From Bacilli bacterium (lineage in GTDB: Bacteria > Bacillota_I > Bacilli_A > ML615J-28 > CAG-313), in contig JAFTPH010000045.1 in assembly GCA_017463365.1 (NCBI GenBank), positions 1-52,635 on the forward strand: a DNA stretch of 52,635 nt, written 5' to 3'. The first letter of the stretch is position 1. Each line of letters begins with the position of its first letter. Both the position numbers and the translations under genes were made by a program. Positions 1 through 52,635 of the stretch are shown piece after piece. Below the pieces are notes generated by a model. That model did not search any database and was not told the origin of the DNA. It worked only from the letters and a program-made list of their open reading frames with translations.

Positions 1-72
1 ATATTTTTCAACTTCTGAAGCTAATAAAGCTTCATAAACTTTAAGGGTGAAAGGCCCATTTTTGCGTACCAT
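1..72 (-). CDS. possible 5' end of a CDS running off the left edge
   Basis: An ATG at 72 on the minus strand opens 24 uninterrupted codons to the window edge, beginning MVRKNGPFTLKVYEALLASE. An in-frame TAA lies just upstream, so this ATG is the first possible start. There is no convincing Shine-Dalgarno, and the region upstream is very AT-rich. The family cannot be recognised from this fragment. It lies downstream of the rRNA methyltransferase gene on the same strand. Confidence 0.35.
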   Translation of the reverse strand, partial: MVRKNGPFTLKVYEALLASEVEKY

Positions 73-140
73 AAATTTATAAAATTGTAATTATAAAATA
101 ATTATAATCTAATTGCTTGATTTATTTATAGTAGGCTTTT

Positions 141-875
141 TTACTTATTTATTAAATAGTAAGCTATTATTCCTGCACTCATCGCTACATTTAGGGATTC
201 AACATCATTATGCATTGTAATCTTTACTACTTTATCAGCAAGTTTAAGATATTTATCATTAACACCTCTTGCTTCATTACCAAATACGATGGCGAATTTT
301 TCCATTCTAGCAAGTGTAGTTACATCACTTGCATCTCTTAAAGATGTTACTAAAACAGGAATATCTTTTTTCTTTAATTCTAATAAAGTTTTTTCTAAGT
401 CGCATCTAAAAATAGGAAGTCTAAATATTGCTCCTTGAGTTGCTCTTAATACTTTATCATTGTATTCATCAACTGTATCTGGACTAACAATTAAAGCATC
501 GATCCCTAAGGCCAAAGAACTTCTCATTATTGTTCCTAAATTTCCAGGATCAGCTACATCATCTAAAACCAAATACTTATGATAATCCTTCATTTCAAAC
601 TTGGGCATTTTAACAATTCCAATAATACCTTGAGGTTCGATAGTTGATGATAGTTTTTTAATAACTATATCTGTTGTTTTTATAATATCAATATTAGAAT
701 AATTTAAATTTTCATCAGTTGTTAAAACTTGGACTAAACAATTATTTTTATAAGCTTCTTCAACTAAATGATATCCTTCCACAATAAACATTTGTTTTTC
801 AATACGATTCTTTTTATTTTTTAAAAGGGCTAATTCTTTTATTAACGGGTTAGTTACCGATGTTATTACCTTCAT
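141..875 (-). CDS. TrmH/SpoU-family RNA methyltransferase
   Basis: This 244-residue protein is probably a SAM-dependent 2'-O-ribose methyltransferase of tRNA or rRNA. The N-terminus (VITSVTNPLIKELALLKNKK...FIVEGYHLVEEA) is the substrate-binding domain typical of the RlmB/YsgA-like branch. The SPOUT knot motifs are visible in order: DDVADPGNLGTIMRSS near residue 105, IVFGNEARGV near 195, and ESLNVAMSAGIIAYYL at the C-terminus. The length is normal for the family. The gene starts 1 base after the upstream membrane-protein gene stops, so the two are likely co-transcribed and translationally coupled. The exact methylated nucleotide cannot be told from sequence. Confidence 0.9.
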   Translation of the reverse strand: MKVITSVTNPLIKELALLKNKKNRIEKQMFIVEGYHLVEEAYKNNCLVQVLTTDENLNYSNIDIIKTTDIVIKKLSSTIEPQGIIGIVKMPKFEMKDYHKYLVLDDVADPGNLGTIMRSSLALGIDALIVSPDTVDEYNDKVLRATQGAIFRLPIFRCDLEKTLLELKKKDIPVLVTSLRDASDVTTLARMEKFAIVFGNEARGVNDKYLKLADKVVKITMHNDVESLNVAMSAGIIAYYLINK

Positions 876-876
876 A

Positions 877-1455
877 TTAATCCTTAATCATTTGATATGT
901 CATATCAATAACTACGAAGTAAGAAATTGCAAAATTAATTAAAATATATATTATTTGACCTAAGAAAACCCATTTGAAAGCTTTTTTATCTTCTTCTGTT
1001 TTTTTGAAAGCAAATAATTTTAAAATTATTGAGATAATTATTAATAAAACAGGATAGATTACATAACATGAAACAATACCAATATATTTTAAAATATTAC
1101 TGATATTTTCAAATAATCCAGCAGTATAAGCTACTTTAAATACCTCAAATCCAACTAATTGTTGTAGGAAATATAATCCTGAAAAGAAAACAAATAAAGC
1201 ATAAATCCAAACAAAGATATTAACTTTATCAAAAAATGTTTTTTCAGTAGCTTCTTCCATTACAAATTCTGCATCTACTTCAACATAATCATCTAAAAAA
1301 TCGTATTCTTCTTTGATTAAATTAATTTCTTCTTCTGTATAAGTTGTATTACCGCTGAAGTAATCTTCATTATACTGATTTAATTTTTTTAGAAGCTCTT
1401 CTTTTCTTTCAATGGCTTCTTCACGAGTTTGTGGAATATTAAATTTTTCTTGCAT
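877..1455 (-). CDS. small membrane protein with acidic N-terminal domain, function unknown
   Basis: The protein has 192 residues. The first ~75 are charged and acidic with many Glu and look helical. They are followed by about three hydrophobic membrane segments, near 80-100, 118-148 and 163-185. I do not recognise a family. The start is supported by AAAGGAG 6 bases upstream of the ATG. A promoter with an extended -10 lies at 1486-1514. The gene abuts the TrmH-type methyltransferase gene downstream, which suggests co-expression but not a shared function. Confidence 0.7.
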   Translation of the reverse strand: MQEKFNIPQTREEAIERKEELLKKLNQYNEDYFSGNTTYTEEEINLIKEEYDFLDDYVEVDAEFVMEEATEKTFFDKVNIFVWIYALFVFFSGLYFLQQLVGFEVFKVAYTAGLFENISNILKYIGIVSCYVIYPVLLIIISIILKLFAFKKTEEDKKAFKWVFLGQIIYILINFAISYFVVIDMTYQMIKD

Positions 1456-1485
1456 ATTGAACTCCTTTGTTGTTTAATATATGTT

Positions 1486-1514
1486 ATTATACCATATTTT
1501 ATCTTATTACGCAA
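1486..1514 (-). promoter_or_regulatory. sigma-A promoter for the membrane protein / TrmH pair
   Basis: On the minus strand TTGCGT (1514-1509) is separated by 17 bases from TATAAT (1491-1486), with TG one base before the -10 (extended -10). It lies between the AbiEii toxin stop and the 877-1455 gene, so this pair has its own promoter. Confidence 0.6.
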
Positions 1515-1521
1515 CCAAAAA

Positions 1522-2430
1522 TTATATTTCAAATACTTTACTATCAATTATCTTTTGAATTGCTGAAATTGCTTCATTATAGCTAACAACTTTTGATAAC
1601 AAGATCTCGGTAGCATTTTCATAATCTTTTTTATAATATTTGGTATCTATTATTTTTTGAAGTAATTCATTAATATTTATATTTTCTTTAGCGGAATAGC
1701 TTTTTATTCCGTCTTTTCTTTCTTCTCTTACCCTTATCATCAATTCTTTTAAATTTTCATCCAACTTTACCACTGTTACTAGTCTTGATAAATCATAGAT
1801 GTGACGTGATAATCTTTCTGTTCTACCATCTATCATGTAATCGCATATCGCAAACACTTTATCAATAAGTGTTCTTTCTAAAGATTGAACATTAATATCA
1901 AAAGGAAACAACTCGTATTTTTCAACAGCAATAAGATTACTTTTTTCCAAAAGATAGTCGTAAATGATTGATGTAGCTTGTCTTACTTCACTTGGATATG
2001 CTTTTGATATATAAGTTGTCTCAACTAAAAGCAATGGTTTAATACTAGTAGAAGGATATTTTATAGGATATTCAATCTTATAACAATTAAAGTTTCTTCT
2101 ACTTCTTATTTCTTCGATATTTGTTATATCAAATTTTATTTTTTCACAAACATTTATCATTTCTTTTTTTAAATGTCTTTTCTGACCTTGAGTTAAACAT
2201 TTTTCATTTAGTGTTAGATCAATATCTTCAGAAAATCGATTTATTAGTTTATAGCATTTTGATAAAGATGTTCCACCTTTAAATACTATATTAGGTACAC
2301 TTTTAACCAATTCTTTTAAAATTAGTGTAACATAATAATCTTTCTCGACTAAAGATGGATCAATATTGTAATGATTACTTACAATTCTAATTAAATTTAT
2401 AAATTCTTTTTCATTGTTGTGCAATTTCAT
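1522..2430 (-). CDS. AbiEii/AbiGii-family nucleotidyltransferase toxin
   Basis: This 302-residue protein is the toxin half of an AbiE-type (type IV) toxin-antitoxin / abortive infection system. The nucleotidyltransferase signature is clear: VFKGGTSLSKCYKLINRFSE near residues 48-67, followed by DIDLTL, which gives the GG-S and D-x-D metal-binding motifs. An upstream Lys in the VEKDYY motif near residue 30 is also typical. Family members characterised elsewhere transfer nucleotides to tRNA acceptor ends; that activity is inferred here. The reading frame overlaps the 3' end of the antitoxin gene by 20 bases, so the pair is translationally coupled in the classical antitoxin-first order. The gene looks intact, about family length (~300 aa). 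No hairpin terminator is evident after it. Confidence 0.88.
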   Translation of the reverse strand: MKLHNNEKEFINLIRIVSNHYNIDPSLVEKDYYVTLILKELVKSVPNIVFKGGTSLSKCYKLINRFSEDIDLTLNEKCLTQGQKRHLKKEMINVCEKIKFDITNIEEIRSRRNFNCYKIEYPIKYPSTSIKPLLLVETTYISKAYPSEVRQATSIIYDYLLEKSNLIAVEKYELFPFDINVQSLERTLIDKVFAICDYMIDGRTERLSRHIYDLSRLVTVVKLDENLKELMIRVREERKDGIKSYSAKENININELLQKIIDTKYYKKDYENATEILLSKVVSYNEAISAIQKIIDSKVFEI

Positions 2431-3043
2431 ATAATACCCCGCTTATTACTAAATTTTTCATTGTCTTTGCGGGAAAATACGATGCTAAATCGTAAATCAT
2501 TTTAATATTAATTTTATTTTCCTTGATAAATTCCTTTATACTTTTTTGTATTGTATTATTTTCCTTATATTGTTTTAAATTTATCTTATTAAAAAGCTCC
2601 ATAAGAGTATATCCATAAACATTTTCTTTGTTAATTTGTACCCTTGCTTTTCTAAGAATTACTTTCCGCCCTCCTATCTCTATTTCACGTATATCCCGTG
2701 ATTCTTTATTGGTGATTACTTCGATTTTGTTTGGCACTTGATAGCTTATTAAAAAATTCAAATCAATTACGCTTTTTCCGTATATTCCAAATATTTCTCC
2801 TTCATCTTGAATATATTTACGTTTAACAACTTCATTGACCGTAATTGATGTGTGACCAAATTCGCTATTTGTAGGAATATAGTATATTCCCATATCAAAT
2901 CTAATAAGACTCTTTTTGTTTATCTCTTCAGAAATTAGTTGATATACCCTTTGTCGTGAATAATCATTCATGCATTTCAATATATCTTCCGTAAAGATTG
3001 GTGTATCATAACCATATCGATCTAATAACCTTTTTATTAACAT
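2411..3043 (-). CDS. AbiEi-type antitoxin / transcriptional regulator (DUF6088-like)
   Basis: The protein has 210 residues. The N-terminal ~60 form a winged-helix-like region (DYSRQRVYQLISEEINKKSLIRFDMGIYYIP), as in AbiEi antitoxins, which bind and repress their own promoter. The rest matches the DUF6088/AbiEi C-terminal pattern (GYTLMELFNKI, then helices). The start is set by AGAGGTG five bases before the ATG at 3043. It is the first gene of a two-gene operon with the AbiEii toxin. A TTGACA-17-TATAAT promoter and a pair of inverted TAGACAA/TTGTCTA repeats lie directly upstream, consistent with negative autoregulation. Family assignment is from pattern recognition, not from a search. Confidence 0.8.
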   Translation of the reverse strand: MLIKRLLDRYGYDTPIFTEDILKCMNDYSRQRVYQLISEEINKKSLIRFDMGIYYIPTNSEFGHTSITVNEVVKRKYIQDEGEIFGIYGKSVIDLNFLISYQVPNKIEVITNKESRDIREIEIGGRKVILRKARVQINKENVYGYTLMELFNKINLKQYKENNTIQKSIKEFIKENKINIKMIYDLASYFPAKTMKNLVISGVLYEIAQQ

Positions 3044-3062
3044 TTTATCACCTCTTTCAAAT

Positions 3063-3129
3063 TAGACAATTTTGAAGTTTTTATTTTAATATTTGTCTAT
3101 ATTATAATATTTTTACTTCTTTTTGTCAA
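3063..3129 (-). promoter_or_regulatory. AbiE operon promoter and candidate antitoxin operator
   Basis: TTGACA (3129-3124), 17-base spacer, TATAAT (3106-3101) on the minus strand. Just downstream, TTGTCTA (3093-3099) and TAGACAA (3063-3069) form a perfect 7-bp inverted repeat with a 23-base gap. This covers the transcription start and leader, where an AbiEi repressor would bind. Confidence 0.6.
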
Positions 3130-3218
3130 TATATTTTGTGATAGATTCAAATAAAATTAATATTTTTTTCTCCCGCATTTATATACTACGCAGAATATCA
3201 TTTTTTTACTTTATTTTT

Positions 3219-3255
3219 TTTAAAATAAAAAAGCACAAAAATAAATTTGTGCTTT
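3219..3255 (-). terminator. intrinsic terminator of the SASP gene
   Basis: Stem TTTGTGCTTT/AAAGCACAAA (arms 3230-3239 and 3246-3255), followed on the minus strand by TTTTATTTTA. It lies 19 bases after the SASP stop codon. Confidence 0.8.
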
Positions 3256-3273
3256 AATATTAATCTTGCATGA

Positions 3274-3477
3274 CTATTTTGATTTTAATTGAGATTGAGC
3301 CATAGAAACAAGACGTCTTGTGATTTCACCACCAACTGTACCATTTTGACGTGCAGTTGCATCTGGTCCTAAGTTAACACCTAATTCGTTAGCAATTTCA
3401 TATTTCATTTGAGAAACGGCATTTTCAGCTCCTGGAACTGCTAATTTATTCTTGCTGCTGTAAGATGAATTATTCAT
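3274..3477 (-). CDS. alpha/beta-type small acid-soluble spore protein
   Basis: The product is a 67-residue SASP. It coats and protects spore DNA and is cleaved by the GPR protease on germination. The core is diagnostic: [15 protein letters not shown] contains the GPR-type cleavage context, and [19 protein letters not shown] is the second conserved helix. I place the start at the ATG at 3477, 7 bases after a perfect AGGAGG, which removes six residues from the longest possible frame. The gene is monocistronic with its own terminator. A forespore (sigma-G) promoter is expected but I did not see a confident one. This gene is direct evidence that the host makes endospores. Confidence 0.95.
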
Positions 3478-3554
3478 TGTTTCACCTCCTGTCAAAATTA
3501 TTATGGACTAAAAATTAGCTTTTATAACAATTTTTTACTGGAAGTTTTTACCAA

Positions 3555-4766
3555 TTAGAATAAGTCTTCAGTTTTAAATACTTCGTATTTTTTATCACTT
3601 CTAAGTCTAATTACTTCGGTATTTTCTAATGCTTCTTCAATTAACGTTTGATAATCAAATTTGTTTTCTTCGTTTATAGCTACCTCAAGTTTTGGTTTAA
3701 TTTGAGGGTGTTTTGGAACAAATACTGTACAACAATCTTCATATGGTCGAATAGATATATCATATGTTCCAATCTTCATTGATTTTTCAATAATATCACT
3801 CTTATCTAGAGTAGCTAGAGGTCTGATAACTGGCATATTAGTTACATTATTAATTACTGCCATACTTTCAAGTGTTTGGCTTGCGACTTGACCAACGCTT
3901 TCTCCATTAACAATTGCTTGAGCACCTTGTTTGTTAGCTAAGCTTTCGGCGATACGATACATCATTCTTCGCATAACTGTAATTCCATAATCTTCGCGTA
4001 CATGTTTATATATCTCATCTTGTATTTTTGTGAAAGGCACAACATGTAAATTGATATTTTGGTTGCTTGTATAAATTGTTAATTCTTGAAGTAAATCAAC
4101 AACCTTTTGTAAGGCCATATCAGAAGTATGAGGAGGGGATGCAAAATGAACAGCTTCAACATCCATTCCTTTTTTAATTACTTCGTATCCCGCAATAACG
4201 CTATCAATACCACCACTAATCATCAACATTGTTTTACCAAGAATACCTGCTGGGAAACCTCCTAGCCCCATAATAATATCCGTAAAGATAAATGTTCCTT
4301 CATAACGAACATCTATATTTAAGATAAAATCCGGGTTATGAACATCAGCTTTTAAACCTTGTAAGTTTCTAAATAACTCACGACTCACTTCTTTAGTGAT
4401 TTCTTGGGAAGTCATTGGGAAATTTTTATCTCCCCTATTTGTATCTACTTTAAATTTAGCATTTTGATAATCTTTTTCTTTTAAAACTTCGATTGCGAGT
4501 TTCTTAATATCTTCGATATTTGATTCACATCTAGCTACAACTGAAAATGAATAAATTCCGGGAATCTTTTTTAGAATCGGAATAATTGGTAATTCGCTTT
4601 CTCCATTTAAAATAATGTAAAAACGAAGTCCTCTTGCTTCAAACGTTAAATTGGGAAAAGCTTTTAATGCTCTTTCAATATGATTATTAATTTTTTTGAT
4701 AAATTGATTGCGGTTAGATTTTTTCAAACTAAGTTCACCGTATCTAATTAAAATATGATCATTCAT
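3555..4766 (-). CDS. thiI: tRNA 4-thiouridine synthase ThiI
   Basis: ThiI activates U8 of tRNA with ATP and inserts sulfur; it may also supply sulfur for thiazole synthesis. In 403 residues the order is N-terminal ferredoxin-like region (ILIRYGELSLKK), THUMP domain, and a PP-loop ATPase with SGGIDS at about 184-189. A conserved Cys pair follows in YEDCCTVFVPKHP. It lacks the C-terminal rhodanese domain of the E. coli protein, as is usual in Bacilli. The start at 4766 has GTAGGAAA upstream and drops 17 residues of the longest frame. It lies 16 bases downstream of a NifS-like desulfurase, the same partnership as nifZ-thiI in Bacillus. Confidence 0.95.
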   Translation of the reverse strand: MNDHILIRYGELSLKKSNRNQFIKKINNHIERALKAFPNLTFEARGLRFYIILNGESELPIIPILKKIPGIYSFSVVARCESNIEDIKKLAIEVLKEKDYQNAKFKVDTNRGDKNFPMTSQEITKEVSRELFRNLQGLKADVHNPDFILNIDVRYEGTFIFTDIIMGLGGFPAGILGKTMLMISGGIDSVIAGYEVIKKGMDVEAVHFASPPHTSDMALQKVVDLLQELTIYTSNQNINLHVVPFTKIQDEIYKHVREDYGITVMRRMMYRIAESLANKQGAQAIVNGESVGQVASQTLESMAVINNVTNMPVIRPLATLDKSDIIEKSMKIGTYDISIRPYEDCCTVFVPKHPQIKPKLEVAINEENKFDYQTLIEEALENTEVIRLRSDKKYEVFKTEDLF

Positions 4767-4782
4767 AGTATTTCCTACTTTT

Positions 4783-5898
4783 CTATTTAAATTCTTTAAG
4801 TCTTTTAATAAACTCATCTATTTCTTCTTTAGTTGTTACATATGATAAACTAATTCTAAGTGATGTCACAGCACGTCGTTCATCATGAAACATGGCGTAA
4901 ACTGTTTTTTCCGGTTTTTTAATTTTTGAATTACATGCACTTCCTGCCGCAACATATATTTCATATTTTTCTAAATAGTGAATAAATGTTTCACTTTCCG
5001 TATTTAAAATACTAATATTTAAAATATATGGTGAGGCATCTTCACTACTATTAATTAAAACATTAGGAATATTTTTAAGTTGTTCTCTAAAATATTTTTG
5101 TAATTCTTTAACATATATATAATGTTTATCGCGGCTTGCTGTAATTAGTTTTAAAGCTTTAGTGGTTGCTGCTGACAAAGCAACATCAATTGTACCAGGT
5201 CTAATACCTTCTTGTTGTGTTGCACCTTTTAAAACTCCTTGTAAATTAATTTTATTATTAATTATTAAAGCTCCACTTGACTTTAAACCATTTATCTTAT
5301 GTGAACTAAGTGTAAACATATCGACATTGTTAAAATCAAATGTTGGTTTTATTTTTCCAATCCCTTGTACCGCATCAACATGTAATTTACATCTTGGATA
5401 TTGTTTAACAATTTTAATAACTTCTTCAATTGGTTCAATAGTTCCAACAATATTATTAACCCACATTGTTGATACTAATATAGTATTATTATTAATATTT
5501 TGTTTTAGTTCTTCTAAATTTATTATTCCTTTTTCATCAACCGATAAATAAGTAACTTTAAATCCTTTTTTTTCTAAATCTTCAAAACAAGACATTACTG
5601 AGGGATGTTCAATTTTAGTTGTAATAATATTCTTATCTTGATTTAGATAATTATTACATATTCCGTATATTGCTAAATTATTAGCTTCCGTTGCTCCTGA
5701 GGTAAAATATATTTTTTTGTTTTGTAAATTTAAAACTTCAAGAATATCTTTTTCACACTTTTGAAATAAATTATTAGTTATAACTCCTGCTTTATAAATA
5801 CTAGATGGATTTGACCAATAATCTGCGTTGATTTTTTGATATAAAGCTAATACTTCTTCATTTGGTTTAGATGTTGCTGTATAATCAAAATATATCAT
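4783..5898 (-). CDS. cysteine desulfurase (NifS/IscS family), sulfur donor to ThiI
   Basis: A PLP enzyme that takes sulfur from cysteine to give a persulfide. The 371 residues show the fold-type I pattern: IYFDYTATSKP at the N-terminus, FTSGATEANNLA, TTKIEHPSV, HVDAVQGIGK, and SSHKINGLKSSG with the PLP lysine. The catalytic-loop cysteine is in AAGSACNSK near 320. The short loop and the placement 16 bases before thiI argue for a dedicated 4-thiouridine desulfurase (NifZ/YrvO-like) rather than the Suf/Isc enzyme. ATG start, same strand as thiI, one transcript likely. Confidence 0.92.
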   Translation of the reverse strand: MIYFDYTATSKPNEEVLALYQKINADYWSNPSSIYKAGVITNNLFQKCEKDILEVLNLQNKKIYFTSGATEANNLAIYGICNNYLNQDKNIITTKIEHPSVMSCFEDLEKKGFKVTYLSVDEKGIINLEELKQNINNNTILVSTMWVNNIVGTIEPIEEVIKIVKQYPRCKLHVDAVQGIGKIKPTFDFNNVDMFTLSSHKINGLKSSGALIINNKINLQGVLKGATQQEGIRPGTIDVALSAATTKALKLITASRDKHYIYVKELQKYFREQLKNIPNVLINSSEDASPYILNISILNTESETFIHYLEKYEIYVAAGSACNSKIKKPEKTVYAMFHDERRAVTSLRISLSYVTTKEEIDEFIKRLKEFK

Positions 5899-5990
5899 TT
5901 TTCATCAACTCCTTAGTATTTATTATACAAAAAAAGCAAAATTTTTGCAATATATAAGAAAAAAATATATAATATATATGAGGTGAGATG

Positions 5991-6248
5991 ATGAAACATA
6001 TAGACTACCAAACAGCAGGGGTTTGTGCCCGATTAATAAGTTTCGATTTAAAGGATGATAACACGATCACTAATTTAGTCTTTACTGGAGGATGTAACGG
6101 TAATCTTAAAGCTATTTCTAAGTTATTAGAAGGAACAAAAGCAGAAGATGCAATCCGCATTTTAAAAGGTAATACTTGTGGACCACGTTCTACAAGCTGT
6201 GCCGATCAATTATCTAAAGCATTAGCTGAAGCAATTGAACAAAACTAA
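5991..6248 (+). CDS. TSCPD domain protein (TIGR03905-like)
   Basis: A small 85-residue protein of the TSCPD family, related to the C-terminal domain of vitamin B12-dependent ribonucleotide reductases. Conserved features are VCARLISFDL, FTGGCNGNLKAISKLLEG, and the Cys-containing NTCGPRSTSCADQLSKAL. Four Cys suggest metal or redox binding; the function is unknown. Of two adjacent ATGs I choose 5991, because GAGGTG then sits 5 bases away. It has its own terminator at 6263-6292 and stands divergent from the desulfurase gene. Confidence 0.85.
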   Translation: MKHIDYQTAGVCARLISFDLKDDNTITNLVFTGGCNGNLKAISKLLEGTKAEDAIRILKGNTCGPRSTSCADQLSKALAEAIEQN

Positions 6249-6262
6249 ACAATTAAAAGATA

Positions 6263-6292
6263 AAGCTTAAGGATTTCCTTAAGCTTATTTTT
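6263..6292 (+). terminator. intrinsic terminator after the TSCPD gene
   Basis: Perfect 11-bp stem AAGCTTAAGGA (6263-6273) / TCCTTAAGCTT (6276-6286) with a tight loop, followed by ATTTTT. Confidence 0.85.
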
Positions 6293-6310
6293 AAAATTAT
6301 TATTTTTCTT

Positions 6311-6339
6311 TTGAAAAACTAATTTTTTTGTGGTATAAT
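6311..6339 (+). promoter_or_regulatory. strong sigma-A promoter for the small lipoprotein gene
   Basis: TTGAAA (6311-6316), exactly 17 bases, then TATAAT (6334-6339) with an extended TGG before the -10. The expected start site is about 30 bases upstream of an AAAGGAGG ribosome site. Confidence 0.8.
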
Positions 6340-6378
6340 TTAATTACCAAAAAAACAATAAAAGGAGGAATGAAAAAA

Positions 6379-6738
6379 ATGAAAAGAGTTTTAAAACTTA
6401 CTAGTCTTGCTTTAGTTGCATTATTCGCAGTATTTACTTTAGTTGGATGTTCAAAAATTAATGAAGATTTCGCAGCTGAAATCAATGAAAAAGCTGAAGC
6501 AAAAGAAAACTACACTTATGATCAATTAGTTGAAAAACTAGGTAAGCCAACAGTTGATGTTTCTGGAAGTTTAGGAAATCTTTTAGGTGTTACTGGTGTA
6601 TGTACATGGGCAGATGGTTATGAAACAGCTGAAGAAATGGAAGCTGCTTTAGAAGATGGAAAAACAGTTAAAACATTAGTTGTTACTTTCTTAAATGATA
6701 GAGCTACTGCTGCTGAATATGAAGAATTAACTAAATAG
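6379..6738 (+). CDS. small secreted lipoprotein, unknown function
   Basis: A 120-residue protein with a lipoprotein signal peptide: Lys/Arg N-terminus, hydrophobic core and lipobox LVGC with Cys24. The mature part starts with a charged helix, then YTYDQLVEKLGKP (a segment reminiscent of small BLIP/SmpA-like domains), then EDGKTVKTLVVTF near the end. The second ATG (6379) is preferred because AAAGGAGG ends 10 bases before it, whereas the first ATG is 1 base away. The convergent gene at 6813-7229 encodes a lipoprotein of similar size and pattern. Function unknown; surface location is inferred from the lipobox. Confidence 0.8.
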   Translation: MKRVLKLTSLALVALFAVFTLVGCSKINEDFAAEINEKAEAKENYTYDQLVEKLGKPTVDVSGSLGNLLGVTGVCTWADGYETAEEMEAALEDGKTVKTLVVTFLNDRATAAEYEELTK

Positions 6739-6749
6739 TTGTTAAAAGA

Positions 6750-6785
6750 AAAGACAAATCCCTTAAAGGGGTTTGCCTTTTTTTA
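6750..6785 (+). terminator. terminator between convergent lipoprotein genes
   Basis: Stem AAGACAAATCCC / GGGGTTTGCCTT (one mismatch, one G-U) around loop TTAAA, followed by TTTTTTT on the plus strand. It may act weakly for the convergent gene ending at 6813. Confidence 0.75.
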
Positions 6786-6812
6786 ATACAGCGTTAAAAA
6801 TGTTAGGATTTG

Positions 6813-7229
6813 TTATTTCAAATCTTTCAACGAAACGGCTTTTTTTTCAGCATGAACTGCATCAATAACAACTTTTTCGTACCACTCCATTTCCAACGTT
6901 TCCTCGTTCAAACGTTGAAATTTTCTAGTTGTTTCTTCAAAGTAAACGAAAACTCCGACTACCTCTTTGCCATTTTCAATATCTTGTTTTACTTCATCAA
7001 GAGTATCGTAATTTGGAACCCAAAGGGAGATATGCGTTGTTTCTGATGTTCTGCGAACATTAATGGGGGATTTAAATCGCGTTAATACATCAGATTCAAC
7101 CATCGGGTTTTGATCTAAATACCTTTGGTTGATTTCATCTATTGTGGTATCTAGGGGGGATCCACAAGATGTTAAAATTAATATAAACCACAGTAATAAA
7201 ATACTGAAAAGGCCTTTTTTAATTTTCAT
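6813..7229 (-). CDS. small secreted lipoprotein, possible distant relative of the 6379 product
   Basis: The protein has 138 residues with a lipoprotein signal (MKIKKGLFSILLLWFILILT, then SCGSP, lipobox Cys22). The mature part has TLDEVKQDIENGKEVVGVFVYF, which parallels TAEEMEAALEDGKTVKTLVVTF in the convergent lipoprotein and suggests one shared fold. The start at 7229 is set by AAGGTG six bases upstream and overlaps the end of the upstream YwaF-like gene by 11 bases. It is therefore the third gene of a leftward operon with two YwaF-like membrane proteins. Function unknown. Confidence 0.75.
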   Translation of the reverse strand: MKIKKGLFSILLLWFILILTSCGSPLDTTIDEINQRYLDQNPMVESDVLTRFKSPINVRRTSETTHISLWVPNYDTLDEVKQDIENGKEVVGVFVYFEETTRKFQRLNEETLEMEWYEKVVIDAVHAEKKAVSLKDLK

Positions 7230-8061
7230 GACATTCACCTTCAAATCTATTAAATTGCTTTATATTGAATGCTTTAAATACTATTTTATATATTACCAAA
7301 AATAAATATATAATTCCTAAATATAATCCCATAATTAAGATAGTAAATACAAATCTTAAATTTAATTTACCAAAAAAATCTGAGATTTGGGGTAAGAGCG
7401 GAGCTCCATATCCATGCATATATAACATATAATCTACCCATTTATTACCATTTAAATACATAATATAATTAACTGGTATAACAATTAACGAGAAGATTAA
7501 AACTGGAAGAAAGGCTTTAAAAGCACTTTTTAAATTAGGAACATAATATCTAGTAGATACAATGAATATTCCCGTAAACACCATTAAAAAGTGATAATTT
7601 AACGATGTAAATGATGCGTAACTGAAGAAAGGATAATCATTGAAAATTGGCGGTAAAAAGAAATTTGTCGCTCCAGCAAACACTCCAAGGGTTGTTAAAA
7701 ACGCTAAAGCACACTCTTTTACCTTTCCTTTTCCCCATCCAGCAAACGGTAATACATATATAAACATACTACAAGTGTAAAGGGGTAATAACCCTGTTAC
7801 ATTAAAGCCATGTCCTAAGGTAATATCCCAGTATGATTCCCATACTATTTTAATAACTTCTAAAATAGGAATTATTATTGATAACACTTTTAGATATGTT
7901 TCGATATTCTTATTTTTAGTGTTTTTAAAGAAAACACATAACAGTATAATCGTCGAAATAGCTACAACTATAAAGATTATATGTGGAAGACTCCACAACA
8001 CATTTTGCTTATATTCATCAGGTATAAAATCTTTATAATCAAAAAAATTATAATTAAACAT
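7219..8061 (-). CDS. YwaF/TMEM164-like multi-pass membrane protein (first paralogue)
   Basis: A 280-residue protein with about seven hydrophobic segments, matching the YwaF family (TIGR02206), related to eukaryotic TMEM164. Two conserved elements can be seen: LLPLYTCSMFIYVLPF with Cys near 102, and NYHFLMVFTGI with His near 163. TMEM164 in animals has been described as an acyltransferase using a conserved Cys; that role here is only an inference. The gene overlaps its paralogue upstream by 8 bases and the lipoprotein gene downstream by 11, so the three form one tight operon. Confidence 0.75.
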   Translation of the reverse strand: MFNYNFFDYKDFIPDEYKQNVLWSLPHIIFIVVAISTIILLCVFFKNTKNKNIETYLKVLSIIIPILEVIKIVWESYWDITLGHGFNVTGLLPLYTCSMFIYVLPFAGWGKGKVKECALAFLTTLGVFAGATNFFLPPIFNDYPFFSYASFTSLNYHFLMVFTGIFIVSTRYYVPNLKSAFKAFLPVLIFSLIVIPVNYIMYLNGNKWVDYMLYMHGYGAPLLPQISDFFGKLNLRFVFTILIMGLYLGIIYLFLVIYKIVFKAFNIKQFNRFEGECHEN

Positions 8062-8803
8062 GATTTTCGCCTCTATTTAATAATCTATCAATCATATTCA
8101 TAATCCCATATGGTATAGTTAAATAGACTATCATTATTATTAATGAATAAATAATTTGTGATTTTTCTCTAATTGTTTTTAAAATAGGAATAGGTATATT
8201 AAATGGTTCTTTTAAGAACATCATATTACAATCACCAAGCATATTTACTATTAAAGCTAGCACCATAAATATTAAACAAAAAGTAATGTATGAAATATAC
8301 CCTTTTTTACTAAATTTAAACACATTATTATTATAACACATAATTCCAATAAATACCATTAAACTGTGAAAAATTAAACTATGGAAAGACAGAAAATGAT
8401 ATAATGGACACATCATAAGTGAAGTAGTTGGGAAAATTAAGAAAGCAAGTCCTGCCATAATTCCTCCACCAACTAAGAAACTACTACCAATTTTTTTTAA
8501 TTTTTTGTTCCCATATCCAACCATCCAAGTGCTATATATAAATAATGAACAATATGCAAGCGGAAACCAACTATCTAAATTAGTATACCCATAATAGAAA
8601 TTATAAACTATTTTCATTATTTCTAAAATAGTTACAAGAATTGCTGTAGCACGAACAACTTGATATACTTTTTTCTCATCAATCTTTAAAGTTAAGTGAA
8701 CACCTAATATAATTAATAATATACATACCATTAGAGCCATTAAATGTGGTAATGTAAACATTCCACAAATTTCTCCAACTCCCTTTGGACTAAAAAACAA
8801 CAT
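8054..8803 (-). CDS. YwaF/TMEM164-like multi-pass membrane protein (second paralogue)
   Basis: A 249-residue polytopic protein with the same layout as its neighbour: FTLPHLMALMV near the N-terminus, ILEIMKIVYNFYYGY, WFPLAYCSLFIYSTW (conserved Cys) and IFHSLMVFIGIM (conserved His). The start is supported by GGGAGATG upstream. It is first in the operon and overlaps the next gene by 8 bases. Side-by-side retention of both the Cys and the His in two diverged copies suggests both are active. Confidence 0.72.
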   Translation of the reverse strand: MLFFSPKGVGEICGMFTLPHLMALMVCILLIILGVHLTLKIDEKKVYQVVRATAILVTILEIMKIVYNFYYGYTNLDSWFPLAYCSLFIYSTWMVGYGNKKLKKIGSSFLVGGGIMAGLAFLIFPTTSLMMCPLYHFLSFHSLIFHSLMVFIGIMCYNNNVFKFSKKGYISYITFCLIFMVLALIVNMLGDCNMMFLKEPFNIPIPILKTIREKSQIIYSLIIMIVYLTIPYGIMNMIDRLLNRGENHV

Positions 8804-8906
8804 TCTATCATCTCCCTTGCATTTTGATTATACCATAAACTATTTTTTTGTTTTCTTTTTTGCTATTTTAATTTTATTTTTATGCTAAAATACTATTGGT
8901 GATACT

Positions 8907-9632
8907 ATGAATTTCGAAAAAATAAAACAAATAATTAAGGATAATGAGATAAAAATGAGCATTGGTACTAAACAAGAACGTACCCTTCATCAATATTTAA
9001 AATACTATTTTTGTGATAACCCAGATTATCATGAACAAAAATGTGGTAGTTATATTGTTGATATTTTAAAAAATGAACAGATTATCGAAATTCAAACATC
9101 TTCTTTTAATGCTATGCGTAAAAAATTAGAATCGCTATTACCTAATTATCCCATTACTATTGTTTATCCTATAATTGTTGAAAAAAAGATTCACAACTAT
9201 GATGAAAACGGACAATTTGTTAGTTCTAAAAAATCACCTAAAAAAGAACATCCTTTAAAGATAGGAAAAGAGTTATATAAACTCAACCATATATTAAACA
9301 ACAAAAACTTAAATTTTATTTGTACAATTTTAAAAATTGATGAACATCGTATACCATATCTTAATAGATATAAACAAAAAAGAATGACAAGGATTAATCA
9401 AATACCTTATGAATTAGTAGAAAATATTAATTTAAAAGAAGGAAATACTCTAGCTTCTTTAATTCCCTTTGATAAAGAGTTTACCGCATTAGAATTTAAA
9501 AAGAAACTAAAGCTTTCTCCAAGAGAAACTAGTTCTACACTAATTGCTTTAAGAACTTTAAATGTAATTAAAGTAACAAGACAAGATGGTAAAAAATACA
9601 TCTATGAAGTAATAGGAAAGACCCCTAATTAA
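8907..9632 (+). CDS. orphan PD-(D/E)XK-like protein with C-terminal winged helix
   Basis: A 241-residue protein of a widespread uncharacterised family. Residues ~20-70 carry a restriction-endonuclease-like pattern: ERTLHQYLKYYF (Glu24), YIVDILKNEQIIEIQTSSF with Asp52, Glu61 and Gln63 arranged as D-x8-E-x-Q. A basic helix follows (MRKKLESLLPN). The C-terminal ~70 residues (EFTALEFKKKLKLSPRETSSTLIALRTLNVIKVTRQ) look like a winged helix. No methyltransferase or specificity partner is adjacent, so it is not an ordinary restriction system; it may act on DNA or RNA in repair or housekeeping. The ribosome site is weak (GGTGAT). The terminator stem begins inside the last codons. Confidence 0.7.
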   Translation: MNFEKIKQIIKDNEIKMSIGTKQERTLHQYLKYYFCDNPDYHEQKCGSYIVDILKNEQIIEIQTSSFNAMRKKLESLLPNYPITIVYPIIVEKKIHNYDENGQFVSSKKSPKKEHPLKIGKELYKLNHILNNKNLNFICTILKIDEHRIPYLNRYKQKRMTRINQIPYELVENINLKEGNTLASLIPFDKEFTALEFKKKLKLSPRETSSTLIALRTLNVIKVTRQDGKKYIYEVIGKTPN

Positions 9633-9648
9633 GGGGTCTTATTTTTTA
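9618..9648 (+). terminator. terminator overlapping the stop of the PD-(D/E)XK-like gene
   Basis: Perfect stem AAGACCCCT (9618-9626) / AGGGGTCTT (9632-9640) followed by ATTTTTT. The stop codon lies in the loop and 3' arm. It may also serve the convergent GDPD gene. Confidence 0.85.
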
Positions 9649-11217
9649 TTCATCTTTTGGTAAAGTTAATTTACTCATTAAGTGCCAATCACAAGTTACA
9701 TAATCAACACCATTATTAATCCATGTTTGAACATCTTTATAGTTTGACCATTGAGTGAAAGTATAACATGATACTTCACATCCTTCGGCTTTATATTTGT
9801 TAATCCATTCAACACTATTTGTATAGTTACCTGTTGCGTTAAAAGAAATATCTAATTTATTATCAATACATCTTTGTAAGTATTCTTCACTTTCACAAGA
9901 GTTAACTAAATATTGACATCGGATATCTTCATATCCATTTTGTCTTGTCCAAATTAAACAGTTATATTGTGAAGCAAGGAAAATAACATTATCTAACATA
10001 TCACATTTCTCAATAACATCCATAAGAGCTTGCATACGAGATTGATCACTATTGGTAATTCCTTTTGATGATTTTAATTCAATTACAGCTGTTACCCCAT
10101 ATTCTTTACAGATTTCTAAATAACGTTCTAATGTACAGATTTTAGTAGTATATACTCCTCTATTTTTAACACTTCCGTTTTGAGCAGGATATCCTGTATA
10201 TCTTGTTTTTGTTTCTTCAACATCTTTTAAGAAACTATAATTTGTGTTCGCGATAGTATAATCACCAAATTTATCATCATGACATAATACAAATACACCA
10301 TCTTGCGTTTGTTTTAAATCTACTTCAACTGCTTGATATTGTAAAGTTTGAATAGCATATAAAATTGCTTCTTCTGAGTTCATAACTCCATAAAAGCTTC
10401 CCGCATGTCCAATAAATTTAACACCATAGTCCCAAATAACATTTACTTTACGTTCTAAAGTTGTTGTATTACCTGATGAATCAGTTGCGATATAAGTTAG
10501 GGTTTGTTCTCCCATTTTTTGATTATTGAATTCTTCTTTTAGAGTTAAAGTAATATCTTTATCAATATTATCTGTAACCGTAATACCTTCGAAAATATCA
10601 ATTTTTTCATTCCAACTAATTGTAATGTTTTCTTCAACACTGCTTTCAATAGTTGGTGAAACATCATCTTTAGTAACTTCTACATTAACAACTCGATATG
10701 AATCGTAATATGAAACATAAACAAATGTTTTACCTTCTTTTAATGCATATGCTGTTAACCCTTCAACTTTTAAAATCTCTGGATCATCACTTACCATACT
10801 TGTAATGCCTAAAGATTGAGGTACTACTTCATATGTTGCGCTTTCACCAATTTTTAAACTTGTTGGTCCAACAAAGTCAAAATCTTTTAAATCAGTTACT
10901 AAAATCTTAATTTTTTGTGGTTCTACATCTGGGTAATTTTCAAGTCTTACTGTAATTTCTCTTTCTCCTGTTTTTTTCACAAAAACCACATTATCTTGAA
11001 TCTCTAAAGTAGTCTCATCATAGATATATTTAACCTTTGTTCCTTCTTCAACATTTTCTAAAGTGATAATACTGCTTAAATCAAATGTTGATCCAAGTTC
11101 CATAGTAATTTCTGTTTGTGATAATTTTAGGGTTGGTTCTTTTACACATCCTGTTAAAATCAAACTAATTAATACTAAACCAATGATTGATAAAAATCTT
11201 TTTACATTTTTATTCAT
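9646..11217 (-). CDS. lipoprotein with Ig-like domains and C-terminal glycerophosphodiester phosphodiesterase domain
   Basis: The protein has 523 residues. The signal peptide ends in LTGC (Cys24), so the protein is anchored outside the membrane. Residues ~30-260 form two or three Ig-like domains, the last being an HYR/Ig type (NIDKDITLTLKEEF...TYIATDSSGNTTTLER). The C-terminal ~255 residues are a GDPD TIM barrel: FIGHAGSF...NSEEAI, AVEVDLKQTQDGVFVLCHDD (E-D and H-D motifs), AVIELKSS. The usual HRG is HAG here, a substitution near the active site. Likely substrates are glycerophosphodiesters or teichoic-acid-like polymers. It starts 11 bases after znuB with its own GGGAG site, so it may be read from the zinc operon. 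Confidence 0.85.
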   Translation of the reverse strand: MNKNVKRFLSIIGLVLISLILTGCVKEPTLKLSQTEITMELGSTFDLSSIITLENVEEGTKVKYIYDETTLEIQDNVVFVKKTGEREITVRLENYPDVEPQKIKILVTDLKDFDFVGPTSLKIGESATYEVVPQSLGITSMVSDDPEILKVEGLTAYALKEGKTFVYVSYYDSYRVVNVEVTKDDVSPTIESSVEENITISWNEKIDIFEGITVTDNIDKDITLTLKEEFNNQKMGEQTLTYIATDSSGNTTTLERKVNVIWDYGVKFIGHAGSFYGVMNSEEAILYAIQTLQYQAVEVDLKQTQDGVFVLCHDDKFGDYTIANTNYSFLKDVEETKTRYTGYPAQNGSVKNRGVYTTKICTLERYLEICKEYGVTAVIELKSSKGITNSDQSRMQALMDVIEKCDMLDNVIFLASQYNCLIWTRQNGYEDIRCQYLVNSCESEEYLQRCIDNKLDISFNATGNYTNSVEWINKYKAEGCEVSCYTFTQWSNYKDVQTWINNGVDYVTCDWHLMSKLTLPKDE

Positions 11218-11228
11218 AAAGATCTCCC

Positions 11229-12053
11229 TTAATTTTTAATTTTACGTTTTCTTTTAATAATCGAAACAATGGTTGCTATAATATAGAAACCTAAGTTAAC
11301 AAGGACAATACTTGCCGCGGAAGAATACTTAGTAAAACAGAAGAATGCAATTAAGAAACATACAACTGATATTAACATTGAAATCCACATTGTCCACTTA
11401 AATCTTCTAAATAAACGCATTGAAGTTAGGGCTGGGAAAATTATTAAACTAGATATTAACAAAGTTCCCATTATTCTAATACCTAATACAACAATTACTG
11501 CTGTTACAATTGATAACCCAATATTATAAAGTTTTGTTCTAATTCCCATCGCTTTAGCAAAGTTTTCATCAAATGTTACTGCGAATATTCTATTTTGGAA
11601 TGCAATAAACAAAATAATTAATAAGGCTGTTATCGGTAAAATATAGTATAAATCTTGAGTAGTTGCGGTTGTAATACTACCAAACATGTAACTTGCAATA
11701 TCAGCTGAGAATCCATTTGATAAATTACCAACTAAATATCCAATAGCTAGGGCACTACTTGAAATTAAAGCAATTGCCGCATCTCCTTTAAGCTTCTTAC
11801 TTTCTCCCATACGGAGTAATACATAAGCTGCCACAATTACAATTGGCAAAGCTACGAATAATGGTTCTTGGTTTAAAGCAAGGGCTACTGCGAAAGCTCC
11901 AAATCCTACATGTGATAACCCGTCACCAATCATTGAATAACGTTTTAATACTAAGATTACTCCAAGCATCGCGGCACTAATTGATAATAGAATACCTACT
12001 AGAATTGGTTCTTTCATATATTGGATTATTTCAACAATACTAGCTAAAAACAT
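11229..12053 (-). CDS. znuB: zinc/manganese ABC transporter permease (ZnuB-like)
   Basis: An ABC-3 family permease of 274 residues with about eight membrane segments. The loop YSMIGDGLSHVGFGAFAVAL near 38-57 is the family signature, and RIMGTLLISSLIIFPALTSM is the conserved late region. Its ATG overlaps the stop of the ATPase gene (TAATG), so it is translationally coupled. Together with znuA and znuC it forms a complete uptake system; zinc is favoured over manganese by the Zur-type regulator and the His-rich loop of the binding protein. Confidence 0.9.
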   Translation of the reverse strand: MFLASIVEIIQYMKEPILVGILLSISAAMLGVILVLKRYSMIGDGLSHVGFGAFAVALALNQEPLFVALPIVIVAAYVLLRMGESKKLKGDAAIALISSSALAIGYLVGNLSNGFSADIASYMFGSITTATTQDLYYILPITALLIILFIAFQNRIFAVTFDENFAKAMGIRTKLYNIGLSIVTAVIVVLGIRIMGTLLISSLIIFPALTSMRLFRRFKWTMWISMLISVVCFLIAFFCFTKYSSAASIVLVNLGFYIIATIVSIIKRKRKIKN

Positions 12054-12742
12054 TATTCTGCACCTCCTTTATAATCTTTCATAAAGGCTGACTGCATATA
12101 TTCATCTTTTGTTCCATCAAAAACTATTGTTTCATTAATATGAACAACTCTTGTTGCATGTCTTAAAGTTGTCTCAACATCATGAGAAATAATAACAACT
12201 GTTACATTATCATCACGATTAATTTTATGTAATACCCCATATAATTTTAAAGTTGCATATCTATCTAATGCTGAAAATGGTTCATCTAAGAATAATACTT
12301 TACTTGTTGCACATAGTGCTCTCGCAATCAATACTCTTTGTTGTTGTCCACCTGATAATTCTGAAAACGAACGATGTTTGAACTGTGATATTTGTAACAT
12401 CTTCATATATTTTGAAGCAAGTTCACGTTCTTTTTTAGTATAAAAGGGACGCCATTTCATTTTCTTTAAACATCCAGACATTACAATCTCATTAACTGTA
12501 GCTGGAAAGTCCGGTTGAACTTGTAATGTTTGAGGTACATATCCAATTGAAGCTTTACCATCAATTATAATCTTACCAGATAACGGTTTATTAAGTCCAA
12601 TCATTGTTTTTAAAAGGGTACTTTTTCCACTTCCATTATCACCAATTAAACAAACAAATTCGCCTTCTTTAATATTTATATTGACATTTTTTAAGATTAT
12701 TTCGTTATCATATCCGATTGTTAAATTTTCTGTCTTAATCAT
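12053..12742 (-). CDS. znuC: zinc/manganese ABC transporter ATP-binding protein (ZnuC-like)
   Basis: A 229-residue ABC ATPase. Walker A is GDNGSGKST, the signature is LSGGQQQRVLIARAL, Walker B is VLFLDEPFSALD and the switch is IISHD. The start at 12742 (MIKTENLTIGYD) has AAGGGG upstream. It overlaps the znuA stop as ATGA, whereas the longest frame would run further into znuA without a ribosome site. It energises the ZnuB permease encoded next. Confidence 0.92.
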   Translation of the reverse strand: MIKTENLTIGYDNEIILKNVNINIKEGEFVCLIGDNGSGKSTLLKTMIGLNKPLSGKIIIDGKASIGYVPQTLQVQPDFPATVNEIVMSGCLKKMKWRPFYTKKERELASKYMKMLQISQFKHRSFSELSGGQQQRVLIARALCATSKVLFLDEPFSALDRYATLKLYGVLHKINRDDNVTVVIISHDVETTLRHATRVVHINETIVFDGTKDEYMQSAFMKDYKGGAE

Positions 12743-13671
12743 AATAACCCCTTCTTTAAGGCAACTATATTGTTTTGCCAAATTTGAATAAAAGTAATTC
12801 CATTATTAAAATCTTCAATACTTACGTTATGTCCTGAATGTAACATACAAATTTCAGCATTTGTTCCTTCAATTACTTTTTTCGCGATACTATCATTTAA
12901 TAATTCTTTGGTATATAAAACCGGAACTTCTTTTTCTTTAAGCATCGTATTCATTTTTACAATATCATCGATTGTTGGTTCGACCTCAATTGAACATGTA
13001 TCATAAATTGTTTCATGACCTAAATTAAAAGCTCTTGTGAAATAGTAGAACGCAAATGGTGAACCAAAATAAAGAGTTCTTCTTTTGCTTTCTTGGATAA
13101 TCGCATATATTTCATTAATTATTTGTTTTAACGATTGAGTATATTCTAACGCATTTTCTTGATAAAAATCTTTGTTTTCGGGATCCATTTCCATAAGAGC
13201 TTCTTTAATATTTTCAACCATTATAATTGCGTAGTTAGGATTAGTCCAAATATGCATATCAACATTATGTTTATGTAAATGTGTATCTTCAAACTCTTTA
13301 TGATGTTCTAAAGCTTCTAAATTTATACGTTCATCATGAGATAATTCAACTACCATTTGATCTTTGTCGGTATCTTTACTATTAATTATATCAGGAATCC
13401 ATGACTCCATATTATCTCCAACATATAGTAAAACATCACATTTTTTCGCATTAATAATATCATCAGTAGAAGGATCATAAGAATGAATATCTTGTCCAGG
13501 CGCAACCATTAACGATAAATTAATTTTATCTCGTCCAATACTTCTTGCCATATCATAAACAGGGAAAATTGTTGTCACAACATTTAGTTTATCATTATCA
13601 ATTGGCGTTGTACAACTTGATAAAATGAATATCGTTAATATAATACCAATTATACTAACTATTTTTTTCAT
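12739..13671 (-). CDS. znuA: zinc-binding lipoprotein of ABC transporter (ZnuA-like)
   Basis: A 310-residue cluster A-1 solute-binding lipoprotein; signal MKKIVSIIGIILTIFILSSC with lipid-anchor Cys20. Metal ligands expected of the family appear as His in GQDIHSYDPS, His in NVDMHIWTNP and a late Glu/Asp. Between the first two is a His-rich stretch (LEHHKEFEDTHLHKHN), typical of zinc rather than manganese carriers. The start at 13671 has GGAGGTG upstream and overlaps the end of the Fur-family gene by 17 bases. Operon order is zur-znuA-znuC-znuB. Confidence 0.9.
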   Translation of the reverse strand: MKKIVSIIGIILTIFILSSCTTPIDNDKLNVVTTIFPVYDMARSIGRDKINLSLMVAPGQDIHSYDPSTDDIINAKKCDVLLYVGDNMESWIPDIINSKDTDKDQMVVELSHDERINLEALEHHKEFEDTHLHKHNVDMHIWTNPNYAIIMVENIKEALMEMDPENKDFYQENALEYTQSLKQIINEIYAIIQESKRRTLYFGSPFAFYYFTRAFNLGHETIYDTCSIEVEPTIDDIVKMNTMLKEKEVPVLYTKELLNDSIAKKVIEGTNAEICMLHSGHNVSIEDFNNGITFIQIWQNNIVALKKGLL

Positions 13672-14080
13672 TTTGCACCTCCATACATTTGCTGCAAGTA
13701 CCATATAAAACAATACGGCACGGATCAACATTAAACTTATGTTCTTTTAATACATGGCTTCTTATTTCATCAATATGTTTACAATCCATATGAATTAAAG
13801 TACCACATTCAATACATTTTAAATGATAATGCATATGGCATTCATCTTCATCAACATATTGATAACATGCTTTTTCACCATCTAAAGTTATATATTTACG
13901 TAAATCTCCGGTTGATACTAAAACATCTAAAAAACGGTATAATGTTGCTTTACTAACTGGAGAATTTAGTTCATCTAAAATCTTAAGCATTTCATCGGCT
14001 GTTAAATGGCGATTTTTATTATTTTTTAACATCTCGATTATTATGTTCTTTTGTTTTGTATGATATCCTTTTATTTGCAT
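13655..14080 (-). CDS. zur: Fur-family metalloregulator, probably the zinc regulator Zur
   Basis: A 141-residue Fur-family repressor: N-terminal winged helix (LTADEMLKIL...SKATLYRFLDVLVSTG), hinge, then a metal-binding/dimerisation domain with ECHMHYHLKCIECG and a late CSKC, giving the structural Cys4 zinc site. It is first in the operon with znuA, znuC and znuB, which points to zinc rather than iron. A near-perfect palindrome covers its transcription start (14099-14119), indicating self-control. AGGTTT precedes the ATG within a GGAGG context. Ferric or peroxide sensing cannot be excluded from sequence alone. Confidence 0.85.
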   Translation of the reverse strand: MQIKGYHTKQKNIIIEMLKNNKNRHLTADEMLKILDELNSPVSKATLYRFLDVLVSTGDLRKYITLDGEKACYQYVDEDECHMHYHLKCIECGTLIHMDCKHIDEIRSHVLKEHKFNVDPCRIVLYGTCSKCMEVQNEKNS

Positions 14081-14098
14081 ATAAAAACCTCCATTTAA

Positions 14099-14150
14099 AA
14101 TTGAGACTCAGTTTCAATTATAGTATATCGTATTATTTTAAAAAAGTCAA
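14099..14150 (-). promoter_or_regulatory. zinc operon promoter with Zur-type palindromic operator
   Basis: Promoter on the minus strand: TTGACT (14150-14145), 17 bases, TATACT (14127-14122). Over the predicted start lies an inverted repeat with 10-base arms and one central base: AATTGAGACT (14099-14108) and AGTTTCAATT (14110-14119), with one mismatch. Core TGAGACT-C-AGTTTCA has the 7-1-7 form of Fur-family sites. Confidence 0.75.
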
Positions 14151-14154
14151 GAAA

Positions 14155-14179
14155 AAATAAACCCTTTTGGGGTTTATTT
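14155..14179 (-). terminator. terminator of the MalY-like gene
   Basis: Stem AAATAAACCC (14155-14164) / GGGTTTATTT (14170-14179) followed on the minus strand by TTTC. The stop codon of the gene lies inside the stem, and the -35 of the zinc operon begins 5 bases beyond, a very tight packing. Confidence 0.8.
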
Positions 14180-15322
14180 AAATGCTTTTACTAATCTTTT
14201 TAAACCTTCTTCTAATTGTTCAAAAGGACATGCGATATTAAAACGTAAATATGATTCATAGTCTTGGCAGAAATTTACTCCACCTGAACATGTAATCCCT
14301 GCATTATTACATTTATCTAGTAATTCTTCAGTCGAAAGATTAGTGTATGATAAGTCTAACCATACTAGATATGTCCCTTCTAGTTTAGTTACAATTAAAT
14401 TAGGTAATTCTTTATTTAGATATTCTTTTAGATATAGATAATTATTTTTAATATGTTCATTTTGAGCATTAATCCAATCATATCCATTACTGTATGCAGC
14501 AATAGTTGCTGAATAACCAAAAACAGTAGGAGAATTTAAAAATTCACGATCTACTTGCTTATTAAACAACTCTCGATATTTTTCATTAGGGATAATAATA
14601 TATGATGTACAAAGACCTGCTAAATTAAAAGCTTTACTTGGTGCATTACAAAGCACTATGTTATCATACATTGATATAAAATCAGCTCCACTTGTAAACT
14701 TTGTATTAGTAATATTTAAGTCACTATGTATTTCATCAATTATCACAAAAACATTGTATTTTTTAGCTAAACTAATTACTTTTTCTATTTCCTCTTTTGT
14801 CCAAATACGTCCTACTGGATTATGTGGTGAACAAAGTATCATAACTTTATATCCTTGTTTAAATAAATTTTCTAAATTATCATAATCCATAATATATGTA
14901 TCATGTTTCTTTATTAGTTTATTTTCAATAATCTTTCTTTCCATACCATTAATAACATGATGGAAAGTATGATAAACAGGAGTTTGTAAAATTACACCAT
15001 CGCCTTTATTTGTTAAGATTTCTAACATCAAGCGAATTTCTAAAATTACTCCCGTTGTGGGAATAATCCATTCTTTATTAAGATCTGCATTATATCTTTT
15101 CTTATACCAAGAACATATTACTTCTTTAAATTTATCTGGTACTTGATTATAACCATATACTCCAAATTTTGATACTTCTTGTAATTCTTCTATAACACAT
15201 GGTGCAGTTTTATAATCTGAGTCCGCAATCCAAAATGGTAAATTATCGCTGTTTGTTTGAAAATCCCATTTATATGTATTAGTATTTTTACGATTCACTT
15301 TATTATTAAATAAATTATTCAT
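14174..15322 (-). CDS. MalY/PatB-family PLP aminotransferase / cystathionine beta-lyase
   Basis: A 382-residue fold-type I PLP enzyme, likely cleaving C-S bonds of cystathionine or cysteine or acting as an aminotransferase. Signatures: LPFWIADSDYKTAP at the N-terminus, QTPVYHTFHHVI, LCSPHNPVGRIWTKEE, VIIDEIHSDL, and NAPSKAFNLAGL with the PLP lysine. The start at 15322 is chosen because GGGAGAA is 4 bases upstream, removing eight residues from the longest frame. It is monocistronic with its own terminator. Substrate is not determined by the sequence. Confidence 0.88.
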   Translation of the reverse strand: MNNLFNNKVNRKNTNTYKWDFQTNSDNLPFWIADSDYKTAPCVIEELQEVSKFGVYGYNQVPDKFKEVICSWYKKRYNADLNKEWIIPTTGVILEIRLMLEILTNKGDGVILQTPVYHTFHHVINGMERKIIENKLIKKHDTYIMDYDNLENLFKQGYKVMILCSPHNPVGRIWTKEEIEKVISLAKKYNVFVIIDEIHSDLNITNTKFTSGADFISMYDNIVLCNAPSKAFNLAGLCTSYIIIPNEKYRELFNKQVDREFLNSPTVFGYSATIAAYSNGYDWINAQNEHIKNNYLYLKEYLNKELPNLIVTKLEGTYLVWLDLSYTNLSTEELLDKCNNAGITCSGGVNFCQDYESYLRFNIACPFEQLEEGLKRLVKAFK

Positions 15323-15420
15323 AGTTTTCTCCCAAATTATTATCAAATATTACATATTTATTATATCAATATTAAAAACTAATGTCAATCTTTTAAATTT
15401 AAGTAATATGCTTATTTTAG

Positions 15421-15449
15421 TTGTTTTAGTTGTCGATTAATGGTATAAT
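15421..15449 (+). promoter_or_regulatory. promoter of the SDR gene
   Basis: TTGTTT (15421-15426), 17 bases, TATAAT (15444-15449) with an extended TGG before the -10. An AGGAGA ribosome site follows about 20 bases downstream. Confidence 0.7.
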
Positions 15450-15480
15450 ATATATATAATTAATAAACAGGAGAATAAAG

Positions 15481-16251
15481 ATGAGAGTTACTTTAATTAC
15501 TGGTGCAGCAAGTGGTTTAGGTTATGAATTCGCAGAAATTTATGCAAGCAAGAATAATAATTTATTATTAGTTGACATTGATGAGAAAAAACTAAATGAA
15601 GTAGTTAATACTTTAAAACTAAAATATGAAATTATTATTGAAAGCATTGTTACTGATTTAGGAAATAAAGATGAATTAAAAAAGATTTACCAATATACTA
15701 AAGACCACGGCTATTTTGTTGATAATTTAGTAAATAGTGCTGGATTCGGTGATCGATGTGATTTTCTAGATATGGATATTGATAAACAAATGGCAATGAC
15801 TGATGTTGATTGTAATGCTTTATTATACTTTACTAAAGTTTTCGCTGATGAAATGGCAAAACAAAATGAAGGTCACATTATTAATGTTGCTTCAATCGCT
15901 GGATTTATGAGCGGGCCATATATGTGTACATATCATGCCTGCAAAGCATATGTTTTATTATTAGGGGAAGCAATTTCTCATGAGTTAAGAAAAACTAATG
16001 TTAAATTATTAACTTTATGTCCTGGTCCATTCTTATCAGATTTTGTTAAGAAAGCTCATAACGATTATACTTTCCAAAAAATTAAACCAGTTACAGCTAA
16101 AAAGGTTGCGGAATTCGGATATAAAAAATCACTTAAGGGTAAAACTATGGCAATCGTAGGATTAAAGAACCGTTTAACAGTCTTTATTTGCCGTTTCTTC
16201 CCAAGAAAAATGGTAACTGCTGTAAGTGCAAAAAATATGAAAAAAGAGTAA
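15481..16251 (+). CDS. short-chain dehydrogenase/reductase (DltE/YdfG-like)
   Basis: A 256-residue Rossmann-fold oxidoreductase. The cofactor loop TGAASGLGYEFA is at 6-17, LVDIDEKKL follows strand 2, NSAGFG is the NNAG equivalent, and the catalytic triad is Ser in VASIAGF and YHACK. The acid after strand 2 (VDIDE) favours NAD(H) over NADP(H). Substrate unknown. It has its own promoter and terminator. AGGAGAA sits 5 bases before the ATG. Confidence 0.88.
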   Translation: MRVTLITGAASGLGYEFAEIYASKNNNLLLVDIDEKKLNEVVNTLKLKYEIIIESIVTDLGNKDELKKIYQYTKDHGYFVDNLVNSAGFGDRCDFLDMDIDKQMAMTDVDCNALLYFTKVFADEMAKQNEGHIINVASIAGFMSGPYMCTYHACKAYVLLLGEAISHELRKTNVKLLTLCPGPFLSDFVKKAHNDYTFQKIKPVTAKKVAEFGYKKSLKGKTMAIVGLKNRLTVFICRFFPRKMVTAVSAKNMKKE

Positions 16252-16255
16252 ATTT

Positions 16256-16290
16256 AAAGAAGAATGATTTAAAAAATCATTCTTCTTTTT
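16256..16290 (+). terminator. terminator of the SDR gene
   Basis: Fifteen-base perfect stem, AAAGAAGAATGATTT (16256-16270) and AAATCATTCTTCTTT (16274-16288), loop AAA, then T residues. Confidence 0.85.
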
Positions 16291-16306
16291 AACTATTATG
16301 TTTATA

Positions 16307-16369
16307 TCACTCATCAATGGTAGGTTTTTTATTTTGAATATACTTACGAACGTTTGCGTAAACACGCAT
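16307..16369 (-). CDS. 20-codon ORF directly behind the HipB-like gene, possible hipA remnant
   Basis: An ATG at 16369 opens a 20-residue frame MRVYANVRKYIQNKKPTIDE ending in TGA. AAGGAG 8 bases upstream overlaps the stop codon of the HipB-like regulator, so the start signal is strong and coupled. In the usual arrangement a HipA kinase gene would begin here, and HipA proteins often start with a short RVYxN-like strand. The rest of such a gene is missing: the next 50 bases are the SDR terminator. It could be a real micropeptide or the stump of a deleted toxin gene. Confidence 0.4.
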   Translation of the reverse strand: MRVYANVRKYIQNKKPTIDE

Positions 16370-16374
16370 CTTAT

Positions 16375-16695
16375 TTACTCCTTATGCTTTGGTGCTCTCT
16401 TTCTAATTGGTAATTTCAAATCTTGAAGTTTACGTCCAAATTCATCATCTTTAGCTATCAGCAATAAATCTTGATCCATACCATGTAATGCATGTAATAC
16501 TGCAGCGTAAACTCCAATAGATACAGAAGGGTTTCCATTTTCAACATTCCATAAAGTCGTTCTGCTTATAGATGCCCTTTTCGCTACTAAGTCGACAGAT
16601 AAATTTCGACGTAATCTCGCCATTTTTATTTGTTCACCCATAATATTTAATATTTCTTTAGTTTTTGGTAATACAGTAGCTGCTTTTTTACTCAT
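16375..16695 (-). CDS. HipB-like XRE-family regulator without adjacent hipA
   Basis: A 106-residue protein with an HTH_XRE domain at about 22-75: IKMARLRRNLSVDLVAKRAS, ISRTTLWNVENGNPSVSIGVYA. The short basic tail (PIRKRAPKHKE) resembles HipB-type antitoxins that normally precede hipA toxin kinase genes. Here only a 20-codon ORF follows. AGGAGGAATAT precedes the ATG. A consensus promoter carries a perfect palindrome over its -10, so autorepression is likely. It may be an orphan antitoxin that now acts as a plain regulator. Confidence 0.8.
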   Translation of the reverse strand: MSKKAATVLPKTKEILNIMGEQIKMARLRRNLSVDLVAKRASISRTTLWNVENGNPSVSIGVYAAVLHALHGMDQDLLLIAKDDEFGRKLQDLKLPIRKRAPKHKE

Positions 16696-16711
16696 ATATT
16701 CCTCCTATAAC

Positions 16712-16747
16712 GTTTATAATTATAAACTAATTATTTATTTTTGTCAA
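16712..16747 (-). promoter_or_regulatory. HipB-like gene promoter with perfect palindromic operator
   Basis: Consensus TTGACA (16747-16742), 17 bases, TATAAT (16724-16719) on the minus strand. A perfect 16-bp palindrome GTTTATAATTATAAAC (16712-16727) covers the -10, and a related half site TATATAAAC lies at 16751-16759 upstream of the -35. Confidence 0.75.
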
Positions 16748-16783
16748 TATATATAAACATTATATTTTATTCCTATTTTGTAA

Positions 16784-16815
16784 AAATCTCTTAAGCATTA
16801 TCGCTTAAGAGATTT
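16784..16815 (-). terminator. terminator of the TPR/HAD operon
   Basis: Thirteen-base perfect stem AAATCTCTTAAGC (16784-16796) / GCTTAAGAGATTT (16803-16815); on the minus strand it ends in TTTTTAC. The TPR gene stop codon lies in the stem. Confidence 0.85.
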
Positions 16816-17818
16816 CTTTTAGTTCTTCTAAATCCTTTTTTGCTTTAGGATCATTAGTTATTTCGGCTATAATTGTTAAATAATATTTCATTAGTGCTTT
16901 ATTGTTTTTTGCTTTTGCTTCATTAAAAGCTCCATTTAATGTTTGCATTACCATTTTACTTGGTCCAAACTGAATATTAGCTTTTTGGAAAACATCTGTT
17001 AAATCTTTTGGACTTGTGAATCTAACTTGTTCTTTAGACAATGCATTAATTTGGGCAATTAAAGAATCAATAAACGGTGTTTTTTCATGATGTCTACTTA
17101 CAATTGCTAGAGCAGTCGCGATTTCTTTATCTTCTAAATCAAGATAATATCTACTTAATAGAAAATAACATTTCGCAAAATGAATCTTTCTGTATGATAA
17201 CTTTAAAGCTAAACGCACATTATGTAAGAAAATATGCGTATTTCCTAAATTCAAATGACATTCGGCTCTTAATAGCAATCCTTCAACATATACCGGATTA
17301 TAGGCTAGGGCTTGATCTAACATTTTATTACTTTCTTCATAGTCTTTATCTGTAAATAAAATTACCGCTAGATGGAAGAAATATCCTGTAATAGGTTCAT
17401 TTACTTGTCTAATTGAAGGAATTGCCCCAAACTCTTGATAGCATAATAAACTTTCAAGCATATTTTGGAAATTATAAATTGGAACAACATCTTCATCTTT
17501 CTTTTTAACGGGAAACGTATCAATTAATTTTACTAAAATATTACTTGCTTCTTGTTTTTTATTTTCTTTAATTAAATCAAGGGCTTGTTTATATAGATTA
17601 ATTCGCGAATCAAATCCTTTTTTAGAAATCTCTACTAGGCGTTTTTCACCTTCTTCACCAAGCTCTGTTTTAATTAAGTTTTTTATTTCTTTAACAATTT
17701 CATCTCCACCACGTAAAGATTGGTAGTGAACTAGTTCTTTCATTAAGTAATTAAAATCATGTTCAAAGTCATGATTCAAATTATTCTTAATAAACTCAAT
17801 TACACCCTTATTCACCAT
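16805..17818 (-). CDS. tetratricopeptide-repeat protein, function unknown
   Basis: A 337-residue soluble helical protein. TPR-type helix pairs are recognisable from about 155 to 245 (FHLAVILFTDKDYEESNKML, DQALAYNPVYVEGLLLRAECHLNLGN, KCYFLLSRYYLDLEDKEIAT), with further helices on both sides. No catalytic motif is visible. The start overlaps the upstream HAD gene by 11 bases, so the two proteins are made together and may interact. No signal peptide, so cytoplasmic. Confidence 0.75.
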   Translation of the reverse strand: MVNKGVIEFIKNNLNHDFEHDFNYLMKELVHYQSLRGGDEIVKEIKNLIKTELGEEGEKRLVEISKKGFDSRINLYKQALDLIKENKKQEASNILVKLIDTFPVKKKDEDVVPIYNFQNMLESLLCYQEFGAIPSIRQVNEPITGYFFHLAVILFTDKDYEESNKMLDQALAYNPVYVEGLLLRAECHLNLGNTHIFLHNVRLALKLSYRKIHFAKCYFLLSRYYLDLEDKEIATALAIVSRHHEKTPFIDSLIAQINALSKEQVRFTSPKDLTDVFQKANIQFGPSKMVMQTLNGAFNEAKAKNNKALMKYYLTIIAEITNDPKAKKDLEELKEIS

Positions 17819-18680
17819 CTAGTTCAGCCCCAATTTCTTTATGCTGTCTAACTGATATTTCAGCTAGTTCATCAGTAACAGCCATTTTTTGAATAATTAA
17901 TTTAATAATTTTATCAAGTTCAGAATCTTTAGTATAATTAGCTTCACACATGAAGTTTACACGTTCATCTTTTAATAATACATCAACTTTTGATTTATGT
18001 TTCTTTTGATAAATCGCAATTGATTGTCCACCATATTGTTTAACAAGTTTCATACATGGAACATCAGTAATACCATCTCCTAAATAAATCATATTACGAT
18101 ATGGTACACGGCGTTCATCATCAGCAATATTTCTATTTAACTTAACATCATCTAAAACATCTAAAACCCCTTTAGAAATTCTAAATAAGAATTGCGTTTT
18201 AGTTGTAAAGTTAACTGCTTGTTGTGGCCAGTCAGCGTTACCTCTTTCATTATAATGGAATTCACAAGCATAGATTTTTTTGAATTCATCAGCAATTGGT
18301 GTTCCTTCAATAATTTCTTTTAAACCTGATGATAAGATATAGTGTTCAATTTCTACTCCTGCTTCTTTTCCGTATTGATTAACACGTTTAAACCATCCTT
18401 TTACACCTGGAAATAAAACAACATCTTTACCTAGGTTTTGGAATGAATCTTTGGTGATTGGAATATCATTCTTTTTGGCTTGTTTAATCATTAAATACAT
18501 ATATGCTAAAATCTTATCCATATCACTTTTAACAGCAATTCTATTTGCTTCACTCCAGAATTCACTAGCATTCATTCCAATACTTGGAATAAAGCTATAC
18601 TCCTGCATATCTTTTGCACATAAAGTTTTATCAAAATCATACATTAATGCTATAATTGGTTTCTTTGCATTTTCACTCAT
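17808..18680 (-). CDS. HAD-superfamily phosphatase
   Basis: A 290-residue HAD hydrolase. Motif I is MYDFDKTLC (nucleophile Asp then Asp), motif II is ILSSGL near 115, motif III is a lysine in the middle region, and motif IV is IYLGDGITDVPCM. The helical cap lies between motifs I and II. The second ATG (18680) is used because AGGAGA is 7 bases away, versus 1-2 bases for the first. Co-transcribed with the TPR gene. Substrate unknown; the related HAD/TPR pairing is seen here only as a neighbourhood fact. Confidence 0.82.
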   Translation of the reverse strand: MSENAKKPIIALMYDFDKTLCAKDMQEYSFIPSIGMNASEFWSEANRIAVKSDMDKILAYMYLMIKQAKKNDIPITKDSFQNLGKDVVLFPGVKGWFKRVNQYGKEAGVEIEHYILSSGLKEIIEGTPIADEFKKIYACEFHYNERGNADWPQQAVNFTTKTQFLFRISKGVLDVLDDVKLNRNIADDERRVPYRNMIYLGDGITDVPCMKLVKQYGGQSIAIYQKKHKSKVDVLLKDERVNFMCEANYTKDSELDKIIKLIIQKMAVTDELAEISVRQHKEIGAELDGE

Positions 18681-18783
18681 AGTCATCTCTCCTTTTATCC
18701 CCTTTTTTAAGTATTATAACTTATTTTCTAGATTTTGGCAATAGTTTTATGTTTATTTTCATTATTTTTTCATTTTTAAAAAG

Positions 18784-18816
18784 AAAAGAGATATTCTAAT
18801 ATAGAATATCTCTTTT
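18784..18816 (-). terminator. terminator of the hydrogenase operon
   Basis: Fifteen-base perfect stem AAAAGAGATATTCTA (18784-18798) / TAGAATATCTCTTTT (18802-18816), loop ATA; the transcript then continues with a T-rich run. Confidence 0.85.
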
Positions 18817-18828
18817 AGCTTTATAAGC

Positions 18829-20598
18829 TTATTTTTCTGGGAATCTTTCTCTAGCTTTATAAGTTGTATGTAATAACTCATGAGCTTTATGAGAATTAGG
18901 TTCTCCTAAGAATTCTTTATATAATGCTTGGATTTGAGTATTATTGTGAGATTGACGTAAAGCTTGACGTTCATCTTCTGAATATAAAGCTTGTGCACGT
19001 TTTTCACGATAAGTTTCTAAAATATTAGCATCTTCATTAGGTAAGAACATTGGTTTAACAAATGGTTGTCCACCACCGTTTACACATCCACCAGGGCATC
19101 CCATGATTTCAATGAATGTATAAGGGCTATTTCCTTCTCTAATTTGATCCATTAATACTTTAGCATTTCTCATACCTGATGCAACAGCAACTTTAATTTC
19201 TTTACCAGCAATATTTAAAGTAGCTTCTTTTAATCCTAACATACCACGAACTGCTTCGAATTTGATAGCTTCGTGTTCTTTACCAGTTAATGCATAGTAT
19301 GCAGTTCTTAATGCTGCTTCCATAACACCACCAGTAGTACCGAAGATAACACCAGCACCAGTGTATTCACCCATGATGTCTTGGTCAAATTCTTCATCTG
19401 GTAACATATTGAAGTTAATTCCACTACGTTTAATTAATTTAGCAAGTTCTCTAGTTGTTAATACGATATCAACATCTTTGATTCCGTCTTCTTGCATTTC
19501 AGGACGTTCTTTTTCATATTTCTTAGCTGTACAAGGCATAATAGATACAACACAAATATCTTTTGGATCAATACCTTTTTGTTCAGCAAAGTATGATTTG
19601 ATGATAGCACCTTGCATTTGGTGAGGTGATTTACAGCTTGATAAGTGATCTAATTGATCTCCATAATAGTATTCTGCATAGTTAACCCAACCTGGTGAAC
19701 AAGATGTAATCATTGGTAATACACCACCATCTTTAATTCTAGCAAGTAATTCGTTTGCTTCTTCCATGATTGTTAAGTCAGCAGCAAAGTTTGTATCATA
19801 AACTTTATCGAAACCTAAACGTTTTAATGCAGCAACCATTTTACCAGTAACAGGTGTACCAATCTTCATTCCGAATTCTTCACCTAAAGCAGCACGTACT
19901 GCAGGAGCAGTTTGAACTACCATATATTTACCAGCTTTTTTAGCAGCATCAATTTCAGTAATTTCGCTCTTTTCCATTAAAGCACCAGTTGGACATACGT
20001 TTACACATTGTCCACATAAGATACATGGGCTATCTGCGAAACTTCTGTTTTCTGCTGGAGCAACAATTGTGTTAAATCCACGGTTTTCAAATCCTAAAAT
20101 TCCTGTTCCATGAATTGCGTTACAACGTGCAACACAACGTCCACATAATACACATTTAGAAGTATCACGAACAATTGATGGAGTTAGTTGGTCAACAGTA
20201 ACTGGAGTTTTTTCTCCTAAGAATTTACCATCTCTAGCTCCTGTGATTTTAGCAACATGTAATAATTCACAGTTACCATTTTTTTCACATTGTTGACAGT
20301 TCATATTATGGTTAGATAATAATACTTCAACACTGAATCTTCTAGCTTCAACTGCTTTTGGAGTTGAAATTTTAATTTCCATTCCTTCAGCAACTGGGTA
20401 TACACAAGATGCAACAAGTCCTCTTGCACCTGTAGCTTCAACTAAGCAAACACGGCAAGATGCTAAACTGCATTCTCCATTATTGAAAGCACAAAGAGTA
20501 GGAATTTCATATCCGCATTCTTTTGCGGCTTGTAATATTGTTAAGCCTTCTTCTACTTGGTAGGCTTGACCTTCGATTTTAATATTAACTTTTGCCAT
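18829..20598 (-). CDS. hydA: [FeFe] hydrogenase catalytic subunit HydA
   Basis: The H2-evolving or -oxidising subunit, 589 residues. Order: N-terminal [2Fe-2S] domain (Cys36, 48, 51, 65), His-ligated [4Fe-4S] site (His97, Cys101, 104, 110), and two [4Fe-4S] clusters of ferredoxin type (Cys149/152/155/159 and 192/195/198/202). The H-cluster domain follows with TSCSPGWVNYAE at 298, SIMPCTAKKYE and EIMGCPGGCVNGGGQP. All H-cluster Cys are present. Third gene of hydC-hydB-hydA, the bifurcating or NAD-dependent type that couples NADH (and often ferredoxin) to H2. Maturases HydEFG are not in this window. Confidence 0.95.
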   Translation of the reverse strand: MAKVNIKIEGQAYQVEEGLTILQAAKECGYEIPTLCAFNNGECSLASCRVCLVEATGARGLVASCVYPVAEGMEIKISTPKAVEARRFSVEVLLSNHNMNCQQCEKNGNCELLHVAKITGARDGKFLGEKTPVTVDQLTPSIVRDTSKCVLCGRCVARCNAIHGTGILGFENRGFNTIVAPAENRSFADSPCILCGQCVNVCPTGALMEKSEITEIDAAKKAGKYMVVQTAPAVRAALGEEFGMKIGTPVTGKMVAALKRLGFDKVYDTNFAADLTIMEEANELLARIKDGGVLPMITSCSPGWVNYAEYYYGDQLDHLSSCKSPHQMQGAIIKSYFAEQKGIDPKDICVVSIMPCTAKKYEKERPEMQEDGIKDVDIVLTTRELAKLIKRSGINFNMLPDEEFDQDIMGEYTGAGVIFGTTGGVMEAALRTAYYALTGKEHEAIKFEAVRGMLGLKEATLNIAGKEIKVAVASGMRNAKVLMDQIREGNSPYTFIEIMGCPGGCVNGGGQPFVKPMFLPNEDANILETYREKRAQALYSEDERQALRQSHNNTQIQALYKEFLGEPNSHKAHELLHTTYKARERFPEK

Positions 20599-20612
20599 TT
20601 TATGCCTCCCTA

Positions 20613-22478
20613 TTATCTTTTGATGATTGCGCCAAACTTACAAGAAGATACGCACATTCCACATTTAATACATTTACTTTGATCGATAACATATGGTTCT
20701 TTTCCAACTACACCGCTAATTGCATTAACTGGACATTGACGAGCACATAATGAACATTTTTTACATTTATCTGGTTCAATGTAGTATTCCATTAAGTTCT
20801 TACAAATCTTAGCTGGACATTTTTTGTCAACGATATGAGCAATATATTCATCTCTGAATTGTTTCATTGTAGAAACGATAGGGTTAGCAGCAGTTTGTCC
20901 TAAACCACATAATGAGTTACTCTTAACGTGTTCTGCTAATTCTTCAAGTTCTGCTAAATCTTCCATAGTTCCTTTACCATCAGTAATCTTTTCTAAGATT
21001 TCTAACATACGTTTAGTACCGATACGGCAAGGAGAACATTTACCACATGATTCATCATAAATGAATTCCATATAGAATTTAGCTACGTCAACCATACAGT
21101 TGTCTTCATCCATTACGATAGCTCCACCAGAACCCATCATTGATCCTAATGCAACTAAGTTATCGAAATCGATTTCTGTATCTAAGTCTTTTTCAGTTAA
21201 ACATCCACCTGATGGACCACCAGTTTGGATAGCTTTGAATTTTTTACCATCAGGGATTCCTCCACCGATTTCGTAAATTAATTCACGTAAAGTTGTTCCC
21301 ATAGGAATCTCAACTAATCCAACGTTATTAACTTTACCACCAAGTGCGAATACTTTAGTTCCTTTAGATTTTTCAGTACCGTATTTAGCAAAGTTTTCAG
21401 CACCATTACGTAAGATGTAAGGTACACATGCATAAGTTTCAACGTTGTTGATAATAGAAGGTTTATTCCATAACCCTTTAACAGCTGGGAATGGAGGTCT
21501 TGGACGTGGCATACCACGTTTACCTTCAATTGAGTTTAATAGAGCAGTTTCTTCACCACAAACGAATGCTCCAGCACCTAAACGGATATGAACATCAAAT
21601 GAGAAGTCTGTTCCTAAAATATTTTTACCTAACAATCCTAATTCTCTAGCTTGTTTGATAGCTGCTCTTAATCTGTTTACAGCGATAGGATATTCAGCAC
21701 GTACATAGAAGTAACCATTTTGAGCACCAATTGCGTAACCAGCAATCATCATACCTTCAATAACAGCAAGAGGGTTACCTTCTAAGATTGAACGGTCCAT
21801 GAATGCTCCTGGGTCACCTTCGTCCCCGTTACATACTACATATTTTTCTTCACTTTGTTGATTTAAAGCAAATTGCCATTTACGTCCAGTAGGGAATCCT
21901 CCTCCACCACGTCCACGTAATCCTGCTTTTAATACTTCATCAATAACTTCTTGTTGAGTCATATGTAAAGCTCTCATGATACCTTGGTAAGCACCATCAC
22001 CTAAAGCTTCATCAATTTTTTCTGGATCGATTGTTCCACAACCATGTAGAGCAATACGTAATTGTTTTTTATAGAATTCGATATCTTCTTGTTTTTGTAC
22101 TTTTTCACCAGTTCTTGGATCAACGTATAATAATTTTTCAACTACTTCGTTGTTCATGATATCTTTTTCCATGATTTCAGTAACATCTTTTACTGAAACT
22201 GTACGATATAATGTATCTTCTGGGAAAATTTTAACGAAAGGACCTTGTGAACAGAAACCAAAGCATCCTACTTTATTAACAGATACTTTATCTTCTAATC
22301 CTCTTTCTTTAATTTGTTTTTCAAATTCTTCAATGATTGCTGCTGAATCACTTGATAAGCATCCAGTACCACCACAAACGATGATTGAACGTTTTCCATT
22401 AGCACCTTTAAATTTAGCATCTAAATCTGCAGTACAACTAGCAATTTTAGCTTGTAATTCTTTTTCACATTTAATCAT
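20613..22478 (-). CDS. hydB: hydrogenase diaphorase subunit HydB (NuoF-like)
   Basis: A 621-residue NADH-oxidising flavoprotein. Residues ~30-110 are a thioredoxin-like [2Fe-2S] domain (VCGGTGCLSSDS...GCFGFCSQGPFV). The NuoF core follows: GLRGRGGGGFPTGRKW, CNGDEGDPGAFMDRS for FMN/NADH, and ESCGKCSPCRIGTKRM for the [4Fe-4S] cluster. The C-terminus adds two [4Fe-4S] motifs (CKKCSLCARQCP and CIKCGMCVSSCKFG). This architecture matches HydB of electron-bifurcating hydrogenases, though bifurcation itself is not shown by sequence. Its ATG overlaps the hydC stop as TAATG; hydA follows after 14 bases. Confidence 0.95.
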   Translation of the reverse strand: MIKCEKELQAKIASCTADLDAKFKGANGKRSIIVCGGTGCLSSDSAAIIEEFEKQIKERGLEDKVSVNKVGCFGFCSQGPFVKIFPEDTLYRTVSVKDVTEIMEKDIMNNEVVEKLLYVDPRTGEKVQKQEDIEFYKKQLRIALHGCGTIDPEKIDEALGDGAYQGIMRALHMTQQEVIDEVLKAGLRGRGGGGFPTGRKWQFALNQQSEEKYVVCNGDEGDPGAFMDRSILEGNPLAVIEGMMIAGYAIGAQNGYFYVRAEYPIAVNRLRAAIKQARELGLLGKNILGTDFSFDVHIRLGAGAFVCGEETALLNSIEGKRGMPRPRPPFPAVKGLWNKPSIINNVETYACVPYILRNGAENFAKYGTEKSKGTKVFALGGKVNNVGLVEIPMGTTLRELIYEIGGGIPDGKKFKAIQTGGPSGGCLTEKDLDTEIDFDNLVALGSMMGSGGAIVMDEDNCMVDVAKFYMEFIYDESCGKCSPCRIGTKRMLEILEKITDGKGTMEDLAELEELAEHVKSNSLCGLGQTAANPIVSTMKQFRDEYIAHIVDKKCPAKICKNLMEYYIEPDKCKKCSLCARQCPVNAISGVVGKEPYVIDQSKCIKCGMCVSSCKFGAIIKR

Positions 22479-22966
22479 TAGTTTGCACCTCCTAATTTGC
22501 GGTATTCTTCAACAATACCAGGAACTTGGCTTACAGCAACTTTTGGATATACTTTACCATTGATAGTAATAGCTGGGGCGATACCACAAGCTCCTATGCA
22601 ACGTAACGCATCAAGAGTAAATAAACCATCTTCAGAAGTTTCTCCTGGTTTGATGTTTAAAATTTCAGAGAACTTGTCAATAACTTGTTGTGAACCTTTA
22701 ACATAACAAGCAGTTCCTAAACATACACCAATAACATATTTTCCTTTTGGTTTTAATGAGAAGAATGAATAGAATGTTACTACTCCATAAATTTCCGCTA
22801 CAGGGATTCCAGTTTTTTCAGAAATAAGTTCTTGTACATCTAGAGGAATGTACCCGTACTCATTTTGAATGTCACTTAAAATCATCATTAACGGCGTTCT
22901 CTCATCTTTGTATCTTGCGATAATTTCTTCAATTTGCTTTACAGCAGACGCACTTAAATGAGCCAT
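22478..22966 (-). CDS. hydC: hydrogenase subunit HydC (NuoE-like)
   Basis: A 162-residue thioredoxin-like [2Fe-2S] protein. The cluster ligands are in GVCLGTACYVKG and RCIGACGIAP, spaced as in NuoE. The N-terminal helices (LMMILSDIQNEYGYIPLDVQELISEKTGIPVAEIYGVVTFYSFF) are typical. It is the first gene of the hydrogenase operon and is translationally coupled to hydB by a TAATG overlap. GGAGGT sits 6 bases upstream of its ATG. Confidence 0.93.
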   Translation of the reverse strand: MAHLSASAVKQIEEIIARYKDERTPLMMILSDIQNEYGYIPLDVQELISEKTGIPVAEIYGVVTFYSFFSLKPKGKYVIGVCLGTACYVKGSQQVIDKFSEILNIKPGETSEDGLFTLDALRCIGACGIAPAITINGKVYPKVAVSQVPGIVEEYRKLGGAN

Positions 22967-23030
22967 AAATTAACCTCCACTTTCTATTACGATTATATTA
23001 CACTTTTTTTATATAATTCGCTCGTTACTT

Positions 23031-23059
23031 ATTATAACAAATTTTTGTTTTTTTTGCAA
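23031..23059 (-). promoter_or_regulatory. hydCBA promoter
   Basis: TTGCAA (23059-23054), 17 bases, TATAAT (23036-23031) on the minus strand, about 65 bases before hydC. An imperfect inverted repeat TTGTTA/TAACGA spans the -10 and could be a redox operator such as Rex, but the match is weak. Confidence 0.6.
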
Positions 23060-23169
23060 GCCATATATGATTACTTTTGAAATTTGTCAAAAAATGGATT
23101 ACCAACTTTTTTACAAAAGAGGAAATATTTGTTTAGTATTTAATGGTGTTTTTGCATGTAAAATAAATA

Positions 23170-23194
23170 AGTTTTCCGCATATTGCGGAAAACT
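23170..23194 (-). terminator. terminator of the OFA-type MFS gene
   Basis: Perfect 11-bp GC-containing stem AGTTTTCCGCA (23170-23180) / TGCGGAAAACT (23184-23194), followed on the minus strand by TTATTTATTTT. Confidence 0.85.
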
Positions 23195-23198
23195 ATTT

Positions 23199-24401
23199 TT
23201 ACGGTCTTTTAATACTTAAATTTAATATTAAAGCAAGACCAGTTAATGATAATAATAGAATGAAAGGCGCTAAATATCCACCAGTATTTGTTAAAATTGT
23301 ACTACATCCTGTAGCGATAAATGCAGCAATCATTAAGTTAAAATTCATTACACTGAAGTTTCTTGAGAAATTCTTTTGTCCATAGAAGGCTGAAGTAATG
23401 GCTGAGGCAACAGTAGGACAAGATCCATATGACATACCTACTAAAACGAGTCCAATTATACATAAAACTAAAGAATTTATGCTTACTGCTAACAGCACAC
23501 ATCCAGCAGCAGCCATAGTTAAAATATTTGAAAAAATCATAGTAAAACGACGACCAAGTTTATCAAATAAGATACCAACAATAATTCTTCCAAGTCCATT
23601 ACAAACAGATAAAACTCCAACCAAAGTAGTAGCTAAACTCGCTTCAGCCCCTACTGATTGAGCTAAATCTTTCGCGAAACTAATTACTGAACTTCCAACA
23701 GCTGTTAAACAAATTAAACACAAGAATACACGCCAAAATGAAAATCTTCCAAGCATTTCTTTAGTTGTGTAATCTTTGATTTCGAAGTCTTCTTTATGAA
23801 CTTTTTTATTTTGAACGGGTTTTATAACTTCATCTTTTGATGGAACTTTAAGAATTATTCCCGCAACAATTAAAATAAGACCCATAACTATTCCCAAAAA
23901 CATATATGTTTTACGCCATCCAAAAGCATCACTTTCGAATAATAAACTAGCTAAGTTACCTATTAAAAGGGTACTTGCTCCAAACCCCATCATTAAACAT
24001 CCTGAACAAAATCCCTTTTTATCAGGGAAATGAGCACATACTGTTGAGATAATTACATTGTAAACTATACCTATTCCAAGACCACTCATTACTGCGTAAT
24101 ATATATATAATAGAAAAATGCTTTCACCATTTAAGGTACCAGTTAAAACAAATCCTAAACCTGTTAGCACTGCTGCTATTATTGTTGTTAATTTTGAACC
24201 AATCTTTTTATTTATTAAACTTCCTAGTAATCCCCCTAAACAGAAACAACACATTGTAAGGGTATAGTTAAGTGATAACTCTGGTGCAGTCCAATTAAAT
24301 TCTGAAAACGATACTTTTAAGATTGACCAAGCATATATTACTCCTGCGAATAACATTGAAATCATTCCAATAACTAAGTACAGATAACGTTTATTTTTCA
24401 T
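23199..24401 (-). CDS. MFS transporter, oxalate/formate antiporter (OFA) family
   Basis: A 400-residue secondary carrier with 12 predicted membrane segments and a charged central loop near 190-215. The N-terminal motif GMISMLFAGVIYAWSILKVS is typical of the OFA group, as is GLGIGIVYNVIISTVCAHFPDKKGFCSG. Likely moves a small carboxylate such as formate, oxalate, lactate or pyruvate. It is a single gene upstream of the hydrogenase operon on the same strand, but with its own terminator. Substrate is inferred from family only. Confidence 0.85.
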   Translation of the reverse strand: MKNKRYLYLVIGMISMLFAGVIYAWSILKVSFSEFNWTAPELSLNYTLTMCCFCLGGLLGSLINKKIGSKLTTIIAAVLTGLGFVLTGTLNGESIFLLYIYYAVMSGLGIGIVYNVIISTVCAHFPDKKGFCSGCLMMGFGASTLLIGNLASLLFESDAFGWRKTYMFLGIVMGLILIVAGIILKVPSKDEVIKPVQNKKVHKEDFEIKDYTTKEMLGRFSFWRVFLCLICLTAVGSSVISFAKDLAQSVGAEASLATTLVGVLSVCNGLGRIIVGILFDKLGRRFTMIFSNILTMAAAGCVLLAVSINSLVLCIIGLVLVGMSYGSCPTVASAITSAFYGQKNFSRNFSVMNFNLMIAAFIATGCSTILTNTGGYLAPFILLLSLTGLALILNLSIKRP

Positions 24402-24450
24402 AATTACCTCCTTTTTGCCTATATATTAACATATAATATATAAAAATACT

Positions 24451-25146
24451 TTATTTATGCATTTTTCTAATTATTTCTTTATACTTTTCATCTACTCGAT
24501 ATGAATCAGTAATCTTTGATAAAGTCTTATTATATACAAATTTAGTTAACTTTGGTTCATTACATAAATAGTTAAACATTTCTTCTGGATATTTGATAAA
24601 ACAAGTAGAAAGTAACCAAGCTATTCCCATTTCCACATAATAAGCATTGCTATTAATATTTTCAACTAAACTAATTATTTTTGGTAAATTCTCTAAAGAT
24701 ATATAATGGTCTAATATACAAATTAAACCGAATCTAATTTCAAATTCTTGATCACTTTTAATATATGGCATTATGAAATCCCACATTAATGTTGGTTCTT
24801 TTTTACAACGTTTTAATTCGGCGCAAAAGATATCACATATTGCCCAACTATTAATCTTAGGAATATATCTTTTTAAATATTCAAGATACTCATTAACTGG
24901 TAATTTACTATTATTTAGAATCATACCATATAATTGACACTCTTCTAAATATTCAAAATCTAAACATTTAAAATATTCTTCTAAGTCATATCTTTTATAT
25001 TCTTTAGCTAACTTTCTAATAAGGGGTACTCTAACTCCTAATATTTGATATTTTGTATCAGGGGATAGTTTTTTAGAAAATTCTTGATATGAGTTATCTT
25101 TTATTTTATTTAGATCGCTTATCGCTATTTCCTTTGTTAGTTTCAT
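24451..25146 (-). CDS. AlkD-like DNA alkylation repair protein
   Basis: A 231-residue all-helical HEAT-like repeat protein. Family features: SPDTKYQILGVRVPLIRKLAKE near 27-48, PKINSWAICDIFC (tryptophan position of the AlkD active cleft), FEIRFGLICILDHYI and IAWLLSTCFIKYPE. AlkD enzymes excise bulky or cationic alkylated bases; some relatives, including ones in anaerobes, are uncharacterised and may have lost glycosylase function. Monocistronic, divergent from queT. Confidence 0.8.
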   Translation of the reverse strand: MKLTKEIAISDLNKIKDNSYQEFSKKLSPDTKYQILGVRVPLIRKLAKEYKRYDLEEYFKCLDFEYLEECQLYGMILNNSKLPVNEYLEYLKRYIPKINSWAICDIFCAELKRCKKEPTLMWDFIMPYIKSDQEFEIRFGLICILDHYISLENLPKIISLVENINSNAYYVEMGIAWLLSTCFIKYPEEMFNYLCNEPKLTKFVYNKTLSKITDSYRVDEKYKEIIRKMHK

Positions 25147-25166
25147 TTTATATCACTTCCTTTTAT

Positions 25167-25195
25167 TTGACAAATATCCCAAAAATCATTATAAT
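25167..25195 (+). promoter_or_regulatory. promoter of the preQ1 riboswitch / queT transcript
   Basis: Consensus TTGACA (25167-25172), exactly 17 bases, TATAAT (25190-25195). The expected start (~25202) falls at the beginning of the aptamer. Confidence 0.85.
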
Positions 25196-25202
25196 ATTAC
25201 TG

Positions 25203-25250
25203 AAAGAGGTTCCCTTGCTAAACCCTCTTTTAAAATAATAAAACAAGGAG
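25203..25250 (+). promoter_or_regulatory. preQ1-I riboswitch controlling queT
   Basis: The P1 stem is AAAGAGG (25203-25209) with CCTCTTT (25224-25230). The aptamer has GAGGTTC at the 5' side and ACCCTCT followed by an A-rich tail, matching the class I consensus. The loop CCTTG (25213-25217) can pair with CAAGG (25244-25248) to form the P2 pseudoknot, and CAAGG contains most of the AAGGAG Shine-Dalgarno. PreQ1 binding should hide the ribosome site. The downstream gene is the queuosine-precursor transporter, which supports the call. Confidence 0.9.
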
Positions 25251-25257
25251 TTTTTTT

Positions 25258-25758
25258 ATGCAAGAAAGAAAAAAATACATTTATTCGATAATGAAATTAT
25301 CGATTATTTCAGGACTTTATGTCACATTAACATATGCTTTAAACTTTATTTCTTTTGGGGAAATTCAGTTTAGAGTTGCTGAGGTATTAATGTTACTTTG
25401 TTTTTTCAATAAAAAATATAGTATTGCGTTAATCCTTGGTTGTTTTATCGCAAATATTTTTAGTCCTTATGGTTTACCCGATATCATTTTCGGGACAATC
25501 GCAACCGCAGTTGCTTGTTTTGGACTAGTCTTATTTAGAGGAAAACACTTATTTTTAGCCTCACTATCTGTTCCTCTTGGTAATATCATTGTAGGAATTG
25601 AAATTGCTTTAATTAATAGTTTACCACTAGAAGCAGCAATTCTTTCAACTTTAAGTATTCTTTTTAGTGAATTTGTTGTTGTTTGTTTAATTGGTGTACC
25701 ACTATTTAAATGGCTTATGAAAAATGATACTTTTAAATCTTTAATTTTAGATATCTAA
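25258..25758 (+). CDS. queT: QueT, queuosine-precursor ECF transporter S component
   Basis: A 166-residue membrane protein with five to six hydrophobic segments. Signature stretches are YVTLTYALNFISFGEIQFRVAEVLMLLCFF and ANIFSPYGLPDIIFGTIAT, typical of QueT. It binds preQ1 or a related 7-deazaguanine and is energised by the shared ECF AT module, which is not in this window. The control by a preQ1-I riboswitch immediately upstream fixes the substrate well. AAGGAG sits 8 bases before the ATG. Confidence 0.93.
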   Translation: MQERKKYIYSIMKLSIISGLYVTLTYALNFISFGEIQFRVAEVLMLLCFFNKKYSIALILGCFIANIFSPYGLPDIIFGTIATAVACFGLVLFRGKHLFLASLSVPLGNIIVGIEIALINSLPLEAAILSTLSILFSEFVVVCLIGVPLFKWLMKNDTFKSLILDI

Positions 25759-25764
25759 ACAAAT

Positions 25765-25792
25765 AAAGTCGTAAGTTAACTTACGACTTTTT
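25765..25792. terminator. bidirectional terminator between queT and the DUF523 gene
   Basis: A perfect palindrome, AAAGTCGTAAGTT (25765-25777) and AACTTACGACTTT (25778-25790), with T residues on both strands, between two convergent genes. Confidence 0.8.
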
Positions 25793-26219
25793 AAATTTCT
25801 TCTTCTGTTAGCACTTCAATATTATGTTCTTTAAATAGTCGTGTAGTAATTCCGTCGCCATCAATTAGCGTTTTAGAAAATGTTCCGTCATATATCTTTC
25901 CACATCCACAACTAGGACTTTTGGCTTTCAAAATGGCTTTTCTACAATTATTTTTAAGAGCTTTTTCTAAAGCAAGTTTAGCTCCTTCATTATAATTTTT
26001 TGTAACATCCATTCCTTCTTTATTAATTACTAAACCATTTATAATTTCCGATGGGACTCTTGGTATTGGAAGACCCCCTTCAACCTCAGGACATATTTCA
26101 ATAAAATTATATTGTTCTTTTAATTTTTCAAGTTTTGAACAATAATTATTTCCCCCATTGTACTTACAATTGTGACCTAACAAACACGCACTTACAATGA
26201 TATTTGGTTTATTTGTCAT
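25791..26219 (-). CDS. DUF523 family protein
   Basis: A 142-residue protein of the DUF523 family. Characteristic segments: VSACLLGHNCKYNGG near 9-23, ICPEVEGGLPIPRVPSEI, KAILKAKSPSCGCGKIYDG. The conserved Cys suggest a metal or Fe-S site; function is unknown. The ATG at 26219 fits the family N-terminus; the longer frame extends 30 residues through the neighbour's His-rich tail in another frame and is not believed. It overlaps the NifX-like gene by 11 bases, so the two are co-expressed. Confidence 0.85.
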   Translation of the reverse strand: MTNKPNIIVSACLLGHNCKYNGGNNYCSKLEKLKEQYNFIEICPEVEGGLPIPRVPSEIINGLVINKEGMDVTKNYNEGAKLALEKALKNNCRKAILKAKSPSCGCGKIYDGTFSKTLIDGDGITTRLFKEHNIEVLTEEEI

Positions 26220-26613
26220 GACAATGACAATCTCCATGATGATCACCACAATCATGGTCACCACAATTATGTTCATGGTTATGATGATCACATCTTGTAT
26301 TAGGGTCATATTCTAATATTCCAGCAATAAAGTCTTCAACCACCATATCAGCTTCTCCCATTACTCCTGGATATATTTCAATTCCTGCATTACTTAATGC
26401 AGAAATAGCACCTGCACCAATGCCACCACAAATTAAAACTTCAATTTTGTTTTCAACTAAAAAACTAGCTAGTGCACAATGTCCTGCTCCATTTGTATCA
26501 ATTACTTCTTCGCTCATCACTTCATTAGCTTTAATTTCATAAACTTTAAATTGTTTAGTATGACCAAAATGAGGATAAACCATCCCTTGATCATATGTTA
26601 CTGCAATTTTCAT
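26209..26613 (-). CDS. NifX/NifB-type dinitrogenase cofactor domain protein with His-Cys-rich tail
   Basis: A 134-residue protein. The first ~105 are the DUF134/NifX-like fold (MKIAVTYDQGMVYPHFGHTKQFKVYE, ... ICGGIGAGAISALSNAGIEIYPGV) of the family that binds metal cofactor precursors. The C-terminal ~27 residues are almost entirely His, Asp, Cys and Asn, with alternating HxH, CGDH and CHCH motifs, a likely metal-binding or storage tail. Start at 26613 has GAGGTG upstream; an in-frame GTG lies inside that ribosome site. No nif genes are nearby; such orphan proteins occur in many anaerobes. Confidence 0.85.
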   Translation of the reverse strand: MKIAVTYDQGMVYPHFGHTKQFKVYEIKANEVMSEEVIDTNGAGHCALASFLVENKIEVLICGGIGAGAISALSNAGIEIYPGVMGEADMVVEDFIAGILEYDPNTRCDHHNHEHNCGDHDCGDHHGDCHCHDK

Positions 26614-26671
26614 ATAATCCACCTCTTACATAAATTATATCACTTTTTATTAATTTTGTCTAATTAAAAAC

Positions 26672-26794
26672 CAGTCAGCAAAATATTGCGGTTCTGTAAA
26701 ATATTTTGTGGTTGTTAATAAAATCTTTTATGGTGTTTTGATTTATTTTACCCCAAAACCTCAAAGGATTTTATTGAACCAATATTGCTAACTG
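26672..26794. repeat. long imperfect inverted repeat (possible MITE remnant or structured RNA)
   Basis: The stretch folds as one hairpin. Outer arms: 26672-26694 and 26776-26794 share CAGTYAGCAA, ATATTG and GGTTC in mirrored order. Inner arms: AATAAAATC (26717-26725) and GATTTTATT (26767-26775), extended to 12 of 13. A smaller AAAATATTTT hairpin sits in the left arm, and GG-TTTTG / CAAAACC closes the tip. No protein frame is seen. It occupies the gap between the NifX-like gene and the LRR-like gene. Confidence 0.5.
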
Positions 26795-26802
26795 ATAATA
26801 AT

Positions 26803-27462
26803 CTAATAATCTATTTTTATATTATGATAAACCATTTTTACATGTTTTAGATTTTTAAGTTGTTTTATGATTTCTACTTTTCCTTCAAAATCACGCTTTG
26901 TTTTGCCATAAATATCTGAACTATCAAAACACATATATTCAACATTTGAACCAAGTAAACCTTCTATATTATTTAGTTTGCTAATTTGAATAAATGATAG
27001 TGCTTTTAGTTTTTCATTTTTACTTACATCCCATAGTTTTTCTATTTTTATATTATTAAATATATGTAAACATTTTAGATTTTTAAAATTACTAATTATT
27101 GATAAATCTTTGATATTTCGACATTTATGTAAGTAAAGTATTTCTACATCTCCAATGTATTTAGAAATAAACTCAAATTGGCTTTGGTTAAAACAATTTA
27201 ACAATACTCTATTAGATTTATTATTAACAGATAGTAGTTCTAACTCCTCAATACTTATTTGTGCAATTTGTTCTTTATATCGATTATAATTATCTAATAA
27301 ATCATTTATTTCAATAGCTACTAATTTTAAATCATAATTTACACGATAAAAATCATTATATTCTTCATTCATTTTATGATCAAGTGTAATTAAAGGGTTA
27401 GACAGGGCCGTTGATTCAACCCATTTATCTTGATATATGTATATACCTTTTCCATTATTCAT
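26803..27462 (-). CDS. leucine-rich-repeat-like protein, unknown
   Basis: A 219-residue cytoplasmic protein with no signal peptide. From about 85 to 200 it shows irregular LRR-like units (DVEILYLHKCRNIKDLSIIS, NFKNLKCLHIFNNIKIEKLW, KNEKLKALSFIQISKLNNIE). The N-terminal part is unrecognised. The ribosome site is weak (TAGG, 9 bases away). Such proteins are common as strain-variable or immunity-like orphans, but no toxin partner is next to it. I cannot assign a function. Confidence 0.6.
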   Translation of the reverse strand: MNNGKGIYIYQDKWVESTALSNPLITLDHKMNEEYNDFYRVNYDLKLVAIEINDLLDNYNRYKEQIAQISIEELELLSVNNKSNRVLLNCFNQSQFEFISKYIGDVEILYLHKCRNIKDLSIISNFKNLKCLHIFNNIKIEKLWDVSKNEKLKALSFIQISKLNNIEGLLGSNVEYMCFDSSDIYGKTKRDFEGKVEIIKQLKNLKHVKMVYHNIKIDY

Positions 27463-27786
27463 TATATTTACCTAATTTCATTTTTATTTTTTATATCCAT
27501 AACACTCTATAAATAGTAAGTTATCTAATAATATTATTATACAATAAAATAAATATTATTTCCACAATTATCTCTTATACATTCCACTCCCATAAACTGA
27601 CTAAATTTCTATTCACCTTAAAATACTTTATATCCAACTCCCTTTTAATATAGGAAAACTAATAATTTCACTATAAAATTAAAAAATTGCTCCAAATATG
27701 GAACAAAATCTTTTAAATAGGTAAACCTAACGGTTTTAACCTCTATATTTTCACTATAAGTCTGATGACTTATAGACTCATTCTAA
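27463..27786. other. AT-rich gap without a gene
   Basis: No protein frame is supported. It holds a perfect 9-bp stem CTATAAGTC/GACTTATAG (27754-27762, 27767-27775) just after the tRNA-Gly 3' end, possibly a weak terminator without a clear U-run. The phrase TTTCACTATAA occurs twice (near 27670 and 27749). Nothing else was recognised. Confidence 0.6.
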
Positions 27787-27861
27787 TGGAGCAGGTAACC
27801 GGGATCGAACCGGCATCTTCGCCATGGCAAGGCGACATAATAGCCATTATACGATACCTGC
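27787..27861 (-). tRNA. tRNA-Gly (GCC)
   Basis: Acceptor GCAGGTA pairs with TACCTGC. The anticodon stem TCGCC/GGCGA encloses the loop TTGCCAT (GCC). The T-loop is GGTTCGATCCC-like, and CCA is encoded (27787-27789). It is an isolated tRNA gene. Confidence 0.95.
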
Positions 27862-27920
27862 ATAATGTAAAAGTATTATATCAAAAATGATTTGTTTAAG
27901 CAACATATTTGTTAAAAAAA

Positions 27921-27939
27921 GGTGCTAGTTACTAGCACC
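27921..27939 (-). terminator. terminator of the amidase gene
   Basis: Perfect 9-bp stem GGTGCTAGT (27921-27929) / ACTAGCACC (27931-27939), followed on the minus strand by TTTTTTTAAC. Confidence 0.85.
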
Positions 27940-27948
27940 CTTAATATG

Positions 27949-30117
27949 TTATTTTGCTGGAATCCATGTATATAAAGTAATTTGTTCAGATTGTCCATCT
28001 TTAGTAACTGTTACTGTATATCCAACACTTTGAGCTTCTGCAGCTAACTTTTTAACATATCCATGTTTATGAACATATGTAGAGTTTTCTGCTACTAATG
28101 TGAATTCGTAATCCGCAAACTTAGTACGTTTTTCATATTCTGTTTCAATTAATTCTAAGAATTCCCACCAAACTTGTAAGTCATTTTCTAACATTGGTTG
28201 AGGACAATCTTTACCATCAAAGAAATGGTGTCCTTTAACTCTTTCAATACCTAAGTTATTTTCTTCCATTAATTGTGCAACAAGTTGAGCAGTTAATTGC
28301 CATGTGTACCAAAGGTTAGATCCTTTATCTACACATGATTCGATACCAATAGAGTTGATATTACCACCAGCACTACAGATACGTCCTTCGTAAACTTGAC
28401 CATAACTCCACCATGTAGAACCCATATAGTATTCACCATTTTCAACTTTAATAGGGAAACTTTGATCATTGAAGAATGATTCTACATCAACATTAACAAA
28501 TGGTGAACGGAATCCTTCAACTGATGAAACAGTTCCGTCAGCATTAAATGTGTGGTTAGTTTTTCTATCTTTATAATTATATGTTTCTGGTAATTTAATA
28601 GTTGTTTTTTGTCCATTGATTTCATAATAGAAGTCATCAGATGCTGTGAAAACTACATCAAGTAAATCAGTACCATCATATTTAACTCCTGTTGGAATCC
28701 ATGAGAATAATTTATATTTTCCAGATGAATCATATTCTTCACTATTAGAATAATATCTACTATTAGAATCACCCGCATGCCAAGCACCATATAATTGGTC
28801 ATCTAAGCAGTGATATACACCATCATTACCAGTAACATAGTGAATTGATACTCCGCTTCCACCATGGTCTGAAGACATATAATTGGCATTAGGTTTTGCT
28901 CCTGCTTGGAAGTTTGCTGTATAGTGAACTGTAACAAATTCAACATTTGCGTTGTAATCAGCTCTTAAATATTTTTCACTATCGGCATTACCTTGTGCTA
29001 AATATTCATCTTTAATATCAATTTCTTTAAATAAGATATTATTTACTGAACCTAATACATCATAATAATAGTTAGGAGTTCCAGAACCGATTGGTAAACG
29101 TCTCTTATAGAATGAATAACTATTATGAGAGTCTAAAACAAATTGTAATGCTTCACTTAAATTATTATCAATTACTGTAATACCTAAAGTCATCTTAACA
29201 TCTGATCCTTGGATAGTTGCTGTAATTAAAGCTGTACCAGGTTTAACTCCTGTAACGACACCATCAACAACTGTAGCAACTGTTGGATCTGATGAAGTCC
29301 ATACTAATACTGTATTTGGATCTTCTTTTGCTGTTTTAGCAGTAATAACTAAGTTACCATTAATAGTTGTATATGATTCAGTTTCATATTTTAAAGTAAC
29401 ACTATCAGGTGTAGCATCATAAATAGCTTTTGCTAAAGCATCTTCTTTGGCTTGTAATTCTTCTAATTTAGATACATGTTTTCTAACATTGTTTTCTGCT
29501 GCTTGATATGCCGCTCTTGCTTCTTCAATAACTTTTTCATCTGTTACTGCTACTGTATCAGGAATAGCATCAATCATTTCATCAATTACTAACGCTCTTG
29601 CTTTGTCATACATTTCAATCGCTTGGTCTCCTTTAGTAACGTAATTTAATACACCTAAATCTAATGTTTCAAGTTCATCAACTAATGCTTTTAAAGCTTC
29701 TACATCTTTTGATGTATATGAACTTAACGCTTCAACTTTCGCATCATATGCTTTAGCTGCATCTACTTTAGCTTGTTCTTCCGCAGTTAATTTTACTTTA
29801 ACTGGAATACTTACAGTTAAATCATTATTTTCATCTTTATAAGAAATTGAAATAGTTGTTTCTCCAGCTTTAACAGCTTTTAAAGTTCCATCAACGAATG
29901 TAGCAACTTTACTATTTGCTGATGCATAAACAATTAATGTTTGATCAACTATTTCATCTAAATTTAATTCTACTTTTACTTCATCACCTTCAGTTAATTC
30001 ATAAGATGATTCTTTAAAACTAAATGTTTCGATTAGTTTAGGTCCACATCCTGCTAAGACTAACGCTAATACTAATACAAAAGAAAATACACTTAATCTT
30101 CTAATACTTTTTTGCAT
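27949..30117 (-). CDS. lipoprotein N-acetylmuramoyl-L-alanine amidase with two Ig-like (BIG_2) domains
   Basis: A 722-residue surface lipoprotein (lipobox LAGC, Cys24). Order: BIG_2-like domain ~32-108, long helical linker ~110-235, second BIG_2 ~240-317 (WTSSDPTVATVVDGVVTGVK), then an Amidase_2/PGRP-type catalytic domain ~385-650. Zinc ligands expected are His398 in FVTVHYTA, the late His in VKGHHFFDGKDCPQPM and the Cys of DCP; His447 is in AWHAGDS. It cleaves the amide between MurNAc and L-Ala of peptidoglycan. A large loop after the first strand makes it longer than usual phage-type amidases. Monocistronic with terminator; likely wall remodelling or spore-related lysis, not proven. Confidence 0.88.
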   Translation of the reverse strand: MQKSIRRLSVFSFVLVLALVLAGCGPKLIETFSFKESSYELTEGDEVKVELNLDEIVDQTLIVYASANSKVATFVDGTLKAVKAGETTISISYKDENNDLTVSIPVKVKLTAEEQAKVDAAKAYDAKVEALSSYTSKDVEALKALVDELETLDLGVLNYVTKGDQAIEMYDKARALVIDEMIDAIPDTVAVTDEKVIEEARAAYQAAENNVRKHVSKLEELQAKEDALAKAIYDATPDSVTLKYETESYTTINGNLVITAKTAKEDPNTVLVWTSSDPTVATVVDGVVTGVKPGTALITATIQGSDVKMTLGITVIDNNLSEALQFVLDSHNSYSFYKRRLPIGSGTPNYYYDVLGSVNNILFKEIDIKDEYLAQGNADSEKYLRADYNANVEFVTVHYTANFQAGAKPNANYMSSDHGGSGVSIHYVTGNDGVYHCLDDQLYGAWHAGDSNSRYYSNSEEYDSSGKYKLFSWIPTGVKYDGTDLLDVVFTASDDFYYEINGQKTTIKLPETYNYKDRKTNHTFNADGTVSSVEGFRSPFVNVDVESFFNDQSFPIKVENGEYYMGSTWWSYGQVYEGRICSAGGNINSIGIESCVDKGSNLWYTWQLTAQLVAQLMEENNLGIERVKGHHFFDGKDCPQPMLENDLQVWWEFLELIETEYEKRTKFADYEFTLVAENSTYVHKHGYVKKLAAEAQSVGYTVTVTKDGQSEQITLYTWIPAK

Positions 30118-30161
30118 GTCTGTTACCTCTCTTTATACATTTATTATAACATTTATTTCTT

Positions 30162-30689
30162 TTATTTGCAATCGTTTTCACCAATTATTATTTTATAATA
30201 TTTCGACATCACATTATATAGCGGTTTAAATAACCAAATTATTGTTAAAAAGTTAGAAACCATTAAAATTAAAGTAAACGGTATGTCCGCAAGTACATAA
30301 GCAATCACATCAATTTCATGAATTAACGCTGTAGTGATACCAAAACATGCTGAATACATTACCACGTGGATTATTCCAATTAATCCTAAAAACCAAACAT
30401 TAATACTTTTATTTTTAAAAGGTATTAATAACAACAGTAAACTACTCCAAGCAATAAACATAACTGGAGTATATATTACGTGAAAAGTACCAAGCCATAA
30501 GTTATCCACAATTACATACAAAAGGGTAATTAGTAACATTGGTTTAGTACCAAATACATAGAAAAATAAAATTAATAAAATGGTTGAGAATTGAAAATTA
30601 GGTATAACTGCAAGTAATAATTTTTGAACAACAATAATTGCTGTCATTAAAGCATAAATTAAACACTTTTTTAAAATTCTATTCCGCAT
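30162..30689 (-). CDS. ECF transporter S component, substrate unknown
   Basis: A 175-residue protein with about six membrane segments. LLLAVIPNFQFSTILLILFFYVFG and LYVIVDNLWLGTFHVIYTPVM resemble ECF substrate-binding components. The start is uncertain: ATG at 30689 or 12 bases upstream at 30701, neither with a good Shine-Dalgarno; both overlap the DUF4430 gene end. The partner gene encodes a DUF4430 protein, a pairing often found with corrinoid or similar vitamin uptake, but the substrate here is inference. Confidence 0.68.
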   Translation of the reverse strand: MRNRILKKCLIYALMTAIIVVQKLLLAVIPNFQFSTILLILFFYVFGTKPMLLITLLYVIVDNLWLGTFHVIYTPVMFIAWSSLLLLLIPFKNKSINVWFLGLIGIIHVVMYSACFGITTALIHEIDVIAYVLADIPFTLILMVSNFLTIIWLFKPLYNVMSKYYKIIIGENDCK

Positions 30690-31089
30690 AACCAGGGTCA
30701 TATTTAGTTACTTCGAACTTAATAATTACTCCATCAACTAACTCTACTTGATCAATTCCGACCATTGACATTTCATCATTTACATATAGTGTAAAGAAAT
30801 ATTCATATCCATCAGTTTTTACATCATCAATATCATAAATAAACGTCATTCCCCAAGAATCATCACTTCTAATTTCATAATGTTCTTGTAAAATTCCTAA
30901 AGCAGTATCTCCTTCATTAAATCCCCATTTATCATCAATAACCATTTTCCCATCTTTATCTACCACTTGAACATACATCGTTCCATCGGAAAATGAAACA
31001 TATTCTTTTAATAAAAATCCAACACCAATAGTTAACCCAACAATTAATACGATACTTACTACTATTTTGATTAATAATTCTTTTTTCAT
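30679..31089 (-). CDS. DUF4430 domain protein, membrane-anchored
   Basis: A 136-residue protein: N-terminal membrane anchor (LLIKIVVSIVLIVGLTIGVGFLL) and an extracellular DUF4430 domain (FNEGDTALGILQEHYEIRSDD, GYEYFFTLYVNDEMSMVGID, LVDGVIIKFEVTKYDP), the fold of the transcobalamin/intrinsic-factor C-terminal domain. The Cys of a lipobox is absent, so anchoring is by the helix. GAGGTG precedes the ATG. It overlaps the ECF S component gene and may act as an accessory ligand-binding protein. Confidence 0.78.
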   Translation of the reverse strand: MKKELLIKIVVSIVLIVGLTIGVGFLLKEYVSFSDGTMYVQVVDKDGKMVIDDKWGFNEGDTALGILQEHYEIRSDDSWGMTFIYDIDDVKTDGYEYFFTLYVNDEMSMVGIDQVELVDGVIIKFEVTKYDPGYAE

Positions 31090-31139
31090 ATGTTCACCTC
31101 ATACATTTATTATAACATTTTTAAGTATAAAATAAAAAT

Positions 31140-31162
31140 AAAGTACTTACGAAAAGTACTTT
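31140..31162 (-). terminator. terminator of the 31182-31649 gene
   Basis: Stem AAAGTACTT (31140-31148) / AAGTACTTT (31154-31162), followed on the minus strand by TATTTTTATTTT. Confidence 0.75.
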
Positions 31163-31181
31163 ACTAAACAAAAATATTTAA

Positions 31182-31649
31182 TTAGTGGTTTTTGTTTTCT
31201 GCTAAATGAGCACGAGCCTCTTCTCTTGGAGCCGCTTTTGTTTTCGAATAATCAATATGGTATTGTTCAGTTACATAATGAGCAGCTGTACAGTAAATAC
31301 CTGTTACTAACAAAATTACCGCACCAATACTAAAAAACAATAAATATGGCACTGCTTCCATTTCTGCCATCAAACCTACAACAACATATTCTAATGCTGA
31401 AACGATTAATAAAAATCCTGCTGTTCTAGGTGCGCTTGATAAAATTAATGCACCAATCAAAGACAATATTGGGGCAACCATTGCCATAATTGTAACTACT
31501 AACCACATATTTCCAAAATCAAATTCTAATGCTCCGTTAAAGAAAGTCCCACCTGTTGCGAAATACGCAATCATATAGGAAATAACAATATTAAATAGTG
31601 CTCCTATGCTCGCAAAAACCGTTGGCAAAGCAAGTCTATTTTTTCTCAT
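31182..31649 (-). CDS. four-helix membrane protein, unknown
   Basis: A 155-residue protein with four hydrophobic segments (about 10-30, 46-68, 76-92, 98-120) and a soluble polar tail (EEARAHLAENKNH). No family recognised; reminiscent of DUF4064-like small membrane proteins. Start at 31649 because GGAGG sits 6 bases before it, dropping four residues from the longest frame. Own terminator downstream. Confidence 0.65.
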   Translation of the reverse strand: MRKNRLALPTVFASIGALFNIVISYMIAYFATGGTFFNGALEFDFGNMWLVVTIMAMVAPILSLIGALILSSAPRTAGFLLIVSALEYVVVGLMAEMEAVPYLLFFSIGAVILLVTGIYCTAAHYVTEQYHIDYSKTKAAPREEARAHLAENKNH

Positions 31650-31734
31650 AAAAACCTCCATTTTTGTTCACATATATGTTTTACAAAATATGTTGATTTT
31701 AAACAAGTATTTTTTGGTAATTTTAAAAAAATAA

Positions 31735-31758
31735 AAACATGGTATTACTACCATGTTT
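31735..31758 (-). terminator. terminator of rpsD
   Basis: Perfect 10-bp stem AAACATGGTA (31735-31744) / TACCATGTTT (31749-31758), followed on the minus strand by TTATTTTTTT. Confidence 0.85.
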
Positions 31759-31782
31759 ACTGCTTTTTGTAGATTGAACCGA

Positions 31783-32382
31783 TTAACGGTTATAGAATTC
31801 AACGATTAAGTTTTCTTTAATGTCAACTAAGATTTCGCTTCTTTCAGGTAAACGAACAAATGTACCTGTATTAGTGTCTGCATCAAATGATACAAACGGA
31901 ACACGAGAAACTGTAGCTTCTAATGCATCTTTAACAATTTGTAATCCTTTTGAAGATTCTTTTAAAGCAATCTTTTGTCCAGGTTTTACTAACATTGAAG
32001 CGATATCAGCTTTTTTACCATCTAAAGTGATGTGCCCATGAGTAACTAATTGACGTGCTTGACGACGTGTAGCTGCAAACCCTAAACGATATACAAGGTT
32101 ATCTAAACGAGATTCTAATAAGAATAAGAAATTATCCCCTTGTTTACCAGCCATTTTTCCAGCTTTAATGAATAAATTGTAGAATTGTTTTTCGTTTACT
32201 CCATATGTGAAACGAACTTTTTGTTTTTCTTGTAATTGCATTCCATATTCAGAAAGTTTTGCACGACGTTGTCCGTGTTGACCTGGTGCATAAGGACGTT
32301 TTTGAAGTTCCTTACCATTTTCTAGAATAGAGAATTTTAATCTTCTTGATTGTTTCCAAGAAGGTCCTGTGTAACGTGCCAT
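31783..32382 (-). CDS. rpsD: 30S ribosomal protein S4
   Basis: A 199-residue S4 protein: N-terminus [20 protein letters not shown], then [45 protein letters not shown] (S4 RNA-binding domain), ending IVEFYNR. It nucleates 30S assembly on 16S rRNA. As in other Bacillota it stands alone, preceded by a ~150-base structured leader. AAAGGAGAA is 6 bases before the ATG. Confidence 0.97.
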
Positions 32383-32391
32383 GTTTTTTCT

Positions 32392-32542
32392 CCTTTATTA
32401 TATATTTTTAAGTGGATAAAAAATTCAATTACCTTTTTAAGATAGATCATCTTATTGTTTTCACCTAAGCAGCGAGATTACTAACATCCTAAAGTGATAA
32501 TCTAAGAACTTAAAACAAAATGAATGCTGCTTTTATCGCACC
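32392..32542 (-). promoter_or_regulatory. structured rpsD leader, probable S4 autoregulation element
   Basis: The transcript between promoter and rpsD folds: outer stem AAGCAGC / GCTGCTT (plus-strand 32526-32532 with 32467-32473), inner stem AGATTA / TAATCT (32508-32513 with 32475-32480), and a hairpin AAGATGATCTATCTT (32439-32453). Firmicute rpsD leaders bind S4 and block translation; the similarity here is in placement and multi-stem form. Confidence 0.6.
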
Positions 32543-32548
32543 TTGTAT

Positions 32549-32577
32549 ATTATACACTTTTTTGTTAAAAATGTCAA
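32549..32577 (-). promoter_or_regulatory. rpsD promoter
   Basis: Consensus TTGACA (32577-32572), exactly 17 bases, TATAAT (32554-32549) on the minus strand. Confidence 0.85.
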
Positions 32578-32594
32578 ACGATATATACACTAAA

Positions 32595-33464
32595 CTATTT
32601 ATGTTTTGCGTAAAAAGAAATTCCTACTGTATCTGGTCCGCAATGACTTCCCGCTGTTGGATTTACCACAACATATTCGATATTTAATTTATTATCATAT
32701 TTTTCTTGTAATAAATTCCCAAGCTTTTCAGCAAGGTGTAATGCATCAGTATGTCCAATGATGATTCGGTGGTTAAATGGATCACATACTAATTCATCAA
32801 AATGTTCTATTAATTTATTAGTTGCACTAGTACGTCCTCTTTCTTTACCAATATTAGTCATCATTCCTTCATCATTCATATATATAATTGGCTTAATTCC
32901 AATCAAATTTCCCATTTTAGCAGTAACGTTACTAACTCTTCCGCTACGTCCAAAGAATTTCAAATTATCTGCGAAAAAGTATGTCGCATAGTGATCTACA
33001 TTAATTTCTGCCCATTTTAAAATTTCTTCTACACTTGCTCCTGAAAGATACATTTCACCAATTTCTTTAACAATATTTAAACTTAAAATAGTAATACCTT
33101 TTGTATCAATTGTATAAATTGTTCTTTCTGGATACTCTTCTTTCAGTTCTTCAATAGCAATGTTCAGCGCATTAAACGTTCCACTCATTGCTTTGGAGAA
33201 ATGAACATACAAAACATCATTACCCTTTGATAATTCCTCTTTAAAATATTCTTTATATTTTTCAGAATTAATGGCACAAGTAGTAGGAAGTGCCCCTTTT
33301 CTTAAAGTGTCATAGAAAGTTTTATAATCAAACTCTTCAAAATCTTCGTAAGGTTTAATCTCTTCATCATTCACAATATATGGCATACTTATTAATTTAT
33401 ATCCATATTTTTTCGCTTCAACTAACGTTATATCAGTATCTGTATCAGTAAATAACGTATACAT
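32595..33464 (-). CDS. DegV family fatty-acid-binding protein
   Basis: A 289-residue DegV protein. DegV/FakB-type proteins bind a fatty acid for phosphorylation by FakA. Segments: FTDTDTDITLVEAKKYG at the N-terminus, RKGALPTTCAINSEKY with the lipid-head Thr/Ser, YVHFSKAMSGTFNAL, NPTAGSHCGPDTVGISFY at the end (conserved His). Start at 33464 is set by AGGAG 8 bases upstream. Own promoter and no adjacent fakA. Confidence 0.9.
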   Translation of the reverse strand: MYTLFTDTDTDITLVEAKKYGYKLISMPYIVNDEEIKPYEDFEEFDYKTFYDTLRKGALPTTCAINSEKYKEYFKEELSKGNDVLYVHFSKAMSGTFNALNIAIEELKEEYPERTIYTIDTKGITILSLNIVKEIGEMYLSGASVEEILKWAEINVDHYATYFFADNLKFFGRSGRVSNVTAKMGNLIGIKPIIYMNDEGMMTNIGKERGRTSATNKLIEHFDELVCDPFNHRIIIGHTDALHLAEKLGNLLQEKYDNKLNIEYVVVNPTAGSHCGPDTVGISFYAKHK

Positions 33465-33552
33465 ATCTTTGTCTCCTTTCAACTAATCAATATAATAAAC
33501 ACTATCTATTACGATATTTATCCCTTACACTTTAATTATTCCGGTAAATAAA

Positions 33553-33581
33553 ATAATACCACTTACGAGCAAAAGTGTCAA
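33553..33581 (-). promoter_or_regulatory. promoter of the degV gene
   Basis: TTGACA (33581-33576), 17 bases, TATTAT (33558-33553) on the minus strand. Confidence 0.8.
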
Positions 33582-33608
33582 ATTATTTTACATTTTTTGT
33601 AAATAAAA

Positions 33609-33634
33609 ACACTAAACGAGTATTCGTTTAGTGT
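33609..33634 (-). terminator. terminator of the oxygen-defence operon
   Basis: Perfect 11-bp stem ACACTAAACGA (33609-33619) / TCGTTTAGTGT (33624-33634), followed on the minus strand by TTTTTATTT. It lies 8 bases after the desulfoferrodoxin stop. Confidence 0.85.
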
Positions 33635-33641
33635 CATATTT

Positions 33642-34016
33642 CTACGCTTTCCAAAGTCCATGTAGATTGCAATAAGCATATACTGCTTCGACAGTATCTC
33701 CTTCACATAAAGCGAAGCATGCTTTAGGAGCATCTCCTGGTTTTAATGCTTTTCTTTGGTTTCCTTGTTTAGTTTGGATTGAAATCCATTCAATATAATG
33801 AACATCTTGCATTGGGTGTTCTACACTTCCTACTGTTACTTTCACAATATTTCCTTCTACTGTATAAACAGGTATATGTTTTTCGTGTGATGCTTCAACT
33901 GTTCCTGGAATAATTTCTTCCATTTTTGCTCCACAACACATTACTGGCACTTTTGTTTGTTTTACAGCCGCATAAATATTTCCACAATGTTTACATATAT
34001 AAAATTTTTGTTCCAT
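33642..34016 (-). CDS. desulfoferrodoxin (superoxide reductase, two-iron type)
   Basis: A 124-residue enzyme reducing superoxide to hydrogen peroxide. The N-terminal desulforedoxin module has Cys ligands CKHC and CC near 8-29. The superoxide reductase domain follows: HEKHIPVY, SVEHPMQDVHYI, and CNLHGLWK, supplying four His and one Cys to the catalytic iron. It comes last in an operon after rubredoxin and flavodiiron genes, which can supply or use electrons. Its AGGAG overlaps the rubredoxin stop codon. Confidence 0.93.
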   Translation of the reverse strand: MEQKFYICKHCGNIYAAVKQTKVPVMCCGAKMEEIIPGTVEASHEKHIPVYTVEGNIVKVTVGSVEHPMQDVHYIEWISIQTKQGNQRKALKPGDAPKACFALCEGDTVEAVYAYCNLHGLWKA

Positions 34017-34025
34017 AATATTCTC

Positions 34026-34148
34026 CTATTCTTCAACTTTCTCTTCAAATAATTCTGGTCCTACACCGCATAATGGGCATACGAAATCTTCAGGTAATTC
34101 ATCAGCTTCATGTTCATAACCACAAACTGTGCATACATATTTTTTCAT
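34026..34148 (-). CDS. rubredoxin
   Basis: A 40-residue electron carrier of one Fe(Cys)4 centre. The sequence starts [20 protein letters not shown] and has Cys pairs CTVC and CPLC, with the typical [19 protein letters not shown]. Its C-terminus is acidic. AAGGAG sits 8 bases before the ATG at 34148. It lies 17 bases after the flavodiiron gene and 9 bases before the desulfoferrodoxin gene. Shorter than the usual 52-54 residues, lacking the C-terminal extension. Confidence 0.9.
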
Positions 34149-34165
34149 ATTATTAAGACTCCTTT

Positions 34166-35956
34166 CTATTTAATTTCTTCAAAATCAACAATTCCATGTT
34201 TACATAATGGACAAATATAGTCTTCAGGTAACTCGTCACCTTCATATACAAATCCACAAATTTTACATACATAACCTTTTTTACCTTCAGTATCTGGTTT
34301 AGGTTTAACATTATTTTGATAATATGTGTAAGTCATTGTTTCTAAATTATTAATTACACGTGCTTCATTAATTGAACAAATAAACATACCATGTGTATCT
34401 AAATCTACATATTGTTCAACCTTTAACGACATAAATGAATTAATATATCTAGGTAAGAAAACAAGTCCATTATCTGAACGTAATACTTCTTCGTTTTCAA
34501 ATTTGTCTTTATTTCTTCCACTACAGAATCCAAATTTTTCAAATACTGAGAATGGTGCATCAACCGATAAACAGTTAACATTCATTACCCCAGTTTGATT
34601 AATTATATGGTGAGAATAATTTTGTTTATTAATTGTCACCGCAATTCTATCTGGTGAGTTAGTAACTTGAGTAACTGTATTAACAATTAAACCGTTATCT
34701 TTTTTACCATCATTACTTGTTACTACATATAATCCATATCCAATATTGAATAAAGCTGTTAAATCATTTTTATTAGCTGTCGCATCTTGATGAGCTAAAT
34801 ATTCTTGGCAAAGTTCATTAGCTAAATCATCTAACGATTTAGTACTTTCCTCATTTAAACTTGACATAATTCTAACAGTGTTTTCTGTGTAGTTTAAATT
34901 CTTTGATTTTTCAAGAAGTCCTTTCATAACTTTTGTTGCCATCGGAGCCCAACTTCCATTTTCAATGAAAGCAACAGTGCGATTACTAAAATTACGTTCA
35001 GTTAAATGATTAATAAACTCTCTCATAAACGGAAAAATTTCTGCATTATAAGTTGTTGTTGCTAAAACAATTTTTCCGTATCTAAAAGCATCTTCAACCG
35101 CTTCTGCCATATCACATCTAGCAAGATCGTTAACGACTACTTTTGGACAACCTTTTTCTTTTAATTTTTCAGCAAGCATCATTACGGCTTTTTTAGTATT
35201 TCCATAAACAGATGTATAAGCAATAACAATTCCTTCTGTTTCAACCGCATAACTTGACCATATATCATATAACCCAAGATAATAACCTAAATTTTCAGTT
35301 AATACCGGACCATGTAATGGACAAATTGTTTGAATATCTAGCGTTGATGCTTTTTTAAGTAATGCTTGAACTTGGGCACCGTATTTACCAACAATTCCAA
35401 TATAGTAACGACGTGCCTCACATGCCCATTCTTCTTCTACATCTAGTGCTCCAAACTTACCAAATCCATCAGCCGAGAATAATACCTTATCATAACTATC
35501 GTAAGTTACAATTACTTCTGGCCAGTGTACCATTGGGGCAGTAACAAACGTTAAATTATGTTTCCCTAAAGACAGTGTATCTCCTTCACCTACTACGATT
35601 TGGTTATCAGGAAAATCAGTTCCAAAGAAGTTTTTCATCATCACAAAAGCCTTTGATGAAGAAACAATTTTTGTGTCTGGATATGTTTTCATGAAATTCA
35701 TAATGTTTGCTGAATGGTCTGGTTCCATATGTTGAATCACTAAATAATCAGGCAATCTATTTCCTAAAACATTTTGAATGTTATCTAACCATTCATGAGT
35801 AAAACGAGCATCAACAGTATCCATAATAACAATCTTTTCGTCTAAAATAACGTAAGAATTATATGACATACCATTTTCAACAACATATTGACCTTCAAAT
35901 AAATCAATATCGTGATCGTTTACTCCAATATATTTAATATCCTTTGAAATATGCAT
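34166..35956 (-). CDS. multidomain flavodiiron protein fused to flavin reductase and rubredoxin
   Basis: A 596-residue O2 (or NO) reductase. Order: metallo-beta-lactamase-like diiron domain with HMEPDH (His76, Glu78, Asp80, His81), His near 144 (APMVHWPE), and PLHGP; flavodoxin domain ~250-390 ([15 protein letters not shown]); flavin reductase-like domain ~400-540 ([20 protein letters not shown]); C-terminal rubredoxin ~555-596 with CKIC and CPLC. The fusion lets electrons pass from NAD(P)H to the diiron site within one chain. Adjacent stand-alone rubredoxin and superoxide reductase form one operon against oxygen. An extended -10 (TGATATAAT) lies upstream. Confidence 0.93.
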
Positions 35957-36033
35957 AGATATTTTCTCCTTTCTTTTTCTCTAATATTATATCATAAAGC
36001 CTTTTTAAAATAAAACAAAATTACTTAAAAAAT

Positions 36034-36823
36034 TTAACAATCCCTTTTACGATAAAACAAATAATTTTCTTTAATACTTTCTTTATTAAGTTTTGAATAA
36101 TAACATGTTATTTTATCCACCTCTAATTAAATTTGATATTTATTTTTAATAAATAAAACCGCTTCTTTCAACTAATTTATTTAAAGCTTTTTTCGAGATC
36201 TAAAATCCTAGTTACATTGTTATAAGCTACAAGTAATGAAACTCCATCTAAAAAATGCTGTTCTAGACCATGAATATTAATATATTCTTTATTCATAAAT
36301 ATTTTAACTATTTCAATAGAATCAATCGAGGTTATAAATACTATTTATCCTTTAATTTTTGATATTTTTCTTCAAGTGTATACTTAACAAGCGCTCCTTT
36401 ATATTATTGGTATAAATATTATATTAAATACTTAAATATTTTGCCATATCATATAGTATTATTTGACTTTATATTATATCAACATAAGCTTTTCAAGATA
36501 ACTCATACGTTGTTCTTATTTCTTTAATTTAATTACCTAATAATAAGTTATTAATTTCTAGATAATTATTTTTATTCTTCTTAATTTTTTATTTCCTAAT
36601 TGATTTATCATCATAATAATAGTCTAATTCTATTTCGAAGGTTGTTTTAAGTTTAAAAACTTCTTTTATTTATTCTTACCTCATAAAAGGATATAACACA
36701 TACTTTATCTTCATTACGAACCATTTTAATATAAATACTGTATATTTCAATATCTTTTAAAAATACATACATTAGAAGAAAATCATTTCTTGTATCTATC
36801 TCACATCTTAAAAATTTACTATT
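36034..36823 (-). pseudogene. decayed gene of unknown family (multiple frameshifts)
   Basis: The 990-base gap between the flavodiiron gene and tpiA has no intact gene but shows minus-strand protein-like frames. Segment 36653-36823 (56 aa) includes RNDFLLMYVFLKDIEIYSIY; 36589-36669 (26 aa) includes IKEVFKLKTTFEIELDYYY; 36341-36403 ends KYTLEEKYQKLKDK; 36177-36344 (55 aa) includes EYINIHGLEQHFLDGVSLLV; 36034-36120 (28 aa) starts VDKITCYYSKLNKES. Consecutive pieces overlap or abut in different frames, as expected of a frameshifted gene. I do not recognise the family. Confidence 0.55.
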
Positions 36824-36904
36824 TCATGGCTTTTTTGTCGACTTTAACAATAATAAAAAAAATCTACACCTTTTTAGTTTTATCAATGTATTTTTTATAT
36901 AAAA

Positions 36905-36926
36905 AACTACCAGATATCTGGTAGTT
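36905..36926 (-). terminator. terminator of tpiA
   Basis: Perfect 22-base palindrome AACTACCAGAT/ATCTGGTAGTT followed on the minus strand by TTTTTT. Confidence 0.85.
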
Positions 36927-36943
36927 AATTTCTAATTATAGAG

Positions 36944-37702
36944 TTATTTATTTAAAGCTGCTTGTGTAAATGTTACAAAGTCTTCAGCTACTAAGCTTGC
37001 TCCACCGATTAATGCACCATCGATATGAGGTTGAGCCATTAATTCATCAATGTTGTTAAGTTTAACACTTCCACCATATTGAATTCTTACTTCTTCAGCA
37101 ACTTCAGATCCATATAATTCACCTACTAATGAACGGATATATCCACATGTTTCATTAGCAACTTCAGATGTTGCAGTTTTACCTGTTCCGATTGCCCAAA
37201 TTGGTTCATAAGCAATAACTAAAGTTTTAACTTGTTCTGCAGTTAAACCTTCTAAATCTTTAACGATTTGTTCTTTAATAACAGCTTCTGTTAATCCACC
37301 TTCACGGTGTTCTAACATTTCACCTACACATAAAATTGGAGTTAATCCATGTTTATATGCAGCATGTAATTTTTTGTTACAAGTAGCATCTGTTTCATTG
37401 AACATTGCTCTTCTTTCGCTATGTCCGATGATTACATATGTAACACCAGTAGTAGTTAACATACTTGGAGCAATTTCTCCAGTGAATGCTCCACTTTCTT
37501 CAAAGTGCATATTTTGAGCACCAATTCTTAAATTTTCACCTTGACGTTTAACTAAACATCTTAATAATACAAATGGTGCACAAATAACTGAATCTACTTT
37601 ATCAGTTGAAGGAACTTTTTCTGAAACTGCGTAAACAAAGCTTAAAGCTTCATCACGAGTTTTGAACATTTTCCAGTTTCCAGCGATTATTGGTTTTCTC
37701 AT
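36944..37702 (-). CDS. tpiA: triosephosphate isomerase
   Basis: A 252-residue TIM barrel interconverting DHAP and glyceraldehyde 3-phosphate. Catalytic features: NWKM with the active Lys, IGHSERR with His, [12 protein letters not shown] with the Glu and loop 6, and [10 protein letters not shown]. Length normal. It follows pgk after 19 bases and ends the glycolytic operon with a terminator. Confidence 0.97.
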
Positions 37703-37721
37703 GTTATTCTCCTCTTGTTAA

Positions 37722-38951
37722 TTATTTGTCAGATAAGCAAGCTACACCTGGTAGAGTCTTACCTTCTAAGTATTCTAAACTAGCTCCACCACCTGTTGAA
37801 ATGTGGCTGAATTTAGCTTCATAACCCATTGAAATTGCTGCGGCAGCTGAATCTCCACCACCGATAATAGTTGTAGCACCTTCAAGGTTAGCTAATGTTT
37901 CACAAATTGATTTAGTACCAACTGCGAATTTTTCAACTTCGAATACACCAGCAGGACCATTCCATACAACAGTTTTAGCACCAGCTAATTCTTTCTTGAA
38001 TAATTCAATTGTAGCAGGACCACAGTCAAGACCTTGGGCACCATCAGCGATTGCGTCAACTGGAACAACTTTAGTAGCTGCTTTAGAGATAGCTCCAAAG
38101 AAATCTGCTGCACAATCTTCATCAGATACTTCAACACTTACAACGTCAACTGGTAATACAATTTTACCATTTGCTTTTTCTAATAATCCTTTTGCGTAAT
38201 CAACGAAATCTGGTTCACATTTTGATTTACCAACATTTAATCCTTGAGCTTTGAAGAATGTATAAGCCATTGCTCCACAGATCATAACTTTATCAGCTTT
38301 GTCAAGTAAGTTTTCAATAACTGAAATTTTGTCACTTACTTTTGCTCCACCAAGAATAGCAACGAATGGACGAACTGGTTCATCAACTGCTCCACCGATG
38401 AATTTAATTTCTTTTTCTAATAAGAATCCAGCTGCAGAATCATTAGGGAAATGAGCAGCAATACCTTGGTTAGATGCGTGAGCTCTATGTGCTGTACCGA
38501 ATGCATCGTTTACGAATACATCCCCTAAACTTGCCCAATAAGCACCAAGTTCTGGGTTATTTTTAGATTCTTTTTTACCATCTAAATCTTCATAACGTGT
38601 ATTTTGGAACATTACGATTTCGCCTTCTTTCATTTCATTGATAGCGTCTTCTAATTCTGCTCCACGAGTTGCGTTAACAAATTTGACATTTGCGTTAACC
38701 ATAGTTGCAAGTTTTAAAGCAACAGGCGCAATATTATTTTTTGCTAAATCCTTTTCTTCTTTAACACGTCCTAAGTGTGAGAATAAAATTACTTTTGCTC
38801 CTTGTTCTAAAGCATAGTTGATAGTAGGTAATGCTTGAACAATACGGTTGTCATCAGTGATAACTCCGTCTTTCATTGGAACGTTAAAGTCAACTCTCAT
38901 TAAGACTTTCTTTCCTTTTAATTCTAAATCTTTAATACTTTTTTTAGCCAT
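37722..38951 (-). CDS. pgk: phosphoglycerate kinase
   Basis: A 409-residue enzyme transferring phosphate from 1,3-bisphosphoglycerate to ADP. Markers: [49 protein letters not shown], and [11 protein letters not shown] near the C-terminus. Somewhat longer than the usual ~394 residues but unbroken. First gene of a pgk-tpiA pair; gap is not linked here. AAAGGTG precedes the ATG. Confidence 0.97.
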
Positions 38952-38997
38952 TATTGTTTCACCTTTCTTTTTAAAAATGGATTTTATTTACTTATAT

Positions 38998-39026
38998 ATT
39001 TTACACCTTTTCTTATCTTTTTGCAA
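38998..39026 (-). promoter_or_regulatory. pgk-tpiA promoter
   Basis: TTGCAA (39026-39021), 17 bases, TAAAAT (39003-38998) on the minus strand, about 45 bases before pgk. Confidence 0.6.
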
Positions 39027-39052
39027 GTCTATTGAAAGTGTAAATTTTTTCA

Positions 39053-39463
39053 TCATATGGAATGATAAATTTTTAAGCTTCTTTCATAATATTTTTTTAG
39101 CTTTTGATATTCAATATCCACAATTAATTTAGTTTGATTTCTAAACCTAATTACTGCTTTTTTATCTAATTTATCAACACCTAAAATATTGACAATATTT
39201 ACATATATGTTATCAATATCTTTTTTACCTTTTGTTGGCATTAACATTAGCTCTTTATTTATATATATTGGTACAAACTTTTTAAAATGAAATTTTGTTT
39301 TTATTGCTTCCATTCTCCCATCTAAAGTTGTTAATTCTTCCAGACACCATTCATTTAAGAGATTTGTTAATGTTTTATCAATTATTATTTTTTGATTTAA
39401 ATTATAAATTATGCTTTCTCGATTCCCCTGTTTAATATACAATATTTCTTTATTATTAATCAT
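39053..39463 (-). CDS. ComK-like competence transcription factor
   Basis: A 136-residue protein with a ComK-like pattern: CLEELTTLDGRMEAIKTKFH, then KKFVPIYINKELMLMPTKGK (cf. the PIMVD...FLFPT region of Bacillus ComK), then YVNIVNI and FRNQTKLIVDIEY. ComK activates DNA-uptake genes. It is shorter than Bacillus ComK (~190) and lacks part of both ends. There is no Shine-Dalgarno: the ATG comes 5 bases after the terminator U-run of the ABC ATPase gene. Assignment is tentative. Confidence 0.6.
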   Translation of the reverse strand: MINNKEILYIKQGNRESIIYNLNQKIIIDKTLTNLLNEWCLEELTTLDGRMEAIKTKFHFKKFVPIYINKELMLMPTKGKKDIDNIYVNIVNILGVDKLDKKAVIRFRNQTKLIVDIEYQKLKKYYERSLKIYHSI

Positions 39464-39474
39464 TTTCTAAAAAA

Positions 39475-39496
39475 AGACCATCATTACTGATGGTCT
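39475..39496 (-). terminator. terminator of the MsmX-type ATPase gene
   Basis: Perfect 9-bp stem AGACCATCA (39475-39483) / TGATGGTCT (39488-39496), followed on the minus strand by TTTTTTTAG. It sits immediately before the ComK-like start codon. Confidence 0.85.
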
Positions 39497-39508
39497 AATA
39501 TCCTTTTA

Positions 39509-40693
39509 TTATTCAGCTGTTTCTTCTACTTCTACTTCTTCAACAGTTCTTCTCTTAGGAGCTGTTTTAATTCTTAATTCTGTTTCAGGATCGAAGAAAT
39601 GACATTTATTCATATCTAATGCCATTGTAAACATATCATTTGTATGAACGTCTACACGAGCTTTAACCTTAGCGATAACCATTTGTCCTGCAGCTTCGTT
39701 ACTAGGGAATTTAACTGTAATTTGAGATTCAGCACCTAATAATTCAGATACTTCAACTTTAGCTTCAACTTTAGTTTCAGGATGTTTTTCAATATATTCA
39801 GGTTCATCATGGCAATCTTCAGGACGAATACCTAAAATAACAGTTTCATCAATGTAACCTTCTGATTTTAAGATATTTAATTGTTTTTCAGGAACTTGTA
39901 AACGGAATACACCATTTTTGTTATTTCCACATTCGAAGTATCCATCTTCACCAACTTTACCTTCAATGAAGTTCATTGGAGGAGTACCGATGAATCCACC
40001 TACGAACATGTTATTAGGGTTGTCATAAATTTCTTTTGGTGCTCCAATTTGTTGTACCCAACCATCTTTCATAACAACGATACGGTTTGCCATTGTCATC
40101 GCTTCAATTTGGTCATGGGTAACGTAAATTGTAGTTGTACCTAATGATTCATGTAATCTGATTAATTCTGATCTCATTTGTACACGTAATTTAGCATCTA
40201 GGTTAGATAAAGGTTCGTCCATTAAGAATACTTTAGCATCACGAACGATAGCACGACCTAAAGCAACACGTTGTCTTTGCCCCCCTGATAAAGCCTTAGG
40301 TTTACGATCTAAGTAAGGTTTTAATCCTAAAACTTCAGCAGCATTACGAACACGACGATCGATTTCATCACGTGAGAATTTACGTAATTTTAATCCGAAT
40401 GCCATGTTATCATAAACTGTCATATGTGGGTATAACGCATATGTTTGGAATACCATCGCAATATTACGATCTTTTGGAGCTACGTCATTCATAACTTCAT
40501 CATCAATTAATAATTGTCCACTTGTAATTTCTTCAAGTCCAGCAACCATACGTAATGTAGTAGATTTACCACATCCTGAAGGTCCTACGAATACGATAAA
40601 TTCACGGTCTTTAATTTTTAAATTGAAATCAAAAACAGCTTGTACATTATTATCGTAAATTTTGTTAATATTTTTTAATTCAACTGTTGCCAT
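39509..40693 (-). CDS. multi-sugar ABC transporter ATPase (UgpC/MsmX/MalK type)
   Basis: A 394-residue ATPase: Walker A GPSGCGKST, Q-loop near FQTYALYPHMTVYDNMAFG, signature LSGGQRQRVALGRA, Walker B VFLMDEPLSNLD, switch VTHDQIEAMTMA. The C-terminal ~140 residues are the TOBE/MalK-like domain (GIRPEDCHDEP). An acidic tail (VEEVEVEETAE) is unusual. No sugar-binding or permease genes are adjacent, so like MsmX in Bacillus it may serve several carbohydrate importers. Extended -10 TGATATAAT upstream; AAGGAGG before ATG. Confidence 0.92.
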   Translation of the reverse strand: MATVELKNINKIYDNNVQAVFDFNLKIKDREFIVFVGPSGCGKSTTLRMVAGLEEITSGQLLIDDEVMNDVAPKDRNIAMVFQTYALYPHMTVYDNMAFGLKLRKFSRDEIDRRVRNAAEVLGLKPYLDRKPKALSGGQRQRVALGRAIVRDAKVFLMDEPLSNLDAKLRVQMRSELIRLHESLGTTTIYVTHDQIEAMTMANRIVVMKDGWVQQIGAPKEIYDNPNNMFVGGFIGTPPMNFIEGKVGEDGYFECGNNKNGVFRLQVPEKQLNILKSEGYIDETVILGIRPEDCHDEPEYIEKHPETKVEAKVEVSELLGAESQITVKFPSNEAAGQMVIAKVKARVDVHTNDMFTMALDMNKCHFFDPETELRIKTAPKRRTVEEVEVEETAE

Positions 40694-40752
40694 AATGTTC
40701 CTCCTTGGCTTATTTTACACTAATATTATATCATTTTCTTTAAAAAAATAAA

Positions 40753-40769
40753 AGGGGCATTTTGCCCCT
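40753..40769 (-). terminator. terminator of the PucR-type regulator gene
   Basis: GC-rich 7-bp stem AGGGGCA (40753-40759) / TGCCCCT (40763-40769), with flanking AAAA/TTTT, followed on the minus strand by TTTATTTTTTT. Confidence 0.85.
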
Positions 40770-40797
40770 ATTTTTTAATATTTTTTAAGCATTTTGC

Positions 40798-41634
40798 TTA
40801 ATTATGGTAATTTAACAATAATAATACTGCTGATGCATGCTTAAATTTTTGAATATTTAATCCCATTTGACGAGATATTGTATCTAATTTGCTATTTAAA
40901 GTATTGCGGTGCATATATAAAGTAGCAGCTGTTTTAGATATATTCAAATCATTTTCAAAAAACGCCGTTACAACTTGTAATGTTTGTTCATCTTCTAATA
41001 TTTCATCAATTATACTTTTTTTCATGAATCCCGCAACATCTTCAAAATCTTCTTTGCTGGCTTCATACAATAAAGTACACGCATCTGAGAATTCTTTTTC
41101 ATAAGTGTCTTTCGTATTAAAGAAAGCATTAATGTACTTAAAGAAAGTATTACCCTTAACAACCGGCGAAATATTACATCCTTCATGAACATAGATTGGT
41201 TTACCAAAGTCAAAACTAATTGTTCTAAATAACTCTTCAATATTTAATTCACTTTTATTTTGATAGAATACAAGTTCATAATCATGATATTTGACAATTT
41301 CTACTTTATTAAAAATATCTTTTAAAAGACCATTAATAAGTTCATGTTCAGCTGTTGTTTTATAAAACATAAATTGATATTTTTGATTTTTAAACGGGTA
41401 GCTCGCATTATCAAAAATATATTTATGAATCTTTTCTTGAACTGAATTATTATAATGAAAAGTCTTTTCAATATACATTCCTTTTATAAGTTCATATTCA
41501 TTGTTTGTAATAGTTTTTTCAATTCCAAAAACAAAGTTATTTTCATTGTAGAAATAATAATATTTACTATTATCAAAGTTTTTTGGGTTTTCCAGAATGA
41601 TATTTTTATACAATTTTAATAAACGATCGTACAT
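40798..41634 (-). CDS. PucR/CdaR-type helix-turn-helix regulator
   Basis: A 278-residue regulator. The C-terminal ~55 residues are the PucR-type HTH: AFFENDLNISKTAATLYMHRNTLNSKLDTISRQ...FKHASAVLLLL. The N-terminal part is not recognised as a known sensor. It sits directly upstream of the MsmX-type ATPase with its own terminator, which suggests but does not show regulation of carbohydrate uptake. GAGGTG 8 bases before the ATG. Confidence 0.82.
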   Translation of the reverse strand: MYDRLLKLYKNIILENPKNFDNSKYYYFYNENNFVFGIEKTITNNEYELIKGMYIEKTFHYNNSVQEKIHKYIFDNASYPFKNQKYQFMFYKTTAEHELINGLLKDIFNKVEIVKYHDYELVFYQNKSELNIEELFRTISFDFGKPIYVHEGCNISPVVKGNTFFKYINAFFNTKDTYEKEFSDACTLLYEASKEDFEDVAGFMKKSIIDEILEDEQTLQVVTAFFENDLNISKTAATLYMHRNTLNSKLDTISRQMGLNIQKFKHASAVLLLLNYHN

Positions 41635-41737
41635 TAAAATTCACCTCATATTTATTATAACATTTTTATATTAAAAAGACAAATTATTACTTTTATTTTA
41701 TTTTTAATATAGTAAAATATTACCTGCGAGGTGACTT

Positions 41738-42061
41738 ATGAACGAAATATCAACAATTGCTTTCTTTAAAATTTATCAAACAACATCAGACTGGCGACTT
41801 ATTGATGTTAGAGACCCTTTAGAATATGATGAAGCACATATAAAAGGATCAATGAATATTCCGTTATCTCTTTTAGTAGATAAACATTTTTTATTTATTA
41901 ATCCTAACAAACACTATTATATTATCTGTAAGAACGGTTCAAGAAGTTTTACCGCTTCAAGCGTTCTAGATAATCTTGGCTATAATGTAACTAATATTGT
42001 TGGCGGAATTTCTAGATGGCCAGGTAATTTTAAAAAGACTACTAAAACTAGATATTATTAA
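41738..42061 (+). CDS. single-domain rhodanese-like protein
   Basis: A 107-residue rhodanese domain: LIDVRDPLEYDEAHIKGSMNIP near 21-42, active-site loop IICKNGSRS with Cys near 68, and NIVGGISRW. It transfers or carries sulfane sulfur. Cytoplasmic, monocistronic; GAGGTG upstream. The loop CKNGSR fits a sulfurtransferase of the GlpE/YqhL type. Confidence 0.9.
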   Translation: MNEISTIAFFKIYQTTSDWRLIDVRDPLEYDEAHIKGSMNIPLSLLVDKHFLFINPNKHYYIICKNGSRSFTASSVLDNLGYNVTNIVGGISRWPGNFKKTTKTRYY

Positions 42062-42089
42062 TGGGTTAAAAGATAACTTTTAACCCATT
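42060..42089. terminator. shared terminator between rhodanese and spoIIE
   Basis: Perfect 13-bp stem AATGGGTTAAAAG (42060-42072) / CTTTTAACCCATT (42077-42089); T runs occur on both strands, and the spoIIE stop lies in the stem. Confidence 0.8.
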
Positions 42090-44218
42090 TTAATTTTTAA
42101 AGCAATTAATGTCATATCATCTTTTACTTTTAACTTTTGTTTCATTGTATAATTAATTAATTCATAAACAATTTTTTGAGGAGATTCCTCTTTAATACTT
42201 AAAATATACTTTTCTAAAGCAGCGTCATCTAAAATATTTTCAAATATTCCATCACTACTCATCAATATTAGATCATCGTCTTCTAAAAAATAGTTATAAT
42301 TTTCTATTGAATCATCTATTCCAAACGGCAAATTTCGATTAACAACTTTTTCGATTTTGCCGCTTTTTTTAACAATATATGTAGTAGTTGCTCCCATCTT
42401 ATAAAACTTTGCCATTTTAGTATAACGATTTATTTCTAATAAATCCAGGGTTGCGTAACGTTCTAAATACTCCTGTACCGCATAAAATGTATTAAGAATC
42501 TCTAACGATGTTGAAGAAGAAATACTTAATTCTGCTAACTCATTTATTAATTTTAATGTTGTATTACTTTCACAAAATGCGTTATATCCTTTTCCCATTC
42601 CATCAGAGATTGCTGTGACAAACTTACCATTATTAAAGTTTTTAACCATATAATTATCCCCACAAATATGTTCTCCTTCTCCACTAACAGAAGCACTTCC
42701 ATAAATGATATCAACCTTAATTTCCGGAATAATTCTTATTACTTCTTCATCTTGAATAATGCTTACAGGCGTATTTAAAAAAGAAGAAACAATACTTTTT
42801 AAACCTTCAAGACTCTTTTCATTACAATCATTTAAACTAAGTTCAATCAAAAAATCATCTTTAAAGGCTCTTTTCAGTTCAAACTCCTTGATATCAAATC
42901 CATACATTATTAATTTTTGTTTTAGCTTTTTTATTTCTTCATACTTTAATTCTTCTTTAGATACTATTTCTGTTATATAGTTTTTAATTGAAGATGATAC
43001 TCCAGTTATTTGTGCAATTAACGCGTTATTACTTGATTCATCTTGATTTAATTCAATTCGATAATTAATGTTTTTAGCCGTCGAACAAATATTTTTCGAA
43101 TAATAACAACCATTAATAAACTCCCTCATTTCCTTATTATATAAGTCTTTTTGGAGAATTAAACTTTTAAAATATGGATAAATAACATTTTTATGTTTCT
43201 CAAAACATTCTTTTTTCTTTGGACAAACATTACAATGTCTTTGAAATAAAATAGAAATAGCCTCAGTTAATTTATCATTATACGTTTTAGAAACCTTAAA
43301 GTTTTCCACAAACTTATCTAACACTTCTGCGAAACTAAGCATTTCATTACTAAAGTTTTCGGCCATTTGATTATAAATTCCTTCTCTAATTACTTCTTCA
43401 GTTTCATATTCTTTTCCTAAAAAATACCTTATAACCTCAAAAAACAAACTTATAATCATTAGTCCTACCATTGTTATATCATTATAACCGGTATTTAAGA
43501 TAATTACAATTAGGGAAAATGCATTTAAAATTATTACTGGATAAACAAATGGTAAAAAGTAAAAAACGCCAATAAACGGCAAAAATAACGCCTCATTTTG
43601 CCCAAAAAAGACATATTGAACAACTAAAACTAACATTGATAAAATGACCGTATAAATATTTTTCCATGAGTTTGACGCATACATAACAAAATATGCAGCT
43701 ACCAAAAAACCCATATTTACCTCAAACACATAAACATTTGAACTACCTAAAATACATATCAAACATATAAATACTTCAGAGACAATCTGATTGTATAAAT
43801 AACTATTTATTTTTAAAGCTTCAAATAAATTCTTTTCAAAATACATATAAAGCAACATACTTAATGCTGATAATCCAAGAAACATTCCAACATCATTTAT
43901 CCCTTTAAAAGTAATAATATATGTTACAAAATTCAATAATCCAACAATTATGTACATATAATATCCCTTAGATAAATACTTCATAATCCACAAAATAAAT
44001 AATAATAAAATAACCAAAATACCATACGACACCAAATAACTTGTGCCAGTAAAAATTAGTAAACTAACTAGACTACTAGGAATAATATAGTAAATATACT
44101 TATAATCTTTTAATAAATAAAAAAAGACAACCGGTATATATAACAAAAAACCAATATCAAGTAGTACAGTTAACACTGAAAAGAAAGATACAATTACCAA
44201 ATTAAACTTTTTAAACAT
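42080..44218 (-). CDS. spoIIE: stage II sporulation protein E, membrane PP2C phosphatase
   Basis: A 712-residue SpoIIE. About ten membrane segments fill residues 1-265; the middle region holds a Cys cluster (CNVCPKKKEC) typical of the family; the C-terminal PP2C phosphatase runs from ~505 (SGEGEHICGDNYM, TAISDGMGKGYNAFCE, LILMSSDGIFENILDD, DDMTLIALKI). It dephosphorylates SpoIIAA to release sigma-F in the forespore. Shorter than the Bacillus protein (~827). Start at 44218 has GAGGTG 6 bases upstream. A Spo0A-box-like TGTCAAA lies upstream of the -10. Confidence 0.93.
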   Translation of the reverse strand: MFKKFNLVIVSFFSVLTVLLDIGFLLYIPVVFFYLLKDYKYIYYIIPSSLVSLLIFTGTSYLVSYGILVILLLFILWIMKYLSKGYYMYIIVGLLNFVTYIITFKGINDVGMFLGLSALSMLLYMYFEKNLFEALKINSYLYNQIVSEVFICLICILGSSNVYVFEVNMGFLVAAYFVMYASNSWKNIYTVILSMLVLVVQYVFFGQNEALFLPFIGVFYFLPFVYPVIILNAFSLIVIILNTGYNDITMVGLMIISLFFEVIRYFLGKEYETEEVIREGIYNQMAENFSNEMLSFAEVLDKFVENFKVSKTYNDKLTEAISILFQRHCNVCPKKKECFEKHKNVIYPYFKSLILQKDLYNKEMREFINGCYYSKNICSTAKNINYRIELNQDESSNNALIAQITGVSSSIKNYITEIVSKEELKYEEIKKLKQKLIMYGFDIKEFELKRAFKDDFLIELSLNDCNEKSLEGLKSIVSSFLNTPVSIIQDEEVIRIIPEIKVDIIYGSASVSGEGEHICGDNYMVKNFNNGKFVTAISDGMGKGYNAFCESNTTLKLINELAELSISSSTSLEILNTFYAVQEYLERYATLDLLEINRYTKMAKFYKMGATTTYIVKKSGKIEKVVNRNLPFGIDDSIENYNYFLEDDDLILMSSDGIFENILDDAALEKYILSIKEESPQKIVYELINYTMKQKLKVKDDMTLIALKIKMG

Positions 44219-44238
44219 CCTAATCACCTCATAAAAAT

Positions 44239-44270
44239 ATTATAACTAAACGACTATAAATATTTTGACA
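44239..44270 (-). promoter_or_regulatory. spoIIE promoter with a Spo0A-box-like element
   Basis: TATAAT (44244-44239) on the minus strand; no good -35 at 17 bases. TGTCAAA (44270-44264), one mismatch from the 0A box TGTCGAA, starts 20 bases upstream. This recalls Spo0A-activated sigma-A promoters such as Bacillus spoIIE with a stretched spacer. Confidence 0.45.
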
Positions 44271-44305
44271 CATTATGGTCTTACAATGAAAAGTTATAAT
44301 CATTC

Positions 44306-44334
44306 TTGTTTTTGATGTTTATTTGTAGTATAAT
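44306..44334 (+). promoter_or_regulatory. promoter of the double GNAT gene
   Basis: TTGTTT (44306-44311), 17 bases, TATAAT (44329-44334), just before AAAGGAG. Confidence 0.65.
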
Positions 44335-44357
44335 TTAAGCTGTAAAGGAGAATGATT

Positions 44358-45338
44358 ATGATTACATATTTAAACTATACTGAAGAACACCAACATGCAA
44401 TGTATGAAATTTTTTGTGGATTAACTAAAGAAGAAACATTCTTCAAAGAATTATCATTTGATGAATTTAAAAATTTATTATTTAATAGCTCAGCATTCCA
44501 AAAAGAAGGAACATTTGTGGCCTTCGATGAAGGAAAAATGGTAGGTTTTGTAAGTGCCAATGTTCGTGATGAAAATCCTAATACCTCAGGATATGTTCAT
44601 ACAATCATTGTAGATAAAAGTTATCGCCGCCAAGGAATTGGAGGAAAACTTATTGAACTTGCTGAAGAATATATTAAAGGAAAAGGAAAAGCGTCTGTTC
44701 GTTTCGTATTCTTAAGTGGTATTAACTGGCCATGGTATATTCCTTATACTGAAAAACATATGCATCCAGGAATGCCAGCGGTAAGAATGAACTCAGATTT
44801 TTATATTTTCTTATATCACCATGGATACGTTGTAAACAGCATTCATGAAGGTTTCCACTTACCACTTTCTGAATATGAATTACCTGATGCTGTTGTTAAA
44901 AAGATGGAACAAAATAAAGAACGAGGATTATTCGTAGAACTATACGATCCCGCTAAACACTATGGTGTTGAAGAATTCTGTCAAAAAATCGAAAAATCTA
45001 ATGCTGGATTCGCTAATGCCATTAGATACAATATAAACAGAGAAAAGCCATATCCTTTCCTTTGTGCTAACGAATCTGGAAGAATGGTTGGATGGACTGG
45101 AGCTATTTGGAATGAACCAAGTGGACGTGGACACTTTGATGGTATTATCGTTGATGAAGATATCCGCGGAGCAGGACTAGGAAAAGCCTTATTCTGCTAC
45201 TTATGTTACCAATCTAAATTAAACGGTGCCCAATATATGACATTCTTTACAGGACTTGATAACCCTGCTCGTTACATTTATTTAGGAGCTGGCTTTAAAA
45301 TTGCCCAAAGCTTTGCAGATATGAAAAAAGTATTCTAA
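44358..45338 (+). CDS. tandem GNAT acetyltransferase
   Basis: A 326-residue protein with two GNAT folds. The first (1-150) has the acetyl-CoA loop in IIVDKSYRRQGIGGKLIELA. The second (~175-326) has IIVDEDIRGAGLGKALFCYL and ends ARYIYLGAGFKIAQSF. Substrate unknown. Start at 44358, 7 bases after AAAGGAG; the earlier ATG at 44352 is 1 base away. Duplicated GNAT proteins of this length are common in Bacillota. Confidence 0.85.
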   Translation: MITYLNYTEEHQHAMYEIFCGLTKEETFFKELSFDEFKNLLFNSSAFQKEGTFVAFDEGKMVGFVSANVRDENPNTSGYVHTIIVDKSYRRQGIGGKLIELAEEYIKGKGKASVRFVFLSGINWPWYIPYTEKHMHPGMPAVRMNSDFYIFLYHHGYVVNSIHEGFHLPLSEYELPDAVVKKMEQNKERGLFVELYDPAKHYGVEEFCQKIEKSNAGFANAIRYNINREKPYPFLCANESGRMVGWTGAIWNEPSGRGHFDGIIVDEDIRGAGLGKALFCYLCYQSKLNGAQYMTFFTGLDNPARYIYLGAGFKIAQSFADMKKVF

Positions 45339-45343
45339 ATGAT

Positions 45344-45375
45344 AAAGATACAAACCAAGCGGTTTGTATCTTTTT
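45344..45375 (+). terminator. terminator of the GNAT gene
   Basis: Perfect 13-bp stem AAAGATACAAACC (45344-45356) / GGTTTGTATCTTT (45361-45373), then TTTT. Confidence 0.85.
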
Positions 45376-47334
45376 TTATATATTAAATTCTCTTCTTAAT
45401 CCCCAAAGAACTTCAACCATTGCCCAAGTATCTTGTTGACAATATTTTCTTAAAGCTAAATATTTTTCTTCATACTCTTTATCAGTTAAAGTTGGCAATA
45501 ATCCATACACATATACCGCTTCAGTTCCATTGTGTACCTCTAAATTAGCATACGAAAGATCGGTAAATATTGGGAGAACTTTTTTAATTGAATAAGACCC
45601 ATGAAGATTATTATGATAATAATTAATTTCTTTAGCAAGTTCTTCTTTTTCCTTACTATCAAGTTCATTAGATAATAATGGATAAAACATCTTTGAATTA
45701 CCCTTCAAAACAAACAACAAATCAAATACATGGTCTCTAATATTTAATAAATCTTCTGCTAAATCAGGATATATTTTAGCAAGTTCTTTTAACCTTGTTT
45801 TTTCAAAGGCCTCATTATAGACAATTACCGTTCCACCATTTGATAAATCAATATTTTTAATTAGCGATTCACAAAGTTCTCTACGACAATCACTATGATC
45901 TTTAGCTAAAAATTCATAATGATCTTTTTCTTTATCACATACAAAAGGTTCTTTTTCAATATGTAAAGAATATTGAAACAAAGACTGAGTATATGGTTTT
46001 TCTCCTTCATATCTTGGGAATGGACAACCATAAGATTCAAAATCTAAGTGATATAGTGGATATTTTAAAGATTTAATCGCCAAAGTAATCTTTTCCTCAT
46101 TTATAAACGTTTTATTACATACATAACAATCATACTGAATTTGATTAACCTTTTTACCTAAATAGTCTTTAGGAATACTGTCTATTTTATAACAACCTTG
46201 GTTTAAAAGATCATATACACTTAACGAATCATAACCTGTATCTTTTCCCCCAAACGCATACTTTTTATTTATGTACTCTAAGATTGAACCATCACAAAGA
46301 GTATTTTTAAAACAAACTTTTTTAAACTTACATTCCGATGGTTTCTTTAATTCACAATGATCGCCAACACAACGACCTTCAATCACTCTTTCCTCAATTC
46401 GGTCCTCTATTTTTTTACGATCAATGTCAATTTGTTCTAAAAATTCTTCTGTAATTTTACTTACATCTACTAAAGTAATTAAATCGTTCCCATTTTCATT
46501 TTGGTTATAAAGACGCATTCCCTCATTATCCCGACAGCCATCATATATATAATCGCCATTTAAAACAACTAAATAATACTCAATATTAGGTTTTTTATCC
46601 TTGTAGCTATTTTCAATAAAATATCTTTCAACCGCGATATCATAAACATATTTCCCTGTTCCATCACTACCAAATCTATCAAACATCTTATTACGATAAG
46701 CCCTATACTTCTTATCTTCTAAAAGAGTTGGATCAAGATTTTCTTTTAATCTTAAAATTCCTTTTTCATCTTTATAAAAAATAGAATCATACTTATCATA
46801 ACCTAACGCATCATCACCCACTTGTTTTTTAAGACTTTTACCAAGACGATAAAACTTATTTGTTGTAGTTGCCTTTACCTCAAAAATCTTAATACTACCA
46901 TCCGGAGCTTCTAAATATATATCCAAATAACAATAATATGTATTCCCGTTTACTGAAAACTCATACTTCTTTTGTTGCTTAGTATCTTCGGAATACACCA
47001 ATTCCCCATCAAAGTTGTTCTTAATGTATTCCGCAGCAAAAACTTCTAATTCCTTAAAATATTCCGCATACGCTTCCATTTGGGCATTCGTAGAAATTGT
47101 TAAATCTTCCCCTGTTTCCTCATCAAAAATACTATTAAAGATTTCCATTGCCTTCTCATGTTCTTCGGAAAATAACCCATCTTCTAATGTATCAACTGCC
47201 GATTTAATTGAAGCAACATCTACCCCTTCAATCTCTTTTATATGGTGAGCATTTCTAAATACATACATATCATATATGCTAGCAAAGTCCTTGCATCTTG
47301 ATAAATTCTTAAACATTGATTTAGATATATTCAT
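45376..47334 (-). CDS. DUF2779 protein: Cas4/AddB-like PD-(D/E)XK domain plus DEDD exonuclease-like domain
   Basis: The protein has 652 residues. The N-terminal half has a PD-(D/E)XK core (Asp138 in YCYLDIYLE, Glu152 and Lys154 in FEVKATT). Cys14 (SKSMFKNLSRCKDF) together with Cys322/327/335/341 could bind an Fe-S cluster as in Cas4 and AddB. After a short linker, the DUF2779 half shows YPLYHLDFESYG (Asp431, Glu433), a middle Asp region (NIRDHVFDLLFVL) and YCQQDTWAMVEVLWGL (Tyr631, Asp635), the DEDDy-like exonuclease pattern. The family is common in Mollicutes and relatives but not well characterised. No cas genes are nearby. Confidence 0.8.
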   Translation of the reverse strand: MNISKSMFKNLSRCKDFASIYDMYVFRNAHHIKEIEGVDVASIKSAVDTLEDGLFSEEHEKAMEIFNSIFDEETGEDLTISTNAQMEAYAEYFKELEVFAAEYIKNNFDGELVYSEDTKQQKKYEFSVNGNTYYCYLDIYLEAPDGSIKIFEVKATTTNKFYRLGKSLKKQVGDDALGYDKYDSIFYKDEKGILRLKENLDPTLLEDKKYRAYRNKMFDRFGSDGTGKYVYDIAVERYFIENSYKDKKPNIEYYLVVLNGDYIYDGCRDNEGMRLYNQNENGNDLITLVDVSKITEEFLEQIDIDRKKIEDRIEERVIEGRCVGDHCELKKPSECKFKKVCFKNTLCDGSILEYINKKYAFGGKDTGYDSLSVYDLLNQGCYKIDSIPKDYLGKKVNQIQYDCYVCNKTFINEEKITLAIKSLKYPLYHLDFESYGCPFPRYEGEKPYTQSLFQYSLHIEKEPFVCDKEKDHYEFLAKDHSDCRRELCESLIKNIDLSNGGTVIVYNEAFEKTRLKELAKIYPDLAEDLLNIRDHVFDLLFVLKGNSKMFYPLLSNELDSKEKEELAKEINYYHNNLHGSYSIKKVLPIFTDLSYANLEVHNGTEAVYVYGLLPTLTDKEYEEKYLALRKYCQQDTWAMVEVLWGLRREFNI

Positions 47335-47394
47335 TTATATCACCTCTTTATTTTATTATACCATAAAATAAACTAATAATTAAATAAAACAATA

Positions 47395-47420
47395 AAGGTG
47401 TCCAAAAAAATGGACACCTT
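47395..47420 (-). terminator. terminator of the NMT1/SsuA-type transporter operon
   Basis: Perfect 10-bp stem AAGGTGTCCA (47395-47404) / TGGACACCTT (47411-47420), loop A6; then T-rich on the minus strand. Confidence 0.85.
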
Positions 47421-47431
47421 CACTTATTATG

Positions 47432-48181
47432 CTAATATTCTAACCCTTTAGATATCTTTTTCATTACCATTTCACATAACCCAACAAAAACAATAATTAT
47501 TATTGACCAAGCCAAAATCACATCTAAAGCAATATTGCTTTGGGCATTATACAAAGCTTTACCAATACTATTATTTGTTTGAGATAAATACTCAGATGTA
47601 ACCATTACCTTTAATCCAAGACCGAAAGTTTGGAAAAAAGTTATAAAAATATATGGCAATAAATATGGTAAATACACATGGAAAAATGCGACAAAATGAT
47701 TATTATTTACCATTTTTAACTCATCAACTAGATTTCGATCCATTGAATTTATTGCGCCAATAAGCCCTTGAATAATTACTGGAATTGTAACTAACACGGT
47801 TGTGATAATTGGCACACTCTTTCCCCCAACTAAAAGCCATATAAATATTGATATCGCTACAACCGGAATAGTTTTAAAGAAAACTAAGATTGGCTTTAAA
47901 AAATGATAACTGTTTTTAAATCTAATATAGATAAAAACAACTATAATTGATACTAAAAAAGAAACCAAAATGGAAAACACAATTCTTAAAATATCAAATA
48001 AGATATATTTTAAATTATCTGTTTTTCCAAAGATATTAACTATTGCTTCAAATATTTGATTTACTGTTGGAAAAATTAAACTATTGTCAGCAACTGTGCT
48101 TACAATTATCCATCCTAAAACTAATACTAATATACCTGTTCCAGAATAAATATAACTTTTATTCCAAATAGAATTCTTCAC
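47432..48181 (-). CDS. ABC transporter permease, SsuC/TauC type
   Basis: A 249-residue (from GTG) inner-membrane permease with six predicted segments and the EAA loop SMDRNLVDELKMVNNNHFVA. The start is uncertain. A GTG at 48181 has GGAGG about 11 bases away; a TTG at 48211 gives ten extra residues and overlaps more of the upstream gene. It follows the substrate-binding lipoprotein, with 23 bases of overlap. No ATPase gene follows, so a shared or distant ATPase must energise it. Confidence 0.82.
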   Translation of the reverse strand: MKNSIWNKSYIYSGTGILVLVLGWIIVSTVADNSLIFPTVNQIFEAIVNIFGKTDNLKYILFDILRIVFSILVSFLVSIIVVFIYIRFKNSYHFLKPILVFFKTIPVVAISIFIWLLVGGKSVPIITTVLVTIPVIIQGLIGAINSMDRNLVDELKMVNNNHFVAFFHVYLPYLLPYIFITFFQTFGLGLKVMVTSEYLSQTNNSIGKALYNAQSNIALDVILAWSIIIIVFVGLCEMVMKKISKGLEY

Positions 48182-49133
48182 TAGGAACGCTTCCTCCGAT
48201 TTGTGCTCCAAGTCCTAAATCAATTAATTTTTGAGCATAATAGCTTATAGCAGCTTGTTCTTCAGCTTTTGTTTTTAGTGAAATCCAACAATTTGGAATA
48301 GCCTTTTCTAAATTAGCCGCACCAATTGTTTCAAAACTAGAATCAACCTTTACCGCTGCAGCAGCAAGAACACTTGGATTTTTATAATCTTCAAGTTTTT
48401 CTAAAACTTTTTCAATAAATGCTAAAGTATTAGCTTTCTTGTCTTCAGCTAATAATGCTGTATTAACAAATAAACCAGCTTGTGGAAAACTCTTTCCATC
48501 AGTAATTTTATTCCATTCAGCTTGTAAATCGATAGTATGAATATCTTTCTTATTTTTTAACACACTAATTGATGGTTCAGCAGATACAATAATTTCTGCT
48601 TGCCCAGACATCATCATAGAATTAGCTGTTGTAACCGCATCAACATATTCAACCTTTACTTTATCTTTTAATCCATATGCATCAAGAACCGCTTGTAACA
48701 TAATATCTGGACTTGAATTTTGAGAGAACGCAGTAATTGTTTTACCTTCTAAATCTTTGATTGAAGAAATTTCAGATAAACTAGCGATATAGAAATTACC
48801 CCAAACTAAAGTCTTAACCAATTTATATTGTTGATTATTTGCATATAGTTTGGCCCCAACATTAATCGGAGCTACAACAAAATCATGTGTACCACTTGTA
48901 AGAGCAGCAACTAATGGGTTTGCTCCAGCAACAATTTCATATGTCACTTGAGGATTATTGTCAAATAATGTAGATAGTGATAAGCTAGGTGTCCCACTAG
49001 GAGCAATAAATGAATAAATGTGATCATCTTTTACTTCATCTTGAGCACCATTTCCATTACATCCTGTTAATAATGTAATACTAAATAATAATGTTAATAC
49101 TAAAAATAAGTTTAATAAAATTTTCTTTTTCAT
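48159..49133 (-). CDS. substrate-binding lipoprotein of ABC transporter, NMT1/SsuA type
   Basis: A 324-residue lipoprotein; signal ending LLTGC. The NMT1/SsuA-like fold is seen in FIAPSGTPSLSLSTLFDN, EIVAGANPLVAALTSGTHDF, SIKDLEGKTITAF and ASVEPS-like AEIIVSAEPSISVL. Typical ligands are sulfonates, thiamine precursors, nitrate or bicarbonate; the residues do not decide. It is divergent from a Crp/Fnr regulator whose palindrome lies at the right distance from its promoter for activation. GAGGTAAAAATT precedes the ATG. Confidence 0.82.
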   Translation of the reverse strand: MKKKILLNLFLVLTLLFSITLLTGCNGNGAQDEVKDDHIYSFIAPSGTPSLSLSTLFDNNPQVTYEIVAGANPLVAALTSGTHDFVVAPINVGAKLYANNQQYKLVKTLVWGNFYIASLSEISSIKDLEGKTITAFSQNSSPDIMLQAVLDAYGLKDKVKVEYVDAVTTANSMMMSGQAEIIVSAEPSISVLKNKKDIHTIDLQAEWNKITDGKSFPQAGLFVNTALLAEDKKANTLAFIEKVLEKLEDYKNPSVLAAAAVKVDSSFETIGAANLEKAIPNCWISLKTKAEEQAAISYYAQKLIDLGLGAQIGGSVPSEEFYLE

Positions 49134-49150
49134 AATTTTTACCTCTTTCT

Positions 49151-49203
49151 TTGCAATTATATTATACTCATGATAGAATTAAATATATGTAACATTTGTT
49201 ACA
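49151..49203 (+). promoter_or_regulatory. divergent promoters and Crp/Fnr-type operator
   Basis: Plus strand: TTGCAA (49151-49156), 17 bases, TAGAAT (49174-49179) with an extended TGA, for the crp/fnr gene. Minus strand: TATAAT (49166-49161), with an overlapping second TATAAT at 49161-49156 and a poor -35, for the binding protein. A perfect palindrome TGTAACATTTGTTACA (49188-49203), centre 49195.5, lies about -41.5 from the first minus-strand start and over the plus-strand start. Confidence 0.75.
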
Positions 49204-49217
49204 CTTTAGGAGTTTTT

Positions 49218-49832
49218 ATGAAAATAAATGAATTTAAAATGTTTAAAAATGCAAATCACCATAATTACAATAACTACTTTAAAACAATTGACTATCAATC
49301 TAACGCTATGATTTTTAATGAAGGAGATGAGTGTACTAATATATCTTTTATCTTAGAAGGAACCGTCAGTATTAGAACATATTCCTTAAACGGAAAAGAG
49401 GAAATTTTAAATACCTTACATCCTGGCGAAATATTTGGTGATGTTATCTGTTTTTCCGGAAACAAAAAATATATCGGTCACGTTATTGCCGATAAAAACT
49501 GTAAAATTGCACATGTTAATAAAAACAACTGGTTAAAATTAATTCAAAAAGATTCTGCTATTTTAACTAACTTCATCGAAAACATTACCGATAAAACTTT
49601 TAAAACAAAAATGGAAAATAAAATGTTATTACATAAAAACATTGAAGATCGAATTTATTACTATTTAAACACAAAGTTAAATAAGAAAAGCCCTTCAACC
49701 GTTATAATCAAAAATGTAACAGAACTAGCAAAAATCCTAAACCTACCAAGACCTTCAGTTTCCCGCTCTCTTAATAAAATGGAGAAAAGAGGTTTAATTA
49801 AACGAAATAAAAATAAGATAGAAGTTTTATAA
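49218..49832 (+). CDS. Crp/Fnr-family transcriptional regulator
   Basis: A 204-residue regulator. N-terminal cyclic-nucleotide-binding-like domain ~20-120 (MIFNEGDECTNISFILEGTVSIRTY, HPGEIFGDVICFSG), dimer helix, then a Crp-type HTH with NVTELAKILNLPRPSVSRSLNKMEKRGLIKR. No Fnr-type N-terminal Cys cluster, so oxygen is unlikely to be sensed through Fe-S. The start at 49218 has AGGAG 5 bases away. It is divergent from the transporter operon and carries a TGTAA-N6-TTACA palindrome just upstream, so autorepression and transporter activation are both plausible. Confidence 0.88.
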   Translation: MKINEFKMFKNANHHNYNNYFKTIDYQSNAMIFNEGDECTNISFILEGTVSIRTYSLNGKEEILNTLHPGEIFGDVICFSGNKKYIGHVIADKNCKIAHVNKNNWLKLIQKDSAILTNFIENITDKTFKTKMENKMLLHKNIEDRIYYYLNTKLNKKSPSTVIIKNVTELAKILNLPRPSVSRSLNKMEKRGLIKRNKNKIEVL

Positions 49833-49846
49833 CTTCTATCTTATTT
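49811..49846. terminator. bidirectional terminator between crp/fnr and threonine aldolase genes
   Basis: Stem AAATAAGATAGAAGTT (49811-49826) / AACTTCTATCTTATTT (49831-49846), perfect 16 bp, with T runs outside; the crp/fnr gene stop is in its loop. Confidence 0.85.
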
Positions 49847-50852
49847 CTTTTAAATCTTCTAAAAATTCAACGATACGTTCTTCTTTAGTCGCCCAAGAAG
49901 TAACTAATCTAATTATTTGACTATCTTCAAAATCCTCCCATACTTCAAAAGCATATAAAGAAGATAATTTATTAACAAGACCTTTATCCATTTTCACAAA
50001 CAACTGATTAGTTTTATTCGGATAACATATCTCAAATCCAAGCTTATCTAAACCATCTCTAAGTTTTTTAGCCATCATATTAGCATTTTCAGCAAGTTCA
50101 AGATATAAATCGTTTGATAATAATGTGTAAAACATTTTAGATACCACAAATGTTTTGGCGAGCATCGCTCCACGATTTTTAAGATGATAATGGAAATTAT
50201 GATATATGTCTTTATTTTTAATTACAATCAATTCTCCATAAGGAAGTCCATTTTTAGTCCCTCCTAAATAAAAAACATCAGAACATTCCACCATATCTTT
50301 TAAAGTTACACCTTCTGCGACCATTGCTTGAGAAAGTCTTGCGCCATCTATAAAAACATATAACCCAAGTTTTTTACATGTTTTATAAATATTACCTAAT
50401 TCTTGTTTAGTATATGATGTTCCAACTTCAGTTGCATTCGAAAAATAAACCATTTTCGGTAAAACCATATGACAATCTTGATGAAGATTAACTATTCTTT
50501 CTATTTCTTGTGATGTTATTTTTCCATTAACACTTAGTACTGTTAAAACCTTATGTCCCGTTCCTTCAACAGCTCCTGTTTCATGAACATTAATGTGCCC
50601 AGAATCAACAGAAATTACTGCTTCATATCTTGCTAGCGCTTTAGAAATAACCGTTAAATTTGTTTGAGTGCCACCAGATGCTAATACTACTTTAACCTCT
50701 TGAAATGCTTTTTCAGAAATTAATTTTTCAAGCATCTTAGTATTTTCATCAAACCCATATCCATTATTTTGAATATATGCATCATCTAATAACTCTTTTA
50801 AAACAATTGGATGTCCAATTTCGCTATAATCATTTTTGAAACTATACTTCAT
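49836..50852 (-). CDS. low-specificity L-threonine aldolase
   Basis: A 338-residue fold-type I PLP enzyme, likely splitting threonine/allo-threonine to glycine and acetaldehyde. Markers: NNGYGFDENTKMLEKLISE, VLASGGTQTNLTVI, ISVDSGHINVHETGAVEGTGHK, FIDGARLSQAM, and FYLGGTKNGLPYGE with the PLP Lys. Specificity beyond the family is not decided. A 19-bp palindrome overlapping a -10 lies upstream at 50967-50985. Convergent with the crp/fnr gene. Confidence 0.9.
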   Translation of the reverse strand: MKYSFKNDYSEIGHPIVLKELLDDAYIQNNGYGFDENTKMLEKLISEKAFQEVKVVLASGGTQTNLTVISKALARYEAVISVDSGHINVHETGAVEGTGHKVLTVLSVNGKITSQEIERIVNLHQDCHMVLPKMVYFSNATEVGTSYTKQELGNIYKTCKKLGLYVFIDGARLSQAMVAEGVTLKDMVECSDVFYLGGTKNGLPYGELIVIKNKDIYHNFHYHLKNRGAMLAKTFVVSKMFYTLLSNDLYLELAENANMMAKKLRDGLDKLGFEICYPNKTNQLFVKMDKGLVNKLSSLYAFEVWEDFEDSQIIRLVTSWATKEERIVEFLEDLKEIR

Positions 50853-50966
50853 ATTTACACCTCATCTTTATTATATCATATTAAAAATAATTAGCAACTT
50901 TTTTACATATAACATACCTTTTCAAAAAATAACTTTTAGTTAAAATTGTAAATGTTTTTCGAAATA

Positions 50967-50985
50967 TGAGTTATATTATAACTCA
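50967..50985. promoter_or_regulatory. 19-bp perfect palindrome in the ltaE / XRE intergenic region
   Basis: TGAGTTATA (50967-50975), central T, TATAACTCA (50977-50985). On the minus strand it contains TATAAT (50980-50975), a possible -10 for the threonine aldolase gene, with no clear -35. A regulator-binding site is likely. Confidence 0.5.
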
Positions 50986-51005
50986 CATAATATAAATGTA
51001 GTCTG

Positions 51006-51048
51006 TTTTAAACTATTTTGTTAATTTTTTAGTTTAAAATTGTATAAT
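51006..51048 (+). promoter_or_regulatory. XRE gene promoter flanked by an inverted repeat
   Basis: TATAAT (51043-51048) precedes the XRE gene; TTTTAAACTA (51006-51015) and TAGTTTAAAA (51030-51039) form a perfect 10-bp inverted repeat with a 14-base gap that covers the -35 region. Autoregulation by the XRE protein is plausible. Confidence 0.55.
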
Positions 51049-51084
51049 ATATAGAGAATATATAATTAATAGAGAGGGAACGAC

Positions 51085-51363
51085 ATGAATAGATCATTTA
51101 ACAAAAAACTAAGAGCTTATCGTGAAGATAAAGATTTGTCCCAAAGGGAAATAGCCGAGCTAATTCCGATGAATCAATCCAATTATTCAAAAATTGAAAG
51201 AGGAGTTCAAGAACCAAATTTGTTTCAATTGAAAAGAATATCTGAAATTCTATGTGTCAGTGTTGATGAATTATTAGATATCGATTCCAAAAAATATGCT
51301 AATTCAAAACTTGAAAATTTAAAAACAGAACTAGAAAATATTTATAAGAAGTTTTTTTACTAA
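51085..51363 (+). CDS. small XRE-family HTH regulator
   Basis: A 92-residue protein. HTH_XRE domain at 6-62 (LRAYREDKDLSQREIAELIPMNQSNYSKIERGVQEPNLFQLKRI), then a short C-terminal helix (ENLKTELENIYKKFF) for dimerisation. GAGAGGGAAC precedes the ATG. It has its own terminator and a palindromic region upstream. No toxin partner is adjacent. Confidence 0.85.
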   Translation: MNRSFNKKLRAYREDKDLSQREIAELIPMNQSNYSKIERGVQEPNLFQLKRISEILCVSVDELLDIDSKKYANSKLENLKTELENIYKKFFY

Positions 51364-51367
51364 TAAT

Positions 51368-51390
51368 GTCACATTTAAAATGTGACTTTT
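51368..51390 (+). terminator. terminator of the XRE gene
   Basis: Stem GTCACATTT (51368-51376) / AAATGTGAC (51378-51386), then TTTTCTATTTC. Confidence 0.8.
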
Positions 51391-51412
51391 CTATTTCTTA
51401 TAAAGAAAAAAA

Positions 51413-51433
51413 CTCTATGCATAGCGCATAGAG
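51413..51433 (-). terminator. terminator of the rRNA-tRNA operon
   Basis: Stem CTCTATGC (51413-51420) / GCATAGAG (51426-51433), followed on the minus strand by TTTTTTTC, directly after tRNA-Phe. Confidence 0.85.
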
Positions 51434-51445
51434 GTATTTTTTAAA

Positions 51446-51521
51446 TGGTGGCTTGGGCCGGGATCGAACCAGCGACACATGGATTTTCAGTCCATTGCTC
51501 TACCAACTGAGCTACCGAGCC
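51446..51521 (-). tRNA. tRNA-Phe (GAA)
   Basis: Acceptor GGCTCGG; anticodon stem ATGGA/TCCAT with loop CTGAAAA (GAA); T-loop GTTCGATC; CCA encoded at 51446-51448. Last gene of the tRNA cluster before the terminator. Confidence 0.96.
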
Positions 51522-51529
51522 GTTTAAAA

Positions 51530-51605
51530 TGGCGGTCCCAACGAGACTTGAACTCGCGATCTCCAGTGTGACAGACTGGCATGTTAACCACTACACCATG
51601 GGACC
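51530..51605 (-). tRNA. tRNA-Asp (GTC)
   Basis: Acceptor GGTCCCA; anticodon stem CCAGT/ACTGG with loop CTGTCAC (GTC); discriminator G; CCA encoded. Confidence 0.96.
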
Positions 51606-51611
51606 AATTAA

Positions 51612-51687
51612 TGGTTGCGGGAGAAGGACTTGAACCTACGACCTCCGGGTTATGAGCCCGGTGAGCTACCAACTGCTCTACCCCGCG
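51612..51687 (-). tRNA. initiator tRNA-fMet (CAT)
   Basis: Starts CGCGGGG with C1 facing A72 (unpaired), and the anticodon stem CCGGG/CCCGG has three G-C pairs around loop CTCATAA. Both are initiator hallmarks. CCA encoded. Confidence 0.95.
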
Positions 51688-51697
51688 ATAGAAAAAA

Positions 51698-51788
51698 TGG
51701 CGGAGAAAGAGGGATTCGAACCCCCGCGGCTGTTACACCCTGTCGGTTTTCAAGACCGATCCCTTCAGCCAGACTTGGGTATTTCTCC
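51698..51788 (-). tRNA. tRNA-Ser (TGA)
   Basis: Acceptor GGAGAAA/TTTCTCC, discriminator G; anticodon stem TCGGT/ACCGA with loop CTTGAAA (TGA); long variable arm; CCA encoded. 91 bases. Confidence 0.95.
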
Positions 51789-51805
51789 GTTTATAAATGT
51801 TTTTC

Positions 51806-51882
51806 TGGTGGACCCAACAGGACTCGAACCTGTGACCAACCGGTTATGAGCCGGGAGCTCTAACCAACTGAGCTACGGGTCC
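51806..51882 (-). tRNA. tRNA with CAT anticodon, probably tRNA-Ile2 (lysidine)
   Basis: Acceptor GGACCCG/TTGGGTCC; anticodon loop CTCATAA. The body (GGACC, GTTGGTTAGAGC, GGCTCATAACC, ATTCGAG-like T arm) resembles Bacillus tRNA-Ile2 rather than elongator Met. An elongator Met is present next to it, supporting Ile2 (TilS substrate). Confidence 0.8.
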
Positions 51883-51898
51883 TCATAATTTTTAAAAA

Positions 51899-51975
51899 TG
51901 GTAGCGGCGGAGGGACTTGAACCCCCGACCTCTCGGGTATGAACCGAGCGCTATAGCCAACTAAGCTACACCGCC
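51899..51975 (-). tRNA. elongator tRNA-Met (CAT)
   Basis: Acceptor GGCGGTG; anticodon stem CTCGG/CCGAG with loop TTCATAC (CAT); closely resembles Bacillus elongator Met; CCA encoded. Confidence 0.88.
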
Positions 51976-51996
51976 GTCTTACTATTATACAAAAAA

Positions 51997-52072
51997 TGGT
52001 GGATCCAATGGGGCTCGAACCCACGGCCTCCTGCGTGCAAAACAGGCGCTCTCCCAGCTGAGCTATGGACCC
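51997..52072 (-). tRNA. tRNA-Ala (TGC)
   Basis: Acceptor GGGTCCA/TGGATCC; anticodon loop TTTGCAC (TGC); T-loop TTCGAGC; CCA encoded. Confidence 0.95.
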
Positions 52073-52083
52073 ACGAAATGATT

Positions 52084-52170
52084 TGGTGCCTAAGGCCGGA
52101 ATCGAACCGGCACGGTATTGCTACCACAGGATTTTAAGTCCTGCGCGTCTACCTGTTCCGCCACTCAGGC
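52084..52170 (-). tRNA. tRNA-Leu (TAA)
   Basis: Acceptor GCCTGAG; anticodon stem CAGGA/TCCTG with loop CTTAAAA (TAA); class II variable arm; CCA encoded. 87 bases. Confidence 0.95.
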
Positions 52171-52193
52171 ATATCGTGTTCAACGTTATTAGA

Positions 52194-52269
52194 TGGTGTC
52201 CCCGAGACGACTCGAACGTCCGACCCACTGATTAAAAGTCAGTTGCTCTACCGACTGAGCTACGAGGAC
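52194..52269 (-). tRNA. tRNA-Lys (TTT)
   Basis: Acceptor GTCCTCG/CGGGGAC; anticodon stem ACTGA/TCAGT with loop CTTTTAA (TTT); CCA encoded. Confidence 0.95.
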
Positions 52270-52279
52270 ATGTAAGAAA

Positions 52280-52355
52280 TGGTGCCGACTATAGGAATTG
52301 AACCCACAACCTACTGATTACAAGTCAGTTGCTCTACCGATTGAGCTAAGTCGGC
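52280..52355 (-). tRNA. tRNA-Thr (TGT)
   Basis: Acceptor GCCGACT/AGTCGGC; anticodon stem ACTGA/TCAGT with loop CTTGTAA (TGT); CCA encoded. Confidence 0.95.
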
Positions 52356-52365
52356 ATTTCTTAAA

Positions 52366-52441
52366 TGGTGGAGGATGACGGGCTCGAACCGCCGACCCTC
52401 TGCTTGTAAGGCAGATGCTCTCCCAACTGAGCTAATCCTCC
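52366..52441 (-). tRNA. tRNA-Val (TAC)
   Basis: Acceptor GGAGGAT/ATCCTCC; anticodon stem TCTGC/GCAGA with loop CTTACAA (TAC); CCA encoded. First tRNA after the 5S rRNA. Confidence 0.95.
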
Positions 52442-52503
52442 ATATGTAGTTATTATACCACAATCTTTTGAAAAAATAAAATAATTTAATAAAATTATAG
52501 AAA

Positions 52504-52616
52504 GGAGAAGGCAACGTCCTATTTTCGCTCGTTAGAACTATCGTCAGCGTTAAAGTGCTTAACTTCTGTGTTCGGCATGGGAACAGGTGTGTCCACTTTG
52601 CTGTAGTCACCTTTCT
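52504..52616 (-). rRNA. rrf: 5S ribosomal RNA
   Basis: The minus strand reads GGTGACTACAGC near its 5' end, then CCCATGCCGAACACAGAAGT (helix III/loop B) and ends GGACGTTGCC. Helix I pairs AAGGTGAC with GTTGCCTT. Exact ends are approximate. The 23S and 16S genes should lie beyond the right edge, as transcription runs leftward into the tRNA cluster. Confidence 0.93.
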
Positions 52617-52635
52617 CTCTTTCAAAATTAGATAA

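Follow-up and report, generated by a model that had tools for sequence, protein, structure and literature searches.

A DUF2779 protein with two predicted nuclease domains as a candidate stand-in for AddAB in Bacilli

The DNA analysed here, referred to as the window, is a stretch of 52,635 nucleotides from contig JAFTPH010000045.1 of a Bacilli bacterium (assembly GCA_017463365.1). On its minus strand, at exactly 45376-47334, lies an open reading frame of 652 codons and a stop, present in one copy in the genome; an earlier reading of the sequence (the initial annotation) had placed this frame correctly and proposed that its product joins two nuclease folds. The sole Pfam match in the 652-aa protein is to DUF2779 (PF11074; residues 428-582, E 4.6e-37), and the score of 127.5 bits against a gathering score of 23.3 makes it a member of that family. 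An NCBIfam match to the UU173 family (NF045869) stays below threshold (E 8.9e-17; 61.2 bits where 225 are required). The flanking genes encode a GNAT acetyltransferase and an ABC transporter, are unrelated to repair and are not common to relatives, for which reason an operon partner from the window was rejected. Elsewhere in the window, an AbiEii nucleotidyltransferase toxin gene overlaps a DUF6088 gene (1522-3043; likely a type IV toxin-antitoxin pair), a SpoIIE phosphatase with a match to the SpoIIE N-terminal region is encoded at 42080-44227 in this genome of 1.74 Mb, and a 241-aa frame at 8907-9632 has zero Pfam matches. The frames at 51615-51863 and 52311-52625 resemble familiar spurious translations of tRNA genes, and we presume that they are not protein genes.

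DUF2779 is rarely named in the literature that we searched. In the portion of Majorek et al. (2014, PMC3985635) that was available to us, it appears as family F.17 of the RNase H-like superfamily, within the 3'-5' exonuclease clade, is described as containing DUF83 (Cas4-type) and resembling PD-(D/E)XK nucleases, and is predicted to have 3'-5' exonuclease activity; the same portion assigns the family no biological role, does not analyse its cysteines and makes no connection with AddAB. The two-nuclease architecture is therefore not new. The family is absent from the Cas4 phylogenomics of Hudaiberdiev et al. (2017), and our search found no account of its role or of its distribution relative to AddAB, so that the initial annotation's phrase "role appears undescribed" holds within that search; the architecture was published in 2014.

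Homologues were collected from whole genomes of relatives and from GTDB contigs, and those of 480 aa or more, 57 in all, were aligned. The N-terminal half, resembling Cas4 and AddB, spans about residues 1-345 (46300-47334, minus strand, as for all features below) and is delimited by conservation, a model of this half and its fold matches. Its predicted PD-(D/E)XK catalytic residues, Asp138 (46921-46923) and Glu152-x-Lys154 (46873-46881), which had been proposed from the single sequence, are each found in 57/57 homologues. Equally invariant (57/57 each) are the residues of the C-terminal DEDDy exonuclease half (residues 425-652, 45379-46062, enclosing the PF11074 match at 45589-46053), namely Asp431-x-Glu433 in motif I (46036-46044), Asp538 in motif II (45721-45723) and Tyr631-x3-Asp635 in motif III (45430-45444). 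The initial annotation had recognized this pattern as well, apart from Asp538, the fourth acidic residue of the DEDD set. A linker of about residues 346-424 (46063-46299), drawn from the predicted models, joins the two halves.

The proposed cysteine cluster had to be revised. The late predicted Fe-S ligands Cys327, Cys335 and Cys341 (46312-46356) occur in all 57 homologues, and Cys14 (47293-47295), the first predicted ligand, in all 52 that include the N-terminus; Cys322 is present in just 5 of the 57. The conserved Fe-S-type cysteines are therefore four, and a five-cysteine reading was dropped. Cas4 and AddB have the same one-plus-three layout of cysteines around the nuclease core. The DUF2779 protein carries two marks of this class, the D...ExK triad and the one-plus-three cysteines, and an Fe-S cluster is predicted on that basis. 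For Cas4, four conserved cysteines are reported (PMC4176176). In mycoplasma-type homologues that read TGA as tryptophan (L064-L068, L070-L072, L074-L076 and L078), both active sites are apparently retained, with the motifs seen in most, and three of the four cysteines are left, the last often in a C-[HFY]-H motif. In these proteins the cluster may be gone, or another ligand may be used.

The full-length protein was modeled with good confidence by AlphaFold2 from an alignment of 23 sequences (mean pLDDT 85, pTM 0.83), and the N-terminal half was also folded alone. Foldseek comparison of the full model with the PDB gave no match with E below 0.001; the individually weak matches fell into two groups, DEDD exonucleases (Pop2 with probability 0.93, WRN and Pol nu) and nucleases of the RecB/Cas4 class (SduA, ACE1, EXO5, AdnAB and MGME1), with Prp8 RNase H-like domains ranking between them. 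For the N-terminal half alone, the first 17 matches were all RecB/Cas4-class PD-(D/E)XK nucleases, again individually weak (E 0.002-0.2), with probabilities of up to 0.89 (AdnAB); the first-ranked, SduA, was itself weak. A PDB search with a single DUF2779 sequence found nothing, and a profile search gave weak Cas4 and Pol gamma matches only, the best being Cas4 8d3l (E 0.048). Together, the two groups of fold matches, the models and the invariant active sites support the presence of two nuclease folds, and the two-domain architecture is well supported, with folds and active sites predicted from modeling and conservation. The C-terminal half in particular is predicted to adopt an RNase H-like exonuclease fold, in line with the published assignment (PMC3985635). 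In a viral library, DEDD exonucleases matched the model with probability up to 1.00, and giant-virus proteins, one annotated as YprB-like, matched it along both halves (E about 1e-7); three of them (BFVD A0A3G4ZWN9, E3T4R0 and A0A5K0U8I2) have a similar two-nuclease layout by fold.

We then compared the distribution of DUF2779 with that of AddAB across 296 genomes of the window's class. PF11074 was found in 162 of these, usually in one copy. By length of the open frame, the proteins were divided into a long type (about 560-710 aa, to which the window's protein belongs), a short type (about 460-530 aa) and the mycoplasma type with TGA read as tryptophan. AddA (TIGR02785) was scored as present at E 1e-30 or better; nearly all other genomes show background matches between 1e-15 and 1e-28 that we attribute to UvrD/PcrA-like helicases. 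With long and mycoplasma types combined, 100 genomes have DUF2779 without AddA, 32 have both, 12 have neither and 152 have AddA alone, so that DUF2779 occurs in 100 of 112 genomes without AddA versus 32 of 184 with it (Fisher 4e-36; family-stratified odds ratio 9.5, p 2e-9). C-terminal, nuclease-region matches to AddB (TIGR02773) adjoin AddA and do not occur in genomes without it; AddB is also undetectable in a few genomes that have AddA. The genome of the window itself has the DUF2779 nuclease and lacks AddAB, with no match to the AddB model and a background match to the AddA model (E 4e-23). The distribution of DUF2779 is complementary to that of AddAB, as would be expected of a functional analogue of AddAB or RecBCD. 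The 32 genomes with both include some closely related to that of the window, so the relationship is not one of strict replacement.

Other repair genes were used as points of comparison. MutS is retained in 24 of 30 genomes with DUF2779 and without AddA in a subset, and five of the six losses fall within one genus; AddA absence thus does not reflect general gene loss. Apart from one genus, RecD2 is present nearly throughout the tested subset, and recJ, tried as a control, is mostly absent in both groups. In family f13, recJ was found in all five tested genomes with DUF2779 and without AddAB and in 0 of 7 others, all lacking DUF2779; AddAB seems to have been exchanged there for DUF2779 plus RecJ. 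The short subfamily (L060-L063, L073 and family f19; about 490 aa), with almost the same set of conserved residues, behaves in the opposite way to the long type, AddA being present in 28 of 29 genomes.

A nuclease for general DNA repair or clean-up, acting on gaps, flaps or stalled forks beside AddAB, might give a similar picture if it marked a deep Bacilli lineage that had lost AddAB for other reasons. The 32 genomes that keep both systems would suit such an enzyme, as would the concentration of many DUF2779-positive, AddA-negative genomes within a few clades. The complementarity nevertheless persists within families f11 (11 genomes with DUF2779 alone, 1 with both, 2 with neither and 23 with AddA alone), f13 (10, 1, 1 and 10, respectively) and f10. 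To account for shared ancestry, we looked for rpoB in 158 genomes, of which 155 entered the tree; this set, completing the informative families, replaced a first subset of 78 genomes in which exceptions had been deliberately included and independent pairs gave 4.7 opposite versus 1.6 same, a trend in the same direction without significance (median p 0.45). On the 155-genome tree the pairs were 7.1 opposite versus 1.1 same (median p 0.07), or 7.5 versus 0.6 with AddA as the leading trait (median p 0.03), which is borderline. A Pagel-type test of correlated evolution on the same tree favoured dependence between DUF2779 and AddA (LRT 38.5, p 9e-8), and 0 of 60 simulated nulls reached this value, their maximum being 12; in the fit, loss of DUF2779 is rare while AddAB is absent. 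Because AddA matches of intermediate strength in f10 mostly occur without AddB, the tests were rerun with weak AddA matches scored as absent, and with stricter calls (poor genomes dropped and lineages reading TGA as tryptophan removed as well) p was about 9e-4 or lower. Since some fitted rates lie at their bounds and such tests can be misled by a few deep events, the correlation is good rather than decisive. Some exceptions are probably assembly gaps, since two genomes with near-identical rpoB (G134 and G098) differ in AddA status. Given these results, we regard the general repair nuclease as possible and rather unlikely.

Less probable still is an RNA-processing enzyme, in which the DEDDy half would act on RNA, as Pop2 or RNase D does, with the PD-(D/E)XK half merely binding nucleic acid. 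The deadenylase Pop2 is the solved structure that matches the full model with the best probability; however, the PD-(D/E)XK triad is invariant, the leading fold matches of the N-terminal half are DNA nucleases, mostly end-acting, and the distribution of the family tracks AddAB. We therefore consider this explanation improbable.

The genomic context of the family was examined in 30 loci with flanks of up to 8 kb, and the recurrent neighbours are housekeeping genes. A recX gene adjoins or lies near DUF2779 in 13 loci (11 of the 30, plus two in shorter loci), and ssb and sufB, both named by eye from sequence, occur in 11 and 9 of the 30, respectively; this recurrence is partly the synteny of one lineage. 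No cas1 or cas2 gene was found beside the DUF2779 gene in the window, and relatives' loci have housekeeping genes; with AddAB missing from the genome, the fusion does lie outside CRISPR and AddAB loci, as first described. A nuclease directed against phages or mobile elements, the defence role that the initial annotation had also suggested, has in its favour the weak fold match to the defence nuclease SduA and was rejected as very improbable, since no PADLOC family matched the protein at E up to 1, no defence genes adjoin it in the 30 loci, and it is broadly retained, as a rule in one copy per genome.

We tentatively favour, at somewhat short of an even chance, a chromosomal nuclease that processes DNA ends and substitutes for AddAB in lineages without it. 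Counting against this reading are the 32 genomes with both systems, the 12 with neither, the short subfamily that accompanies AddAB, the borderline pair tests and the window's gene neighbours, which have nothing to do with repair. The idea that the protein processes DNA ends had been raised from the sequence, and the distribution complementary to AddAB and the recurrence of recX support it indirectly. From the correlation with AddAB absence we infer a presynaptic role, and we likewise infer the Fe-S cluster, polarity, helicase partner and cellular role of the protein. By analogy with AddB and Cas4, the Fe-S PD-(D/E)XK half would attack the 5'-ended strand, and the DEDDy half, by analogy with its clade, would trim the 3'-ended strand in place of the nuclease of AddA. 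The protein has no helicase domain, so unwinding would have to be supplied in trans by a separate enzyme, for which RecD2 is the obvious candidate; the reaction would leave a single-stranded tail for RecA.

How bacteria without AddAB or RecBCD prepare DNA ends for RecA is a question raised by Rocha et al. (2005, PMC1193525), who proposed still-unknown presynaptic systems for genomes in which the known systems are missing and pointed out that mollicutes have no RecJ and might rely on another exonuclease. The DUF2779 nuclease is a named candidate for such a system. In a transposon study of Mycoplasma bovis (PMC7373297), a DUF2779 mutant and a mutant in a RecD-like helicase were among six growth-deficient mutants. 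It is conceivable, although we hold it doubtful at present, that the presynaptic nuclease still to be accounted for in mollicutes and related Bacilli is DUF2779, a single-chain, helicase-less replacement for AddAB in which an AddB-type Fe-S 5' nuclease is combined with a DEDDy 3' exonuclease and RecD2 is borrowed for unwinding. Such an arrangement, with nucleases for both strands on a single chain and no motor, would be uncommon.

Among known systems, the closest is the DUF2779 family itself, for which the consulted portion of PMC3985635 gives the same DUF83-type PD-(D/E)XK domain and RNase H-like 3'-5' exonuclease clade. The UU173 family, by its name a Ureaplasma/mycoplasma branch, matches the protein over residues 236-642, yet at 61 bits against 225, and the mycoplasma-type homologues examined differ in lacking one of the four cysteines. 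The two-nuclease proteins of COG2251/PF13482 (YprB RNase H-like) have the same pair of domains and form a separate family; PF13482 matched 5 of 23 DUF2779 members (best E 3.4e-5). Cas4 (SSO0001, matched by the N-terminal half with probability 0.85, Pcal_0546 and ACE1) shares the cysteine layout and, as far as the individually weak fold matches indicate, the core fold, whereas the DUF2779 protein is about three times longer, has a second nuclease fused to it and is not adjacent to cas1 or cas2. AddB shares the Fe-S-type one-plus-three cysteines around a PD-(D/E)XK core. It has, however, a helicase-like body and a partner, AddA, neither of which is seen in the DUF2779 protein, which instead of a partner nuclease carries a DEDDy domain in cis.
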